Source of the DNA: Dehalococcoidia bacterium
GTDB taxonomy: Bacteria > Chloroflexota > Dehalococcoidia > Tepidiformales > Tepidiformaceae
NCBI GenBank assembly: GCA_009839725.1
Contig: VXPF01000006.1
Coordinates: forward strand, 1 to 59,497
Reading direction: 5' to 3'
Length of the DNA stretch: 59,497 nucleotides
Notes under the pieces: model-generated
What the model saw: only the letters and a program-made list of their open reading frames with translations
Databases searched by the model: none
Told to the model about the DNA's origin: nothing
In this document: piece by piece, positions 1-59,497 of the stretch
How positions within the stretch are numbered: the stretch's first letter is position 1
How the letters are laid out: each line of letters begins with the position of its first letter
Made by a program: the position numbers and the translations under genes

Positions 1-62
1 TTAAGATCGTCGGCAGCGTCAGATGTGAATAACCCACAGGGGCGGGGGAGGGCCTGCTCGAG

Positions 63-428
63 ATGATGCGGGAGAGCCACGACGAGAAGGCCGACTTCCT
101 CAGCCCCGAGCGAGAGGCCTTCTTCCGCGACCTCGCTGCCGGGCTCAGCGAACTCGGGCTCGCGCGCATCGCCACGCTCACGTTCGAAGGGCGGCCCGCG
201 GCCCGCATCTTCGCCCTCGAGGGCGCCCGCACCACGATGCTCTACAACAGCGGCTTCGACCCGGCCCTTTCGCACCTGGCCGTGGGCCTGCTCTCGAAGG
301 CCCTCCTCGTGCGTGACGCCATCGAGCAGGGGCGGTCGGCCGTCGACTTCCTGCGGGGCACGGAGCCGTACAAGCGGCACCTCGGCGGCCAGCCCCGGGA
401 CATCGTGACGGTCGGCCTGTCGCGGTAG
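63..428 (+). CDS. C-terminal fragment of a GNAT/FemAB-like acyltransferase
   Basis: The 121 residues look like the last third of a BioF2-like acetyltransferase domain (Acetyltransf_6), with the stretch YNSGFDPALSHLAVG followed by an amphipathic helix and FLRGTEPYKRHLGG near the end. Full-length members run to roughly 350 residues. In this frame a TAA lies at 30-32, so the N-terminal part is missing, out of frame, or encoded before the window. The frame stays open between that stop and the first ATG and reads plausibly, which suggests a 5' truncation or frameshift rather than a natural short gene. The acyl donor and substrate cannot be assigned. It may be a pseudogene. Confidence 0.55.
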   Translation: MMRESHDEKADFLSPEREAFFRDLAAGLSELGLARIATLTFEGRPAARIFALEGARTTMLYNSGFDPALSHLAVGLLSKALLVRDAIEQGRSAVDFLRGTEPYKRHLGGQPRDIVTVGLSR

Positions 429-478
429 GTGTGTTGAGGGGCTAGACATTTTGATGCTTACAGATGATGCTTTGGTGT

Positions 479-718
479 ATGCGCACGACCATCAGGCTAG
501 ATGACGAACTTCTTGGCGAGGCGAAGGCTCACGCCGCGCGCAGTGGACGGACCTTGGCGTCCTTCATCGAAGACGCGGTCCGGCGTGCCCTGGCAGAGGC
601 CAGGGCGCGTCCCCGGCAAGCTCAACCCAAGTTCCCCACGTTTAGGGGCACCGGGCTCCAGCCAGGTGTCGATCTGGATGACTCGGCTGCGCTTCTTGAT
701 GTGATGGAAGACGGTTGA
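479..718 (+). CDS. vapB: VapB-type ribbon-helix-helix antitoxin
   Basis: This 79-residue protein begins MRTTIRLDDELL and continues with a helix typical of ribbon-helix-helix antitoxins (about residues 2-42). An acidic, proline-containing tail follows that would wrap around the toxin. I chose the ATG at 479 rather than 464 because the RHH strand begins there. The stop codon overlaps the TTG start of the PIN-domain gene by four bases (715-718), which implies translational coupling. Antitoxins of this class neutralise the partner RNase and repress their own promoter as a complex. The pair is less GC-biased than its neighbours, as is common for mobile toxin-antitoxin loci. Confidence 0.85.
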   Translation: MRTTIRLDDELLGEAKAHAARSGRTLASFIEDAVRRALAEARARPRQAQPKFPTFRGTGLQPGVDLDDSAALLDVMEDG

Positions 719-1146
719 TCGTCGCCGACGTAAACGTCCTCATCTACGCGCATCGTGAGGACGCCGAGCAGCATGGGGAGTACGCCTCCTGGCTTGCGCG
801 GCAGGCGGCCTCTGTCACCGCTTTCGGGGTCAGCGAATTGGTCCTCAGTGGCTTCGTGAGGGTCGTAACTCATCCCCGCATCTTTGCCGTGCCCACCCCG
901 CTGCCGGAGGCGCTGGCATTCGCAGCAGCCGTCCGCGAAGTACCGAACGCTGTCCCGGTTGCCCCCGGCGAGCGCCACTGGGAAATTTTCGCGAGCCTGT
1001 GCGAAGCCGTCAGCGCTCGCGGGAATCTCGTCGCCGATGCCTACCTCGCAGCCTTGGCGATCGAGTCAGGTGCTGAGTGGATCACAACCGACCGGGATTT
1101 CTCTCGGTTCCCGGGCCTCCGCTGGAGTCACCCGCTGGCGAGCTGA
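715..1146 (+). CDS. vapC: VapC-type PIN-domain ribonuclease toxin
   Basis: This is a 143-residue PIN domain with the acidic residues expected of the Mg2+-dependent RNase site: D5 in VADVNVLIY, E41 in SELVLSGF, D108 in LVADAYLAAL, and D126/D128 in TTDRDFSRF. The last motif and the TTHPR-like loop suggest the VapC subgroup that cleaves structured RNAs such as tRNA, although the target cannot be read from sequence. Translation starts at a TTG overlapping the antitoxin stop (TTGA), so toxin synthesis depends on antitoxin translation. All catalytic acids are present, so the toxin is probably active. Confidence 0.88.
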   Translation: MIVADVNVLIYAHREDAEQHGEYASWLARQAASVTAFGVSELVLSGFVRVVTHPRIFAVPTPLPEALAFAAAVREVPNAVPVAPGERHWEIFASLCEAVSARGNLVADAYLAALAIESGAEWITTDRDFSRFPGLRWSHPLAS

Positions 1147-1199
1147 CGGGCATGCCGAATACAGAAGGCCGCGATGGCGCTACGCTATCGGGACGCTCT

Positions 1200-2420
1200 A
1201 TGAGAATCGCGCAGGTCTCCTACCACACGAATCCGGTGGCGCCCCTCGGGGGGCGGCACACGGGTGGCATGAACGTCTACGTCCACGAGCTCTCCCGTGA
1301 GCTCGCCCGGCGCGGACACCAGGTCGACATCTTCACGCGGCGCGAGAGCGAGGGTCCCGAGATCACCGCGCTCGCCCCCAACCTGCGCCTCGTACAGCTC
1401 TCCGCCGGTCCGGCCGCGCCCCTCGAGAAGGAACTGCTGACCCCCTACGTGCCCGCGTTCGTCGCCGAGATGAACCGTTTCGCCGCCGACGAGGGCCTGC
1501 GCTACGACCTCGTGCACAGCCACTACTGGCAGGCCATCGCCGCGGGCGAGCCCTTCGCCCGGGCGCAGGATGCGCCCCACCTCGCGATGTTCCACACCCT
1601 GGGCGAGGTCAAGAACCGGGCGCGCATCTCGGAGGCTGAGCCCGGTGAGCGCATCCGCCGCGAACGCGAGCTGGCTGCCTCCGCCGACGCCATCATTTCC
1701 GCCTGCGCCCACGAGCACGACCTCCTCGCCCGCTACTACGGCGCCGACCCCGACCGCATGGTTAGCGTCCCCTGCGGCATCGACACCGACCTCTTCCGCC
1801 CCCTCGACCGCGACGAGTGCCGCCGCGCGCTCGATATCGAACCGGACCGCCCGGTGCTGCTCTGGGTGGGCCGCCTGGAGAAGCTGAAGGGCGTGGATAT
1901 CCTCATTGATGCTGTCGCGCAGCTGGAGGATCCCGAGGTGCTCTTGCTCGTCGTCGGCGGCGACGAGCATGGCGAGGAGCTGCGCGCCGAGCTCGAGGAG
2001 CAGGCGCGCGAGGCAGGCCTCGCCGGGGGCGTGCGCTTCACCGGCGCCGTCCCGCATGAGGACCTGCCCGCCTGGTACAGCGCTGCCGACGTCTGCGTCG
2101 TGCCGAGCTACTACGAGAGCTTCGGGCTGGTCGCCGTCGAGGCGATGGCCTGCGGGACGCCCGTCGTCGCCTCGCGCGTCGGCGGGCTCGTCTCGACCGT
2201 GACCGATGGCGTCAACGGCTACCTCATCCCCTGGCGCTGCCCCGAGCCGTTCGCCGAGAAGCTCGAGGTGCTCATCCGCAACCCCGAGTTGCGCGCGAAC
2301 TTCGCCCGCGCCGCCCGCGATTCCGTCCAGCGCTTCCGCTGGGACGAGATCGCCCGCCGCATGGAGGCCCTCTACGAGGACGTCGTCGGCGCCCACGCGA
2401 GCGAGGAGGTGCCGGTGTGA
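1200..2420 (+). CDS. MshA-like family 4 glycosyltransferase
   Basis: This 406-residue GT-B fold retaining glycosyltransferase has an N-terminal glycine-rich loop (GGRHTGGMNVYVHELS, residues about 18-34) as in MshA and sucrose-phosphate synthases. The C-terminal NDP-sugar site carries the EX7E motif (YYESFGLVAVEAMACG). The start at 1200 is preferred because the Rossmann strand MRIAQVSYH begins there. It overlaps the downstream PIG-L deacetylase by GTGA (2417-2420). In Actinobacteria MshA makes N-acetylglucosaminyl-inositol phosphate and MshB, a PIG-L enzyme, deacetylates a derivative. The coupling here suggests a similar two-step amino-sugar glycoside pathway, but the acceptor is unknown. Generic GT4 annotation is the safe alternative. 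Confidence 0.85.
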   Translation: MRIAQVSYHTNPVAPLGGRHTGGMNVYVHELSRELARRGHQVDIFTRRESEGPEITALAPNLRLVQLSAGPAAPLEKELLTPYVPAFVAEMNRFAADEGLRYDLVHSHYWQAIAAGEPFARAQDAPHLAMFHTLGEVKNRARISEAEPGERIRRERELAASADAIISACAHEHDLLARYYGADPDRMVSVPCGIDTDLFRPLDRDECRRALDIEPDRPVLLWVGRLEKLKGVDILIDAVAQLEDPEVLLLVVGGDEHGEELRAELEEQAREAGLAGGVRFTGAVPHEDLPAWYSAADVCVVPSYYESFGLVAVEAMACGTPVVASRVGGLVSTVTDGVNGYLIPWRCPEPFAEKLEVLIRNPELRANFARAARDSVQRFRWDEIARRMEALYEDVVGAHASEEVPV

Positions 2421-3229
2421 CCATCGCCGACTCCTTCCGCGCTGTCGGCCGCTGGTTCGCGGGCGGCGATCGGGCCTCCGAGCCCGACCCCAACGCCCTC
2501 GGTACCCCCGCCCGCGCCATGGTCGTCATGGCCCATCCCGACGACGCCGAGTTCGTCTGCGGCGGCACCGTCGCGCGCTGGTGCGCCGAGGGGGCCGAAG
2601 TCGTCTACGTGGTCGTCACCGGCGGCGACAAGGGCACGCACGACCCGGAGATGCACCCCGAGAAGCTGGCCGCCATCCGCGAGGAGGAGCAGCGCGCCGC
2701 CTGTCGCGCCCTGGGCGTGAAGGAGTGCGTCTTCCTCGGCCACCCCGACGGCCACACCATCGACGAGGAGGAGCTGCGCGGCCAGATCGTGCGCCTCATC
2801 CGCATCCACCGCCCCGATGTGATCGTGACCTGGGACGCCTTCCGCCGCGGCTTCAACCACCGCGACCACCGCAACGTCGGCATCCTCACGGCCGACGCCG
2901 TCTACCCGCTCGTGCGCGACCGCCTCTACTACCCGCGCGACGAGGAGGACGGCCTCCCCTCGCACCAGGTCAACGAGGTGCTCTTTGCGGGCAGCGAGGA
3001 CCCGGACTACACGATCGATGTGACCGACCACTGGGAGACGCGCCTCGAGGCCGTGCTCTGCCACACGAGTCAGATAGGTGGCCGCACGCGCGAGGACTTC
3101 CTGCGCCTGCGCGAGGAGATGATCGCGCGGCAGGGGCACGACCGCATGGAGGAGCGCTTCCGTCGCTGGTCGATCCGCCGCTCCCCACCCCCGCCCCGAG
3201 AGGCGGCGAACCCGCAGCAGCGCGGCTAG
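2417..3229 (+). CDS. PIG-L family N-acetylglucosaminide deacetylase
   Basis: This 270-residue Zn-dependent deacetylase carries the family signature AHPDDAEFVCGG near residue 37, supplying His-Asp-Asp metal and base residues. The second metal motif HRDHRN lies near residue 150. Members deacetylate GlcNAc conjugates (MshB, BshB, PIG-L). The GTG start overlaps the glycosyltransferase stop, so the two are probably co-translated. The C-terminus (TREDFLRLREEM, HDRMEERF) is echoed in a decayed copy about 575 bp downstream. Its stop shares a CTAG with the convergent small gene on the minus strand. Confidence 0.88.
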   Translation: MTIADSFRAVGRWFAGGDRASEPDPNALGTPARAMVVMAHPDDAEFVCGGTVARWCAEGAEVVYVVVTGGDKGTHDPEMHPEKLAAIREEEQRAACRALGVKECVFLGHPDGHTIDEEELRGQIVRLIRIHRPDVIVTWDAFRRGFNHRDHRNVGILTADAVYPLVRDRLYYPRDEEDGLPSHQVNEVLFAGSEDPDYTIDVTDHWETRLEAVLCHTSQIGGRTREDFLRLREEMIARQGHDRMEERFRRWSIRRSPPPPREAANPQQRG

Positions 3230-3495
3230 ACCGTCATCCGGTGCCGCTCAGGAAGGTCTTGTAGAGCCTTCCTCGCATCACTGAAGCCTTCGTACTCCTT
3301 GGCCAGGCTGCTGAGCTTTCCTCGGAGCAGAAACGCGTGGTACTTCCCATCGGCGGTCTTCAGAATGCAGTCCAGTATGACTGCCGCCCCGTTGTCGTGG
3401 GTGTCGACGACGCGGATCGTGCCGATCTCCGGCTCTGGCATGGAGTGCTCTTCGGATGGGGGAGCGTGGATGTGGTATTCGTGCTGCACAGCCAT
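3226..3495 (-). CDS. Hypothetical 89-residue protein
   Basis: I do not recognise a family. The protein starts MAVQHEYHIHAPPSEEHS and has a beta-rich middle (IGTIRVVDTHDNGAAVILD, ADGKYHAFLLRG) and a charged helical end. An upstream in-frame ATG at 3531 is possible. The frame continues further to 3714, but that extension runs antisense to the decayed PIG-L copy and looks non-coding. Base composition is less GC-biased than neighbouring genes, consistent with acquisition. It converges on the PIG-L gene, and the two stops share CTAG at 3226-3229. Confidence 0.5.
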   Translation of the reverse strand: MAVQHEYHIHAPPSEEHSMPEPEIGTIRVVDTHDNGAAVILDCILKTADGKYHAFLLRGKLSSLAKEYEGFSDARKALQDLPERHRMTV

Positions 3496-3645
3496 GAGGT
3501 TCGCTTTCTCCTGCCGAACAAATGTCCGCATCCAGTCTAGGACTGTCGAGCGTGGCGTCAAGAACAGGCGGTTATTCGCGCGAATCACAGCATGAGCAGC
3601 GCCACGACGGAGGTCAGGATGAGCCGGCGCATGAGCACCATGGGC

Positions 3646-3737
3646 CAGATCGGGGGGCGCAGGCGCGAGGACTTCCGGCGCATGGGGGAGGAGATGAACG
3701 CGCGCAAGGGCCACAGTCGTATGGAAGGGCGCTTCCG
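3646..3737 (+). pseudogene. Decayed second copy of the PIG-L gene 3' end
   Basis: These 92 bp align without gaps to 3071-3162 in the PIG-L gene, with roughly four-fifths of bases identical by eye. In the matching frame both read QIGGR.REDF and later HxRMExRF, so protein sequence was conserved for some time. No intact deacetylase frame surrounds it. The rest of 3496-3974 holds no convincing gene, only this relic and a possible purM promoter. The intact and decayed copies flank the small minus-strand gene. That pattern could arise from integration at the 3' end of a gene, or from tandem duplication with later deletion. Confidence 0.7.
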
Positions 3738-3905
3738 CTTACTACGCGCTGGCCAGGCACTTCGCCCGTCGTTCTACCTTGTCTCGTAGGGCGGCTCGCA
3801 CATATCTGGATATTGCTGAAGAATCTGTAGGTTCCGGCAGTGAGGGATATCGCAGGCCTAGTGCGTCGCGCTAAGATGGTTAGTCGCTGCTGGCCGGGAC
3901 AGGTG

Positions 3906-3934
3906 TCGACGACTGTTGGGAAAGCCTGTACAGT
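3906..3934 (+). promoter_or_regulatory. Possible purM promoter
   Basis: TCGACG (3906-3911) and TACAGT (3929-3934) are spaced 17 bp apart and lie about 40 bp before the purM start. The -10 fits the sigma70 consensus well and the -35 is weak. This is the best candidate in an otherwise featureless stretch. Confidence 0.3.
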
Positions 3935-3974
3935 CAGAAGGCAAATCTGCTAAGGCGGATAGGCACTTGAGGAA

Positions 3975-5120
3975 ATGGCTCACACAGTGCGGGTAGGGGC
4001 CACTCAAGGACTCAGTAGGGAGCCCTCGCTCTCGTACCGGGATGTTGGGGTTGCCTCGTCTGACGAGATGCGCTCATTTGGCAGCGCAATCGAGCTATTC
4101 AAGTCAACCCGTAATTTCTCCCGGCTCGTCGCGCCCGACAGCCTCCACGGTGTTGCGGAGCCGTATGCGAGCGTCCTGCCACTCTCCGCCGATCTAAGCT
4201 TGGCAATCGCCACGGATGGCGTTGGTACAAAGATCCTTGTGGCGGAGGAGTTGCACAGGTACGACACGGTCGGCATTGACTGCGTGGCCATGAACGCCAA
4301 CGACATCATCTGTGTGGGCGCTGAGCCGATCGCGATGGTCGACTACATGGCCGTCAAGGCTGCCGACACCGAGCAGTTGAAGGATCTCGCCGAAGGCCTA
4401 GTTGAAGGCGCGCGTCAAGCACATGTCTCTATTCCTGGCGGAGAAACCGCTCAAGTCGGGGAGATGCTCGCTGACAGCGAAGACGCGTTCGACCTAGTGG
4501 GAACCTGCGTTGGCACCATGGCTCCCAAGGCGGAGATCGTTGGGCAGTCCATCAGAGCTGGAGACGCACTGATTGGATACGCTTCGACTGGCATTCATAG
4601 TAACGGCTTGACATTGGCCCGCCGCGCTTTCCGGAGCAAGGGATGGCCCCTTGAACGGTACGTGGAGGACTTTGGGCGCACCCTCGGCGAGGAACTGCTC
4701 GCACCGACGAGAATATATGTGGACCTCGCCCAAGACCTCCGCCGCGCACTTGATGTTCATGCTTTCGCTCACATAACGAGCGATGGCTTTATCAACCTCA
4801 ACCGGGTTCCTCCCGAGGTGGGTGAGCGGGTGGGCTTTGAGATAACCGATCTCCCCAGCATCCCGCCAGTTTTCCATCTCATTGGCGAGCTAGGTGAGAT
4901 CCCTGCTGCGGAGATGTTCCGTGTTTTCAACATGGGCGTCGGTTTCTGCGCGGTTGTGCCAGAGGCAGAGGCCGAGCGAGCACTTGCGATTGGTACTGCG
5001 CAGGGCATAGAGAGCACGAGGCTGGGAAGCGTTACCACGGAGTGCCCTGGGGAAGTCACAATCCACGCGAACGGTGTGCACCTTCGCAGCGAAGGTAAGA
5101 GATTCGTCCCGATTGGGTAG
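3975..5120 (+). CDS. purM: Phosphoribosylformylglycinamidine cyclo-ligase
   Basis: PurM closes the imidazole ring of FGAM with ATP to give AIR, the fifth step of purine synthesis, in the cytoplasm. Visible family blocks are SYRDVGV near the N-terminus, ATDGVGTKILVAEEL, GIDCVAMNANDIICVGAEP, PGGETAQVGEM and FNMGVGF. One block usually read as ITGGG is ITSDG here, so the enzyme is a divergent member. Length (381) is slightly above the usual 340-350 because of an N-terminal extension; internal starts such as the GTG at 3987 are possible. Codon use is clearly less GC-biased than in flanking genes, and no other purine gene is adjacent. Both suggest transfer. Confidence 0.9.
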   Translation: MAHTVRVGATQGLSREPSLSYRDVGVASSDEMRSFGSAIELFKSTRNFSRLVAPDSLHGVAEPYASVLPLSADLSLAIATDGVGTKILVAEELHRYDTVGIDCVAMNANDIICVGAEPIAMVDYMAVKAADTEQLKDLAEGLVEGARQAHVSIPGGETAQVGEMLADSEDAFDLVGTCVGTMAPKAEIVGQSIRAGDALIGYASTGIHSNGLTLARRAFRSKGWPLERYVEDFGRTLGEELLAPTRIYVDLAQDLRRALDVHAFAHITSDGFINLNRVPPEVGERVGFEITDLPSIPPVFHLIGELGEIPAAEMFRVFNMGVGFCAVVPEAEAERALAIGTAQGIESTRLGSVTTECPGEVTIHANGVHLRSEGKRFVPIG

Positions 5121-5272
5121 CCGTTGAACTTGGTGGGTAGCTAACCACGTTCCCCCGTGCTGGGCTGAGCCCCGCGCACGCGAAACATCGTTGAAACACG
5201 GAACCTTCAAGATACGCGCCACTCAAGCGGATGCTGCCCCGCGCCCGGTGCGCGGGGTCGCGGGGGGTGCGC

Positions 5273-6951
<1,679 letters not shown>

Positions 6952-6984
6952 GCCCGCGCGACATCCAGCCGTAACACGAACTTC

Positions 6985-7016
6985 ATCGCCGGGCGTTGCC
7001 CCTACCGCCCGGCGAT
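6985..7016 (+). terminator. Hairpin between glnK and glnA
   Basis: A perfect 11-bp inverted repeat (6985-6995 and 7006-7016, arm ATCGCCGGGCG) with a 10-nt loop sits between the two genes. No T-run follows, so it is more likely an RNA-processing, attenuating or stabilising hairpin than a strong terminator. It could make glnA expression differ from that of amt-glnK. Confidence 0.4.
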
Positions 7017-7087
7017 GGCGATGATCCATCCGTCCCATCCCTGCGCCCCCGCGGGCGCGCCAGCACGATCCCACGAGGTAACCCGAT

Positions 7088-8518
7088 ATGACGACACCCG
7101 AAGAAGTCCAACAGCTGATCGCCGACGAAGGCGTGCAGATCATCGATGTGAAGTTCACCGACCTGCTCGGCGCATGGCAGCACTTCTCCGTTACCCCCAG
7201 CGAGTGGAGCCCGGACACGTTCGAGGAGGGGCTCGGGTTCGACGGGTCCAGCATCCGCGGCTTCCAGGGCATCCAGCGCTCGGACATGATCCTCATCCCC
7301 GACCCCGACACGGCGGTGCTCGACCCCTTCGCCGCCCACACCACCCTCAGCATCACGGCCGACATCAAGGACCCGGTGACCGCCGAGGGCTACCACAAGG
7401 ATCCCCGCGCCGTCGCCCAGCGCGCCGAGGAGTACCTGAGGCTGACGGGCGTCGCCGACGAGTCCTTCTGGGGACCCGAGGCCGAGTTCTTCGTGTTCGA
7501 CAGCGTCAGCTACGACTCCGAGCGCGACACCGCCTTCTACCGCGTCGACTCCGTCGAGGCGGCCTGGAACACCGGCATCGACATGGAGAACGAGGGAACC
7601 CCCAACCTCGGCTACAAGACCGAGCACAAGGAGGGCTACTTCCCCGTTCCCCCGCGCGACACCCTGCAGGACCTGCGCACCGAGATGGTGTTGAAGATGC
7701 AGGAGGTCGGCATCCAGGTGGAGATCCACCACCACGAGGTGGCCACCGCCGGCCAGTGCGAGATCGACATGCGCTACGCGCCGCTCGTGCAGATGGCCGA
7801 CAACCTCCAGTGGTACAAGCACGTCGTCCGCAACGTCGCCCGCAACGCGGGCAAGACGGCGACCTTCATGCCCAAGCCCGTCTTCGAGGACAACGGCAAC
7901 GGCATGCACGTCCACCAGTCGCTCTGGAAGGACGGGGTCAACCTGTTCTTCGACAAGGACGGCTACGGGATGATCTCGGAAACGGCGCGCTACTACATCG
8001 GCGGCCTGATCAAGCACGGCCCCGCCCTGATGGCCTTCTGCGCGCCCACGACGAACTCGTACAAGCGGCTCGTGCCCGGCTACGAGGCGCCCAACGTGCT
8101 CGTCTACAGCGCCCGCAACCGCAGCTCCGGCATCCGCATCCCCATGCTCTCCTCGAACCCGAAGTCGAAGCGGCTCGAGTTCCGCTCGCCGGATCCGACC
8201 TGCAACCCCTACCTCGGCTTCTCCGCCATGCTCATGGCGGGCCTCGACGGCATCGCCAACCGCATCGACCCGGGCGACCCGGTCGATGACGTCGACCTCT
8301 TCGAGATCGACCCGCACGAGCACGGCTACCCCGTGCTCCCCGGCTCCCTCGGCGGCGTCCTCGACGCGCTGGAGGAGGACCACGACTTCCTGCTCCAGGG
8401 CGAGGTCTTCGACGAGGACCTGATCCGCACCTGGATCGACTACAAGCGCGAGAACGAGGTGGCCGCGGTCGACATCCGCCCGCACCCGCACGAGTTCTCC
8501 CTCTACTTCGACGCCTAG
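7088..8518 (+). CDS. glnA: Glutamine synthetase, type I
   Basis: This 476-residue dodecameric GSI condenses glutamate and ammonia with ATP. Motifs seen are GFDGSSIRGF near residue 55, the catalytic core GNGMHVHQSLWKDG, and NRSSGIRIP. The GSI-beta insertion (HKEGYFPVPPRD) is also present. In GSI-beta enzymes the tyrosine in an NLYDLP-like loop is adenylylated by GlnE. Here that loop reads VDLFEIDP, with Phe405 (codon 8300-8302) in its place. A GAGG Shine-Dalgarno lies just before the start. With amt and glnK upstream this forms an ammonium uptake and assimilation cluster. Confidence 0.96.
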   Translation: MTTPEEVQQLIADEGVQIIDVKFTDLLGAWQHFSVTPSEWSPDTFEEGLGFDGSSIRGFQGIQRSDMILIPDPDTAVLDPFAAHTTLSITADIKDPVTAEGYHKDPRAVAQRAEEYLRLTGVADESFWGPEAEFFVFDSVSYDSERDTAFYRVDSVEAAWNTGIDMENEGTPNLGYKTEHKEGYFPVPPRDTLQDLRTEMVLKMQEVGIQVEIHHHEVATAGQCEIDMRYAPLVQMADNLQWYKHVVRNVARNAGKTATFMPKPVFEDNGNGMHVHQSLWKDGVNLFFDKDGYGMISETARYYIGGLIKHGPALMAFCAPTTNSYKRLVPGYEAPNVLVYSARNRSSGIRIPMLSSNPKSKRLEFRSPDPTCNPYLGFSAMLMAGLDGIANRIDPGDPVDDVDLFEIDPHEHGYPVLPGSLGGVLDALEEDHDFLLQGEVFDEDLIRTWIDYKRENEVAAVDIRPHPHEFSLYFDA

Positions 8519-8545
8519 CGCGCGTTCGGAGTCAGGCACAACTAA

Positions 8546-8569
8546 GGCGCCGCCCCCAGGGGCGGCGCC
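8546..8569 (+). terminator. Rho-independent terminator after glnA
   Basis: A GC-only hairpin of up to 11 bp (8546-8556 with 8559-8569) is followed by TTTG. It lies 27 bp past the glnA stop and ends the nitrogen cluster. Confidence 0.8.
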
Positions 8570-8614
8570 TTTGTCGTGTGTCCGGCGTGGGGTGGCAACC
8601 CCTAGACTGCCGGG

Positions 8615-9577
8615 ATGGCGCTCGACGCCGTCCTGACCGTCGCCGGCCTCGGCCTCCTGCTCGCCGGGGCGTGGCTGCTCGTGCGCTCCGCCTCACGCCT
8701 CGCGATGGCCTTCGGGCTCTCACCCGTCATCGTGGGGGCCACCGTCGTCGCCTTCGGCACCTCCGCTCCCGAGTTCGTCGTGGGCCTCGCCGCCGGTGTC
8801 GGAGGGGCGGGCGCGCTCGCCGTGGGCAGCGTCTTCGGCTCGAACATCACGAACGTCGCCCTCGTCCTCGGCATCGCCGCCGTCATCCGACCCATGGATG
8901 TGCACCCCCGCCTGCTGCGCTGGGAGATGCCGGTCCTGCTGGCCGCGACGGCCGCGGTGGCGGGCCTCGGCCTGACGGGCACGATCGGGCACGCCACCGG
9001 AGCGCTCCTCTTCCTCGCCCTCGTCCTCTTCATCGGACTCTCCCTCTGGCGGCAGCCCGACGCCGCCGAGACGCTCGCCGCCGACCACGTGCCCGCGCCC
9101 GCCGGGAAGCTCGACCGCCGCGGGCTCGCGGGCCAGTCGGCGCTCCTCGCGCTCGGCGTGGGCGGTCTCGCCGTCGGCTCCGAGCTGGTGGTCAACGGCG
9201 CGACGGGCATCGCCGGGCGCGCGGGCATCAGCGAGGTCGCCATCGGCGTCACGGTCGTCGCCATCGGGACGAGTATGCCCGAGATCGTGACGACCGCCGT
9301 CGCGGCCCTCCGCGGCAACCACGACATCGCCCTCGGCAACGTGGTCGGCTCGAACGTCTTCAACCTGCTGGGCGTCCTCGGCCTGACCGGGGCGGTCGCC
9401 ACCCTCCCCATCGACAGCTCCCTCTACCTGTTCGAGGTGCCCGCGCTGGCGGTCTCGACGATCGTGCTCTTCGCCCTCTCCTGGTCCGACACCCGCATCA
9501 CGCGCTGGGAGGGCGCAGTCCTTCTGGCTGCCTACGTGGCGATGGTCGCCACCGTGCTCGTTCGGGGGGCTGCGTAG
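8615..9577 (+). CDS. Calcium/sodium antiporter (CaCA family, YrbG-like)
   Basis: This 320-residue membrane protein has about ten hydrophobic segments and two inverted alpha-repeats that form the ion site. The first is VVAFGTSAPEFVVG with VGSVFGSNITN; the second is VVAIGTSMPEIVTT with LGNVVGSNVFN. The conserved Glu in each GTSxPE and the Asn in each GSN are present, so cation exchange activity is expected. A charged cytoplasmic loop (about residues 145-170) separates the halves. The gene stands alone after the glnA terminator. The exchanged ion (Ca2+ with Na+ or H+) is inferred from the family only. Confidence 0.9.
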   Translation: MALDAVLTVAGLGLLLAGAWLLVRSASRLAMAFGLSPVIVGATVVAFGTSAPEFVVGLAAGVGGAGALAVGSVFGSNITNVALVLGIAAVIRPMDVHPRLLRWEMPVLLAATAAVAGLGLTGTIGHATGALLFLALVLFIGLSLWRQPDAAETLAADHVPAPAGKLDRRGLAGQSALLALGVGGLAVGSELVVNGATGIAGRAGISEVAIGVTVVAIGTSMPEIVTTAVAALRGNHDIALGNVVGSNVFNLLGVLGLTGAVATLPIDSSLYLFEVPALAVSTIVLFALSWSDTRITRWEGAVLLAAYVAMVATVLVRGAA

Positions 9578-9667
9578 CGGGAGGGACGCCGCGTGGCCTC
9601 CTTCGCTGCGTCCAGCCACGCCTCGCGCATCTCTTGCCCAAGGCGGATTGACGTCCATGGCGTCCAT

Positions 9668-9686
9668 ATTGATACTAAGTATCAAT
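9668..9686. promoter_or_regulatory. 9-bp palindrome, possible operator
   Basis: ATTGATACT and AGTATCAAT form a perfect inverted repeat with a 1-bp spacer, AT-rich against a GC-rich background. It lies about 65 bp before the preferred start of the downstream unknown gene. The size and shape suit a dimeric winged-helix regulator, but no regulator gene is adjacent. Confidence 0.4.
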
Positions 9687-9751
9687 ACCCGGGTGGGGCA
9701 GCAAGCAGGAACAAGGCGGATGCACACACCAGTGGCGCGCGGGTTGTTTCG

Positions 9752-10345
9752 TTGAGCAGCACGGATACACCGCTGCAGGCCCCCCCGAGCGACGGAGCCT
9801 GGCTGGAGGCCGCCCAGTCGTTGATGAACGACGAGTGCTGGTGCTGGGGTCAGGATGTCCTCTACCCCGATGGCAATCTGCTCATTCGATACGGACTGGA
9901 GCGCATCGCCCAGGCGGGACCGGGGGGGCGAACGGCCGGCTACACCTGCTCGATCAACGATGGCGGAGGTGTCTGGCTGCGCGGGTCCGGGGTGCTCTAC
10001 TGCCGCGACTCCAGCGCGGGCATCCTCCTCGGCCGATTCGACATGCGCCCGCGAGTGACCGATGGCGACGCCCCTCCGATCGAGAGCTGGCTTGAGGCTG
10101 GCGGCGACGCCTTTCCCCTCGCTGCGGCCTCTGAGCGCGGAAGAGAGGCAGCATGCCTCCTGGTGCCCGAGGCGTGTGCCTGGATTGCCGACTACGAGCA
10201 CTGGATTGCGGAGACGGTGGGCGTCGAGCATCGCGAGCAGTGCCTCCAGCGCTGGCCGAAGCGCGAGACGCCGGCGGGGGAGTTCGCGCTGCGCTGGCGC
10301 GCGCTCGGTCGTGGTTTCTGCAACGGGGCGACTTCCTACTGGTAA
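9752..10345 (+). CDS. Conserved-looking hypothetical protein
   Basis: I do not recognise a family. The protein is about 197 residues from the TTG at 9752. The open frame reaches back to an ATG at 9593, but that extension crosses the palindrome and looks non-coding. The N-terminal part is rich in Trp and Cys (DECWCWGQDV, YTCSIND, VLYCRD) and resembles a compact beta-rich domain. A helical stretch follows (EACAWIADYEHWIAETVG), with a basic end. No signal peptide or membrane segment is seen. It stands between an ion exchanger and a nitroreductase with no sign of an operon. Confidence 0.6.
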   Translation: MSSTDTPLQAPPSDGAWLEAAQSLMNDECWCWGQDVLYPDGNLLIRYGLERIAQAGPGGRTAGYTCSINDGGGVWLRGSGVLYCRDSSAGILLGRFDMRPRVTDGDAPPIESWLEAGGDAFPLAAASERGREAACLLVPEACAWIADYEHWIAETVGVEHREQCLQRWPKRETPAGEFALRWRALGRGFCNGATSYW

Positions 10346-10439
10346 TTGGACGCGGGGTCACGCAGCCCGCCCCTCCCCCACTGGCCCCCGACGCCTCCCG
10401 GTGGCAGGCTGACGCCCTACAACTCTCCGGAGGTGCTTC

Positions 10440-11081
10440 GTGCCCATTCCCGCCCCCGACCGCTGGACCATGACCCTCGGCGACGCCATGTACACCATGC
10501 GCGCCATCCGCCGCTTCCGCCCCGACCCCATCGAGGAGCGCGACCTGCGCGATATCCTCGACGCCGCCCGCCAGGCGCCCAACGGTGGCAACGCCCAGCC
10601 TTGGCGCTTCCTGCTCGTGACCGACCCGGAGAAGCGCGCTGCCCTCGGCGAGCTTTACCACGAGGCCTGGTGGGCGAAGCGCAAGGATGAGGGCATCAAC
10701 GGCCCCGAGGACATCCCGCCGGGGAAGGGCGTACGCCAGTCCGCCATGCGCCTCGCCGGCGAGATCGGGAACACCCCCGCCTTCGTCCTTGTCTGTGCGA
10801 CGGCACGGGGCGCGGGCGCGGCCCAGTCCGTCATCCCCTCCGTCCAGAACCTGTTGCTGGCCGCCCGCTCGATCGGCATCGGCGGCACGATCACGACGCT
10901 CCACGCCGTCGTCGAGGAACGCGTCCACGAGCTCTTCGGCATCCCCGCCGAGGCGCAGGTCGTCTACTGCGTGCCCCTCGGCTACCCGCGCGGCCGCTTC
11001 GGTCCGCTCAGCCGCAAGCCCCTCGCCGAAGTCGCCGCCCTCGACTCCTGGGACAACACCCCGGACTGGCTCGCGACCTAG
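10440..11081 (+). CDS. Nitroreductase family protein
   Basis: This 213-residue FMN-dependent oxidoreductase begins at a GTG preceded by a GGAGGTG Shine-Dalgarno. Family features are RAIRRFRPDPIEERDL (FMN phosphate contacts), APNGGNAQPWRFLLV (FMN binding), and a C-terminal GIGGTIT helix with LGYPRGRFGP. Substrate is unknown; members reduce nitro compounds, quinones or enones with NAD(P)H. It converges on the downstream GNAT gene, sharing the CTAG of the two stop codons (11078-11081). Confidence 0.88.
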   Translation: MPIPAPDRWTMTLGDAMYTMRAIRRFRPDPIEERDLRDILDAARQAPNGGNAQPWRFLLVTDPEKRAALGELYHEAWWAKRKDEGINGPEDIPPGKGVRQSAMRLAGEIGNTPAFVLVCATARGAGAAQSVIPSVQNLLLAARSIGIGGTITTLHAVVEERVHELFGIPAEAQVVYCVPLGYPRGRFGPLSRKPLAEVAALDSWDNTPDWLAT

Positions 11082-11944
11082 TCCGTGAAGGCGTCCTCGC
11101 GGAGTTGGCCGCTGAGCCGTTTCACGTAGCGGTCGGCCCCGCGCTCGAGGTCCCAGCCCCGGTCCTCCAGCAGCCGCTGGAGCGGCGCCGTTCGCTCCGT
11201 CAGCGGCAGCTCCGCTGTGTGGGAGCCGTGCGTCCCGGCGTAGTCGGCGGCGCGCTCGACCATCCAGGCGTCCAGCCCCCGCCCCTCGTAGCCCGCCGCC
11301 AGCGCGGGCTCGCGGATGGCGGCCAGGCCGCCCCCCGTGCCGCGCGCCTGGATGACCCCCACGACGCGGTCGCCGTCGGAGGCGACGAACCACCCGGGCC
11401 GCGGCCCCTGTTCGAACGGCCACGGGTCCTCGCCCGTGAGGGACTCGATCGCCGCCGCGTCGCTGCGGCGCTGCTCGCGCACGGTCAGGAGCGGCAGCCG
11501 CCGCTCGACCGTAAGCACGGCCATCTGCTCGCCCCGGAACGCCTCGCTCGCGCGTCCGATGGGCAGGTAACCCAGCGCCGCGAAGTAGTCGGCCAACCGT
11601 ATCTCGTCGGGAAGCCGGGCGCGGACGAGCCGCAGGCCGCCGTCCTGGGCGCGGGCCTCCACCGCCCGCACGAGCGCCCGGCCCGCCCCCGCCTCCCGCG
11701 AGGCGAGCAGGTCGAAGCTCGCGATCCCCTCGTCCTCGCTCCGCCGCACAACGCCGACCACGTCGCCTTCGCACTCCGCCAGCAGGAACGCCTCCCCGGT
11801 CTGCATGCGCACGGCGAGTTCGGCCTCGGCGGGCGGATAGGGCTCCGGGAAGCAAGCGTTGGACTCCGCGAACGCCTCCGCCAGCAGCTCCGCCAGCTCG
11901 GGCGCGTCGTCGCTGTCGGCGGCACGGATGGCGAAGCGGCTCAC
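11078..11944 (-). CDS. Double-GNAT acetyltransferase
   Basis: This 288-residue protein has two GNAT-like halves: about 1-140 (FAIRAADSDDAPELAELL, ECEGDVVGVV, REAGAGRALVRAVEA) and about 145-280 (LTVREQRRSDAAAIESL, DGDRVVGVIQ, GYEGRGLDAWMVERA). Each half shows the beta4-alpha3 acetyl-CoA loop, weakly matching the R/Q-x-x-G-x-G/A signature. The GTG at 11944 is chosen because the first GNAT strand starts there; the open frame continues upstream into the divergent thiolase leader. The N-acetylated substrate cannot be read. Confidence 0.8.
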   Translation of the reverse strand: MSRFAIRAADSDDAPELAELLAEAFAESNACFPEPYPPAEAELAVRMQTGEAFLLAECEGDVVGVVRRSEDEGIASFDLLASREAGAGRALVRAVEARAQDGGLRLVRARLPDEIRLADYFAALGYLPIGRASEAFRGEQMAVLTVERRLPLLTVREQRRSDAAAIESLTGEDPWPFEQGPRPGWFVASDGDRVVGVIQARGTGGGLAAIREPALAAGYEGRGLDAWMVERAADYAGTHGSHTAELPLTERTAPLQRLLEDRGWDLERGADRYVKRLSGQLREDAFTD

Positions 11945-12065
11945 GGCGCCATCGTAGAGGGCGGGCGGCTCTGGCGCGTCCGCCGCCCTCGGGAGAGGCG
12001 GAGGGGCTACAATGTCGCGCACAATTCCGGCGGCGCGCGCCGCCGCTCCCAGGGAAGGTACCGCC

Positions 12066-13241
12066 ATGGAAGATGTTGTCCTCGCCAGCGGCGTTCGCAC
12101 CGCTATCGGCACGTTCAACGGCTCGCTCGCCAACACACCCGCCGCCGATCTCGGCACGACTGTCATCGCCGAGGCCGTCAACCGCGCCGGCGTCGAAGCG
12201 GGTGAGGTCGACCAGATCATCATGGGCATCGTCGGCCAGGTCGCCGAGGACGCCTACCTGTCGCGCGTCTCGGGCATCAAGGCCGGCATCCCCGTCGAGA
12301 CGCCCGCCGTCAACATCAACCGGCTTTGCGGCAGCGGCCTCGAGGCCATCAACACGGCCGCGCGCTACATCGAGACGGGCGACGCCGACGTCGTCGTCGC
12401 CGGCGGCGCCGAGAACATGACCCGCCTGCCCTTCTACCTGCGCAAGGCGCGCTCGGGCTACCGCCTCGGCCACGACACGATCGAGGACGGCATCGTCAAG
12501 CTGCTCAGCGACCCCTTCGAGGACACCCACATGGGGATCACCGCGGAGAAGCTGGCCGAGGAGTACGAGATCTCCCGCACGGCCCAGGACGAGTTCGCCG
12601 CCGAGAGCCAGCGTCGCGCCCTGAGCGCCATCGAGAACGGCTACTTCAAGGAGCAGATCGTCCCCGTCACCGTGCGCGAGCGCCGCGAGGAGCGGGTCTT
12701 CGATACCGACGAGTTCCCCCGCGCCAGCACGCCCGACCAGCTCGCCAAGCTGCGCCCCGCCTTCAAGAAGGACGGCATGGTCACCCCCGGCAACGCCAGC
12801 GGCATCAACGACGGCGCCGCCGCCACGGTCGTGATGAGCGCGGCCAAGGCGGAAGCGCTGGGAGTGAAGCCGCGCATGCGGCTCGTGGCCCGCGCCGAGG
12901 CGGGCGTCGACCCGTCGATCATGGGCAGCGGCCCCATCCCGGCCGTGCACAAGGTGCTGGACAAGGCCGACATGTCCCTCGACCAGATGGACGTCATCGA
13001 GCTGAACGAGGCCTTCGCCAGCGTCGCCTGCGCCTGCTCGAACGAGCTCTCGCTCGACCCGCAGAAGACCAACCCGAACGGCGGCGCCATCGCCCTCGGC
13101 CACCCCGTGGGCGCGACCGGCACCATCCTGACGGTGAAGCTGATGCACGAGCTGGAGCGCACGGGCGGCCGCTACGGCCTCGTCAGCCTCTGCATCGGCG
13201 GCGGCCAGGGCATCGCCACCATCTTCGAGCGCCTGGACTAG
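12066..13241 (+). CDS. Thiolase, acetyl-CoA C-acetyltransferase
   Basis: This 391-residue type II thiolase condenses two acetyl-CoA or cleaves 3-ketoacyl-CoA. The nucleophilic Cys lies in NRLCGSGLEAI (about residue 88). The catalytic His is in IALGHPVGATG and the second Cys in SLCIGGGQG, so the active site is complete. The ATG at 12066 starts the usual MEDVVLASGVRTAIG. It is divergent from the GNAT gene. Several acyl-CoA dehydrogenases elsewhere in the window point to fatty-acid or related acyl-CoA metabolism, but there is no beta-oxidation operon here. Confidence 0.94.
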   Translation: MEDVVLASGVRTAIGTFNGSLANTPAADLGTTVIAEAVNRAGVEAGEVDQIIMGIVGQVAEDAYLSRVSGIKAGIPVETPAVNINRLCGSGLEAINTAARYIETGDADVVVAGGAENMTRLPFYLRKARSGYRLGHDTIEDGIVKLLSDPFEDTHMGITAEKLAEEYEISRTAQDEFAAESQRRALSAIENGYFKEQIVPVTVRERREERVFDTDEFPRASTPDQLAKLRPAFKKDGMVTPGNASGINDGAAATVVMSAAKAEALGVKPRMRLVARAEAGVDPSIMGSGPIPAVHKVLDKADMSLDQMDVIELNEAFASVACACSNELSLDPQKTNPNGGAIALGHPVGATGTILTVKLMHELERTGGRYGLVSLCIGGGQGIATIFERLD

Positions 13242-13388
13242 GAGGGCGCCGCGCTCCGCTTCGCTGCGCGCGCCTGAGTGGAGCGCGCGGCTGTCGTCGC
13301 GCTGAGTGGGCGCGCTGGCCTACTCCTGCAAGCCAGCCGGCTTCTTTAGGTTGGACCGGTAGATTTTGCTATACACAAAGGTTATGCT

Positions 13389-13760
13389 GTGTCGGTGCCC
13401 GAGCCATCGAACGCCGACCTGCTCGCCAAGCTCGTTCAGCACGACACTGTGTTGGCCACCCACGCCTCCGAGCTGGATCACCTCGCGACGCTCGTGAATG
13501 GCCACAGCGACTTGCTCCGCGACCTGCAGGACGCCCTGGTTGGCCACAGCGCAGAACTAATGGGAGTGCGCGCGACACTGGACGAGCACACGGCCACGCT
13601 GGCTGAACATACCGCGACGTTGGAAGCGCACACCGCGACGTTGGAAGCACACACCGCCATGCTCGCGGACCACGGAAGGCGCCTCACCAGCCACGGCGAC
13701 CTCCTTGCCACCATCCTCGCGACGGTGACCCGCATCGAAGCCAGGGTGGCCGAGCAGTAG
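13389..13760 (+). CDS. Small heptad-repeat (coiled-coil) protein
   Basis: This 123-residue protein is almost entirely a seven-residue repeat. The centre reads TATLAEH, TATLEAH, TATLEAH, TAMLADH, with Leu and Thr/His at fixed heptad positions. The same pattern runs less perfectly from residue 10 to the end. At the DNA level a 21-bp unit is tandemly repeated (13611-13631 and 13632-13652 differ by a single base). A GTG start has AAAGG about 8 nt upstream. It probably forms a coiled-coil oligomer or rod. No partner gene is visible and function is unknown. The intervening 13242-13388 holds nothing else recognisable. Confidence 0.65.
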   Translation: MSVPEPSNADLLAKLVQHDTVLATHASELDHLATLVNGHSDLLRDLQDALVGHSAELMGVRATLDEHTATLAEHTATLEAHTATLEAHTAMLADHGRRLTSHGDLLATILATVTRIEARVAEQ

Positions 13761-13802
13761 CCCCACGCACCCCACTCAGCGCCACGGCAGCGGGGCGCTC
13801 TC

Positions 13803-14228
13803 CTAATCGATCTGCGCGATGCGGCGGGCGTGACGACCGCCGTCGAAGGGCGTGTCGAGCCACGTCGCCACGATGTCGAGGGCCGTCTCCAGCGTGACCA
13901 TGCGCTGGCCGATGGAGATGACGTTGGCGTCGTTGTGGCGACGCCCCATCTCCGCCGACTCGTGGCTCCAGCAGAGAGCGCAGCGCACGCCCGCCACGCG
14001 GTTCGCGACGATCGCCTCGCCGTTCCCCGAGCCTCCCAGCACGATGCCGCGTTCGCAGTCGCCGCTGCCGACCGCCTCGGCGGCGGGGCGGATGAAGAGG
14101 GGGTAGTCGCACGACTCATCCGAGTCCGTGCCGAAGTCGACGGAATCGTGGCCGCGCTCCGCGAGGAACGCCTTAATCGCTTCCTTGTACTCGTAGCCGG
14201 CGTGGTCGGAGGCGATGGCGATTCGCAT
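13803..14228 (-). CDS. rpiB: Ribose-5-phosphate isomerase B
   Basis: This 141-residue RpiB/LacAB-family isomerase interconverts ribose 5-phosphate and ribulose 5-phosphate in the pentose phosphate pathway. It has IASDHAGYEYKEAIK at the N-terminus, GIVLGGSGNGEAI (the catalytic loop, with Ser where many have CGTGIG), and CWSHESAEMGRRHNDANV. The G-S-G-N variant is common in actinobacterial-type RpiB. A terminator and T-box-like RNA precede it in the same orientation, an unusual leader for this gene. In many genomes rpiB is followed by glyA, but here it is last on the strand before a convergent gene. Confidence 0.93.
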   Translation of the reverse strand: MRIAIASDHAGYEYKEAIKAFLAERGHDSVDFGTDSDESCDYPLFIRPAAEAVGSGDCERGIVLGGSGNGEAIVANRVAGVRCALCWSHESAEMGRRHNDANVISIGQRMVTLETALDIVATWLDTPFDGGRHARRIAQID

Positions 14229-14285
14229 GGCGCGAGTCTACCGGCTGGGCCCGCAGGGCCAACGGCGCGCCGTGTTGCCCGCCGG

Positions 14286-14470
14286 ACACAAACAGGCCCC
14301 GGTTTCCCGGGGCCTGTATTGGACTCTTTGCGGTACCGCCTCTGCCCTGCACCCGTTCCGGGCTGGAGGCTTCCCGCTTCGGCCCGCGCTCAGGCGGGCC
14401 TCAACACTGCACGATCAATACTCCGTGGAGGAGGTGAGTCTTGACGTGGTACACGTGCGACCTCCCTACG
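14286..14470 (-). ncRNA. T-box-like leader RNA with terminator, upstream of rpiB
   Basis: Reading the minus strand, the segment has a stem I-like hairpin: GGAGGT near 14465 pairs with ACCTCC near 14430, enclosing ACGTG/CACGT. A 7-bp GGCCCGC/GCGGGCC hairpin follows (14400-14381). Next comes GAGGCGGTACCGCAAAG (14345-14326), close to the T-box consensus. A perfect 11-bp terminator (14317-14292, arm ACAGGCCCCGG) with TTTGTG ends it. This is the order of a T-box leader, which senses uncharged tRNA. Against it: the consensus U of UGGN, which pairs with tRNA A76, is C here, and I cannot assign a specifier codon. If not a T-box, it is still a structured attenuated leader. Confidence 0.5.
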
Positions 14471-14473
14471 GTG

Positions 14474-14502
14474 ATCTGCGTTCAGCCTACACCGCCTGTC
14501 AA
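14474..14502 (-). promoter_or_regulatory. Promoter for the leader/rpiB transcript
   Basis: On the minus strand a perfect TTGACA (14502-14497) lies just after the lysC stop. A weak -10 (GCAGAT, 14479-14474) follows at 17 bp. This would give the T-box-like leader its own start independent of lysC. Confidence 0.4.
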
Positions 14503-14525
14503 GATTGGGAGGTGGGCTCGCTGAC

Positions 14526-15749
14526 CTAGACCGCGTCCGCCTGATCGAGCCCAAACGCCGTGTGCAGGGCGCTCACTGCCTGCCCCATGTGGTCCTCGTG
14601 GACGATGCAGGTGATGCGGATCTCGCTCGTCGTGATCAGGTCGATGTTGACGTCGGCGTCGGCCAGCGCCCGGAACATGCGGGCGGCGTAGCCCGGCTCC
14701 GTCTGGATGCCGGCCCCCACGATGCTGACCTTCCCCAGGTTCGTGTCGGCCGTGTAGCCGTCGGCCCCGATCGACTCGCAGATGGCCTCCATCAGGCCCT
14801 CCGCACGGCGCAGATCCTCCCGGGCAAGCGTGAACGTGAGGTCCGTCAGGTTCCGCTCGCTGGCGTTCTGCACGATCGTGTCGACGCTCACGCCGGCGGC
14901 TGCCAGCGGCTCGAAGATCTGGGCGGCGATGCCGCGCCGGTCGGGCACGTGCCGCAGCGTCACCTTCGCGATGTCGTGGTCGTCCACGACGCCGCGGACG
15001 CGATTGCGTTCCTCCATCTCGGGGCCTCCATGGATCAGGGTTCCCGGCGCATCGACCATGCTCGAGGCGACCAGGATGGGCATGTCGTTCACGGCAGCCA
15101 GCTCGACCGCGCGGCTGTGCATCACCCGCGAGCCCTGCGTGGCCATCTCCAGCATCTCTTCGTAGTGCACGTCCGCCAGGCGGCGGGCGGAGGGGACGGT
15201 GCGGGGGTCGGCCGTGTAGACGCCCTCGACGTCCTTGTAGGTCTCGCAGCGGTCGGCGCCGAGGGCGACCGCCAGCGCGACCGCCGTCAGGTCGCTCGCG
15301 CCGCGCCCCAGCGTCACGTAGTCGGCCTCCTCGGTGACGCCCTGGAAGCCGGCCACGATGGGGATGCGTCCCGCCTGCAGCTCTTCCTCGATGCGGTCCG
15401 CGTCGATGCGCTGGATGCGGCCCGACCCGTGCGACGCGCGCGAGTAGATACCCGCCTGGCTCCCCGTGAGCCCGACCGCCTCCTGCTCCATCGCGTGCAG
15501 GGCCATCGCCAGCAGGGCGGCCGACATGTGCTCGCCCGTCGCGAGGAGCTGGTCGAGCTCGCGCGGGTCCGGGTCGGGCGAGACCGAGAGGGCGAGGTCG
15601 ATGAGCTCGTCCGTGCGGTTCCCCATGGCCGAGACGACCACGACGACCTCGTCGCCCGCGCTCACGCGGCCGGCGACCTGCCCGGCCACGTGCCGGATGC
15701 GCTCCGCATCGGCGACGGACGTCCCCCCGAACTTCTGCACGACCCGCAT
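14526..15749 (-). CDS. lysC: Aspartate kinase
   Basis: This 407-residue aspartokinase phosphorylates aspartate to open the lysine, threonine, methionine and diaminopimelate pathways. The N-terminal kinase domain starts MRVVQKFGGTSVADAERI. It contains GRGASDLTAVALA and the PRTVPSARRL nucleotide-site region. Two C-terminal ACT domains (about 260-400) include NASERNLTDLTFTL and KVSIVGAGIQTEPGYAARMF, the site of amino-acid feedback. The ATG at 15749 is chosen because the kinase motif begins immediately after it; the open frame runs on to 16130. No other gene of the pathway is adjacent. Confidence 0.95.
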   Translation of the reverse strand: MRVVQKFGGTSVADAERIRHVAGQVAGRVSAGDEVVVVVSAMGNRTDELIDLALSVSPDPDPRELDQLLATGEHMSAALLAMALHAMEQEAVGLTGSQAGIYSRASHGSGRIQRIDADRIEEELQAGRIPIVAGFQGVTEEADYVTLGRGASDLTAVALAVALGADRCETYKDVEGVYTADPRTVPSARRLADVHYEEMLEMATQGSRVMHSRAVELAAVNDMPILVASSMVDAPGTLIHGGPEMEERNRVRGVVDDHDIAKVTLRHVPDRRGIAAQIFEPLAAAGVSVDTIVQNASERNLTDLTFTLAREDLRRAEGLMEAICESIGADGYTADTNLGKVSIVGAGIQTEPGYAARMFRALADADVNIDLITTSEIRITCIVHEDHMGQAVSALHTAFGLDQADAV

Positions 15750-15983
15750 GCAAAAAGGATGCGCCAGCGCACCGTCACGCGCTATCGGGACGCGTGGGGG
15801 GCTGGCGTAATTCGGCCCTTCGACCCCTAGGATGCCTCGAAGGATGCGCTTGCCCGTGCCGGCCGCCGCCGAGACGGCGCCAACCAGCCCGCCCCGGCCG
15901 GCCGCCCCGGTGCCGGTACGGGCCAGCCATCCCGCGCTGGTCGGGGGAGGAAACCCCCCTGGTCCGTGTGCCAGTATCGGCCC

Positions 15984-18071
15984 ATGGAGCGTGATCGCGG
16001 GGGGCGGCCCCGCTTCCCCGGCATCATCACCCCAGCCGAGCAGCGCGTCCTCGACGAGCTGCGCAAAGGCGGCACGAACGCCGAGATCGCGGTGCGCCTC
16101 GGCATCGGCCCGGAGACCGTCAAGACCCACATCGGCAACATGCTCGAGAAGCTCGGTGTGGCTGACCGCCGTGAGCTGGCGGCCTGGAGTCCGGGAAGGG
16201 AGCCGGTTTGGAAGCGCCTTCGGGCGCTAGTCGCACCTCCTCTGGCCCTGGCATCTCTGGGACGCCCACTGGTCTGGGTGGGGGTCGGGTTGGTGGTGGT
16301 GGCTGGCCTGATCGCCCTGGTCGTCGCAGTCACAGCCCTTCGCGACGGGCACGACGCGGCGCCACTACCAGCCGGAACCCCTGCCTTTTCGCCAACGGCG
16401 AGTGGAGCCGGCGGGACGGAATCCCCGGAGAGTGCCAGCCCTACGACTGTGACCGCCTCGCCCACTCCTACTGCCACGCCCCCGGACACGACCGGGCTGC
16501 GGGTGGCTTCCGTCACGGTGGGTGAGAGACACTCGTGCGCCCTGACGGAGGCAGGGGCCTTGTTCTGCTGGGGCGAGGACACAGACGGGGAGACTGAGGC
16601 GCCGGCAGGAACCTACCGCGCCGTGAGCGCGGGGTGGAAGTACACCTGCGCCATCCGCGCGAGCGGCGAAGTCGTCTGCTGGGGCGACAACGGACACGGA
16701 CAGGCAGCCTCTCAACCCCACAACGACTACAGCCTCGTGACTGCCGGATGGGGGCATGCGTGCGGCGTTCTCGAAGAGGGATACGCGCACTGCTGGGGGA
16801 GCAACGAATTCGGCCAGACGGACCTCCCGCAGGGGAAGTACGCCGCCGTGAGCGCGGGCGCGTTCCACACATGCGCCACTCGGGAATCGGGTGAGGTTCT
16901 CTGCATTGGGAGAAACGAGCATGGGCAGACCGATGCGCCATCGGGCGCGTTTCGGGCCGTGTACGCCGGGTATGCTCACAGCTGTGGCATTCGGGAGTCC
17001 GGCGAGATTGCCTGCTGGGGCGCGGGGTACGGAGTAGGGGGCGGGTTCGTTGTTCCCCCGGGACGCTACCGCGCCCTGAGCGGAACCTGCGCCATCAGCG
17101 AAGCGGGAGAGCTCAACTGTTGGGGAGCGGACGGCCGCCTCCCATTGGGAACGTTCCGGGACGTGAGCATGTACCGGGATCTGTGGGGCGAGGGAAGCGC
17201 CTGTGCGGTACGGGAGTCGGGAGGAGTGGCCTGCTGGACTCTCGCCGACTATGGCCAGGCTCAGCCTCCCGAGGGACGTTACCGCTCCATGGATGCGGGC
17301 TACGACCACACGTGTGCCGTGCGTCAGTCCGGAGAGGTCGTCTGCTGGGGTCGCAACGACAGTGGCCAGGCCGACGCACCGGAGGGCAGCTACCGCTCCG
17401 TAAGCGCAGGCTACTTCCATAGCTGTGCACTGCAAGAGAACGGGGAGGCTATCTGCTGGGGGCGGAACGACGAAGGGCAGACGGATGTCCCGCCTGGTCG
17501 CTATCGCTCCGTGGTCGCGGGGGCGGAGCACAGCTGCGGGCTGCTCGATGATGGCGACCTCGTGTGCTGGGGCCCGTATCCCGTGAGTCTGTCTGCCAGT
17601 AGCTATCGTTCCGTTAGCCTGGGTGGGGCGAGCATGTGCGGCATCTTGGAAAACGGCGAAGTGGTCTGTCACTGGAGAAGTTTCGAGGGAGGACCCAGCC
17701 CGGAGGGAACAGGTTTCGTTCAGGTGAGCAGCGCCCTTGGCGGTCATGCCTGTGCCTTGCACGAGTCCGGGAGCATATGGTGCGGAGTCCCACACTTCGG
17801 CCCCTACTATGGTGACGACCGCCGGGCAAACCCTCCCCGGGGGATTTACAGCTCCGTAACTGCGGGGGGATCACACACTTGCGGGCTGAGCGGGTCAGGG
17901 GAAGTGGTCTGCTGGGGCAGGAACCTCTACGGACAGGCGGAAGAGCCCGAGGGCAAGTACCGCGCCGTAAGCGCGGGGGGCGTGTCCACATGCGCACTGA
18001 GCGAGTCCGGAGAAATCGTTTGCTGGGGAGCGATGCACCCCGCAGCGCAGATACCTGCTGATCTCCGCTAG
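15984..18071 (+). CDS. Membrane-tethered LuxR-type HTH protein with 14 RCC1-like repeats
   Basis: This 695-residue protein has three parts. Residues about 15-68 form a LuxR/GerE helix-turn-helix (TPAEQRVLDELRKGGTNAEI, VRLGIGPETVKTHIGNML). Residues about 96-119 form one transmembrane helix. A Ser/Thr/Pro linker (120-172) leads to fourteen repeats of about 37 residues. Each repeat resembles AVSAGxxHTCAIRESGEVVCWG, followed by GQ and PxGxYR. Every repeat keeps two cysteines about ten residues apart, suggesting one disulfide per blade outside the cell. Fourteen repeats would make two seven-bladed propellers. The topology is N-in, C-out, a one-component transmembrane regulator. An ATG at 15966 is an alternative start. 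It stands alone. Confidence 0.88.
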   Translation: MERDRGGRPRFPGIITPAEQRVLDELRKGGTNAEIAVRLGIGPETVKTHIGNMLEKLGVADRRELAAWSPGREPVWKRLRALVAPPLALASLGRPLVWVGVGLVVVAGLIALVVAVTALRDGHDAAPLPAGTPAFSPTASGAGGTESPESASPTTVTASPTPTATPPDTTGLRVASVTVGERHSCALTEAGALFCWGEDTDGETEAPAGTYRAVSAGWKYTCAIRASGEVVCWGDNGHGQAASQPHNDYSLVTAGWGHACGVLEEGYAHCWGSNEFGQTDLPQGKYAAVSAGAFHTCATRESGEVLCIGRNEHGQTDAPSGAFRAVYAGYAHSCGIRESGEIACWGAGYGVGGGFVVPPGRYRALSGTCAISEAGELNCWGADGRLPLGTFRDVSMYRDLWGEGSACAVRESGGVACWTLADYGQAQPPEGRYRSMDAGYDHTCAVRQSGEVVCWGRNDSGQADAPEGSYRSVSAGYFHSCALQENGEAICWGRNDEGQTDVPPGRYRSVVAGAEHSCGLLDDGDLVCWGPYPVSLSASSYRSVSLGGASMCGILENGEVVCHWRSFEGGPSPEGTGFVQVSSALGGHACALHESGSIWCGVPHFGPYYGDDRRANPPRGIYSSVTAGGSHTCGLSGSGEVVCWGRNLYGQAEEPEGKYRAVSAGGVSTCALSESGEIVCWGAMHPAAQIPADLR

Positions 18072-18087
18072 CGCGCCCCACGCAAAA

Positions 18088-18115
18088 GGAGGGCGCCCCG
18101 TGCGGGGCGCCCTCC
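18088..18115 (-). terminator. Strong terminator between the RCC1-repeat and capsid genes
   Basis: A perfect 12-bp stem (18088-18099 with 18104-18115) has a 4-nt loop. On the minus strand it is followed by TTTT, so it terminates the capsid transcript. It may act in both directions because the RCC1-repeat gene ends just before it. Confidence 0.85.
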
Positions 18116-18140
18116 GGATGGGGTGGCTGGGGGGCCGGGG

Positions 18141-19028
18141 CTACGGGCGGACGCCCGTCAGCTTGGCCAGGGCGAGGGTGTTGAAGAGCGCGAGGCCCGC
18201 GTACCACTTCACCCGCAGGCGCGTCGCGTCCTTCGTCTCCAGCGCGCCCACACGGTCGACGGAGAGGCCGCTCGGAGCGGACAGCCCCGCCAGGGCGCCG
18301 TCGCCGAACTGCATCGCGTACACCGTCGAGGCGTCGCGGCTGCTGCCCGCCGTCTGCGCGTCGCTGATGTAGTCGTTGATGCCGATGGGGATGCCGTCGT
18401 AGTACTGCACCATCCCGCCGAAGTCGTCGCGGCCCGCCTCAAGGAAGGTGCCGGCGTCGCGCGCCAGCTCGTTCAGCTTGCGGCGCGAACGGCGGCTCAT
18501 CAGCAGCATGTGGGGCTGGCCCGGGCGCACCCGGTCGATGAGCTCGTCGAGCTTGGCCAGCGTCAGCGTGGCGCCGTTGTTGCCCATGCTCACCGCCTGG
18601 TCGTTGTCGCACAGCCGCTCGACGCCGTCGAAGCTGTCCGTGTTCGTCGTGCCGTTGCCGCTCACGAACGTCTTGTCGAAGAGCGCCTGCACGGCCCGTG
18701 CCTTCAGCTGGAGCACGGCCGCTTCCAGGTCCTGGATGTTGGAGCGCGTCTCCTTGAGGAAGTTGTCGATGTCGGCGTCGCCGCCGAGGATCTTGAGGGA
18801 CGCCGTCTTCTGGGTGAACGTGGGCGCATCCTCGTCCCAGTCGTCGCCCACGCCGTAGAAGCTGGCGTCCGGGGCGCTGTTCTCGCGGTTGTAGGTGAGG
18901 CCGTTGCCCGTGATCTCGATGAAGGGCAGCCGCTGCAGGATGGGGCTCTCCTCGGCCATCGTCTCGATGACCCCGGCGAGCAGGGTGTCGTTGCTGAGCT
19001 TCGCCGCCTCGGTGAGCGTCAGCGCCAT
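18141..19028 (-). CDS. Phage-type major capsid protein
   Basis: The 295-residue protein begins MALTLTEAAKLSNDTLLAGV and continues with SPILQRLPFIEITGNGLTYN. A helix then reads DADIDNFLKETRSNIQDLEA, and the end is ALFNTLALAKLTGV. This fits the HK97-fold major capsid proteins found in tailed phages of Gram-positive and Chloroflexota hosts. No N-terminal scaffold domain or prohead protease gene is seen. The ATG at 19028 has GGAGGTG about 7 nt upstream. It is divergent from a terminase gene and ends at a strong terminator. No portal, tail or lysis genes are nearby, so it is a prophage remnant, a satellite, or a domesticated pair. Confidence 0.78.
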   Translation of the reverse strand: MALTLTEAAKLSNDTLLAGVIETMAEESPILQRLPFIEITGNGLTYNRENSAPDASFYGVGDDWDEDAPTFTQKTASLKILGGDADIDNFLKETRSNIQDLEAAVLQLKARAVQALFDKTFVSGNGTTNTDSFDGVERLCDNDQAVSMGNNGATLTLAKLDELIDRVRPGQPHMLLMSRRSRRKLNELARDAGTFLEAGRDDFGGMVQYYDGIPIGINDYISDAQTAGSSRDASTVYAMQFGDGALAGLSAPSGLSVDRVGALETKDATRLRVKWYAGLALFNTLALAKLTGVRP

Positions 19029-19145
19029 GAATCGCACCTCCAGGTGTTCGTGCTGGCGCCACGATCGCCCCGCCGCCATCCACCTCCGACCCCGCCCTGT
19101 CACCGCCACCTCCCACTTGCCCCGCCGCCCCTCAACCCTCTCCCC

Positions 19146-20519
19146 GTGCCCGACCCGCTCCTCGCCCTGCCCCGCGGTCCCTCCCTGCGCGCCTACCAGT
19201 CGCGTGTCCTGCGCGGCCTCCTGCGCGCCATCGCGAGCCGCCCCGCCGCCCCCCTGACGGTGATGATGCCGCGGCAGTCCGGCAAGAACGAGATCGCCGC
19301 CGCCCTCGTCGCATTCCTCCTGCGGACGCACGCCGTCGCCGGCGGAACCGTCGTCGTCTGCGCGCCAACGCTCGACCCGCAGGCGCGCATCAGCGCCGAG
19401 CGCGTCCGCGCCGCCCTGGCGGCTACCGACGCGCTCGTGCCCGCTGCCGGCCGCAGCCGCTCGCGGGGCGACGCCATCGCGGTGGGCCGCGCACGGGCTG
19501 CGTTGCTCAGCGCCAACCCGCAGGCGAGCGTCGCCGGGCACACCGCCTCCATCGCGCTCATCGCCGACGAGGCGCAGGACATCGATGAAACGTGGTTCAA
19601 CCGCCAGTTCCGGCCCATGGCGGCCAGCACCGGCGCGCCCACGATCCTCTTCGGGACGGCCTGGAACGGGCGCACCCTCCTCGAACGGGCCGCCGAGGCG
19701 AACCGCGCCCGCGATGCCGCTATCCCGCTCGGCCCTCGCCGCCACCACCAGGCCGGCTGGCGCGAAGTTGCCACCGTGCTGCCTGCCTACGGCGCCTACG
19801 TCGAGGCGGAGCGGGAGCGGCTGGGCGCTTCGCATCCGCTCTTCCTGAGCCAGTACGAGCTTGCGCCCGGCGAGGTCGCAGGCCGCCTGCTCACGCGGGA
19901 CCTGCTCGCCGCGATCGAAGGCGGCCACGACCCGCTTGCCGCGCCCGAGTCGGGAGAGCGCTACGTCGCCGGGCTCGATTTCGGTGGGGAAGGAGCGGAC
20001 GCGGACGCCACGGTCCTCACCATCGCTCGCGTCGAGGCGGCCGGGGGCGGCGGCGTGCCTGGCTGCGCCGTGGTCGCGCAACGCGAGTGGCGTGGCGAGC
20101 CGTACGCCCGCGTCCTCGAAGACGTCCGCGCCCTCGATCGCGCCTGGCAGTTCGACCGCGTTTCTGCCGATGCGACCGGTCTGGGCGCCCCGCTCGTGGC
20201 GCAGCTCCGCCCGCAGTTCGGCGGCCGCCTCGACGAGGTGGTATTCACCTCAGCCTCGAAGAGCGCGCTCGGCTACGCCCTCCTCGCCGCCGCCCGCACG
20301 GGACGCCTCGCCCTGCCGCGCAGCGACGGCAGCCTCGAAGCTGTCCGCTGTCGCGAGGAGCTGGCGGCCTGCGGAGCATCGCTCGCGCTGGGAGGCCGGC
20401 TCGCCTGGGGGAACGACCGCGGGCACGACGACTACGTCGTGTCGCTCGCCCTCTGCCTGCACGCGGTCGAGACGGCGGGCCCGCCCCGTGTAGCGGTCGG
20501 GAGGGCCCGGCACTCGTGA
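19146..20519 (+). CDS. Phage terminase large subunit
   Basis: This 457-residue packaging motor protein has an ATPase domain with Walker A MMPRQSGKNE (about residue 40) and Walker B/DEAQ motif ALIADEAQDID (about residue 140). A GTAWNG coupling motif follows. The C-terminal RNase H-like nuclease has three acidic blocks: AGLDFGGEG, VSADATGLG and GHDDYVVSLAL. Both active sites look intact. The GTG at 19146 is the first sensible start; the open frame extends far upstream only because it runs antisense to the capsid gene. No small terminase or portal gene is present. The 117-bp divergent gap is pyrimidine-rich with no clear promoter. Confidence 0.85.
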   Translation: MPDPLLALPRGPSLRAYQSRVLRGLLRAIASRPAAPLTVMMPRQSGKNEIAAALVAFLLRTHAVAGGTVVVCAPTLDPQARISAERVRAALAATDALVPAAGRSRSRGDAIAVGRARAALLSANPQASVAGHTASIALIADEAQDIDETWFNRQFRPMAASTGAPTILFGTAWNGRTLLERAAEANRARDAAIPLGPRRHHQAGWREVATVLPAYGAYVEAERERLGASHPLFLSQYELAPGEVAGRLLTRDLLAAIEGGHDPLAAPESGERYVAGLDFGGEGADADATVLTIARVEAAGGGGVPGCAVVAQREWRGEPYARVLEDVRALDRAWQFDRVSADATGLGAPLVAQLRPQFGGRLDEVVFTSASKSALGYALLAAARTGRLALPRSDGSLEAVRCREELAACGASLALGGRLAWGNDRGHDDYVVSLALCLHAVETAGPPRVAVGRARHS

Positions 20520-20528
20520 CCACAATGG

Positions 20529-20557
20529 TTGTACGGAAGTGGTACTGTATGTAGTAT
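20529..20557 (+). promoter_or_regulatory. hicAB promoter with overlapping operator
   Basis: TTGTAC (20529-20534) and TAGTAT (20552-20557) are spaced 17 bp apart, a good sigma70 promoter 8 bp before hicA. The inverted repeat TACT-N6-AGTA (20543-20556) overlaps the -10. That matches autorepression by a HicB-type DNA-binding antitoxin. Confidence 0.6.
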
Positions 20558-20564
20558 CATCGCG

Positions 20565-20813
20565 ATGGCGAGGCGGGAGCGGCGCATCGAGCGGCTTCGC
20601 CGTTCCCAGACCGATGTCTCGCCGGAGCAGTTAAGGACGGCGCTCGAGTCGGTGGGCTTTACCTTGGTCAATGTCACGGGGAGTCACTACCGCTACTCTC
20701 ATCCGGACCTGGTCCGCGATGTGACCATCCCGTACCGCAGGCCCCTCAAGCGGATATACGTGCAAAACGCGCTCAAGGCCATAGATGAGGTAACCAGCGA
20801 TGACGACAACTGA
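20565..20813 (+). CDS. hicA: HicA-type mRNA interferase toxin
   Basis: This 82-residue protein has the HicA double-stranded-RNA-binding-like fold. It carries LRTALESVGFTLVNVTGSHYRY, where the His of the GSH motif is the catalytic residue. VTIPYRRPLKRIYVQNALKAI follows. It is a ribosome-independent RNA cleaver in the family. The ATG at 20565 follows a clear promoter; the frame opens earlier at 20529 but that codon lies within the promoter. The toxin gene comes first and overlaps the antitoxin by 14 bp. The locus is less GC-rich than its surroundings. Confidence 0.85.
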   Translation: MARRERRIERLRRSQTDVSPEQLRTALESVGFTLVNVTGSHYRYSHPDLVRDVTIPYRRPLKRIYVQNALKAIDEVTSDDDN

Positions 20814-21270
20814 AGAGACTGCGCCTCCCCGGACAGAGCCGCACGACCCGATGGATGACCCGGAGATTGCCGCAAGGGTCGCGGAGTACCTGGAGCTGCC
20901 CTATACGATCAGCTTGGTGTACGACACGTCGGGAGGACCACCGGCGTGGGTTGTCTGGGTGGAGGAACTGCCCGGGTGTATCAGCCAGGGAGACACGGCC
21001 GAAGAAGCCACCGAGATGATCCGCGAGGCTATGGAACTCTGGATCGGTGGCCACATCGAAGAAGGCTGGGAAGTCCCGCCGCCAAAGGATCGCTTCACCG
21101 AGCACAGCGGGAAGTTCCAGGTGCGCCTGCCGGTCGGCCTCCACGGGAAGCTGGCAGCCGTTGCGGGCGACGAGGGTGTCTCCCTGAACCAGCTCGTGAC
21201 CGCCATCCTCGCCGAGGGCGTCGGCTGGCGGCCCGCAGGGGAACGCAAGCGCAAACGTTCCCGCACCTGA
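20800..21270 (+). CDS. hicB: HicB-type antitoxin with ribbon-helix-helix domain
   Basis: This 156-residue protein has the HicB partial-RNase-H fold: LPYTISLVYDTSG, then VEELPGCISQGDTAEEAT, then IREAMELWIGGHIEEGWEVPPP. An RHH/Arc-like DNA-binding domain follows (KFQVRLPVGLHGKLAAVAG, VSLNQLVTAILAEG). The second domain fits the palindrome in the hicA promoter. The start overlaps the hicA stop by 14 bp. The C-terminus is basic. Together the genes form a complete toxin-antitoxin module next to the phage-like pair. Confidence 0.88.
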   Translation: MTTTEETAPPRTEPHDPMDDPEIAARVAEYLELPYTISLVYDTSGGPPAWVVWVEELPGCISQGDTAEEATEMIREAMELWIGGHIEEGWEVPPPKDRFTEHSGKFQVRLPVGLHGKLAAVAGDEGVSLNQLVTAILAEGVGWRPAGERKRKRSRT

Positions 21271-21295
21271 CCTGCCCGTCCTCTATGCTTGCTGC

Positions 21296-21769
21296 ATGCC
21301 CGAGCAGTACGTCGCCACCGATAAGCGCACCGGCCTCGAGGTCGCCGTAACCGGGGAGTTCCCGCCGCACCACGACGACCGCATTCGCATCGCCCGCACC
21401 TGCACACTCTTCACACGGCTCCTCGCCACCATCCTCTCCAACACGAGCGAGAGCGACCGCCGCGAGCAGTTCGTCGCCATCGAGACGCAGCTCGAGGTGG
21501 CCGAGGCGCTCATCCGTGGTGACCTCGCGGAGGTCCAGAGGCTCCTGCAACAGACCATGGAGCGCATGGGCCTCGGTCCGGACGAGCTCGACGAGGTCGC
21601 TCGCCGCATCCTGAAGGAATTCGGCGAGGACGGCCCCCCCGACCTCGGCAACATCGGCGACCTCCGCCCCGACTCGCCGCTGCCACCCCTCGACGACATC
21701 GACATCGACCTCCCGCCGGACGATGGCTCCGGCAAGGGCGACGACACGCCCCTCGACGATCGCCTCTAG
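21296..21769 (+). CDS. Hypothetical protein with acidic C-terminal tail
   Basis: Family not recognised. The 157 residues start MPEQYVATDKRTGLEVAVTG. They include a hydrophobic helix (ARTCTLFTRLLATIL) and a helical middle (EVAEALIRGDLAEVQRLLQQ, DELDEVARRILKEFG). The last 45 residues form a proline- and aspartate-rich disordered tail. It begins 25 bp after hicB on the same strand, so it could be co-transcribed, although its GC bias matches the chromosome rather than hicAB. The hydrophilic tail could bind a partner protein. No catalytic motif is evident. Confidence 0.6.
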   Translation: MPEQYVATDKRTGLEVAVTGEFPPHHDDRIRIARTCTLFTRLLATILSNTSESDRREQFVAIETQLEVAEALIRGDLAEVQRLLQQTMERMGLGPDELDEVARRILKEFGEDGPPDLGNIGDLRPDSPLPPLDDIDIDLPPDDGSGKGDDTPLDDRL

Positions 21770-21808
21770 TCCGGCCCGGCGCCGCAGGAACCGTGCGGGT
21801 CGAGGTCG

Positions 21809-22213
21809 CTACTCGGCGGTCAGATCAAGGTTCCCGAACGCTTCCATCGCGATCGAGGTCGCGATGAGGATGGCGATCACCAGGAGTGTGTTCGGGGCGG
21901 CGGTCAGGATGACGGCCAGGGGCCTCGGGAGCGCGTCGCTCCAGTGGGGCTTGCCCGTCTCCGAGAGTAGTGGCTGTGTCCCCGCCGCCGCTTGCCGCGC
22001 TTCGATCAGGGCTCGCCGCAGCCTCCGGCGTCGTGGCTGTTCCCAGCCGAGCTCCCAGAGCGCAACCGCCCCCAGCAGGGCGAGGCCCAGGAACCACCCT
22101 CCGGCGAAGACGCGAAGGGCCACGATGCCGATGACGGCGCCCCCGGCCAGCAGGAGGGCAGCTACCACCCCTCCGCTGGGAGTCGGTGGGTCGAGGTCCC
22201 GGAACCAGCGCAC
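21809..22213 (-). CDS. Small membrane protein, unknown
   Basis: The 134 residues begin at a GTG. Two or three hydrophobic segments lie at about 15-35 (GGVVAALLLAGGAVIGIVAL), 38-53 and 100-125. A basic loop (QPRRRRLRRALIEARQ) between them is predicted to be cytoplasmic. No family recognised. It follows clpS on the same strand with a 18-bp gap and could be the last gene of that transcript. Confidence 0.65.
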   Translation of the reverse strand: MRWFRDLDPPTPSGGVVAALLLAGGAVIGIVALRVFAGGWFLGLALLGAVALWELGWEQPRRRRLRRALIEARQAAAGTQPLLSETGKPHWSDALPRPLAVILTAAPNTLLVIAILIATSIAMEAFGNLDLTAE

Positions 22214-22231
22214 CCCATGAGCGTAGCACCA

Positions 22232-22543
22232 CTACACGGGCTCGATGGTGGCGGTGAGCCCGCACGACTCAAGCGCCCCGCGGTAGTGCTCTGCAGCCTC
22301 CTTCGGGCACTCGATCACCGTCGCCTTCCCCTCGTTGTGCGCCTCGATCATGATTGCCGCTGCCGCCTCGACCGTCAGGGAGGGCACGCAGCGCACAAGC
22401 GACTCGACCACGTGATCCATCGTGTTGTGCTCGTCGTTGTGGAGGATGACCCGGTAGGGCGGGATCAGCGCCAGCAGCGCCTCCTCGTCGAGGTCCGTCT
22501 CCGGGAGCGCCGGTTCCGTGGCGCGCGGTGGCGGCGCGATCAT
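22232..22543 (-). CDS. clpS: ATP-dependent Clp protease adaptor
   Basis: This 103-residue ClpS has a flexible N-terminal extension and the conserved core [20 protein letters not shown] (residues 30-50). The core includes the Asn-Asp-x-x-x-Thr-Met residues that bind N-end-rule substrates. The usual [16 protein letters not shown] surface for ClpA/ClpC docking follows. It hands N-degron proteins to the Clp unfoldase. The start overlaps the upstream CoA-ligase-like gene by ATGA (22540-22543). No clp ATPase gene is in the window. Confidence 0.93.
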
Positions 22544-23943
22544 CGCGGCGCGAGCCTCCCCAGCGCCAGGGCCGCCCGCTCGACCGTGGGGAAAACGGCC
22601 AGCCCCGCCTCGACCAGCTCCTCGCGCACCGAGTCGATGAGCGTTCGCTGCCACTCGGCCGTCATCTCCGTCGCCCCCAGCACAACCGCGATAGGGATTG
22701 GCGACGCCTCGATCGCTTCCCGCAGTCGCGTGCAGGCGTGGCGCAGCCGCCCCTCCGCCTCGGGCCGCCCCAGGAACCACTCCTCCCCCACGTTGGCGAT
22801 GCCGGCGTCGTAGGCGCCCGAGCCAGCCATCATCGCGAGCAGGCCGTTCGCCGAGAGCCCGCTCCCCGCCAGGATCGACTGGTCGACGGGGTTTCGAACC
22901 CAGTCCGCGAGCGTGGGGGCGCGCTCCGCGACCCGCTCGCGCACGTCCGCGGGCAGGGGCGGCAACGCCAGCTCCTGCGCCGCGCAGGCATCCGCCGATT
23001 GCACGCTGCGTCCGCCGCCGCCGCCGGCAACCGCCACCCGCCGTCCCCCGGGGCGTTCCAGCAAGGAGGCGCCGACCATGAGGTCGAGAAGTTGCTCCTG
23101 GCTGTGCGCCTCGATGGCGCCCGCCTGCCGCAGCATCCCCGACCAGATCGCCGCCTGGCCCGCGAGCGCGGCCGTGTGCGAGGCGGCCGCCCCCGCCCCC
23201 TCCGCCGATCGCCCGGCCTTCTGGATCACCACCGGCTTGCGAGCCGCCGCCCGCCGCAGCCCTTCGTAGAACCCTCGCCCGTCGGCCACGCCCTCCACGT
23301 AGGCCCCGATGACCGCCGTCTCGGGATCGTCGGCGAGCCAGGCGAGCAGTTCGCCGGGCGTCAGGTCGAGTCCGTTGCCGTAGTTCGCCACCTTGCCGAA
23401 GCGCAACCCCCGCGCCACCCCCCGGATGACCACCTCGACGGCGTTGTTCCCGCTCTGGCTCAGGAAGGCGACGCCCCCGCCGACCCGGGGAAGGTCGGGT
23501 CGGAAGGCGATGCGTCCTGCCGGGTGATAGATGCCCAGGCCGTTCGGCCCGAGCAGGCGCACGCCTCGTGCCTTCGCCCGCGCCTCGATCTCCTCCTCCA
23601 GCGACGCCGCGTCGGCGTCGCCGGTCTCGCTCAGCCGGCCCGTGAAGAGGTGCAGGAAGGGGATCCGGGCCTCGCCGCAGGCCTCCACGACGTCCGGCAC
23701 CCCGGTCGCGGGGATGCAGCAGATCACGAGATCGACGGCTCCGGGAACCTCCCCGAGGCTCGGGTAGGCGCGGTAGCCTGCGACTTCGTCCGCCCGCGGG
23801 TTGATGGGGTAGACCTCGCCCTCGAAGCCGAACTCCCGCAGCGCCCGCACGTAGTCGTGCCCCGGCGAGTCGACGTTCGTGGAGGCGCCCACCACGGCCA
23901 CTGCGCGCGGCGAGAAGAGCCGGTCAAGGTCCTGTCCGGGCAT
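22540..23943 (-). CDS. ADP-forming acyl-CoA synthetase alpha-subunit-like protein
   Basis: The 467-residue protein has a CoA-binding Rossmann domain ([35 protein letters not shown]). A succinyl-CoA-ligase-like domain follows ([26 protein letters not shown]). Its phosphohistidine loop is [11 protein letters not shown], with the expected His. In bacteria and archaea these enzymes need a beta (ATP-grasp) domain, fused or separate, and none is adjacent. The ATG at 23943 gives a normal N-terminus. It is translationally coupled to clpS. The physiological substrate is unknown. Confidence 0.82.
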
Positions 23944-24003
23944 GGCGCGATTGTAGGCCCCGCCTCGCTACGCTCCCGCGGCCGGACCCGCTACCCTGTT
24001 TGC

Positions 24004-24918
24004 ATGACCGCGATGACGGGCCGCAAGCCCGACTGGCTGCGGGTGCGCTTCCCCGTGGGGGGCGGCTACGAGCGCCTGCGCGACCTGATGCGCGAGCAGG
24101 AGCTCCACACCGTCTGCGAGGAGGCGCGCTGTCCCAACATCGGCGACTGCTGGAACCGCGGGACGGCCACCTTCATGATCCTCGGTGACACCTGCACCCG
24201 CTCCTGCGGCTTCTGCGCCGTCACCACCGGGCGTCCGGGCGAGCTCGACCTGGGCGAGCCGAAGCGCGTCGCCTTCGCCATCCAGCGTATGGACCTGCGC
24301 CACGCCGTCATCACCAGCGTGAACCGCGACGACGTCGCCGACGGCGGCTCCGGCATCTTCGCCGAGACGATTCGCTGGACGCGCCGCCTCTCGCCCGATA
24401 CCACGATCGAGGTGCTCATCCCCGACTTCATGGGCGACTGGGACGCCCTCCAGACGGTGCTGGACGCCGCTCCCGAGATACTGAACCACAACACCGAGAC
24501 CGTTCCCCGCCTCTACGGCCGCGTGCGTCCCAAGGCGAAGTACGAGCGCTCCCTCGAGCTGCTCCGGCGGGCGAAGGCGGCCGCTCCCGAGCGCCTCACG
24601 AAGAGCGGCCTCATGGCTGGCCTCGGGGAGTCGAAGGACGAGTTGCTCGCCGTCTTCCAGGACCTGCGCGCCAGCGACGTCGACATCCTCACGCTCGGCC
24701 AGTACCTGCGCCCCGACCAGCACCACCTCCCCATCGAGCGCTACTACCACCCCGACGAGTTCGACGAGCTGGGCGAGGCGGCGCGCAGGATGGGCTTCGC
24801 CCACGTTGAGTCGGGGCCCCTGGTGCGGAGCTCCTACCACGCCGAGGAGCAAGCCGCCCCCGTCCTCCCCCTCCGCCCCGTCGCCGCCGGCGACGAACTC
24901 CTCCCGCTCGTGGACTAA
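24004..24918 (+). CDS. lipA: Lipoyl synthase
   Basis: This 304-residue radical SAM enzyme inserts two sulfurs into protein-bound octanoate. The auxiliary cluster ligands are [12 protein letters not shown] (C-x4-C-x5-C). The SAM cluster ligands are CTRSCGFC (C-x3-C-x2-C). The C-terminal RSSYHAE supplies the serine ligand, so all functional residues are present. The start at 24004 is the first of two nearby ATGs. It is divergent from the CoA-ligase-like gene. lipB is not in the window. Confidence 0.97.
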
Positions 24919-24921
24919 CCC

Positions 24922-25809
24922 CTACTCCCGTACTAGCGCCGGAATGTCCGCCAGCGCCTCGGCGACGTGGACCCCGGCAGTGCGCAGCATCGAGGCCTTC
25001 GCAGCCGCGCTGTCCTCGTCGCGCTGGACGAGCGCGCCCGCGTGGCCGAAGCGCACCCCCGGCATCTCCGCCATGAAGTTCCCCGCGATGAAGCTCACGA
25101 TGCGCAGGCGCGTCCCCCGCTCCCGGATGCTCTCGACCAGCTCCGCCTCCATTGCGCCTCCCGGCTCGCTGAAGGTGACGACCGCCTCTGTCTCCGGGTC
25201 CGCCTCGAAGAGGGGCAGGAGGCTGGCGAAGGAGGAGCCCGTGATCGGATCGCCGCCGATGGAGATGGCCGTCGAGACGCCGAGGCCGTGCTGCGCCAGC
25301 AAGCTCGCGATCTCCGTCGTCATGCCCCCCGAGCGCGACATGATGCCAACCGACCCCGGCACGAAGCTCCGGCCCGTGTCGGCGGCGGGACCGCCCACGC
25401 TCCCCACCTTCGTCTTCCCCGGGGCGATGAGCCCCATGCTGTTCGGCCCGATGACCCGCACGCCCTCGCGCGCCGCCAACTCGACCACTTGCGCCGCGTC
25501 CAGCCGCGGGACCCGCTCCGTCACGATGACGACGAGCGGGATGCCGTAGGCGATGCACTCGAAGGCCGCGTCGCGCAGAGCGCGTGACGGCACGGCGATG
25601 ACGGCCGCATCCGGCTCGTGCGCCTCCACCGCCTCCCGCACCGTGTCGTAGACCGGTACGCCGTGCACGTCGCGCCCGCCGCGCCCGGGCGTGACGCCCG
25701 CCACCACCTGCCCGCCGTAGTCGAGTATGTCGCGCGTGAAGGAGACGGCCTCCCGTCCCGTGATGCCGAGCACGAGGATGCGCGTCGCCTCGTCGATGAG
25801 GATGCTCAC
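24922..25809 (-). CDS. Succinyl-CoA synthetase alpha-subunit-like protein
   Basis: The 295 residues resemble SucD. The CoA-binding N-terminal domain reads ILVLGITGREAVSFTRDI and VAGVTPGRGG. The ligase domain has RVIGPNSMGLIAPG, VGIMSRSGGMTTEIAS and the phosphohistidine motif GVRFGHAGALV. No sucC-like beta subunit is adjacent, so it either pairs with a distant partner or has another role. A GTG start overlaps the DNA glycosylase stop by GTGA (25806-25809), implying co-translation with a repair gene, an odd pairing. It converges on lipA with 3 bp between stops. Confidence 0.85.
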   Translation of the reverse strand: MSILIDEATRILVLGITGREAVSFTRDILDYGGQVVAGVTPGRGGRDVHGVPVYDTVREAVEAHEPDAAVIAVPSRALRDAAFECIAYGIPLVVIVTERVPRLDAAQVVELAAREGVRVIGPNSMGLIAPGKTKVGSVGGPAADTGRSFVPGSVGIMSRSGGMTTEIASLLAQHGLGVSTAISIGGDPITGSSFASLLPLFEADPETEAVVTFSEPGGAMEAELVESIRERGTRLRIVSFIAGNFMAEMPGVRFGHAGALVQRDEDSAAAKASMLRTAGVHVAEALADIPALVRE

Positions 25810-26474
25810 GCGGGCCCTCCGATCGGCAGGGTCACGTCCTCGCTGCGCCACAGGTACCAGCAGGCGAGGGTCGCCCAGGGGTGCCAGGGCTTCCCGATGC
25901 GCTCGACCTCGTCGGGAGTCGCCGGAGCGTCGAGGCCGTAGAGGCGCATCATCGCGCGGTTCAGGCCCACGTCGGCCGTGGGGAGCACGTCCGGGCGGCG
26001 GAGTTGGAACATCAGGAACATCTGCGCCGTCCAGCGCCCGATGCCGCGCACGGGCAGCAGGTGTGCGATGACCTCCTCGTCGCTCCACTCCCCGAAGCGC
26101 TCGACGCTGAGCTTGCCCTCGGCGAAGTGCGCCGCCAGGTCGCGAAGCGCTGCGGCCTTCTGCCGCGAGACGCCGGCCGATCGCATCGCCTCGTCGTCGA
26201 TGCTCAGCACCTCCCCGGGTTGGGGGAAGAAGCCGTCCACGGCGTCTTCTGCCGTCGCGCCCTCGCGGAACAGCGCCACGAAGCGCCCCAGGATCGTGCT
26301 CGCCGCCTTGCCGCTGAGCTGCTGGAAGATGATCGAGCGCGCCAGCGCCTGGAACGCCGTCGGCGACGGCTCCCGCAGCCGCGGCGGCCCCACCGCCTCG
26401 ATGACCATCGCCATCACGTCGTCTGCCCGGCGCAAGTGCGCCAGCGCCCGTTCCGCCTCGATCGTCGCCGCCAC
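25806..26474 (-). CDS. DNA-3-methyladenine glycosylase II (AlkA-like)
   Basis: This 222-residue HhH-GPD superfamily enzyme excises alkylated bases. FQALARSIIFQQLSGKAAST precedes the helix-hairpin-helix LLPVRGIGRWTAQMFLMFQL. The catalytic aspartate follows in LPTADVGLNRAM. There is no C-terminal iron-sulfur loop, which fits AlkA/MAG rather than MutY or Nth. I chose the GTG at 26474; ATG starts further upstream would add low-complexity residues. It is co-translated with the SucD-like gene. Confidence 0.87.
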   Translation of the reverse strand: MAATIEAERALAHLRRADDVMAMVIEAVGPPRLREPSPTAFQALARSIIFQQLSGKAASTILGRFVALFREGATAEDAVDGFFPQPGEVLSIDDEAMRSAGVSRQKAAALRDLAAHFAEGKLSVERFGEWSDEEVIAHLLPVRGIGRWTAQMFLMFQLRRPDVLPTADVGLNRAMMRLYGLDAPATPDEVERIGKPWHPWATLACWYLWRSEDVTLPIGGPA

Positions 26475-26550
26475 CCGAGGAAGGTAGCGGCTGCCGGGGG
26501 CAGGCGCGACTCTGTCCCTCTCCTCTACGATCGCTGCGAGGCCAAGAACG

Positions 26551-26850
26551 ATGACCACTACCAAGCTCTCGCCCATTCACCCCGGAGAGGTGCTGCCCGA
26601 GGAGTTCCTGAGCCCGCTGGGCCTTAGCCAGTACCGGCTGGCGAAGGACATCAACGTGCCGCCGCGGCGAATCAACGAGATCGTCCACGGCACGCGCGCA
26701 GTCTCCGCGAACACGGCCCTGCGCCTCGCGCGCTACTTCGGTGTTTCCGAACGCTTCTGGCTGAACCTCCAGGCCCAGTACGACCTGGATGTCGAGCGCG
26801 ACCGCCTCGGCGACCGCCTGGAGGTGGAGGTCACGCCCCGCGCGGGCTAG
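26551..26850 (+). CDS. higA: HigA-family HTH antitoxin
   Basis: This 99-residue XRE-type protein carries the HigA signature. SPIHPGEVLPEEFLSPLGLS leads into the helix-turn-helix QYRLAKDINVPPRRINEIVH. NTALRLARYFGVSERFWLNL follows. Normally a HigB RNase gene precedes it, but nothing HigB-like fits the short space upstream. It may be a solitary regulator or the survivor of a broken pair. Its stop shares CTAG with the convergent MmcQ-like gene. Confidence 0.85.
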   Translation: MTTTKLSPIHPGEVLPEEFLSPLGLSQYRLAKDINVPPRRINEIVHGTRAVSANTALRLARYFGVSERFWLNLQAQYDLDVERDRLGDRLEVEVTPRAG

Positions 26851-27185
26851 TCCACCCCGGCCCGCCGCAAAGCCGGCGCAGGCGCCCGCAGGCGCCACGC
26901 ATCCTGTAGCAACTCCAACAGCTCTTCCCGGTCCACCGCTACCAATCGCACCTGGATCCACTGGTGGCGGTCGTAGTGGGGCGTCCAGAAGAACTTCTCC
27001 GGCTCGGCCTCCGCGAGCGCCTCCCGCTCGTCCCGGTCCATGCGCAGCACCAGCGACTCGCCGTCCTGGTGCAGCCGCGCGAAGAGCCGGTCGCCCACGC
27101 GGAAGCCGGGCGTACCGTACGAGGGCTTTTCCGCCGTCTCCGGCAGGGCCAGGGCGAGTTCGCGCACGTCGTCGGAGGTGGCCAC
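26847..27185 (-). CDS. MmcQ/YjbR family protein
   Basis: The 112 residues match the small CyaY-like MmcQ/YjbR fold: ALALPETAEKPSYGTPGFRV, then LVLRMDRDEREAL, then FFWTPHYDRHQWIQVRL. Members are often annotated as DNA-binding, but their biochemical role is poorly defined. A GTG start (27185) is chosen at the first helix. It is divergent from the SDR gene. Confidence 0.85.
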   Translation of the reverse strand: MATSDDVRELALALPETAEKPSYGTPGFRVGDRLFARLHQDGESLVLRMDRDEREALAEAEPEKFFWTPHYDRHQWIQVRLVAVDREELLELLQDAWRLRAPAPALRRAGVD

Positions 27186-27247
27186 GGCGCGAATCGTACC
27201 CGCTCGGTACACTCCGGCGGCGGCAGGCAGCGGGAGGCGCTCCGGGC

Positions 27248-27994
27248 ATGGACATGGACCTCGAAGGCAAGACTGCGATCGTGACGGGCGGCTCGCGCGG
27301 CATCGGCTACGCCATCGCCGAGGCGTTCGTTGGCTCCGGGGCGCGCGTGGTCATCAGCGCTCGCGGCAAGGAGGCCCTCGACGAGGCGGCGAAGCGCCTC
27401 GGCCCGAACGCCATCGCCATCCCCTGCGATGTCGCCGACCCCGAGTCCGTCCGCGCCCTCGTGGAGAGCGCCAGCCGCCTCGGGCTCGTCGACGTGCTCG
27501 TCAACAACGCCGGCATCAGCCCCTTCTACAAGCGCGTCGAGCACACCACCGCCGAAGACCTCGACCAGCTCATGGGGGTCAACCTGCGGGGCGCCTGGTG
27601 CTGCAGCATCGAGGTCGCGACGCGACTCTTCGAGGCCGAGCGCCCCGGCAGCATCATCAACGTCAGCTCCATGCTCGGCCTCCAGCCCGACGAGCGCCAG
27701 GGCGCCTACGGGGTCACGAAGGCGGGGCTGATCCACATGGCGAAGGTGTTCGCCCTCGAATGGGCCGACCGCGGCATCCGCGCCAACGCCCTCGCCCCCG
27801 GCTGGACCGAGAGCGATTTAACAACCGCCCTCTTCGAGAGTCGCCACGGTCCCCGTCTCAAGGGCGACGTGCCCCTCGGGCGTTTCGCTACCCCCGAGGA
27901 TGTCGCCAGCGCCGCCGTCTACCTCGCCAGCGACGCCAGCAGCTACGTCACCGGCGCCGTCATCACCATCGACGGCGGCCGCTCGCTCCGCTAG
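27248..27994 (+). CDS. SDR family oxidoreductase (FabG-like)
   Basis: This 248-residue classical short-chain dehydrogenase has the TGGSRGIG cofactor motif (residues about 14-21) and CDVADP. NNAG, the catalytic Ser in INVSSMLG, and the Tyr/Lys of YGVTKAG follow. The absence of a basic residue after the glycine motif leaves NAD(H) or NADP(H) open. The C-terminus VTGAVITIDGG is typical. Substrate unknown. The stop codon lies in a small inverted repeat CTAGAA/TTCTAG just before the next gene, with which it may be co-transcribed. Confidence 0.9.
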   Translation: MDMDLEGKTAIVTGGSRGIGYAIAEAFVGSGARVVISARGKEALDEAAKRLGPNAIAIPCDVADPESVRALVESASRLGLVDVLVNNAGISPFYKRVEHTTAEDLDQLMGVNLRGAWCCSIEVATRLFEAERPGSIINVSSMLGLQPDERQGAYGVTKAGLIHMAKVFALEWADRGIRANALAPGWTESDLTTALFESRHGPRLKGDVPLGRFATPEDVASAAVYLASDASSYVTGAVITIDGGRSLR

Positions 27995-28007
27995 AATTTT
28001 TGTTCTA

Positions 28008-28937
28008 GTGTCTCTGAAGCAGTTGACCCCCGAGGGCCGTGAGCGCGCCGTCGACTTTGTGCTGACGCACGCCCTCCCCCTCGACAAGGCCGTCTTCTAC
28101 CACCACCTACTGAACGGCGACCGCGACACGGTTCTGGAGGAGCTGGCCGCCCTCCAGAACGACGACGGCGGCTTCCGCGGCATGGAGGCCGACTTCCAGG
28201 ACGGCGCGTCTTCGGTCCTCTGCACCCTGCGCTCCCTCGAGATCGTCGAGGAGCTCGGCCTGGACGCCGCCGATCCCCTTGCCGCCCGCGCCGTCGGCTT
28301 CCTGCTCGCGTCCTATGTTCCCGAGTGGCGCTCCTGGCCCCTCGTCCCCGGCCACGACAACACCGCCCCCCACGCACCCTGGTGGCACTGGTCTGACGAG
28401 TTCGACGAGAGCTGGGGCTTCTACGCCGATAACCCCCGCCCCTCCGTGGCCGCCGCCCTGCACGTATTCGGATCGAATATCGACCCTGACTTCCTGCGCG
28501 AGATCACCGAGGTCGTGGTGGAGCGCGCCGGGGAGGTGGAGCCGGCCGCCGTCCAGAAAGACGCGCTGGAGTGCTACATCCGCTTCTCCACCACCCCCGC
28601 CGTCCCCGCCGCCGCCCGCAACGCCGTGCTCGCCCGCCTCCCCGGGTTCGTCGAGGCCACGCTCGTGACCGACCCCGACCAGTGGGGCGGCTACGGCCTC
28701 CAGCCCCTTGATGCCGTCGACGCCCCCGCCTCGCCCCTCTACGCTCCCTTCCGCGAGTACGTCGATCGCCACCTTGACTACCTCATCGAGACGCAGGGCG
28801 AGGACGGCGCCTGGGCGCCGAACTGGAGCTGGATGGGCACGTACCCCGAAGCCTGGCCGCAGGCGGAGGTCGCCTGGAAGGGCGTCCTGACGGTCAAGCG
28901 CCTGCGCCAGCTCGCCGCCTTCGGCCGCGTGGGCTGA
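28008..28937 (+). CDS. Prenyltransferase/squalene-oxidase-repeat-like protein
   Basis: This 309-residue protein is alpha-helical. It contains LEELAALQNDDGGFRGME near the N-terminus and EGDGAW-like LIETQGEDGAWAPNWSW near the end. Both resemble the QxDGG(F/W) repeats of terpenoid-cyclase and prenyltransferase alpha-alpha barrels. A full cyclase would be twice as long and carry a DxDD motif, which is not seen. A scaffold or hydrolase-like role is therefore equally possible. The GTG start lies 13 bp after the SDR stop. The two may act together. Confidence 0.65.
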   Translation: MSLKQLTPEGRERAVDFVLTHALPLDKAVFYHHLLNGDRDTVLEELAALQNDDGGFRGMEADFQDGASSVLCTLRSLEIVEELGLDAADPLAARAVGFLLASYVPEWRSWPLVPGHDNTAPHAPWWHWSDEFDESWGFYADNPRPSVAAALHVFGSNIDPDFLREITEVVVERAGEVEPAAVQKDALECYIRFSTTPAVPAAARNAVLARLPGFVEATLVTDPDQWGGYGLQPLDAVDAPASPLYAPFREYVDRHLDYLIETQGEDGAWAPNWSWMGTYPEAWPQAEVAWKGVLTVKRLRQLAAFGRVG

Positions 28938-28985
28938 GCTGCCCTGCGGTGTTCGTCGCTTGAAGACGGGCGTCCGTGGGAAGCT

Positions 28986-29171
28986 ATATGCAAGTCACAC
29001 TTTAGTATGGGCGTCCCCGCCCGGTTCATGTGAAAGCAGGCTTGAACACAGCCGCTCGGAACTCTCCATACTCAAGTCACACTTTAGTATGGGCGTCCCG
29101 TCTGGTTCATGTGAAAGCAAGCTTGAGCACAGGGGCTCACTGACCGCCATACTCAAGTACTGCTTGAGTGT
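28986..29171. repeat. Phased palindrome array downstream of the fic gene
   Basis: Three 23-bp imperfect palindromes lie at 28986-29008, 29068-29090 and 29149-29171. Left halves resemble ATAYTCAAGT and right halves RCTTTAGTAY, with three bases between. Degenerate sites start at 29027 and 29108, midway between them, so the whole stretch has a period near 41 bp. The intervening DNA is itself conserved between the two 81-bp units. The last site overlaps the final codons of the fic gene. The same palindrome occurs twice in the fic promoter. The rest of 28938-29136 holds no gene. Confidence 0.8.
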
Positions 29172-30342
29172 GGGCCTCGTCCGCCGTCCCATCGGCGAAG
29201 AGGTCCGCGTACTCGGAGTAGCGATAGACGCGATGGCGGGCCTGCCCCGTCACTTCCTCGAGCACGCTCATCGCCTGCAGCCGCGTCACGAGGTTGTTGG
29301 CCGCCTGGTGGGTGACGCCGAGCAGTTCCCGCGCTTCGGGGATGTCGATGAGGGGACGCCGGTAGAGCGCCTCCAGGAGCCGCAGGCCCGTCCCCGCTCC
29401 ACGCCCCAGCTCCACGACCAGCAGATCGCGGTGGCGCTCGCGCAGGTCGACGATATGCCGAGCCGTCTCCGTGGCGTCGATCGCCGATGCTTGCACAGCC
29501 CGCAGGAAGAAGGCCACCCAGTCCTCCCAGGCGCCTTCCTCCCGCACTGCTTGCAGGGCCTGGTAGTAGTCGCTTCGATGCTGTTTGAGGTAGTGCGAGA
29601 GGTAGAGCACGGGCTGCTGCAGTGCCCCCTGTTCGCACAGGAGCAGCGTGATCAGCAGCCGCCCGACGCGCCCGTTGCCGTCCAGGAAGGGGTGGATCGT
29701 CTCGAACTGCGCATGGGCCATGCCGATGCGGATGAGGAGGGGCAGGTCCCGCTCCTTGTGGATGAACCCTTCGAGGTCCCCGAGCGCCTCGGGCACGACG
29801 TGGTGCGGAGGGGGCACGAAGATCGCCTCGCTCAGCGGGGCGCCGCCGGCGCCGATCCAGTTCTGGCTCTCACGCAGGTGGCCTGGCTGGCGCTCGCTGC
29901 CCCGCGTCCCCGTAAGGAGCCGCTCGTGCAGCTCCCGGATGAGGCGTACCGATACCGGCAGCGTCGCCAGCCTGGCGATCCCGTGGTTCAGCGCGGCCAC
30001 GTAGTTCACGACCTCCCCTACGTCGTCCGGCTGGCGCGAGCGCAGCATGCGCGCCTCCGCGGCCAGCAGGTCGTCGAGCGAGCTCTGCGTGCCCTCGATC
30101 TGGCTGGAGAGCACGGCCTCCTTGCGCACGTACATCGCCACGAACAGCTCCTGGCTCGGCAGGATCTGCGTCGACCCGTCCAGCCGGCCCAGCACCTGTT
30201 CTGCTTCCGCCAGCAGTCCTGTCAGCTCCACCGTCAGGTCGAGCGGCGGATTGGGCGGCAGGGGCGCCGGGATGAAGGCGCTGTAGCCCTGGGGCTGCGG
30301 CTCGTACCGGCCCGATCGTAGGGAGCGAGCTCTAGGCGGCAT
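29137..30342 (-). CDS. Fic-family protein with C-terminal winged helix
   Basis: This 401-residue Fic protein transfers AMP (or a related group) from nucleotide to target proteins. The autoinhibitory motif SSQIEG is at about 79-84, a class II arrangement. The core motif HPFLDGNGRVGR is at about 217-228, complete with catalytic His. Residues about 335-385 form a helix-turn-helix (ELLGVTHQAANNLVTRLQAM, ending HRVYRYSEYADLF). The DNA-binding domain and the palindromes on both sides point to autoregulation. The ATG at 30342 lies after a promoter containing two operators. Targets are unknown. Confidence 0.93.
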   Translation of the reverse strand: MPPRARSLRSGRYEPQPQGYSAFIPAPLPPNPPLDLTVELTGLLAEAEQVLGRLDGSTQILPSQELFVAMYVRKEAVLSSQIEGTQSSLDDLLAAEARMLRSRQPDDVGEVVNYVAALNHGIARLATLPVSVRLIRELHERLLTGTRGSERQPGHLRESQNWIGAGGAPLSEAIFVPPPHHVVPEALGDLEGFIHKERDLPLLIRIGMAHAQFETIHPFLDGNGRVGRLLITLLLCEQGALQQPVLYLSHYLKQHRSDYYQALQAVREEGAWEDWVAFFLRAVQASAIDATETARHIVDLRERHRDLLVVELGRGAGTGLRLLEALYRRPLIDIPEARELLGVTHQAANNLVTRLQAMSVLEEVTGQARHRVYRYSEYADLFADGTADEAHTQAVLEYGGQ

Positions 30343-30377
30343 GCTGTTCCTCGCTTGAGCACCGAGCGCTTTTCGTC

Positions 30378-30444
30378 TCCATACTCAAGTTGCACTTTAG
30401 TACAAGGCTTCCTTGGGTTCCATATCCAAGTGTGGCTTTAGTAC
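30378..30444 (-). promoter_or_regulatory. fic promoter with two operator palindromes
   Basis: On the minus strand TTGTAC (30405-30400) and TATGGA (30383-30378) are 16 bp apart. The palindrome at 30381-30403 fills the spacer. A second copy lies at 30422-30444, exactly 41 bp away, on the same face of the helix. Binding here would block RNA polymerase. The rest of 30343-30560 shows nothing further. Confidence 0.65.
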
Positions 30445-30560
30445 AAGACCAGCCTGTCCTCCATGTTCAACTCTGCCTGCATTACGGATGCACCCGCTTC
30501 CCCTGGACCCGACCGTGCCCCAAGATCGCCGGGCCGCCAGCGCGCGGCCTGGAGGCACCA

Positions 30561-31322
30561 GTGTCCAAACCCGTCGCCCTCATCACCGGCGCCAGCCGCG
30601 GTATCGGCAAGCAGCTCGCCATCGACCTCGCCGCCGCCGGCTACGACCTCGTCGTCTGCGCTCGCTCGACCGCCGACTCCCCCGCCAGGCTCCCCGGCAC
30701 CATCGACGAGACCGCCAAGCTCGCGCGCGAGCAGAGCGCCGACGTGCTCGTGGCCCCGCTCGACGTGCGCGACGAGGAAGCGGTGGCCGCCCTCGCTGAT
30801 ACGGTCTACGAGCGCTTCGGCCGCTGCGACCTGCTCGTCAACAACGCCGCCGTCGGCGTCCCCGGCGCCACCCTCGAGAACTCGACGAAGCGCTGGCGGC
30901 TGGCCACCGACATCAACATCCACGGCCCCTTCTATCTCATCTACTACTTCTGCCCGCGCATGCGCGAGGCGGGCGAGGGCCGCGTCATAAACATCTCCTC
31001 GGGCGCGTCCGTGAATCCCGGGTTCCGCCGCATTAGCTACACGACGACGAAACGCGCGCTCGAGGCGATGACCGAGGGCTTCGCCATCGAGCTCGAGGAC
31101 TCGGTGGCCGTGAACTGCATCCGGCTCGAGCTCGGCGTCTGGACCGAGGGCTACGCCTTCACCCTCGGCGACGTCGACCGCTCTGACTTCGAGGACCCCG
31201 TCATCATGTCCGACGCCGTCCTCTGGATGGCGAAGCAGCCCCTCGACTACACCGGCCAGGTCGTCACCATCGCCGACCTGCGCGAGCAGGGCGCCGTCCG
31301 CCCGAAGACGACCGCGGGCTAG
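30561..31322 (+). CDS. SDR family oxidoreductase
   Basis: This 253-residue short-chain dehydrogenase has the TGASRGIG motif near residue 9 and NNAAVGV. INISSGASVNPG and the active-site block ISYTTTKRALEA follow. The residue after the first strand is Arg (VVCARSTAD), which favours NADP(H). The middle LIYYFCPRMREAGEGRVINI is typical of the family. A GTG start follows GGAGG by 6 nt. The start lies about 115 bp from the fic operators in the opposite orientation, so shared control is possible but unproven. Confidence 0.88.
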   Translation: MSKPVALITGASRGIGKQLAIDLAAAGYDLVVCARSTADSPARLPGTIDETAKLAREQSADVLVAPLDVRDEEAVAALADTVYERFGRCDLLVNNAAVGVPGATLENSTKRWRLATDINIHGPFYLIYYFCPRMREAGEGRVINISSGASVNPGFRRISYTTTKRALEAMTEGFAIELEDSVAVNCIRLELGVWTEGYAFTLGDVDRSDFEDPVIMSDAVLWMAKQPLDYTGQVVTIADLREQGAVRPKTTAG

Positions 31323-31388
31323 CCTGCGGCGGGGCCTGCGCGCCTGTCCCCTGCTAGACTCGCCCCACTTCCTGCCCGGAGCCCCGCC

Positions 31389-32564
31389 ATGCGTTTCACC
31401 CACGAGAGCGACGTCGAGTCCTTCCGCGACGAGGTTCGCCAGTTCATCGCCGATGAGCTGCCTTCCGAGGAGGAGCGCCAGGAGCGCGCCCTGCGGGGTG
31501 GCTTCGAGACGGTGGAGGAAGAGTACGACTACACGATGGGCTTCCAGAAGAAGCTCGCCGACCGCGACTGGCTGGCCATGGCCTGGCCCGAGGAGTACGG
31601 CGGCGGCGGGGCCTCGCACATGCGCCAGCTCGTCTACAACGAGGAGATGTCGTACGCGGGCGCGCCCGTGATGAACATGGGCATCTCCTGGGTGGGGCCC
31701 TCGCTCATGCTCTACGGAACGGAAGAGCAGAAGCAGAAATACATCCCGCCCATCACGAGCGCCGACCAGTGGTGGTGCACCCTGTACAGCGAGCCGGGCG
31801 CCGGCAGCGACCTCGCTTCCCTCCAGACCAGCGCCATTCGCGACGGCGACGACTACGTCATTAACGGCCAGAAGATCTGGACCTCCGGCGGCCACCTCTC
31901 CGACTGGGGCTGGCTCGCCGCCCGAACCGCCCCCGACGCCCCCAAGCACAAGGGCATCTCCCTCCTCATGCTCGACATGAAGTCGCCCGGGATCAGCGTG
32001 CGGCCGCTCGTCAACATCGCCGACCAGCACGCCTTCAACGAGGTGTTCTTCGAGGACGTGCGCGTCCCCGTCGAGCAGCGCGTGGGCGAGGAGAACCGGG
32101 GCTGGTACCACCTTGCTGTGGCCCTCGACTTCGAGCGCAGCGGCATTGCCGCCTACTCCGGCGGCCGCCGCAACATCGAGCGCCTCACCAGCATCGCCGC
32201 GGAGAACCCGCAGCTCGTCGAAAACCGCCCCGGCATCCGGAACGAGCTCGCCGACCGCATGGTCGAGGTGAACGTGGGCACCTTCCTCGCCTACCGCGTT
32301 GCGACGATGCAGGGCCAGGGCCTCCTGCCGAACCACGAGGCCAGCGCGAGCAAGCTCTTCGGCAGCGAGCTTGGCCAGCGCATCGCCCGCACGGGCATGC
32401 ACCTGCTCGGCATGGCGGGCCAGCTGCGGGGCGAGTCCTCGCGCGCAGAGATCGACCAGGCGCAGAACTACCTGTACACCGTCTCGGGCACGATCGCGGC
32501 GGGCACGAGCGAGATCCAGCGCAACATCATGGCCACCCGCGGCCTTGGCCTGCCGAGGGGGTAG
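31389..32564 (+). CDS. Acyl-CoA dehydrogenase, copy 1
   Basis: This 391-residue FAD-dependent acyl-CoA dehydrogenase has YSEPGAGSDLASLQTSAIRD (FAD/substrate contacts), DDYVINGQKIWTSGGHLSD, and the C-terminal GTSEIQRNIMATRGLGLPRG. The catalytic base expected in the helical domain cannot be fixed by eye. It oxidises an acyl-CoA to the enoyl-CoA and passes electrons to ETF. The mature leader contains a TAGACT -10-like element at 31355. An almost identical copy lies 1.7 kb downstream. Confidence 0.94.
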   Translation: MRFTHESDVESFRDEVRQFIADELPSEEERQERALRGGFETVEEEYDYTMGFQKKLADRDWLAMAWPEEYGGGGASHMRQLVYNEEMSYAGAPVMNMGISWVGPSLMLYGTEEQKQKYIPPITSADQWWCTLYSEPGAGSDLASLQTSAIRDGDDYVINGQKIWTSGGHLSDWGWLAARTAPDAPKHKGISLLMLDMKSPGISVRPLVNIADQHAFNEVFFEDVRVPVEQRVGEENRGWYHLAVALDFERSGIAAYSGGRRNIERLTSIAAENPQLVENRPGIRNELADRMVEVNVGTFLAYRVATMQGQGLLPNHEASASKLFGSELGQRIARTGMHLLGMAGQLRGESSRAEIDQAQNYLYTVSGTIAAGTSEIQRNIMATRGLGLPRG

Positions 32565-32573
32565 GCTAGAGGG

Positions 32574-32792
32574 ATGACGACGTTCACGGCATACGTCGAG
32601 TGGGACGAGGAAGTCAATCTCTTCGTCGGTACTGTTCCCGGCATTCGCGGAGCTCACACGCAGGCCGCCACTCTCGACGAGCTTCGCGACAACCTGCGCG
32701 AGGTGCTCGAGCTGCTCGCTGAGGAAGGCGAACTCTCCGCAGACGAGGTCCCGCAGTTCGTGGGCCTTCAACAGCTAGACGTTGCGGTGTGA
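32574..32792 (+). CDS. HicB-like antitoxin, copy 1
   Basis: This 72-residue protein is the minimal HicB fold: TAYVEWDEEVNLFVGTVPGI, then LDELRDNLREVLELLAEEGE. It has no attached DNA-binding domain. It sits 9 bp after the acyl-CoA dehydrogenase stop and overlaps hicA by GTGA (32789-32792), so the antitoxin is made first. This order is the reverse of the hicAB locus at 20.6 kb. Confidence 0.82.
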   Translation: MTTFTAYVEWDEEVNLFVGTVPGIRGAHTQAATLDELRDNLREVLELLAEEGELSADEVPQFVGLQQLDVAV

Positions 32793-33031
32793 GCCGGATT
32801 CCACCTGCAACGTTTCGGGAACTGGATCGCATCCTTCGCCGGTTGGGCTTCGAGGCGCGTCGACGCAAGGGCAGTCACGTCTTCTATGGACACGAGGACG
32901 GTCGGACGACCACTGTCCCTGACCACCAGGGGAGGCCGATCGGGCCCGCACTCATCCGGGACATCCTCAGCGACATCAATCTCAGCCGTGACGAGTATCT
33001 AGCGGCTCGGCGGAAACGTTCTTCTCGTTGA
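32789..33031 (+). CDS. HicA-like toxin, copy 1
   Basis: This 80-residue HicA protein has FRELDRILRRLGFEARRRKG with SHVFYGHEDGR containing the conserved Gly-Ser-His. TTTVPDHQGRPIGPALIRDI follows. The GTG start overlaps the HicB-like stop. The full-length frame is intact here, unlike the downstream copy, so this is the functional toxin of the duplicated pair. Confidence 0.83.
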   Translation: MSRIPPATFRELDRILRRLGFEARRRKGSHVFYGHEDGRTTTVPDHQGRPIGPALIRDILSDINLSRDEYLAARRKRSSR

Positions 33032-33089
33032 CCGGGGCCGCTACCGCGCCCTCTGCTAGACTCGCTCCACTTCCCACTGGAGCCATCCC

Positions 33090-34265
<1,176 letters not shown>

Positions 34266-34275
34266 GATCGTCGAC

Positions 34276-34494
34276 ATGACCACGTTTACGGCCTACGTAG
34301 AGTGGGATGAGGACGTGCGGCTCTTCGTTGGAGTCGTCCCGGGTATTCCGGGCGCTCACACGCAGGGAGCGACCTTGGACGAACTTCGGGACAACCTGCG
34401 TGAAGTCCTCGAACTTCTTGCAGAAGAGGGTGAACTCTCGGCAGATGAGGCCCCGCAGTTCGTGGGGCTTCAACAACTCGACGTGGCGGTTTGA
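34276..34494 (+). CDS. HicB-like antitoxin, copy 2
   Basis: This 72-residue protein is nearly identical to copy 1 and is intact, with the same TTFTAYVEWDE start and GLQQLDVAV end. It overlaps the start of the broken second hicA (TTGA, 34491-34494). Retention of an intact antitoxin beside a dead toxin gene suggests it could still neutralise the copy-1 toxin. Confidence 0.8.
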   Translation: MTTFTAYVEWDEDVRLFVGVVPGIPGAHTQGATLDELRDNLREVLELLAEEGELSADEAPQFVGLQQLDVAV

Positions 34495-34732
34495 GTCGCA
34501 TACCCCCGGCAACGTTCCGCGAACTTGACGGCATCCTGCGACGGCTGGGGTTCGAGTCTCGACAGGGCAAAGGCAGCCACGTGTTCTACAGACACCCAGA
34601 CGGGCGGACGACAACCGTTCCGGACCACCGGGCCGTCAGATTGGCCCGTCGCTCATCCGTAGCATCCTGAGCGACATCAATCTGACTCGCGACGAGTACC
34701 TAGCCGCGCGGCAGGGGCGTTTCCCATCGTGA
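34491..34732 (+). pseudogene. Frameshifted hicA, copy 2
   Basis: From the TTG at 34491 the frame matches copy-1 HicA through GSHVFY and TTTVPDH, then departs and stops at 34668-34670. The original frame resumes one base out of register as IGPSLIRSILSDINLTRDEYLAA and ends at 34730-34732. One base missing between about 34627 and 34640 explains this. The GSH motif survives, but the C-terminal third is lost. A sequencing error is an alternative cause. Confidence 0.82.
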
Positions 34733-35358
34733 CTGAACCCGTCCGCCTCTACCTCGTGCGCCACGGACAGGCGCGCGCCGGCGACGGCACCTATGGCCAC
34801 GACACCCCCCTCTCCCCGCTCGGGCGGCGGCAGGCCGGGGCTGTCGGCGTCGCCCTCGCGCACGCCGGCCTCGCCGCCATCTACGCGAGCCCCATGCGTC
34901 GCGCCCGCGATACGGCGCAGCCCCTCGCCCGACTGACTGGCCTCGAAGTGCGAGTCGATGACCGCCTGAGCGAGTTCGAGCTCGCGGACTGGGGTCCGGA
35001 CCAGGAGTTCGACTGGACCATCTGGCGTGGCGAGCACGCCGGCGTCCCCGGTGGCGAGACGCTGCAGGCCTTCGCCGAGCGCGTCGGAGCCGCCTGTGAT
35101 GCCATCGTGACTCCCCATGCCGGGGAGGCGATCGCGATCGTCTCGCACTCGGGTACGAACGACGCCATCCTCCGCTGGGCTATGAGCATCCCCGCCGAGG
35201 CCGCCTGGTTCCACGAGTTCGACCTGCCCAACGGGGCCATCGTCGAGCTACTCGTCTGGCCGGAAGGTCGCCACCCCGAGGGCGCGCCGCGCTATGGGGT
35301 CATTCAGCGCGCCCCCAACCTCGACCACCTCCCCGAGCCCCTCCGGAGCGACAGCTGA
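34729..35358 (+). CDS. Histidine phosphatase family protein
   Basis: The 209 residues form a phosphoglycerate-mutase-like phosphatase. YLVRHGQARAGDG contains the catalytic RHG. ASPMRRARDTAQPLA follows, then the acid ELADWGP and a second His in AIVSHSGTNDAIL. Substrates range from sugar phosphates to alpha-ribazole phosphate, so it cannot be named further. Its GTG start overlaps the restored reading frame of the dead hicA by four bases. It was therefore probably coupled to that toxin gene before the frameshift. Confidence 0.9.
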   Translation: MTEPVRLYLVRHGQARAGDGTYGHDTPLSPLGRRQAGAVGVALAHAGLAAIYASPMRRARDTAQPLARLTGLEVRVDDRLSEFELADWGPDQEFDWTIWRGEHAGVPGGETLQAFAERVGAACDAIVTPHAGEAIAIVSHSGTNDAILRWAMSIPAEAAWFHEFDLPNGAIVELLVWPEGRHPEGAPRYGVIQRAPNLDHLPEPLRSDS

Positions 35359-35374
35359 GCGGGAGGACCGGCCG

Positions 35375-35806
35375 CTAGTCCTCGGCCGGACCCGCCCGCC
35401 ACGCCCGTAGCGCCGCCGAAACCGCAAGGACCGCCACGCCCGCATCGATGAGCCGCCAGTACTGCAGATCGGCCTCCACGCCGCTGCGTCCCCACTCCCA
35501 CGTGAACCAGTTCCAGAAGAAGAGGAGTGCGAAGAAGGCGGTGGCGTAGAGACTGGCCTTGGCCGTGAGCCAGGCCCGCGTCACGGGTGCGCCAGGATCG
35601 TGGCCGGCGGCCCGGCTCTCGTGGCCGGCGATCGCCAGCATCAGGACCAGCGCGACCGCGATGAGCCAGGAGATGATCCTCCAGCCGTCGGATAGCGCGT
35701 CGACAGAGTCGTAGAAGTTCTGGAGCACGAACTGCGCGCCCGTGCCCACGCCCACGACCCCCAGGTAGATCGCCACCAGTTTCCGGAATGCCTGCATTGC
35801 TGCCAT
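35375..35806 (-). CDS. Membrane protein, unknown
   Basis: The 143-residue protein has about four hydrophobic helices (VAIYLGVVGVGTGAQFVL, IISWLIAVALVLMLAI, LYATAFFALLFFWNWFTW, LIDAGVAVLAVSAAL). The ATG at 35806 lies after a short purine-poor leader. No family is recognised and no operon partner is present. The gap to the next gene (35807-35966) is featureless apart from short GAGCG repeats. Confidence 0.7.
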   Translation of the reverse strand: MAAMQAFRKLVAIYLGVVGVGTGAQFVLQNFYDSVDALSDGWRIISWLIAVALVLMLAIAGHESRAAGHDPGAPVTRAWLTAKASLYATAFFALLFFWNWFTWEWGRSGVEADLQYWRLIDAGVAVLAVSAALRAWRAGPAED

Positions 35807-35966
35807 GTGATGCCCCCTCCTTGCCCTCGTGCTCCAAGCCTACCCTTGCCGGCAAGGGGCTCGGGTTGCCGGACCGGCGGCGGCGTACCATGCGGACGGT
35901 CCAGAGCGCGGGCGAGCCCATGGGGCGAGCGCGAAGCAGACGAGCGACCGAGCGGAGCGAGCAAGA

Positions 35967-37073
35967 ATGAAGATCGACGATGTGTTCCTGACGACCTTCG
36001 GGTGGGACGTGCCCCACGGCGCCTATCCCGGCTCCTCCATCGCCTACGGCGGCGAGCGCCAGATGGGCGTGCTCACCATCCGCACCGACGAGGGTCTCGA
36101 AGGCCACTCGTTCCTCGGCTCCGCCAGCCGCGACGCCACCATGGACGCCGAGGCCGTGCTGACCCTCCTGAAGCCGGTCGTCATGGGCGAGAACCCGCTC
36201 GACATCGGACGCTTCTGGCATGCCATGTGGAAGCGCCGCCGGGGCGCCTCCTTCCGCGCCATCGGCGCCGTCGACGTCGCCCTCTGGGACCTCGCGGGGA
36301 AGGTCGCGGGACTGCCCGTGCACCGCTTGCTCGGTTCCTGCCGCAGCTCCGTGCCCGCCTACGCCAGCTCCGCCTCCCTCCCTTCGCCCGAGGCCTACGC
36401 CGAGGAGGCGAAGTCGTTCCGGGACCGCGGCTGGACCGCCTACAAGATCCACCCCGATACGCGCCCTCTCGTCGACATCGACATCTGCCGCGCCGCCCGC
36501 GAGGCCGTCGGCCCCGACATGCGCCTGATGCTCGACTCCGTCTGGGCCTACAGCTACGAGGACGCTGTCCGCGTGGGCCGGGCCATCGAGGATCTCGACT
36601 ACTACTGGTACGAGGATCCGCTCGAGGAGGAGGACATCTACGGCTACGTGAAGCTGCGCCAGAAGCTCGACATTCCCATCCTCGCCACGGAATTCGCGCC
36701 CGCCAGCTTCTACGGCATGCAGCAGTGGGTGCAGCAGCAGGCCACCGACATCCTGCGCGGCGACGTGGCCGTCTCCGGCGGCATCACCGCTCTCCACAAG
36801 ATCGCCAACCTCGCCGACGCCTTCCGCATGAAGTGCGAGGTCCATCACGGGGGCAACTCCCTCAACAACGTCGCCAACCTGCACGTCATCATGGCCGTGA
36901 ACAACTGCGAGTACTTCGAGGTGCTTCTGCCCGATGCCGCACAGAAGTATGGCCTCGTGAACGACATCGAGGTCGACGCGAACGGTCTCGTCCACGCCCC
37001 CGACGAACCCGGCCTCGGCTACGAGATCGACTGGGACCTCGTCCGCTCCCGCCAGATCAGCGAGCTGCGCTAG
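35967..37073 (+). CDS. Enolase-superfamily (mandelate racemase-like) protein
   Basis: This 368-residue protein has the capping domain at 1-125 and a modified TIM barrel. Barrel residues include YKIHPD (a K-x-H in place of KxK), the metal ligands Asp in LMLDSVWAY, Glu in WYEDPLEEED and Glu in LATEFAP, and a late HHGGNSLNN. These support proton abstraction alpha to a carboxylate, as in sugar-acid dehydratases and racemases. The exact reaction is unknown. The open frame extends to 35829, but the ATG at 35967 begins the first beta-strand. Confidence 0.87.
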   Translation: MKIDDVFLTTFGWDVPHGAYPGSSIAYGGERQMGVLTIRTDEGLEGHSFLGSASRDATMDAEAVLTLLKPVVMGENPLDIGRFWHAMWKRRRGASFRAIGAVDVALWDLAGKVAGLPVHRLLGSCRSSVPAYASSASLPSPEAYAEEAKSFRDRGWTAYKIHPDTRPLVDIDICRAAREAVGPDMRLMLDSVWAYSYEDAVRVGRAIEDLDYYWYEDPLEEEDIYGYVKLRQKLDIPILATEFAPASFYGMQQWVQQQATDILRGDVAVSGGITALHKIANLADAFRMKCEVHHGGNSLNNVANLHVIMAVNNCEYFEVLLPDAAQKYGLVNDIEVDANGLVHAPDEPGLGYEIDWDLVRSRQISELR

Positions 37074-37079
37074 CTCCCC

Positions 37080-37613
37080 TCAGTCCGTGACCAGCGTGAC
37101 CGTGTTCGGTTCCCGCACCAGCTTCGAGAGGGGGCAGCGCTCGGCGGCGTAGGCGTGCAGGGTCGCGACTTGATCGGCCCTCGCGTCCGGCGCCTCCAGC
37201 GAGACCCGCGCCGTGATGTCGAACGGCAGGTCGGGGTCGTCGCTCTCGATGCCGAGGAAGTGCGCGTCGTTGTTGGAGGAGCTGACCGTCACCTCGACCC
37301 GGTCGAGGGGGATGTCGAGGGTGGCGGCTGCGATCAGGTAGGTGTGCGTGAGGCACGTGCTGATCACCCCGCAGAACAGCTCCGGCGAGCTTGGGCCGAG
37401 GCTCTGGCCGCCGAAGTCCGGTCCCGAGTCGCCGATCAGCTCCCAGTCGCGCATGCGCAGCTTGCGCACGCCCGTCGCGTCGTCCGCGACGCACGTGGCC
37501 GATACGGTCTCTCGCCACTGCTCGGGGTTCGGCCTGGCTGCGGCTGCCGCCCGCATGGCGCGAGCCTTGTGCCGCAGGTAGTTGCGTAACCCGCGACCCT
37601 CGCCAGTGGTCAT
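37080..37613 (-). CDS. OsmC family protein
   Basis: This 177-residue protein has the OsmC/Ohr fold. It carries GGQSLGPSSPELFCGVISTC, which holds the first redox cysteine. A second Cys comes late in YAAERCPLSKLV. This pattern fits thiol-peroxidase-type members acting on organic hydroperoxides. It begins 13 bp after cysS on the same strand, forming the end of a cysE-cysS-osmC operon, a sensible link between cysteine supply and thiol chemistry. Confidence 0.88.
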   Translation of the reverse strand: MTTGEGRGLRNYLRHKARAMRAAAAARPNPEQWRETVSATCVADDATGVRKLRMRDWELIGDSGPDFGGQSLGPSSPELFCGVISTCLTHTYLIAAATLDIPLDRVEVTVSSSNNDAHFLGIESDDPDLPFDITARVSLEAPDARADQVATLHAYAAERCPLSKLVREPNTVTLVTD

Positions 37614-37626
37614 GCCCGGCGCTCGC

Positions 37627-38988
37627 TCACCGGAACGACCACTCCGTGCCCTCGGGCCCGTCGTGCAGCTCGACACCAAGCTCGACCAGGCCGTCGCGAA
37701 CGCGGTCCGCGAGCGCGTACTGCTTGGCCGTGCGCAGCTCGGTGCGCAGCTCGACCAGCAGGTCGACGAACGGCGCCGCGTTCTCGTCGCGGTGTGGGGG
37801 CTCGTGCAGGGTGAAGCCGAGGACGCCCGCCAGCTCGCGAAGCGTCGCCTGCGCTTCGCTGGCGTCGTGGCCCTCGTCGTGGGCGCGGTTGATCGCGCGC
37901 GCCAGGTCGAAGAGCGCGGCCAGCGCCCGCGGCGTGTTCAGGTCGTCGTCCATCGCCTCCGTGAAGCGTTCCCGCGCTTCCGTGGAGTCGAGGGCGTGGC
38001 CGTTGGCCACCCCCTTCGAGAACGCCGCCTGCCGCAGCCGTTCGGCCCCCGCGCGGGCTGCGTCGAGCGCCTCCTCGCCGTAGGTGACCGGGCTGCGGTA
38101 GTGGCTCGTCACGATGAACATGCGCAGGGCGTCCGTTCCGTGGCGGTCCAGCACCTCGTCGATGCCGATGATGTTCCCCACCGACTTCGACATCTTCTCC
38201 TCGCCCAGTTGCAGCAGGGCGTTGTGCATCCAGAAGCCGGCGAACGGCGCCCTGCCCGTGAAGGACTCGCTCTGCGCGATCTCGTTTTCGTGGTGCGGGA
38301 AGATGAGGTCCGCCCCGCCCCCGTGGATGTCGATCTGCTCGCCGAGGGAGCCAACCGCCATCGCCGAGCACTCGATGTGCCAGCCCGGGCGCCCCGGACC
38401 CCAGGGGCTGTCCCAGTGCGGCTCGCCCGGCTTCGCCCCTTTCCAGAGGGCGAAGTCGAGGGGGTCGTCCTTCAGTTCGCTCAGGTCCACGCGGGCGCCG
38501 CTGCGGAGGTCGTCCACGTCCCGCTTCGAGAGCTTCCCGTAGTCGGCCTTCTCGCGAACGCGGTAGTAGACGTCGCCGCCCGACTCGTAGGCCACGCCCT
38601 TTGCCACCAGTCCCTCGATGACCCCGATGATGTTCGGGATCTCCTCCGTGGCGCGCGGGTACTCCGTCGCCGGCAGCACGTTCAGGCGGGTGAGCTGCGC
38701 CATGTACGCCTCGGAAAAGCGCTCCGCCAGCTCCGCAACCGTCGCCCCCGTTTCGTGAGAGCGTTCGATCAGCTTGTCGTCGATGTCCGTGAAATTCTGG
38801 ATGTGGCGCACGGCGTATCCCCGCCACTCGAGGTAGCGGCGCAGCACGTCGAACACGATCGAAAAGAGTGCGTGGCCGAGGTGGGCCTCGCTGTAGGGCG
38901 TCACCCCGCAGACGTAGAGGCGAACCTCCTCCGCGATTGGTTCGAGCGCCCGTTTCTCGCCGGTCAGGGTGTCTCGCAGCTTCAGCAT
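37627..38988 (-). CDS. cysS: Cysteinyl-tRNA synthetase
   Basis: This 453-residue class I synthetase has the zinc ligands in LYVCGVTPYSEAHLGHA, with HLGH as its HIGH motif. WHIECSAMA and FPHHENEIAQSE are further zinc ligands. EEKMSKSVGNII is the KMSKS loop. The anticodon-binding helical domain is present to the end. ATG 38988 begins the conserved N-terminus, and it starts 2 bp after the cysE stop. Its length and cysE context favour CysS over the mycothiol ligase MshC. Confidence 0.96.
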   Translation of the reverse strand: MLKLRDTLTGEKRALEPIAEEVRLYVCGVTPYSEAHLGHALFSIVFDVLRRYLEWRGYAVRHIQNFTDIDDKLIERSHETGATVAELAERFSEAYMAQLTRLNVLPATEYPRATEEIPNIIGVIEGLVAKGVAYESGGDVYYRVREKADYGKLSKRDVDDLRSGARVDLSELKDDPLDFALWKGAKPGEPHWDSPWGPGRPGWHIECSAMAVGSLGEQIDIHGGGADLIFPHHENEIAQSESFTGRAPFAGFWMHNALLQLGEEKMSKSVGNIIGIDEVLDRHGTDALRMFIVTSHYRSPVTYGEEALDAARAGAERLRQAAFSKGVANGHALDSTEARERFTEAMDDDLNTPRALAALFDLARAINRAHDEGHDASEAQATLRELAGVLGFTLHEPPHRDENAAPFVDLLVELRTELRTAKQYALADRVRDGLVELGVELHDGPEGTEWSFR

Positions 38989-38990
38989 CG

Positions 38991-39692
38991 TCAGCTGCGC
39001 GGGGGCGCTTCGGCGCGCGAGCGCTCCTCGGGGTGGTGGTCGTCGTGCAGCCCGTCGACGTGGTCCTCGAGGTGCGCGAGCAGCTCGCGCAGCTCGTCCA
39101 CGCGTTCGTCGAGCTGGTTCAGGCGGTCCCACTCGGGATCAGGCAGGCGCTGCATCACGCCGTTCGAGTCGTCGTGGAAGGCCACGATGTGCCCTGGTAC
39201 CCCCACGATCGTCGCCTGGGCGGGCACGTTCGTGATCACGACCGAGCCCGCGCCGATCCGTGCGTTCTCACCGATCTCGACCGCCCCGATCACCTTCGCC
39301 CCCGCGCCCACGACGTTGTTGCCCACGAGCGTCGGGTGGCGCTTCGTGCGGCGCGTGCTCGTGCCGCCCAGCGTGACCCCCTGGTAGATGGTCACGTCGG
39401 GGCCGATCTCCGTCGTCTCGCCGATGACGATGCCCATTCCGTGGTCGATCACGAAGCGCGGCCCGATGGTCGCCCCGGGGTGAATCTCGATGCCCGTGAT
39501 GAAGCGTACGAACTGCATGATGCCGCGTGGGATGAAGGGCAGACCGCGCCGGTGGAGGCCGTGCGCGAGCCGGTGCGCGAGCCGCGCGTGAAAGCCGGGG
39601 TAGAAGAGGACGACCTCGACCGCGCTCGTGGCCGCCGGGTCGCGTTCCATCGTTGCGCGGATGTCGTCGCGGATCTCGCTGAGCACGGACAT
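38991..39692 (-). CDS. cysE: Serine O-acetyltransferase
   Basis: This 233-residue enzyme makes O-acetylserine from serine and acetyl-CoA, the first step of cysteine synthesis. The N-terminal helices are followed by a left-handed beta-helix of hexapeptide repeats: IHPGATIGPRFVIDHGMGI, then VTIYQGVTLGG, then VGNNVVGAGAKVIG. The catalytic His-Asp lie in IDHGMG. A coiled, acidic, His-rich tail from about 195 is longer than in most bacterial CysE. It leads the cysE-cysS-osmC operon. Confidence 0.95.
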   Translation of the reverse strand: MSVLSEIRDDIRATMERDPAATSAVEVVLFYPGFHARLAHRLAHGLHRRGLPFIPRGIMQFVRFITGIEIHPGATIGPRFVIDHGMGIVIGETTEIGPDVTIYQGVTLGGTSTRRTKRHPTLVGNNVVGAGAKVIGAVEIGENARIGAGSVVITNVPAQATIVGVPGHIVAFHDDSNGVMQRLPDPEWDRLNQLDERVDELRELLAHLEDHVDGLHDDHHPEERSRAEAPPRS

Positions 39693-39852
39693 GGGGTTCG
39701 CTACCTCTCGGGACTGGGCGGTGTGGGCTGCTGTCGGGGACCGCTAAACGCGGGACCCCGCCATACAGGTGCAGCGTCGCTGCATGCCGTCCGAGGAGTG
39801 CGTCATGGCTGTCGAGCTTACGTCAACGGGGGCGCTAGTGGCTATTGGAGCG

Positions 39853-41085
39853 CTACAGCCGCGCGACCACCCGGTCGAGGATCGCGTGCGCGACGGCGTA
39901 CTTGCTCAGCAGCGGCAGCCGCTCCGCCTCGCCGTCGCGGTGGAAGATGGTGACCTCGTTGGTTTCCGTGCCGAAACCGCTGCCCGCCGCCGTCACGTCG
40001 TTCGCTACGATCAGGTCGGCCCGCTTCGCGGTGAGCTTGGCCGTGGCGTTCTCGCGCAGGTTCTCCGTCTCGGCGGCGAAGGCCACCCGCACCCCGCCTC
40101 CCGGCAGCGTCGAAATGATGTCCGGCGTCTCCGTGAGCTCCAGCGTCATCTCGTCTTCGCTCAGGTCCGCCTTCTTGATCTTCTGGCCGGCGGCCTCGAG
40201 CGGCCGGAAGTCGGCCGGCGCGGCCGCCATCAGCAGCGCGTCGCAACGCTCCGTGAGCGGCTCCAGCGCGCCCAGCATCTCCTCGACTGTCTTCACGTCG
40301 ATTCGCTCGACCCCGTACGGCGCTGTCAGCGGCGATGGTCCCGTCACCAGCGATACCCGCGCCCCCCGGTCGCGCGCAGCGGCGGCGATGGAGAAGCCCA
40401 TGCGCCCGCTCGATCGGTTGCCGATGTAGCGCACCGGGTCCAGCGGCTCCTGCGTGCCTCCCGCGGTGACGATGACCGAACGCCCGCAGAGATCGCCTTC
40501 GCGACGCCCGATGGCGGCGCGGACCGCCCCCAGGATCGCGGGCGTCTCGGCGAGTCGTCCCGCTCCCCAGCGTCCGCTCGCGAGGCGGCCCTCCGCCGGC
40601 CCCACCACCTCCACCCCTCGCTCGACCAGCGCCGCCACGTTCGCCTCAACCGCCGCGTTCCCCCACATCTGCGAATCCATGGCGGGCGCGACGACGATCG
40701 GGGCCGTCGTCGCGAGTGCCGTCAGCGTCACCATGTCGCCGCCGCCGCCGTACGCCAGCCGCGCCAGGCAGTCGGCCGTGGCCGGCGCGATCAGGAAGGC
40801 GTCGACGCGGCGCGCGACCTCGACGTGGGCCTCCGCCTCTTCCGTCTCGAACATGTCGACGATGGCTTCGTGGCCCGTGAGGGACTGGAACGTGAGCGGC
40901 GCGATGAAGCGCGTGGCCGCCTCCGTCATCAGCACCTCGACGCTCGCGCCGGCCTGCCGCAGCTTGCTCGAGAGGTCGGCGGCCTTGTAGGCGGAGATGC
41001 TGCCGGTGACGCCGAGGGCGATCGTTCGCCCGTCGAGCGGGCGCTCGCGGAAGGTTCCCGTGGTCTCAGCCAGCGTTGCGGTCAT
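39853..41085 (-). CDS. coaBC: Phosphopantothenoylcysteine decarboxylase/synthetase
   Basis: The 410-residue bifunctional CoA enzyme has two domains. The N-terminal flavoprotein decarboxylase CoaC shows LGVTGSISAYKAADL, FLIAPATADCLA and VVAPAMDSQMW. The C-terminal ligase CoaB (from about 190) shows VTAGGTQEPLDPVRYIGN, RSSGRMGFSIA and ADLIVANDV. It adds cysteine to phosphopantothenate and decarboxylates the product. Its start lies 20 bp inside coaX, so the pair is an operon. The catalytic Cys of E. coli CoaC is Ser here, as in several other phyla. The 39693-39852 gap beyond its stop is empty. Confidence 0.95.
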   Translation of the reverse strand: MTATLAETTGTFRERPLDGRTIALGVTGSISAYKAADLSSKLRQAGASVEVLMTEAATRFIAPLTFQSLTGHEAIVDMFETEEAEAHVEVARRVDAFLIAPATADCLARLAYGGGGDMVTLTALATTAPIVVAPAMDSQMWGNAAVEANVAALVERGVEVVGPAEGRLASGRWGAGRLAETPAILGAVRAAIGRREGDLCGRSVIVTAGGTQEPLDPVRYIGNRSSGRMGFSIAAAARDRGARVSLVTGPSPLTAPYGVERIDVKTVEEMLGALEPLTERCDALLMAAAPADFRPLEAAGQKIKKADLSEDEMTLELTETPDIISTLPGGGVRVAFAAETENLRENATAKLTAKRADLIVANDVTAAGSGFGTETNEVTIFHRDGEAERLPLLSKYAVAHAILDRVVARL

Positions 41086-41833
41086 AGATGAGGCGCAGCC
41101 CCTGCAGTGTGAGATTCTGATCGACCGTGTCGAGCACGTCGGTTTCGGCGGCGATCTCGCTCGCCCACCCGCCCGTGCCGATGACGGTGGCGCCGCCGCC
41201 CAGCTCCTCCTGGAAGCGCGCCACCATGCCCTCCACCAGCCCCACGTAGCCGAGCAGGATGCCCGACTGCAGGGCGTGCGTGGTGTTCCTTCCGATCGCC
41301 GCGGGCGGCCGCTCGAGCTGCACCCGCGAGAGCATCGCCGCGCGGCTGAAGAGCGTCTCGCTGGCGATGCCGATGCCCGGCGCGATCGCCCCGCCCAGGT
41401 AGTCGCCGTCCGCGTCGACGGCGTCGAAGACCGTGGCCGTGCCGAAGTCCACGACGATCGCCGGAGCGCCGTAGAGCTCGATCGCCGCCACCGCATCGAC
41501 GATGCGGTCGGCGCCGACCTGGCGCGGGTTGTCGTAGAGGATGCGCACGCCCGTGCGCAGCCCGTGCCCGACGACCACGGCATCTTCGCCGAAGTAGCGC
41601 GCGCACACGCGCTGGAAGGTGGAGAGCAGGGGGGGAACGGCGCAGCCGATGATGCAACTGTCGACGGACTCGGCTGTCAGGTCGCTCGTGGCAAGGAGGT
41701 TGAGCATCAGGACGCCGTACTCGTCGGCAGAGCGCTCTGCTTCGACCCCGACCCGCCACGTCGCGGCCAGGTCGTCACCCGCGAACAGTCCCATGTGGAC
41801 CGAGGTGTTGCCGATGTCGAGGGCGAGAAGCAT
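41066..41833 (-). CDS. coaX: Type III pantothenate kinase
   Basis: This 255-residue ASKHA-fold kinase phosphorylates pantothenate to begin CoA synthesis and is insensitive to CoA feedback. It has LLALDIGNTSVHMGLF (phosphate 1), the Asp-containing VGADRIVDAVAA, and DFGTATVFDAV (phosphate 2). GTGGWASEIAAE binds adenosine. K+ dependence is a family trait. It is co-transcribed with coaBC, giving the first and middle CoA steps together. Confidence 0.96.
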   Translation of the reverse strand: MLLALDIGNTSVHMGLFAGDDLAATWRVGVEAERSADEYGVLMLNLLATSDLTAESVDSCIIGCAVPPLLSTFQRVCARYFGEDAVVVGHGLRTGVRILYDNPRQVGADRIVDAVAAIELYGAPAIVVDFGTATVFDAVDADGDYLGGAIAPGIGIASETLFSRAAMLSRVQLERPPAAIGRNTTHALQSGILLGYVGLVEGMVARFQEELGGGATVIGTGGWASEIAAETDVLDTVDQNLTLQGLRLIYDRNAG

Positions 41834-41928
41834 GTCGCCGCCGCTCTGGGCTCCAGGGAGTCCCGTGCTGGCTTAAGCCTAGGCGTGGCCCCGACGTACA
41901 CACAACAGGAAGCGGCTACACTTACCCC

Positions 41929-43209
41929 ATGACCACGACCCTTTCGCGCGTCCGCGAGCAGGCTGAGGCTGCCCGCGACGCCTCGAAACGCCTCGCCGTC
42001 GCCTCGAGTGACGCCAAGAACGACGCGCTCGAGCGCATCGCCGTGCTCCTGCTCGAGCGCGAGGGCGCGATCCTGGCGGAGAACGCGAAGGACCTCGCAG
42101 CCGGCCGCGAGGCGGGGCTCGACGACTACTTCCTCGAGCGCCTCACCCTCACTCCCGCGCGTATCGCAGGCATGGCCGCCGATACCCGCCACATCGCCTC
42201 CCTGCCCGACCCCGTCGGCGAGACCATCGACGCGCGCACCCTCCCCAACGGCCTCCAGGTCTCGCGCAAGCGCGTGCCCCTGGGCGTCGTCGCCTGCATC
42301 TACGAGTCGCGCCCGAATGTGACTATCGATATCGCTACCCTCTGCCTCAAGAGCGGGAACGCGGCGGTGCTGCGGGGTGGCAAGGAGGCCGTGCACAGCA
42401 ACGCCGTGCTCGGCGACCTGCTGAACGACGCCCTCGCAGGCTCCGAGCTCCCCGCCGCCTCCGCCCAGGTCATCCGCGACCCCGATCGCGCCCATATCGA
42501 CGAGCTCCTGCGCATGCACGACGTCGTCGACCTGATGGTGCCGCGCGGCGGCGCCGGGCTCATCGACTACGTGCGCCAGAACGCGACGATGCCCGTCGTC
42601 GCGCACGGCGAGGCGGTCTCCCACACCTACGTCGACGCCGAAGCCGACCTGGCGATGGCGCTTGAGGTGGTCGACAACGCCAAGACGCGGCGCTACAGCA
42701 TCTGCAACGCGCTCGACACGCTGCTCGTGCACGAGACGGTCGCGCCCGAGCTGCTGCGCTCCCTCGGCGGGCGCTGGGCGGGAACCGTCACCCTCCTCGG
42801 CGACGACGACTCGCTCCGCCTGCTCGCCGGGCTGAACGTCCCCGGCCTGACCGTCGAGCCTGCGGGCCCGGACGACTGGGATGCCGAACACCTCGCCCTG
42901 CGCGCGGGCGTGCGCGTCGTCGGCTCGATGGACGAGGCGCTGGCGCACATCGAGGCGCATGGCAGCCGGCACAGCGAGGCGATCATCACCGACAGCTACG
43001 AGAACGCCATGCGCTTCACCTCCGAGGTCGACGCCGCCGTCGTCTACGTGAACGCGAGCACGCAGTTCACCGACGGCGCCCAATTCGGGCTCGGCGCGGA
43101 GATCGGTATCTCCACGCAGAAGATGCATGCCCGCGGGCCGATGGGCCTCGTCGAGCTCACCAGCTACAAGTGGATGGTTCTCGGCACGGGGCATGTACGG
43201 CCCCTGTAG
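41929..43209 (+). CDS. proA: Gamma-glutamyl phosphate reductase
   Basis: This 426-residue NADPH-dependent reductase of the aldehyde dehydrogenase superfamily makes glutamate 5-semialdehyde for proline. It has PLGVVACIYESRPNVT, the catalytic Cys in YSICNALDTLLVH, and RGPMGLVELTSYKWMVLG at the C-terminus. Length is normal. It is divergent from coaX. proB is not in the window. Confidence 0.96.
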   Translation: MTTTLSRVREQAEAARDASKRLAVASSDAKNDALERIAVLLLEREGAILAENAKDLAAGREAGLDDYFLERLTLTPARIAGMAADTRHIASLPDPVGETIDARTLPNGLQVSRKRVPLGVVACIYESRPNVTIDIATLCLKSGNAAVLRGGKEAVHSNAVLGDLLNDALAGSELPAASAQVIRDPDRAHIDELLRMHDVVDLMVPRGGAGLIDYVRQNATMPVVAHGEAVSHTYVDAEADLAMALEVVDNAKTRRYSICNALDTLLVHETVAPELLRSLGGRWAGTVTLLGDDDSLRLLAGLNVPGLTVEPAGPDDWDAEHLALRAGVRVVGSMDEALAHIEAHGSRHSEAIITDSYENAMRFTSEVDAAVVYVNASTQFTDGAQFGLGAEIGISTQKMHARGPMGLVELTSYKWMVLGTGHVRPL

Positions 43210-43273
43210 GCGGCCGCTCTGAGACTATGAGGGACGAATCACCCCAACCTGAGGGCCAGCGGGAGCGTGGAAC

Positions 43274-43591
43274 GTGATCAGCTTCGACCGCGAGGTGCGG
43301 ACCCCCCACTCCGAGACCTACACCATCCTCGATGACGGCGAGATCGTCGGGCGCGTGGACCTGCACCTCCAGGGCCCCAACATCCACGCCACCCTCTGCA
43401 CCACCCCCGACGCCAGCGACGACCGCGTGCGCGAGCTCATCGACGCCGTCGACGAGCAGCTCGCGATGACGGCCGACCCCTTCCGCGAGGACTTCATCGT
43501 CACGGTCTGGAAGGGTGTCCCCGCCGGCGTTTACGGCGACGCCGAAGCGGGCGACGACACGATCAGCCTCGGGGAGCTCGGCGAGCGCTAG
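43274..43591 (+). CDS. Hypothetical 105-residue protein
   Basis: Family not recognised. It is an acidic protein beginning at a GTG. Beta-strands YTILDDGEIVGRVDLHLQG and NIHATLCTT precede an acidic helix (SDDRVRELIDAVDEQLA). The end contains FIVTVWKGVPAGVY. The compact alpha/beta pattern and lack of membrane or signal segments suggest a cytosolic protein. Its stop shares CTAG (43588-43591) with the convergent three-repeat gene. Confidence 0.6.
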   Translation: MISFDREVRTPHSETYTILDDGEIVGRVDLHLQGPNIHATLCTTPDASDDRVRELIDAVDEQLAMTADPFREDFIVTVWKGVPAGVYGDAEAGDDTISLGELGER

Positions 43592-44301
43592 CCGCCCGCC
43601 GCCTCGTGCGAACCCTTTCCCGATGCTTCGGAGGGCTCGGGTAGCTCGCCACGCTCGGCGAGCTTCAGATAGTGCTTCTGGCGAGCCTCCCACTTGCGAA
43701 GGACCGCGTCCTCCAGGGCGACTTCGCCGTTGTCGTACACCACGACCGGGAACTCTTCCTGCCAGAGGCGGGCGCCCTCCTGGTACACCGGAACAGGCTG
43801 GGTACGGGTGGCGACAACACAGGGTGCCTTCGGAGGATCCGGTCGGGGTCTTGAGCGCCCGGTCGGCGCGGGGAGCTTCCCCCGCTCGGCCAACTCCACG
43901 AAGTGGGCGCGGCGCGCTTCGATCTCGTCGACCACCGCGATCTCGAAAGTGACGTGCCCGTCGCTGTAAACGACGGCCGGGAACTCCTGCTCCCAGACGC
44001 GGTCGCCGTCCTCGTGCACGGTTACCGGCTCAAGGCGCGTTTCGATGATGCGGGGTGGCCACGGGGACGGTTCCTCCGGTTCCCGTTCGAGAAGGGCAGT
44101 TGGCTCAGGAAGCTCACCGCGCTCGGCCAGCTCGCTGTAGTGCTTGTGGCGCTCTTCCAACGCCAGCGCCGTCTTACCGGCGAGCGCAATTTCCCCATCC
44201 TCGTACACCGTGACCGGGAACGGTTCATCCCACACGGAGACGCCCTCCCGGTACACCGTGAGGGGCTCAACCCTGGTGGCGAACGCCTTGACCTTAGCCA
44301 T
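43588..44301 (-). CDS. Protein of three ~75-residue internal repeats, unknown
   Basis: The 237 residues are three copies of a module. Each runs through (E/Q)PVTVYxEGxxVWxEEFP, then VVYxDGEVALE, then a helix EARxxHYxxLAERGELPEP. Copies begin near residues 12, 87 and 160 and are joined by charged, proline-rich linkers. The WxEEFPVVVYxDG strand pair and the helix suggest a small beta-beta-alpha unit. No known family is recalled. It overlaps the upstream DUF4258 gene by 8 bp, so it is its probable partner. Confidence 0.7.
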   Translation of the reverse strand: MAKVKAFATRVEPLTVYREGVSVWDEPFPVTVYEDGEIALAGKTALALEERHKHYSELAERGELPEPTALLEREPEEPSPWPPRIIETRLEPVTVHEDGDRVWEQEFPAVVYSDGHVTFEIAVVDEIEARRAHFVELAERGKLPAPTGRSRPRPDPPKAPCVVATRTQPVPVYQEGARLWQEEFPVVVYDNGEVALEDAVLRKWEARQKHYLKLAERGELPEPSEASGKGSHEAAGG

Positions 44302-44596
44302 CTCTGGACATCCAGTACGCCGTTACAACCAGCATAGGCGACTTCTCGTAGTTTATGCGCACCGCCATCCGCCTTCCGCTCCGGGACCGGCAGCGAACTT
44401 CGCAGACAGCCCCTCGATCGTCCCGGGCGCCCAGATCGTCGGAGGCTATGGTGAGCTCCCCCTCTCGCAGGCTCCGCTGAATCTCATCGGTGGTTGGTCT
44501 GTCTCCTTGACCCTCCCGCTCGTGGATGTAGTGGTCCGTGAACTCCAGGGTTCCCCGCCTCGCCGCGGCCACGATCGCTTCCAGGTCCGCCGGCAT
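44294..44596 (-). CDS. DUF4258 domain protein, possible toxin
   Basis: This 100-residue protein resembles the DUF4258/BrnT-like fold. LEFTDHYIHEREGQGDRPTT has the early His and helix, ELTIASDDLGARDDRGAV contains the strands, and MLVVTAYWMSRDG is the final strand. Several families with this fold are RNase toxins encoded beside small antitoxins. Here the neighbour is the three-repeat gene, overlapping by 8 bp. The gene starts 13 bp past the nuoN stop on the same strand, so it may ride on the end of the nuo transcript. Confidence 0.7.
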   Translation of the reverse strand: MPADLEAIVAAARRGTLEFTDHYIHEREGQGDRPTTDEIQRSLREGELTIASDDLGARDDRGAVCEVRCRSRSGRRMAVRINYEKSPMLVVTAYWMSRDG

Positions 44597-44609
44597 GGCG
44601 AGGGGTGGC

Positions 44610-46097
44610 CTACGGCAGCGGGACGAGCCCCCAGGCGCTTACCTCGATCAGCGCCGACGCCGCACGATCCGTGGCCTCGAAGACCGGCTGCGGGTAGATG
44701 CCGATAAAGAGCACGCCCAGCAGCAACAGTCCCGCCAGGGCGCCCAGCAGGGGCGCCGGCCGGAACCGCGTCTGCCCCTCGGGCGGATCGAACAGGTACA
44801 TCTGTCGCATAACCATGAGGTAGTAGTAGAGGCTTACAAAGCTGTTCGCCGCCGCCAGTCCCACCAGCCAGAGCAGCCCGTTCGAGGTGCTCGCCTGGAA
44901 TAGCAGCAGCTTCGTCGCAAAGCCCGCGAAGAACGGCAGGCCCGCGAACGAGAAGAGCGAGGCCGTGATCACGAGCGCCAGGAACGGCTGCGTCTCCGCC
45001 AGCCCCCGCAACCCCGCGATGCTGTCGTCGCCCGTGCGGTTGTAGTGCGCCGTGAGGGCCGCGAACAGCGCCAGCGTCGAGGCCGTGTAGCCGACGATGT
45101 GCAGGAGCAGCGCGCTCGATGCGCTCGCCGCTGTGTCCACGTTGCCGTAGCCAATGGCCGCGATGGCGACGAGCATGTAGCCCACCTGCCCGATCGAGCT
45201 GTAGGCGACCAGCCGCTTCAGGTTCGTCTGCTGGATGGCGATGAGGTTGCCCGCCGTCATCGTGATCGCCGCCAGCGCCGCGATCGCCGCCCGCCACTCC
45301 ACCGCGTCCACCACCAACGCGCCCGTGAACAGCCGCAGAATGAGCGCGAAGCCCGCCGCCTTGGAGGCGGTCGAGAGGAACGCCGTGATCGGCAGCGGCG
45401 CGCCCTGATAGGCGTCGGGCGCCCACATGTGGAACGGCGCGGCCGAGACCTTGAAGCCCACGCCCGCCACGATCAGCATGATGCCGACGACGACGGCCGG
45501 GTCCGTGCCGCCGGCCCGGGCGTCCAGCGCCTCGGCGATGCCTTCGTAGCTGGTCGTTCCGGTCACGCCGTAGATGAGGCTGATGCCGTAGAGCAGCATG
45601 GCGCTGGAGAAGGCGCCCAGGAGGATGTACTTGAGGCTGGCCTCGTTGCTCAGCCGGTCCCGCTTCAGGTAGCCCACCAGGATGTAGAGCGAGAAGCTCA
45701 GCAGCTCGAGCGAGATGTAGGCCGTCAGCAGCTCGCGCGAGGCCGCCATCAGCACCATGCCCGTGCCCGCCACCAGCAGCAGGCCGTAGTACTCGCCCGC
45801 GGTGGTGGTGCGGTTGCGCATGTAGTGCGCCGAGAGCAGCGCGATCGCCATCACGATGCCCGCCGCGAGGATGCGGAAGTAGGTCGTGAAGTCGTCCGTC
45901 AGCAGCACGCCCTCGAAGTCGCCGGCGCTGTCGCCGATGTAGGGGATGGCCGCGATCAGCCAGCCGAGCGCGCCCGCCGCCGTCGCGTAGGCCAGGTAGT
46001 CCTTCCGGATCCTCGGCCAGATCAGCTCCACCGCGAGGATGGCCACGGCCGCGCCCACCGCCAGGTACTCGGGGATGAACAGGGTGAAGTCGCGCAT
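44610..46097 (-). CDS. nuoN: NADH-quinone oxidoreductase subunit N
   Basis: This 495-residue antiporter-like membrane subunit of complex I has about 14 hydrophobic helices. TLKRLVAYSSIGQVGYMLVA marks the antiporter fold, with the channel Lys in TSLKYILLG. KVSAAPFHMWAPDAYQGAP is the broken-helix signature. Its ATG overlaps the nuoM stop by one base (TGATG). It is the last nuo gene of the operon. Confidence 0.96.
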   Translation of the reverse strand: MRDFTLFIPEYLAVGAAVAILAVELIWPRIRKDYLAYATAAGALGWLIAAIPYIGDSAGDFEGVLLTDDFTTYFRILAAGIVMAIALLSAHYMRNRTTTAGEYYGLLLVAGTGMVLMAASRELLTAYISLELLSFSLYILVGYLKRDRLSNEASLKYILLGAFSSAMLLYGISLIYGVTGTTSYEGIAEALDARAGGTDPAVVVGIMLIVAGVGFKVSAAPFHMWAPDAYQGAPLPITAFLSTASKAAGFALILRLFTGALVVDAVEWRAAIAALAAITMTAGNLIAIQQTNLKRLVAYSSIGQVGYMLVAIAAIGYGNVDTAASASSALLLHIVGYTASTLALFAALTAHYNRTGDDSIAGLRGLAETQPFLALVITASLFSFAGLPFFAGFATKLLLFQASTSNGLLWLVGLAAANSFVSLYYYLMVMRQMYLFDPPEGQTRFRPAPLLGALAGLLLLGVLFIGIYPQPVFEATDRAASALIEVSAWGLVPLP

Positions 46098-47596
46098 CAG
46101 CTAATCACCCCCGGAAGGCTCGTGACCGTGTTCGCCAGCCGGTCCGTGAAGGGCGACCACCAGAGGCCCATCGCCAGCATCGAGAGGATCAGCAGCGCCG
46201 CCGAGACGGTCTCCAGCGGCGAGAGGTCCTTCAGTTCCTTCCAGCGGGGGTTGAGCGGTCCGAAGAAGACCACGCCGAACATGCGCAGCATGTACGCCGC
46301 CGCGATCGCCGCCGCCAGGATGGCCAGCCCGCCGAACACCGGATACGTGCGGAACGCGCCCACGAAGATGTGGAACTCCGCCGTGAACCCGGAGAGTCCC
46401 GGCAGGCCCACGTTGGCGAGGCCCGCCATCACGTAGGCGATGACCCATAAGGGCATCACCTTCGCGACACCTCCGAAGTCGCTCAGGTCCCGCGTGTGCG
46501 CCTGGTCGTAGAGCGCCCCGATGAGGAGGAAGACGAGGGCCGTCATCACGCCGTGGCTGAACATCTGCAGGGCGGCGCCGCTCACGCCCACCTCGTGCAG
46601 GGTCGCCAGGCCGATGAGCACGTAGCCCATGTGGCTGACCGAGCTGTAGCCGCTGATCAGCTTGAAGTCCCGTTGTGTGAGCGCCGCGATCGCGCCGTAG
46701 AGCGCGCCGATGGTGCCAAGCACCAGCAGCGCCGGCATCCAGAATTCGGCGCCGTCCGGCAGGAGCTGGATGCCCAGCCGGATGATGCCGAACGCGCCCA
46801 GCTTCATCAGGACGCCCGCGTGCACCATCGAAACCGACGTGGGCGCCGACATATGACCGTCGGGCGACCATGTGTGCAGCGGCCAGAGGCCCGCCAGCAC
46901 CCCGCACCCCACCACGAAGAACGGGAAGATGATCTTCTGCATGTCCGGGGTGATGGTCCCGTCCTGGCCCGCCGCCCACAGGGTCGGCAGGTCGAAGCTG
47001 CCCGCCCCGGCCTGGTGCACGACCGCGAAGATGCCGATCCAGATGCCGACCGAGCCGCCCACCAGCATCAGGGTCAGCTTCATCGCGCCGTATTCCTTGC
47101 GCGTCGAGCCCCAGATGCCGATGAGCAGGTAGAGCGGCACCACCGCCAGCTCGTAGAAGAAGAAGAAGAAGAACAGGTCGAGCGAGAAGAACGTGCCGTA
47201 GACGCCCGCGATCAGGATCCAGAAGAGGATGAAGAAGTCCTTGGCGCGGTACTCCAGCTTCCAGGCGATGAGCGTGCCCGCGAAGGCCACCACGCCCGTC
47301 AGCAGCGTCAGCAGCGCCGAGATGCCGTCCACGCCCAGGTGCAGCGAGATGCCGTTCTCGGCCAGGAAGCCCACGTTCTCGATCCAGGGCCAGCGGAGCT
47401 GCATCTGCAGCGGGTCGCCGCTCGCCTGGTAGGCGAGGAAGACGTAGACGGAGAGCCCCAGCAGGATCGCGCCGATGACGGCCGAGAAGTAGCGCGCCGT
47501 CATCTTCTGCGTGCCCGGCACGAACAGCAGCACGCCCGCCGCCAGCAGGGGCAGCGCGAGCGCGGTTACCAGCACATAGCCCTGCGCTTCGTCCAT
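46097..47596 (-). CDS. nuoM: NADH-quinone oxidoreductase subunit M
   Basis: The 499-residue proton-pumping antiporter-like subunit has the conserved Glu in the fifth helix (FFFYELAVVPLYLLIGIWG). The channel block is LWPLHTWSPDGHMSAPTSVS, and ISGYSSVSHMGYVLIG lies in the second half. The length is standard. It sits 3 bp downstream of nuoL and overlaps nuoN. Confidence 0.96.
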   Translation of the reverse strand: MDEAQGYVLVTALALPLLAAGVLLFVPGTQKMTARYFSAVIGAILLGLSVYVFLAYQASGDPLQMQLRWPWIENVGFLAENGISLHLGVDGISALLTLLTGVVAFAGTLIAWKLEYRAKDFFILFWILIAGVYGTFFSLDLFFFFFFYELAVVPLYLLIGIWGSTRKEYGAMKLTLMLVGGSVGIWIGIFAVVHQAGAGSFDLPTLWAAGQDGTITPDMQKIIFPFFVVGCGVLAGLWPLHTWSPDGHMSAPTSVSMVHAGVLMKLGAFGIIRLGIQLLPDGAEFWMPALLVLGTIGALYGAIAALTQRDFKLISGYSSVSHMGYVLIGLATLHEVGVSGAALQMFSHGVMTALVFLLIGALYDQAHTRDLSDFGGVAKVMPLWVIAYVMAGLANVGLPGLSGFTAEFHIFVGAFRTYPVFGGLAILAAAIAAAYMLRMFGVVFFGPLNPRWKELKDLSPLETVSAALLILSMLAMGLWWSPFTDRLANTVTSLPGVIS

Positions 47597-47599
47597 GCC

Positions 47600-49489
47600 C
47601 TAGCTCCCCACCGCCAGGCTGATGAGCGTGAGGGCGACCACGCCCACCGCGATCGCCATCGCGTAGTTCGGCACCTTGCCCGTCTGCAGGTGCTTGAGCA
47701 CGAATCCCGTGTAGCCCGTCATCGTCGCCGACCCGTCGACCCCCGTGTCGTTCACGGCGAACCGGTCGAACCAGCTCACGAGGTAGCTGAACCCGAGCAC
47801 CACGCGGTCGATGAGGAACTGGTACAGGTCGTCGAAGTAGAACTTGCGCTGCACCATCTCGTAGACCTTCGGCTGCCACTCCGCGAGCACCGTCGAGCGG
47901 TCAAGCCGCCCGTTCCAGTAGAGCCACGCTCCGCCGAACGTGCCGACCACGAACAGCACCGTGGAGAGCCCCACGAGGCCCCAGTCCACGTGGAACGCCG
48001 AGGGGTAGTGCAGGAACACGAACTCGCTGAAGCCGCCCGGGAAGCCGAGGGCGCTGCCGAAGTCGTGGAAGATGAAGAAGCCCGCCACGATCGACATGAA
48101 CGCCAGGAACACGAGCGGCAGCGTCATCACGGGGCTGACCTCGCTCGTGTGGCTCGCGACCTCCTCGTCCCGGGGCTTGCCCAGGAAGGTGCGGATGAAG
48201 AGCCGCGCCGTATAGAACGCGGTCATGATCGCGGCGATCGATAACAGGAAGAACGCCCACGTCCCCTGGCCCTCGACGGCGTGCAGGATCTCGTCCTTGC
48301 TCCAGAAACCCGCCAGCGGGAAGAGTCCCGCCAGGGCTAACGAGCCTATGAGGAAGGTGGCGGCGGTGATGGGCATCTTCCGCCATAACCCTCCCAGCTG
48401 GCCCATCTCCTGGTGGTGGTGCGTGCCGATGATGACCGCCCCCGCCCCCAGGAACAGCAGCGCCTTGAAGAAGGCGTGCGTGAACAGGTGGAACATGCCG
48501 GCGCTCGCGTACCCCGCCCCCAGGGCGACGAACATGAACCCCAGCTGGCTGACCGTGGAATAGGCCAGCACTTTCTTGATATCGGTCTGGGCGAAGGCCA
48601 CCACCCCGCTGAAGAGCGCCGTCAGCAGCCCGACGACCATGACCACCGTGAGCGCGTCGCCTGCCAGCTCGAACACCGGCAGCATGCGCGCCACCAGGTA
48701 CACGCCCGCCACCACCATCGTGGCCGCGTGGATGAGGGCGCTGACCGGCGTCGGGCCCTCCATCGCGTCCGGGAGCCACACGTGGAAGGGCAGCTGCGCG
48801 CTCTTCCCCATCGCCCCCAGCAGGATGAACATCATCGTCACGAAGAGGCGGGTATCGCCGATGGCGCCGTTCTTCACGTGCTCGGTAATCTCGAGGATGT
48901 TGAAGGTGCCCGTCGCTTCCCAGAACAGAATGATGCCGATGAGCAGGCCGACGTCGCCCACGCGCGTCGTGATGAACGCCTTCTTCGCCGCTTCCACCGC
49001 CGAGCGCCGCTCCCAGTAGTGCCCGATGAGCAGGAACGAGCTCAGGCCCACCAGCTCCCAGGCCACGTAGAGCAGGAGCAGGTTGTCGGCCAGCACCAGC
49101 ATCAGCATCGAGGCGACGAAGAGCTGCAGGACGGCGAAGTACCACCAGTAGCGCGGCTCGCCCTTCATGTAGCCCACCGAGAAGATGTTCACCATCAGGG
49201 CCACCGTCGTGATAACGGCCAGCATCACCATCGTGATCGGGTCCACGGCGATGCCCATGTTCAGCTCGAAGTCGCCGATCGCCGTCCACTCGATGCTGTT
49301 CTGGATGGGCCAGGAGTCTCCGCCCAGGTTCAGGAAGTTCGCGAGCACCGCGAAGAAGAGCGCGAAGATCGCGGTCGCGCAGAGCACCGCCAGCCAGTCG
49401 CCCTGGCGCGGGAGGTTGCGGCCGAAGGCCGCCATCACGATGAAGGCGATGCCGGGGACGGCCGCCAGAATCCAGGCGTGCTCAGCCAT
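47600..49489 (-). CDS. nuoL: NADH-quinone oxidoreductase subunit L
   Basis: The 629-residue antiporter-like subunit ends in the long lateral helix and an extra transmembrane segment. Blocks seen are LYVAWELVGLSSFLLIGHYW (fifth-helix Glu), FHVWLPDAMEGPTPVSALIH, and KVLAYSTVSQLGFMFVALG. The C-terminal extension, ending ALTLISLAVG, clamps over NuoM and NuoN in the family. It translocates protons at the distal end of the membrane arm. Confidence 0.96.
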   Translation of the reverse strand: MAEHAWILAAVPGIAFIVMAAFGRNLPRQGDWLAVLCATAIFALFFAVLANFLNLGGDSWPIQNSIEWTAIGDFELNMGIAVDPITMVMLAVITTVALMVNIFSVGYMKGEPRYWWYFAVLQLFVASMLMLVLADNLLLLYVAWELVGLSSFLLIGHYWERRSAVEAAKKAFITTRVGDVGLLIGIILFWEATGTFNILEITEHVKNGAIGDTRLFVTMMFILLGAMGKSAQLPFHVWLPDAMEGPTPVSALIHAATMVVAGVYLVARMLPVFELAGDALTVVMVVGLLTALFSGVVAFAQTDIKKVLAYSTVSQLGFMFVALGAGYASAGMFHLFTHAFFKALLFLGAGAVIIGTHHHQEMGQLGGLWRKMPITAATFLIGSLALAGLFPLAGFWSKDEILHAVEGQGTWAFFLLSIAAIMTAFYTARLFIRTFLGKPRDEEVASHTSEVSPVMTLPLVFLAFMSIVAGFFIFHDFGSALGFPGGFSEFVFLHYPSAFHVDWGLVGLSTVLFVVGTFGGAWLYWNGRLDRSTVLAEWQPKVYEMVQRKFYFDDLYQFLIDRVVLGFSYLVSWFDRFAVNDTGVDGSATMTGYTGFVLKHLQTGKVPNYAMAIAVGVVALTLISLAVGS

Positions 49490-49501
49490 GGACGGCTCCC
49501 C

Positions 49502-49810
49502 CTACCACCGCATCGTGGCCGCCTCGTCCACGTTGGCAGTCGAACGGTTGCGGAAGAGCCGGATGACGATGGCCAGCGCCAGGCCCACCTCGGCGGCGGC
49601 CACGGCGATGACGAAGACGGCGAAGATGATGCCCGTCGCCTTGTCCGGGTCGAGGTACGCGGAGAACGCCACGAAGTTGAGGCTGACGGCGTTCAGCATC
49701 AGCTCCACGCTCATCAGCACCAGCACCGCGTTGCGGCGCGCGAGGACGCCGTAGACGCCGAGCGAGAACAGGATCCCGCTGAGGATCAGGTAGTTCTCCA
49801 TCGGAACCAC
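49502..49810 (-). CDS. nuoK: NADH-quinone oxidoreductase subunit K
   Basis: This 102-residue subunit has three helices and two membrane glutamates in the proton path (LVLMSVELMLNAVSL and FVIAVAAAEVGLALAI). The GTG at 49810 gives MVPMENYLILSGILF, matching the usual NuoK start, and overlaps the nuoJ stop by one base. An ATG at 49801 is the alternative. Confidence 0.95.
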   Translation of the reverse strand: MVPMENYLILSGILFSLGVYGVLARRNAVLVLMSVELMLNAVSLNFVAFSAYLDPDKATGIIFAVFVIAVAAAEVGLALAIVIRLFRNRSTANVDEAATMRW

Positions 49811-50313
49811 TAGTCGTCGTCCTCCTGCCGCGCGATCACGATCGCGCCGATGAAGGCCACGAGCAGCAGGGCCGCCGTGATCATGAAGGGCGCCCCGTAG
49901 TGCTGGAACATCTGCTCACCGATGGTCTTGATCGAGACCGCCACGGCGTTGCCGCCGGGGTCTCCGGGCCAGGCTGTCGCCACGGCCACGCCGATGAGCG
50001 TGGCCATGAGCCCCGCCGCCACCAGCGCGCCGAAGGGCGCCTGTACGCCCGTCGTCGGCTCGGGCCGCCCGGCGACTCCCATGCGCGTCAACATCAGCGC
50101 CAGCAGGATGAGCACCGTCACCGCCCCGCCGTAGATGAGGAACTGCACGAGCGCGATGAACTCGATCGTGAGAAAGAGGTACATCGCCCCCACGCCCGCG
50201 AGGCTGAGGATGAGGAAGATGGCCGAGTGGATGACCGTGCGCGCGAACACCACCCCGGCCGAGACCGCCACGATGGCGACCGCGAAGATCCACCAGAGGA
50301 TTTCGGTGGTCAC
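49810..50313 (-). CDS. nuoJ: NADH-quinone oxidoreductase subunit J
   Basis: This 167-residue subunit has five hydrophobic helices. The characteristic third helix is GAVTVLILLALMLTRMG, with ALVQFLIYGG before it. This helix hosts the pi-bulge that opens the proton channel. A GTG start overlaps the nuoI stop (GTGA, 50310-50313). Confidence 0.94.
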   Translation of the reverse strand: MTTEILWWIFAVAIVAVSAGVVFARTVIHSAIFLILSLAGVGAMYLFLTIEFIALVQFLIYGGAVTVLILLALMLTRMGVAGRPEPTTGVQAPFGALVAAGLMATLIGVAVATAWPGDPGGNAVAVSIKTIGEQMFQHYGAPFMITAALLLVAFIGAIVIARQEDDD

Positions 50314-51611
50314 GCGCTGCCGCCCCCTCCGCTGTCGTCCGCGGTCGGGAGCGTACCGCCGAGTTCCGTAATGGTCGCGACGATGTCCTCGGGGATGGGC
50401 TCGCCCTTCTCGACGTGCTCGCGCGCGGCGCGCTCCGCCTTCATGCGGCGCGCGCGCAGCTTGCGCGGGGAGTTCGGGTCGCCCGCCGCCCCCTCGGCAG
50501 CGGGGGCGGCGGCGGGAGCCGCTGCCGGAGCCGCGCCCGCAGGCGACGGGTCGTTCCCCGTGATCTCCTTGTAGAGGGCGCTCTCCGTGTCGTTCAGCGT
50601 CTGCAGGAGCTCCGCCGGAACCTCCTCGCCCTTCTCGATGTGCTCGCGCGCGCCCCGCTCCGCCTTCATGCGGCGGGCGCGGATCTTGCGCGGCGAGTTG
50701 GGGTCGCCCACGTCGCCCGCGGGGGCGGCGGCCGCAGCCGGAGCGGCAGCTGCGGCAGGAGCGGGAGCGGGCGTGCCGATTGGGGGCACGGGCTCGCCCG
50801 TGATCTCCGTGTACATCTCGCTGGCGTAGCGCCGCAGCGAGGCGATCGTCTCCTCGCTCACCTCACCGGCCTCGCGCTCGGCGCGCGCCTCGCGCTCCGC
50901 CTTCATGCGGCGGGCGCGCAGCTTGCGCGGCGAAAGGCTGGCTACCTCGTCGTCCTCGGTGGTGGCGCCCGCGCCGGCCGTCGCGGCCTGCGCCTGAACC
51001 TCCGGCTCGCGCTCCTGGATGGCCGCGCCCAGCCCCTGCGCGATGCGCTCGGCCTGCGCTTCCTGCGCCTCCGGCCGCGCCCCGGCGAAGCCGATGGCGG
51101 GAGGCTCGTCCCCCTCGGCCAGGGCCGCGTTGGTCTCGATGCTGTCCAGCGGGCGGAAGGGGTTGGGCAACTCGCCGCTCTTGCTCGCCTCCAGCAGGTC
51201 CTCGATGTCCTTGTGCAGGTCGCGGCGGTCGTAGGCGGAGTGCTCGTGGCCCTCCCAGCGGTTGTCCATCGCGATCGCCTCGAAGGGGCAGACCTCAATG
51301 CAGATGTTGCAGCGCATGCAGCGCGCGTAGTCGATCCAGAACTTCTCGATGATCTTGCGGCGGTCGCTCGTGCCCTCGGGATGCTTCGGGTTGTCGTGCA
51401 TCACCGCGGTCATGCAGTCCACGGGGCAGTTCCGCACACAGATGTTGCAGCCCGTGCAAAACGGCTCGTCGTGGTCGAAGTCCCACGTCAGCACGGGGAA
51501 GCTGCGCTGCCGTTCGGACAGCTCGTGCTTCTCGTCCGGGTACTGGATGGTCACCGGACGCCGCGTGAACGTGGAGAAGGTGGTCGCGAGGCCTTTCAGG
51601 ATTCCGATCAT
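50310..51611 (-). CDS. nuoI: NADH-quinone oxidoreductase subunit I with a long repetitive C-terminal tail
   Basis: Residues 1-165 are a normal NuoI with two 4Fe-4S binding motifs, CTGCNICVRNCPVDC (52-66) and CMRCNICIEVC (98-108), which pass electrons to NuoB. Typical NuoI stops near 160-180. Here another 260 residues follow. An acidic/Ala-rich linker leads into three copies of SPRK(L/I)RARRMKAER at about 227, 306 and 381. Each is followed by a helix with EKGE-like and acidic residues. Ala/Pro linkers (281-300, 355-378) separate the copies. The architecture suggests a flexible docking arm. It overlaps nuoH and nuoJ by four bases each. Confidence 0.93.
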   Translation of the reverse strand: MIGILKGLATTFSTFTRRPVTIQYPDEKHELSERQRSFPVLTWDFDHDEPFCTGCNICVRNCPVDCMTAVMHDNPKHPEGTSDRRKIIEKFWIDYARCMRCNICIEVCPFEAIAMDNRWEGHEHSAYDRRDLHKDIEDLLEASKSGELPNPFRPLDSIETNAALAEGDEPPAIGFAGARPEAQEAQAERIAQGLGAAIQEREPEVQAQAATAGAGATTEDDEVASLSPRKLRARRMKAEREARAEREAGEVSEETIASLRRYASEMYTEITGEPVPPIGTPAPAPAAAAAPAAAAAPAGDVGDPNSPRKIRARRMKAERGAREHIEKGEEVPAELLQTLNDTESALYKEITGNDPSPAGAAPAAAPAAAPAAEGAAGDPNSPRKLRARRMKAERAAREHVEKGEPIPEDIVATITELGGTLPTADDSGGGGSA

Positions 51612-52747
51612 GGGTTCGGTACCTCAGCGTGCTTGTAGCTGCCCACGAGATTCTTCGTGGAGGGCTTGCGGGCGGCCCGCAGGTAGATGCCGCCCAGGAA
51701 CAGGATTGCGCCGACCCAGTTCACGATGGCCAGGATCTCCTGCGGCCATTCGTAGAAGAGGAAGAGGCCGTTCACCAGCAAGAGGGCGAAGCTCACCTCG
51801 ATGAGCGCCTTCCAGCAGAAGCTCATCAGCTGGTCCATGCGCAGCCGCGGCAGCGTGGCTCGCACCCAGAAGATGAGCATGATCATGATGAGGCTCTTGA
51901 TCAGCGTCAGGACGAGCTGCCAGCCCCAGCCCCAGTCGTCGCCGAAGGGGAATTGCCACCCGCCCAGGAAGATCGCCGACCCGAAGATGCTGAACGCCCA
52001 CAGCGCGGCGTACTCGGCCAGCTGGAACATGCTCCAGCGGATGCCCGAGTACTCGACGAAGTAGCCGCCCACGATCTCCGACTCCGCCACGGGGATGTCG
52101 AAGGGCGCGCGGTGCAGCTCCGAGAGCATGGCCGTGACGAAGATGACGAAGGCGAGCGGCTGGATGAGGATGAACGGGCGGCTGTCCTGCATGCTCACGA
52201 TCGCGTTCAGGTCGAGCGTGCCCGCCACCATCGCCACCGCCAGCAGCGCCACCACCAGCGGGATCTCGTAGCTGATCATCTGCGCGGCGGCGCGCACGCC
52301 CCCGAGAAGCGCGTACTTGTTGCCCGAGCCCAGCCCGGCCATGAGCACGCCCACGATGTTCAGCCCCAGCACGGCGAACACGAAGAACATGCCCAGCGCC
52401 AGGTTGCGCACGCCCCAGTCCTGGGCGAAGGGCAGCGCCACCAGCACCAGGAACACGGGGATGAAGGTCAGGTACGGCGCGAACTCGAACACCCAGCGGT
52501 CGGCGTTGCGCGGGCGCACGTCCTCCTTGATCAGCAGCTTGATCGCGTCGGCGAAGCCCTGCAGCAGGCCCGCCGGACCCGTGCGCGTCGGACCCAGCCG
52601 CATCTGGAAGCGCGCCACCACCTTGCGCTCGCCGTAGGTCAGGTACACCACGACGAGCGTCATCACGAGCACGACGATGACGATGCGAATGATCGCGTCG
52701 AGCCAGCTCAGCCCGAAGAACACCTCGCCGAAGGGCAGGTCGGTCAC
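51608..52747 (-). CDS. nuoH: NADH-quinone oxidoreductase subunit H
   Basis: This 379-residue membrane subunit couples quinone reduction to the proton channels. RFQMRLGPTRTGPAGLLQGF and ADAIKLLIKEDVRP form the quinone-cavity loop. SELHRAPFDIPVAESEIVGG carries the conserved acidic residues. The GTG at 52747 overlaps the nuoD stop; the open frame further upstream is antisense noise over nuoD. The C-terminal tail is basic and short. Confidence 0.96.
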   Translation of the reverse strand: MTDLPFGEVFFGLSWLDAIIRIVIVVLVMTLVVVYLTYGERKVVARFQMRLGPTRTGPAGLLQGFADAIKLLIKEDVRPRNADRWVFEFAPYLTFIPVFLVLVALPFAQDWGVRNLALGMFFVFAVLGLNIVGVLMAGLGSGNKYALLGGVRAAAQMISYEIPLVVALLAVAMVAGTLDLNAIVSMQDSRPFILIQPLAFVIFVTAMLSELHRAPFDIPVAESEIVGGYFVEYSGIRWSMFQLAEYAALWAFSIFGSAIFLGGWQFPFGDDWGWGWQLVLTLIKSLIMIMLIFWVRATLPRLRMDQLMSFCWKALIEVSFALLLVNGLFLFYEWPQEILAIVNWVGAILFLGGIYLRAARKPSTKNLVGSYKHAEVPNP

Positions 52748-53892
52748 TTGTCCACCTCGCCCAGCACGATATCGAGCGACCCCAGGATGATGATCGCGTC
52801 GGCCACATAGCTGCCGACCACCAGCTCCTTCAGGGCCGAGAGGTTGCAGAAGGAGGGTGAGCGCAGCTTCGCGCGGTACGGATTGGTGCCGCCCTTCGCC
52901 ATCAGGTACACGCCGTACTCGCCCTTCGTGCCCTCCGTCGGCATGTACAGCTCGCCGTCGTTGATGCGCAGCGTCTTCGGCAGCTTGGGCGCGAGCACGC
53001 GGCCCTCGGGCATCTCCTCGAGGCACTGCTCGATGATGCGCACGCTCTGGTAGCACTCCGCCAGCCGCACGTGGAAGCGGTCGAACACGTCGCCCTGGAT
53101 GCCCACGGGAATCTCGAAGTCGATCTTCGGGTAGACGCTGTAGGGCTCCGCCTTGCGGATGTCCCAGGGCACGCCCGTGGCGCGCAGCATCGGCCCCGTG
53201 AAGCCCCACTGGATCGCCTGCTCGGGCGTCACCGGCGTGAGCCCCCGGCAGCGCTCGACGAACACCTCGTTGCCCGTCAGCAGCCCGTCGAAGTCCTCCA
53301 GGCCCTGCCGGATCGAGCCGAGCACCCAGCGGCAGCGCGACTCGAAGTTGTCGGGCAGGTCCATCGTCACCCCGCCGATGCGGAAGTAGGTGGGGAACAT
53401 GCGGTCCCCCGCCACCTCCTCGAACAGGTCGTAGATGCGTTCCCGCTCGCGCCAGGCGTAGACGAAGCTCGTGCCGAACGAGCCCACGTCCGCCCCAAAG
53501 GCGCCCAGGAACATGAAGTGCGAGTTGATCCGCGAGAGCTCCATCATGATCACGCGGATGTACTCCGCGCGCTCGGGAACCTCGATCCCGGCCAGCTTCT
53601 CCACCGCCATCGTGTAGGCGCCCTCGCAGCACATCCCCGCGAGGTAGTCCGTGCGGTCCCACCAGCCCATCGCCTGCCGGTAGTCGGCGTTCTCCGAGAG
53701 CTTCTCCAGCCCCCGGTGCAGGTAGCCGATGTACGGCTCGCAATCGACCACGAGCTCGCCGTCGACCGTCAGCACCATGCGGAACACGCCGTGCGTGGCC
53801 GGGTGCTGCGGGCCCACGTTCACGGTCATGTCGACCGTGTCGAGATCACCCTCGGCGGTGACGACCTGCTGCTCCTCGGGCCAGATCGACAT
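52744..53892 (-). CDS. nuoD: NADH-quinone oxidoreductase subunit D
   Basis: The 382-residue 49-kDa subunit, related to [NiFe] hydrogenase large subunits, lines the quinone site. It has NVGPQHPATHGVFRMVLTVD with the conserved His, YLHRGLEKLSENADYRQ and ELSRINSHFMFLGAFGAD. The NiFe cysteines are absent, as expected. Its ATG abuts the nuoC stop. An N-terminal stretch of about 20 residues precedes the conserved part. Confidence 0.96.
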   Translation of the reverse strand: MSIWPEEQQVVTAEGDLDTVDMTVNVGPQHPATHGVFRMVLTVDGELVVDCEPYIGYLHRGLEKLSENADYRQAMGWWDRTDYLAGMCCEGAYTMAVEKLAGIEVPERAEYIRVIMMELSRINSHFMFLGAFGADVGSFGTSFVYAWRERERIYDLFEEVAGDRMFPTYFRIGGVTMDLPDNFESRCRWVLGSIRQGLEDFDGLLTGNEVFVERCRGLTPVTPEQAIQWGFTGPMLRATGVPWDIRKAEPYSVYPKIDFEIPVGIQGDVFDRFHVRLAECYQSVRIIEQCLEEMPEGRVLAPKLPKTLRINDGELYMPTEGTKGEYGVYLMAKGGTNPYRAKLRSPSFCNLSALKELVVGSYVADAIIILGSLDIVLGEVDK

Positions 53893-54408
53893 CTAGACCT
53901 CCACCCCGGGCGGCCCGTCTTCGATGCCCTGCAGGATCTCCGCCTTCTGCAGCGGATGCGCCTTGCGCAGCGGGTGGATGCGGAGGTCTTCCTCCAGCAG
54001 CAGGTTGCGCGGGTCGGGATGGCCCGTGAAGACGAGCCCCACCATCTCCGCCGCCTCCCGCTCGTGCCAGTTGGCGGCCGGATACAGGTCCGTCAGCGAG
54101 GGCAGCTCGCAGCTCGGGATGGGCGCCGCGACCGTCACCTGAACGGCGTGGCCGTGGGGGAAGGAGTAGAGGTGGTACTTCGCCTCGAGCCCCGCCTCCT
54201 CCATGTCGAGCGCGACGATGTTGCGCAGCAGGTCCAAGGCCAGCTCGTCGTCGTCCCGCAGACCCGTGACGAGCGCGAGGAAGTGCTCGGGCGCGACCCG
54301 CAGGTCGGCGTAGGTCTTCGTCTCGGAGGCCTCGAAGGGGATGTCCGGCAGCCGCTCCCGCACCAGCGCCGCGATCTCCGGCTCGCCGATGACCGCTTCC
54401 GCGCTCAC
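53893..54408 (-). CDS. nuoC: NADH-quinone oxidoreductase subunit C
   Basis: The 171-residue 30-kDa subunit has the signature [20 protein letters not shown] that contacts NuoD. The N-terminal alpha/beta domain includes [20 protein letters not shown]. It is separate from NuoD, not fused. A GTG start overlaps nuoB by GTGA (54405-54408). Confidence 0.94.
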
Positions 54409-54989
54409 CCGACCATCCTCTTCTCTTCCATGATCTTCTCCTGCAGCCGCAGGAAGCCATCGAGCAGGGACTCGGGGCGGGGCGGGCAGCCCGGCACGTA
54501 CACGTCCACCGGGATGATCTTGTCGACGCCCTGGAGCACGCGGTCGTACTCGGTGTAGGGGCCGCCGTTGGTGGCGCAGGCGCCCATGGAGATGACGTAC
54601 TTCGGGTTCGGCATCTGCTCGTAGAGCAGCTTGATCGCCGGCGCCATCTTCTTCGTGACCGTGCCCGAGACGACCATCACGTCGCTCTGGCGGGGGCTGG
54701 GCCAGGGCACGATGCCGAAGCGGTCGAGGTCGTGGTTGGCCATGAACGTGCCGATCATCTCGATCGCGCAGCAGGCCAGCCCGAAGGTCATCGGCCAGAG
54801 CGAGCTCTTGCGGCTCATGGCCAGCACCGTGTCGACACCCGTCTGCAGGATGCCCGGCATGACGATGCGGTAGGCGGCCGTCTGCTCGGGCAGGTCGACG
54901 GGCGTCAGGCGCTCGGCTTCGTTCCCGTAGTCGGGCACGTAGGCGGGCATCGCCGGCCCTTCAGGCGTGGAGGCCGCTTCGTCGCTCAT
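54405..54989 (-). CDS. nuoB: NADH-quinone oxidoreductase subunit B
   Basis: This 194-residue subunit holds cluster N2, the last electron carrier before quinone. Ligands are the tandem Cys of [10 protein letters not shown], a Cys in [11 protein letters not shown], and [11 protein letters not shown]. An N-terminal extension of about 30 residues ([12 protein letters not shown]...) is longer than usual. Its ATG overlaps the nuoA stop (54986-54989). Confidence 0.96.
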
Positions 54990-55354
54990 TTCCACTCCAG
55001 AACGCCGCGCCGCCAGGCGTAGACCAGCCCGAGGCTGAGCACGACGATGAACACGAACATGTACCAGAAGACGACATCGGGGATGCCCTGGTTCAGGAAG
55101 ATGACCGCCCAGGGGAAGATGAAGATCGTCTCCACGTCGAAGATAAGGAACATGATCGCGAAGATGTAGTAACGCACGTGGACCTGCGCCCAGTTGCGCC
55201 CGATCGGCAGCATGCCGCACTCGTAGGAGACGCCCTTGCCGCGCTCCCGCGCGAAGGGCCCCAGGAGCCGCGCCCCGACGAGGGCCGAGAACACGAGAAT
55301 GAAGCCGACGATGGAGGCGATAAAGACGGCGGACCAGGTGTCGTAGAAGCTCAT
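54986..55354 (-). CDS. nuoA: NADH-quinone oxidoreductase subunit A
   Basis: The 122-residue, three-helix subunit carries [20 protein letters not shown] in its cytoplasmic loop and [14 protein letters not shown] in the second helix. It is the first gene of the 11-gene operon, which continues to nuoN with overlaps or gaps of a few bases. GAGG lies a few bases before the ATG. I see no convincing promoter in the 180-bp GC-rich leader shared with the divergent TcmP gene. Confidence 0.95.
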
Positions 55355-55519
55355 GGCCTCGCTTTCGCCGTCGTCGAGCGCCGGGGCGCCGCGGGACGCG
55401 CAACAGCGCCCGCCAGGGCCGCCCCCGAGGCCCTTGTGATTTGCGCCACAAAGATAAGCGCGGGGGGTGGGGGCAGCAAGCCGAGCGGGGCGTTCGGTGG
55501 TCGCTACTCGTGGTCTGTG

Positions 55520-55531
55520 GTACATATGTTC
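55520..55531. promoter_or_regulatory. LexA-box-like site at the TcmP start
   Basis: GTAC-ATAT-GTTC with a flanking G matches 12 of 14 bases of the Gram-positive SOS box CGAACATATGTTCG. It overlaps a TACATA -10-like element and ends 3 bp before the preferred ATG of TcmP. Sites with one core mismatch are expected by chance tens of times in such a window, so position and extended match matter more than the core alone. Confidence 0.4.
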
Positions 55532-55534
55532 GTT

Positions 55535-56626
55535 ATGCCGGAAACCACAGTTTGGCCACTAGAACCCCATACAGCCGCCAAGCACTCGATTCTGCGTCGG
55601 TACCTCCAGGGCTACTACCCAAAGATGGCCAGCGCTCAGCGGCGCTTGGTCTTCGTTGATGGCTTCGCAGGACCGGGCGAATACGTGGGAGGCAAGCCCG
55701 GTTCACCCGTCATCGCGCTGGATACGCTCACTGGCCACAACCAGTTCCCAAGGTGGTCGGACACGGAGTTCCTCTTCCTCTTCATTGAGGAGGACGCAGC
55801 CCGCTTCGAGTTGCTCTCTTCGACTCTGGCCGCTCGCGAGGATCCCGCCAATGTGCGTGTTGCTACGCGTTGTGGCTCCTTTCAGGAGCACATGACGGAT
55901 GTCCTGGATCGTCTCGGTACGAATCGCCTCGCCCCCGCGTTCGTAATGGTTGACCCCTTCGGTGTGAAGGGCCTGCCGCTTGACCTTCTTCGACGCCTGG
56001 CCAAATTCCCAAAGACCGAGCTGCTTGTCTCGTTCATGTATGAGTCAATCAGCCGGTGGCACTCGCAACCCAACTACGAGGTTGCCCTCGATGAACTCTT
56101 CGGTCGGCCGGACTGGCGCGACGCTGAAGGGCTGGAGGGCGAAGAGAAGAAGGCTTTTCTCAGTGGGCTCTACGCAACGCAGCTACAAGGCATCGGCATG
56201 GACTATGTCCGACTCTTCGAGATGGGCGATGCCGGGAACCGCACGGAGTATTTCCTCGCCTTCGGTACACATAGTCACCATGGCCTAAGGGTGATGAAGA
56301 ATGCCATGTGGACAGTGGACCGAACGGGTGGGGTGAAGTTCTCAGATTTCACGGCACCTGATCCGGGGCAAGGCGTGCTCTTTGAGCCCGAGCCGAATTA
56401 CCCTCAGCTGCGCGCCCTTCTCCACCCGAAGTTTGCCGGGGAGGGCCAAGTTCCGATCGAGGAAATCGACTGTTTCGTGCTGACGGAAACGGCCTTCCTT
56501 GAGAAGCATGGCAAGACAGTCCTCCGTGAGGATGAGGCGGCTGGCTCTGTGAAGATCCACCGACCGTCGGGGCGGAGGAAGAACTATCTGAATGAGGGCA
56601 CGGTGGTCACGTTCCCGCTGCTTTGA
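55535..56626 (+). CDS. tcmP: Three-Cys-motif partner protein (TcmP family)
   Basis: The 363-residue protein matches the TcmP family, which occurs beside proteins with a three-cysteine motif. It starts ETTVWPLEPHTAAKHSILRR. A nuclease-like or Rossmann-like core follows: LVFVDGFAGPGEYVGG, FIEEDAARFELL, and PAFVMVDPFGVKGLPLDLL (acidic DPFG). A distal part of mixed helices ends RRKNYLNEGTVVTFPLL. Its biochemical role is not established. Base composition is less GC-rich than the nuo genes beside it. Its 3' end overlaps the convergent DUF5131 gene by 20 bp. ATG 55526 is an alternative start but lies in the LexA-like box. No Shine-Dalgarno is seen, so the mRNA may be leaderless. Confidence 0.85.
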   Translation: MPETTVWPLEPHTAAKHSILRRYLQGYYPKMASAQRRLVFVDGFAGPGEYVGGKPGSPVIALDTLTGHNQFPRWSDTEFLFLFIEEDAARFELLSSTLAAREDPANVRVATRCGSFQEHMTDVLDRLGTNRLAPAFVMVDPFGVKGLPLDLLRRLAKFPKTELLVSFMYESISRWHSQPNYEVALDELFGRPDWRDAEGLEGEEKKAFLSGLYATQLQGIGMDYVRLFEMGDAGNRTEYFLAFGTHSHHGLRVMKNAMWTVDRTGGVKFSDFTAPDPGQGVLFEPEPNYPQLRALLHPKFAGEGQVPIEEIDCFVLTETAFLEKHGKTVLREDEAAGSVKIHRPSGRRKNYLNEGTVVTFPLL

Positions 56627-57356
56627 CCGCTGTGGGCATCCCGTTCCACAGTTGTCCGTCGAGTACGCGCCCCGCGCGGCCTTTGCCGACCCTCTGACCC
56701 TGCGCGTTGTGAGCGCCCCATTGCTTAAAGAAAAAGGGAACCCCCGCTGCGACGCACTGATCGCGTAGGGCGCAGGCCCACTCTGGATTCATTCGGCGTG
56801 CTCTGTGGCCCGACTCCCCGCCCGCAATCACCCAGCCGATGCCAGCCAGGTCGATGCCGTGCAGCGGTCCCAGCAGCGGCTCGCACGACGCGAACCGTAC
56901 GTGTGCAGGGATACCCCGAAGCGTGTCGAGGCGATGCAGGAAGCGGCGGTTCTCGACCGACGTTCCCATCCAGACGTTCGCCGGCCACGGGAGCTCCGGT
57001 GATAGCTCAAGCGCGCGCTCCGGGCGCTTCGTGAGCACCTGGAAGGTGTGCCAGTCCGCACGTTGCATTGTGTCGAACACCCGCTCCACATACTCCGCCT
57101 GAACCTCCTCGTGAAAGAGGTCGCTCATGCTGTTGACGAAGATCATCCGTGGCTTCCGCCACGTAAGCGGCAGTTCCAGCCGCTCTGGCCGGAGTGTCAG
57201 ATCGAATCCCTGCTCGTAAGGATGCCCGGGCACACCCCGGAATCGCTCGGCGAAGGTCTCGGCGTAGCAGTGAGCGCACCCGGGGCTGACCTTCGTGCAG
57301 CCGGTCACGGGGTTCCAGGTCGCTTCAGTCCACTCGATCGATGAGACGGAGCTCAT
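56607..57356 (-). CDS. DUF5131 (phage Gp37/Gp68-like) three-cysteine protein
   Basis: The 249-residue protein begins SSIEWTEATWNPVTGC and has C20, C27 and C30 in GCTKVSPGCAHCYAE (C-x6-C-x2-C), reminiscent of a radical-SAM 4Fe-4S site. The barrel-like remainder includes RMIFVNSMSDLFHE, FQVLTKRPERAL and WVIAGGESGHRARRM. VPFFFKQWG follows near the end. This family is found in phages and as the partner of TcmP, which is encoded here on the opposite strand with overlapping 3' ends. The ATG has GGAGG 7 nt upstream. Function is unknown; RNA or nucleotide modification is one reading. Confidence 0.88.
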   Translation of the reverse strand: MSSVSSIEWTEATWNPVTGCTKVSPGCAHCYAETFAERFRGVPGHPYEQGFDLTLRPERLELPLTWRKPRMIFVNSMSDLFHEEVQAEYVERVFDTMQRADWHTFQVLTKRPERALELSPELPWPANVWMGTSVENRRFLHRLDTLRGIPAHVRFASCEPLLGPLHGIDLAGIGWVIAGGESGHRARRMNPEWACALRDQCVAAGVPFFFKQWGAHNAQGQRVGKGRAGRVLDGQLWNGMPTAVKAAGT

Positions 57357-57390
57357 TTCGGGCCTCCCACTTCGCGAGTTTCACCACCAA

Positions 57391-57402
57391 GAACACCCGT
57401 TC
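57391..57402. promoter_or_regulatory. LexA (SOS) box upstream of the DUF5131 gene
   Basis: GAAC-ACCC-GTTC is a perfect match to the GAAC-N4-GTTC core of the Gram-positive/actinobacterial LexA site, extended to AGAAC/GTTCT. It lies 35 bp before the DUF5131 start, just downstream of the proposed -10 and so over the transcription start. Confidence 0.5.
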
Positions 57403-57404
57403 TA

Positions 57405-57432
57405 ATAGTAGACGATTCTACGCTACCGGCAA
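57405..57432 (-). promoter_or_regulatory. DUF5131 gene promoter
   Basis: On the minus strand TTGCCG (57432-57427) and TACTAT (57410-57405) are spaced 16 bp apart, directly before the LexA-type palindrome. Together they form a plausible repressible promoter. Confidence 0.5.
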
Positions 57433-57453
57433 CATCGCGGTACCCTGCCACAC

Positions 57454-58593
57454 GTGAACGCCGCCGCCCCTTACCTCGACGCCCTCGACGCCATGGCCCC
57501 GCTCGTCGCGGCCGAGGCCGAGCGCTCAGAGCGCGAGGCGCGCACCACCCCGCCCGTCGCCGAGCGCATCGTCGACGCGGGGCTGTACCGGTTGTGGCTG
57601 CCCCGCTCCATCGACGCCCCCGAGCTCGAGATGCCCTCCGCCCTCAAGGTGTTCGAGGCCGCTTCCCGCATCGACGGCTCCTTCGGCTGGGCCGTGACCA
57701 TCGGGACCGGCGGCGGGCTCTTCGCGGGCGCCCTCGAACCGGCCACGGCGGCCGAGATCTTCGGCCCCCGCGAGGCCCTCATCGCCGGCTCCGGCAAGCC
57801 CGGCGGAACCGCCCGGCCCGTCGACAGCGGCTACCTCGCCGGGGGGCACTGGAACTTCGCCAGCGGCGCCCACCACGCCACCTTCTTCACCGCCAACTGC
57901 TTCCTCGAGGACGAGCGGCCCGCCGATGGCGGCGACGGTCCTGTCATCCGTGCGATGGCCTTCCCCGCGAGCGAGGTCGAGATCGTCGAGAACTGGGACC
58001 CCGCCGGCATGCGCGGCACGGGCAGCCACGACTTCCGCGTCGAGAGCAGCCTCGTCCCCTACCGGCGCAGCTTCGATGTCTTCGGCGACTGGGCCTTCGA
58101 GCGCGGTCCCCTCTACCGCTACCCCTTCGCCTCGCACGCGGAAGTGTCGTTCGCGGCGGTCGCGCTCGGCATCGGGCGGCACGCCATCGACGAGTTCCTG
58201 GCGCTGGCCGGCTCACGCAAGTCGCTCTACACCGGCGAGCCCCTGGGCGACCGCCAGGGGGCGCGCGCCCGCCTCGGCGAGGCCGAGGCGCTTGTGAGCG
58301 CCGCTCGCGCCTGGTTCTTCGAGGTTGCGCGGTCGAGCTGGGACACGGTCGCCGGGGGCGGCGCCCTGGACCGCGAGCAGGCCGCGCGCGTGTCGCTCGC
58401 CTCCATCCACGCCGCCAACAGCGCCGCCCGCGCCGCCACTCTCCTCTTCGAGGCAGGCGGCTCAGCCTCGCTCGACGCCGGATCGCCCCTCGCCCGCGCC
58501 TGGCGTGACGTGCACGCCCTCACGAAGCACGTGGCCGTCTCGCCGCTGGGCTATGAAGCCGCCGCCGCAGGCCTGCTCGACGCCGAAGGGTAG
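57454..58593 (+). CDS. Acyl-CoA dehydrogenase-like flavin oxidoreductase
   Basis: The 379 residues match the group-D flavin monooxygenase/acyl-CoA dehydrogenase fold. An N-terminal helical domain includes RIVDAGLYRLWLPRSIDAPE and ASRIDGSFGWAVTIGTGG. A beta domain reads GGHWNFASGAHHATFFTANC and WDPAGMRGTGSHDF. The C-terminal helical bundle has HAANSAARAATLLFEAGGS. These resemble HsaA/HpaB-type or nitroalkane-oxidase-type enzymes more than canonical acyl-CoA dehydrogenases. Substrate unknown. It begins at a GTG and its 3' end overlaps the convergent membrane gene by 43 bp. Confidence 0.85.
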   Translation: MNAAAPYLDALDAMAPLVAAEAERSEREARTTPPVAERIVDAGLYRLWLPRSIDAPELEMPSALKVFEAASRIDGSFGWAVTIGTGGGLFAGALEPATAAEIFGPREALIAGSGKPGGTARPVDSGYLAGGHWNFASGAHHATFFTANCFLEDERPADGGDGPVIRAMAFPASEVEIVENWDPAGMRGTGSHDFRVESSLVPYRRSFDVFGDWAFERGPLYRYPFASHAEVSFAAVALGIGRHAIDEFLALAGSRKSLYTGEPLGDRQGARARLGEAEALVSAARAWFFEVARSSWDTVAGGGALDREQAARVSLASIHAANSAARAATLLFEAGGSASLDAGSPLARAWRDVHALTKHVAVSPLGYEAAAAGLLDAEG

Positions 58594-59267
58594 TTAGAGG
58601 TCGCCTCGCCTTCCGTCCGGTGCCGGCGTGCTTCCCGCAGGATGAACGTTCCGCAGATGAACACCAGCGCGGCCGTCGTCGGCCAGCCGAACAGGCGGCC
58701 GTACACCAGGTACTCCCCGATCGAGAGGTTGAGCAGCATCCATGTCAGGACGAGCGCCTTGATCGCCTCGTAGCCGGCCCAGACGAGCGTCACCTTCACG
58801 AAGATGGGCGCGTTCACGGGCAGGTTCCCCACCATGCTCGGCGAGATCTCGCGCCCGATCGCGCCGATCAGGGGCCAGCCTCGCCAGAGCGTCCACGCGT
58901 AGAGCGGCAGGATGAGCGCGTCCCCCACCGGCCCCGCGGCCAGGTACGCCTTCTCGCTCGTGAGCAGGATCCCCGCCAGCGCCGACCCGGCCGTGATCAG
59001 GTACCCGTAGATCGCGATGAGTCGCAAGAGCGGCGTCTCCCGGGTGAACGCGAAGACCACCGTGACAGCCGCAAAGCCTCCCCCGATCGCCACCTCCGCC
59101 GGGGCAACCTTCGTGAGCCCGTAGAAAACCAGCACCGGGAGCATGCTCAGGAAGACGCGCGGGTTGGGTTGCCACTCGACAGGCAGCCGCCTCAGCAGGG
59201 GAACCCCGGCGTACCAGCCAGAGGGTTCGCCGTCGGGGGCGATGGCCTGCGCGCTACGCGCCGTCAT
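58551..59267 (-). CDS. Polytopic membrane protein, unknown (VC0807/YvlD-like in size)
   Basis: The 238-residue protein has about six hydrophobic segments (SMLPVLVFYGLTKVAPAEVA, LIAIYGYLITAGSALAGILL, and TTAALVFICGTFIL among them). A conserved-looking NAPIFVKVTLVWAGYEAIKA precedes the last pair. It resembles intracellular-septation-like membrane proteins, but I cannot name a family. The ATG at 59267 overlaps the stop of the upstream gene by ATGA. Co-translation with a hexapeptide-repeat protein is implied. Confidence 0.72.
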   Translation of the reverse strand: MTARSAQAIAPDGEPSGWYAGVPLLRRLPVEWQPNPRVFLSMLPVLVFYGLTKVAPAEVAIGGGFAAVTVVFAFTRETPLLRLIAIYGYLITAGSALAGILLTSEKAYLAAGPVGDALILPLYAWTLWRGWPLIGAIGREISPSMVGNLPVNAPIFVKVTLVWAGYEAIKALVLTWMLLNLSIGEYLVYGRLFGWPTTAALVFICGTFILREARRHRTEGEATSNYPSASSRPAAAAS

Positions 59268-59497
59268 GGCCCTGCCATCTTCGCATTGGTGTGGGTGATC
59301 TCCCTTAACCCTTCCAGGTGCTCGGCTGCGAGGCGTTCGTACCTTCCCGGATTGTTTTCGACCCACTCCTGCGAGGCCGTCCCTTCAATGGAACGCTTCA
59401 CCTCGGCGGGCGTCCCCGCCGCCAGCATCCCCGCCGGGATCTCCGTCTCCGGGAGCACCACCGACCCCGCCGCCACCAGCGCCCCCTCCCCCACAAC
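59264..59497 (-). CDS. Hexapeptide-repeat protein, 3' part (gamma-carbonic-anhydrase-like)
   Basis: Only the C-terminal 77 codons are in the window; the frame is open to the edge. VGEGALVAAGSVVLPETEIP followed by AGTPAEVKRSIEG is the end of a left-handed beta-helix, as in gamma-class carbonic anhydrases. The tail reads ENNPGRYERLAAEHLEGL, a helix that packs on the trimer. The catalytic histidines would lie outside the window. It is coupled by ATGA to the downstream membrane gene. Confidence 0.8.
   Translation of the reverse strand, partial: VVGEGALVAAGSVVLPETEIPAGMLAAGTPAEVKRSIEGTASQEWVENNPGRYERLAAEHLEGLREITHTNAKMAGP

Follow-up and report, generated by a model that had tools for sequence, protein, structure and literature searches.

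We propose that tcmP and its DUF5131 neighbor in this Dehalococcoidia bacterium form a two-gene module under SOS control that handles damaged nucleic acid, and we put the probability of that reading at roughly 0.53. LexA control is, on the sequence evidence, highly probable in those bacterial groups whose module promoters carry matching boxes; that the purpose of the module is repair, by direct lesion reversal or lesion-directed modification, we consider an even bet. The occurrence of SOS boxes in several bacterial groups suggests a DNA-repair or damage-linked defense role for the pair. It was previously known only as a listed defense candidate, to which we add putative SOS control and a predicted fold resembling that of a UV-damage-repair enzyme.

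Layout of the gene pair

The features discussed here lie in a 59,497-nt stretch of DNA, hereafter the window, and are collected in Table 1. The calling of gene starts and of flanking ORFs was mechanical, and the genome samples consist largely of draft genomes; the host draft genome comprises 2.83 Mb. The initial annotation had described two tail-to-tail genes that overlap at their 3' ends, and both ORFs are indeed present, with converging stop codons and the 20-bp overlap. Its further statement that a transcript of either gene reads antisense to the partner's last codons concerns those 20 bp only. The low-GC island that it proposed is evident for tcmP (GC fraction 0.590) and weaker for DUF5131 (0.647), as compared with 0.686 for the window, 0.676 on the nuo side and 0.744 in the acyl-CoA-dehydrogenase-like gene.

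Table 1. Features of the tcmP/DUF5131 locus (positions in the window)
Feature	Position	Strand	Remarks
tcmP	55526..56626	+	Three-Cys-motif partner protein, 366 aa; alternative start ATG 55535
DUF5131 (phage Gp37/Gp68 family) gene	56607..57356	-	249 aa
Overlap of convergent 3' ends (tcmP/DUF5131)	56607..56626		20 bp
LexA-type box GAAC-ACCC-GTTC	57391..57402		GAACACCCGTTC; reads AGAACGGGTGTTCT on the strand of DUF5131, whose ATG follows after 34 nt
One-mismatch LexA-type sequence GTACATATGTTC	55520..55531		At the tcmP start; overlaps the upstream ATG (55526)
nuoA-like gene	54986..55354	-	Left border of the variable site; outside the module
Acyl-CoA-dehydrogenase-like gene	57454..58593	+	Bounds the site on the right in several relatives; outside the module

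LexA-type boxes in the window and the host genome

The DUF5131 promoter had been credited with a perfect GAAC-N4-GTTC box, and it has one: GAACACCCGTTC is the sole perfect match in the window. The host genome holds 37 perfect GAAC-N4-GTTC sites versus 17 for the reversed control pattern, and the host lexA (L002/L027) has a box of the perfect type, GAACATCCGTTC, just before its start. Because GAACATCCGTTC adjoins the start of lexA, LexA of this host very probably reads a motif of the GAAC-N4-GTTC type, and the candidate operator at the DUF5131 promoter is of this same motif. Across Chloroflexota, perfect GAAC-N4-GTTC sites were found at the lexA promoters of 10 of the 30 loci scanned, four of the 30 having been read on the wrong strand.

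The near match claimed for the start of tcmP is present, and its status is more ambiguous. GTACATATGTTC has one mismatch in the eight core bases; boxes with at most one mismatch number 21 in the window where 17 are expected, so that by count this one is not significant, and its type, GTAC-N4-GTTC, is not enriched genome-wide (35 sites versus 39 in the reversed control). A one-mismatch box nevertheless recurs at the tcmP start in six of seven loci, namely the window and five relatives in which the gene lies beside nuoA; the seventh, G356, has no such box at this position, and nuoA was not found in the stretch examined. We retained the near-box because it is conserved at the site, a chance match being plausible by count. 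Its role may be that of a weak operator, or of the -10 element in a promoter very near the start codon.

Recurrence of SOS boxes across bacterial groups

The LexA consensus differs by bacterial group, being an N4 palindrome in some and an N7 direct repeat, a GTTCAG type or CTGT-N8-ACAG in others, and the discriminating test is offered by groups whose LexA reads motifs other than the N4 palindrome. Boxes recur upstream of homologs and often appear to follow the LexA specificity of the host, which supports the LexA-type control first suggested from the window. In these scans, upstream stretches shorter than 80 or 100 nt (depending on the scan) were skipped, and similar upstream regions and the duplicate genome L285 were dropped; the motif expectations ignore the relatedness of the sequences. 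Elsewhere in the same DNA, away from these promoters, the two main motifs occur at a background rate of 0.0046-0.0048 per 220 nt.

A random-seed motif search of 70 DUF5131 upstream regions from Chloroflexota, with the coding part cut off, returned AaTaGAACAttTGTtCTa as its best motif, whose score of 161 compares with 54-60 for shuffled sequences, at a mixing fraction of 0.56. This motif was found also in regions where DUF5131 is the second gene. The GAAC-N4-GTTC enrichment to be looked for upstream of homologs is seen in the convergent pairs of this phylum, where a perfect box precedes DUF5131 in five of nine (0.01 expected). In two scans the corresponding figures for codirectional modules are 1/22 and 1/24 when DUF5131 comes first and 0/21 and 0/27 when TcmP does, and there was no perfect box before DUF5131 in the one divergent pair or in 20 lone genes. 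Since perfect boxes are so few in them, most codirectional modules of Chloroflexota have a site that is imperfect or absent; the imperfect sites sometimes read GAAC-N4-GTGC and overlap a TATAAT-like stretch. Off the diagonal of group against motif, the N7 repeat precedes DUF5131 in 3 of 24 DUF5131-first modules of Chloroflexota (0.18 expected), in three genomes of one genus.

Perfect N7 repeats are present in 14 of 21 DUF5131-first operons of Alphaproteobacteria (13 GTTC-N7-GTTC and one GAAC-N7-GAAC), or in 12 of 19 without L166 (titled metagenome) and L200 (titled Proteobacteria), which are set aside here because both were assigned to this group after their N7 boxes had been seen. By subtraction, the loci sampled later contribute 5/9. 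GAAC-N4-GTTC occurs in none of the 21, neither motif precedes the second gene (0/21), and seven of the operons have no perfect N7 box. Methylobacterium accounts for three of the 14 positive operons. The repeat was found before 2/15 lone DUF5131 genes, in 0/2 TcmP-first modules and, among convergent pairs, in 0/2 before DUF5131 and 1/2 before TcmP. A random-seed search on the alphaproteobacterial regions also returns the N7 repeat (93 versus 62).

Four of five myxobacterial module promoters contain CT-N8-GTTCAG in either orientation, a pattern that was chosen post hoc, after two of its sites had been seen. One such site stands ahead of TcmP where that gene opens the operon, and another is common to a divergent pair. 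No strict CT-N8-GTTCAG was found in the myxobacterial lexA loci; the lexA upstream regions carry GTTCAGTA sites, which depart from the pattern at one position, in 4/4 genomes (counted with no chance control). Three of these four genomes also carry the module. Among beta- and gammaproteobacteria, CTGT-N8-ACAG precedes TcmP in 2 of 14 TcmP-first operons (L219, AATACTGTATATTTATACAGTGTT, and L304) and DUF5131 in none, and there are single sites of the wrong type. For the phylum of G417 (titled Actinomycetota), GAAC-N4-GTTC was found before DUF5131 in 1/7 DUF5131-first modules, 4/10 lone genes, 0/6 TcmP-first modules and 0/6 convergent pairs, and before TcmP in 1/6 convergent pairs. No convincing motif emerged de novo from the upstream sets of gamma/betaproteobacteria, the G417 phylum or myxobacteria, and the box evidence in these three sets consists of pattern matches. 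A motif obtained from TcmP upstream regions was rejected, as it looks like coding sequence of the preceding gene.

Boxes were also found in a UBP9 convergent pair (L161, GAACAAATGTTC) and in a Rhodococcus plasmid copy (TTCGAACAAGGGTTCGA), and a perfect N7 repeat in a Sphingomonas plasmid copy. There was no perfect box in four other actinomycete plasmids (three of them with a one-mismatch site), in Phaeobacter, two P. aeruginosa plasmids or Persicobacter, or before DUF5131 in P. veronii and the three phages scanned of five fetched. Codirectional modules of planctomycetes, acidobacteria and other phyla contain essentially none of the four patterns. The 20 TcmP-first modules classed as "Other" phylum and the 6 from planctomycetes have no perfect box bar one likely chance match, having been scanned with the patterns of other groups, which may not be their own LexA motifs.

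The two proteins

DUF5131 belongs to PF07505 (350.1 bits; gathering cut-off 28.9 bits) and carries a three-cysteine motif, C20-x6-C27-x2-C30, whose cysteines are invariant in 80 aligned sequences. The initial annotation called it radical-SAM-like, and the predicted structure agrees: the model (pLDDT 91.9) has a barrel fold with the three-cysteine loop, and its leading matches in a fold comparison are radical-SAM families, as judged by their titles (spore photoproduct lyase, viperin, RlmN, lysine aminomutase and lipoyl synthase). DUF5131 is thus predicted to be a radical-SAM barrel nearest to spore photoproduct lyase. The latter, together with SplB (COG1533), has the closest predicted fold, yet identity is 12-14%, and the cluster motif of spore photoproduct lyase is C-x3-C-x2-C whereas that of DUF5131 is C-x6-C-x2-C; DUF5131 also differs in often having TcmP as a partner. 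Viperin and RlmN, for which we know of no SOS tie, are less similar than spore photoproduct lyase. DUF5131 also matches Radical SAM mobile pair protein A (TIGR04471), at 89.9 bits and far under the curated cut-off of 355, and a sequence search of solved structures gave nothing significant (best E 0.22; none in a second search).

TcmP scores 195.6 bits against TIGR04474, above the curated cut-off of 53 bits. Its N-terminal part is methyltransferase-like, with conserved D45xFAGxG and D143-P-F-G, and its C-terminal side has a weak winged-helix match (Pfam GMT-wHTH, 279-349, below cut-off). The best profile match among the sequences of solved structures is RlmJ, a 23S rRNA adenine-N6 methyltransferase, at a weak E of 0.023. 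The two share a D-x-x-AGxG-Y stretch and a DP motif, which reads DPFG in TcmP but DPPY in RlmJ. These resemblances would tie TcmP weakly to methyltransferases.

Both proteins match PADLOC candidates as well: TcmP matches PDC-M30A (E 1.5e-58) and, weakly, PDC-M41A, and DUF5131 matches PDC-M41B (E 2.2e-106) and PDC-M30B (E 2.5e-101). PADLOC asks that the A and B proteins be encoded together, as they are here. Because PADLOC lists both proteins in PDC-M30 and PDC-M41, the pair is already catalogued, and the view of it as an undescribed system is not supported: NCBIfam and PADLOC already hold and pair both families. These candidates are like the present pair in being two-gene systems of the same two families; they differ from the present reading in being a prediction, with SOS control and a spore-photoproduct-lyase-like fold going unmentioned, and with no tested function given for the pair, in the available parts of PMC10855318 and PMC11878078. 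We found no tested biochemical role for either DUF5131 or TcmP in the literature retrieved, nor a paper that names both COG4422 and LexA, in a search whose coverage excludes most subscription journals, so that earlier notice is possible. The accessible portion of PMC10354927 mentions "bacteriophage protein gp37" and LexA once each.

Pairing and the variable nuoA site

Many bacterial phyla have DUF5131, as judged from 80 named loci that were kept, and it is found in 404 plasmid and 161 phage records, TcmP being rarer in phages (14 records). Distribution is patchy in 400 genomes drawn from Chloroflexota, with TcmP in 82 and DUF5131 in 100. The association of the two genes, which had been put forward as worth checking, is non-random: 55 of 81 above-cut-off TcmP hits have a DUF5131 hit no more than 2.5 kb away (hits under the family cut-off being unused and gene fragments counted singly), and in a Caldilineales MAG (L148) the two form one open frame of 527 residues from the first ATG used. 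The 55 pairs comprise 22 TcmP-first, 22 DUF5131-first, 10 convergent and 1 divergent, and convergence, at first taken for a hallmark, is one of several arrangements. Three actinomycete plasmids have convergent pairs that overlap by a few bases, and two more have convergent pairs without overlap.

Beside nuoA, relatives of the same genus or family differ in their TcmP. G1180 and G1181 have the window's type, at 58-61% identity; that of G1177 and G1183 is quite different, 292 aa long and sharing 27.8% identity with the window's TcmP over 266 aa, and G1185 has a third type. Each of these is convergent with DUF5131, and the window's DUF5131 shares 89% identity with that of G1177/G1183. The box before DUF5131 is perfect in G1180, G1183 and G1185 and has one mismatch in G1177 and G1181; G356 has no box there. 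Only a TcmP remnant is left in G1179, and neither gene was seen at the site in G1178 and G1182. From these comparisons DUF5131 looks like the constant part of the module and TcmP like the exchangeable part.

Repair, defense and other explanations

Repair is the best single explanation because it accommodates the putative SOS control, the predicted fold and the presence of SplB-type radical-SAM proteins in SOS regulons, as reported in the available parts of PMC8565304, PMC9380542 and PMC3765255. Patchy distribution and carriage on plasmids and phages, as is known for defense genes, were counted against it.

Plausible, with the odds against it, is an SOS-tuned defense against phages or other mobile elements in which the pair acts on invading nucleic acid by modifying or damaging it; LexA would raise the radical-SAM enzyme once SOS is set off by infection or transfer, and the exchange of TcmP would serve to escape counter-measures. 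The PADLOC candidacy of both proteins and the exchange and loss of TcmP at one site speak for it. PDC-M30 is present in 32 of 100 P. aeruginosa strains, of which 68.8% are phage-resistant, a correlation only (PMC10855318, in the part available), and an excerpt of PMC12445080 places S. meliloti tcmP (SMa2243) next to the Hna defense gene SMa2245. Plasmid copies lie beside Wadjet-like DUF3375/DUF4194/ATPase genes and beside drmC, and in two temperate Gordonia phages the pair sits between integrase and repressor, in the lysogeny region.

For the wider neighborhood, 161 flanking ORFs were found, 140 selected and 139 scanned (one TcmP removed); the control, mostly from lexA, nuoA and random host loci, had 162 ORFs, with 140 selected and 136 scanned (four TcmP/DUF5131 pieces removed). 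Two flanks (L210 and L224, titled Bacteroidetes) carry Ada-like alkylation-repair genes. The flanking ORFs matched 177 PADLOC families versus 10 in the control, a comparison that decides little because the control was not matched by genome. The best 25 of the 177 are mostly redundant specificity-subunit models; among those 25, no family occurs in more than two of the 139 flanking ORFs, and most of the leading Pfam families of the flanking ORFs belong to ordinary metabolism. The LexA tie and the spore-photoproduct-lyase-like fold favor repair over defense.

It is improbable that the palindrome is read by another regulator, such as an element-borne repressor, or is a promoter part that merely resembles a LexA box. 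Several Chloroflexota sites are GAAC-N4-GTGCTATAAT-like and overlap an extended -10 element, which together with the lack of genome-wide enrichment of the tcmP near-box type would fit such a view, but the motif type shifts with host group largely as LexA does (N4, N7, GTTCAG, CTGT-N8-ACAG), and the box agrees with the site upstream of the genome's own lexA in G000 and, as to type, with lexA sites in several myxobacterial and alphaproteobacterial genomes. Chance matches beside chance neighbors are hardly credible: the 17 reversed-control sites in the host genome lend them some room, but they are contradicted by the gene fusion, the recurrent pairing, the motif search and the group-wise box counts, with binomial tails of 4e-28 (Alphaproteobacteria, 14/21) and 3e-10 (Chloroflexota convergent pairs) that are both optimistic because related sequences are taken as independent and two alphaproteobacterial loci were placed post hoc.

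Proposed mechanism and significance

Under the repair reading, LexA would repress DUF5131, and TcmP as well where the promoter is common, until RecA filaments trigger LexA cleavage. DUF5131 would hold a [4Fe-4S] cluster on C20, C27 and C30 and, with SAM, generate a 5'-deoxyadenosyl radical, which may act on a damaged or modified base as in spore photoproduct lyase. TcmP, methyltransferase-like and with a possible winged helix, may be the partner that is exchanged, selecting the nucleic-acid target or modifying it further. Tentatively, and at somewhat below even odds, DUF5131-TcmP would then be an unrecognized, widespread SOS repair enzyme, carried on plasmids and temperate phages too, that reverses lesions by radical-SAM chemistry of the spore-photoproduct-lyase type, with a swappable specificity, since the methyltransferase-like partner that sets the target can be exchanged.

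The putative SOS tie and the predicted DNA-repair fold turn a defense candidate into a testable enzyme, of which one can ask which lesion or modified base it acts on and whether TcmP sets the target. Should the pair repair, what has been counted as defense is a repair function; should it defend, LexA would couple a defense system to DNA damage in several bacterial groups.

Phage, plasmid and chromosomal variants of the module

The convergent pair of tcmP and the DUF5131 gene is also carried by temperate Gordonia phages (L384:3992-6570 and L385:2992-5284), in which it is flanked by an integrase and an immunity repressor, with the TcmP gene lying immediately after the repressor gene on the same strand. 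Among the plasmid copies, we found that the neighbors of two (L362 and L363) include Wadjet-like genes (DUF3375, DUF4194 and an ATPase) and drmC of DISARM. The Pseudomonas plasmid copies (L367, L371 and L389) have an identical gene order, each preceded by a site-specific integrase/recombinase gene, and a pattern scan of these three copies returned no perfect SOS box.

A single open frame of 527 residues in a Caldilineales MAG (L148:3992-5572) constitutes a natural DUF5131-TcmP fusion. At the nuoA-side site of G1179 (L398), a relative of the window, TcmP is truncated and is accompanied by an unrelated ORF of 191 residues at the place where relatives have the pair.

LexA-type boxes at other loci

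Beyond the box preceding DUF5131 in the window and that preceding the host lexA, further perfect GAAC-N4-GTTC matches are present in the host genome.

Further perfect GAAC-N4-GTTC boxes in the host genome
Location	Nearby ORF (assigned by eye)
L023:1589-1600	
L024:1545-1556	resolvase-like
L034:1666-1677	ribonucleotide-reductase-like

The same perfect box lies upstream of genes of a distant DUF5131 subfamily (NPWHGC) at L356, L357 and L358, its sequence being identical in the first two; no TcmP was found near these three genes. Within the window's phylum, three modules from one genus (L088, L090 and L099) carry an N7-spaced repeat before DUF5131 instead of GAAC-N4-GTTC. The lexA-like genes of genomes G252 and G294 (L226 and L227), from the same phylum, have a CTGT-N8-ACAG box, a type that differs from the GAAC-N4-GTTC box seen at other such genes of this phylum.
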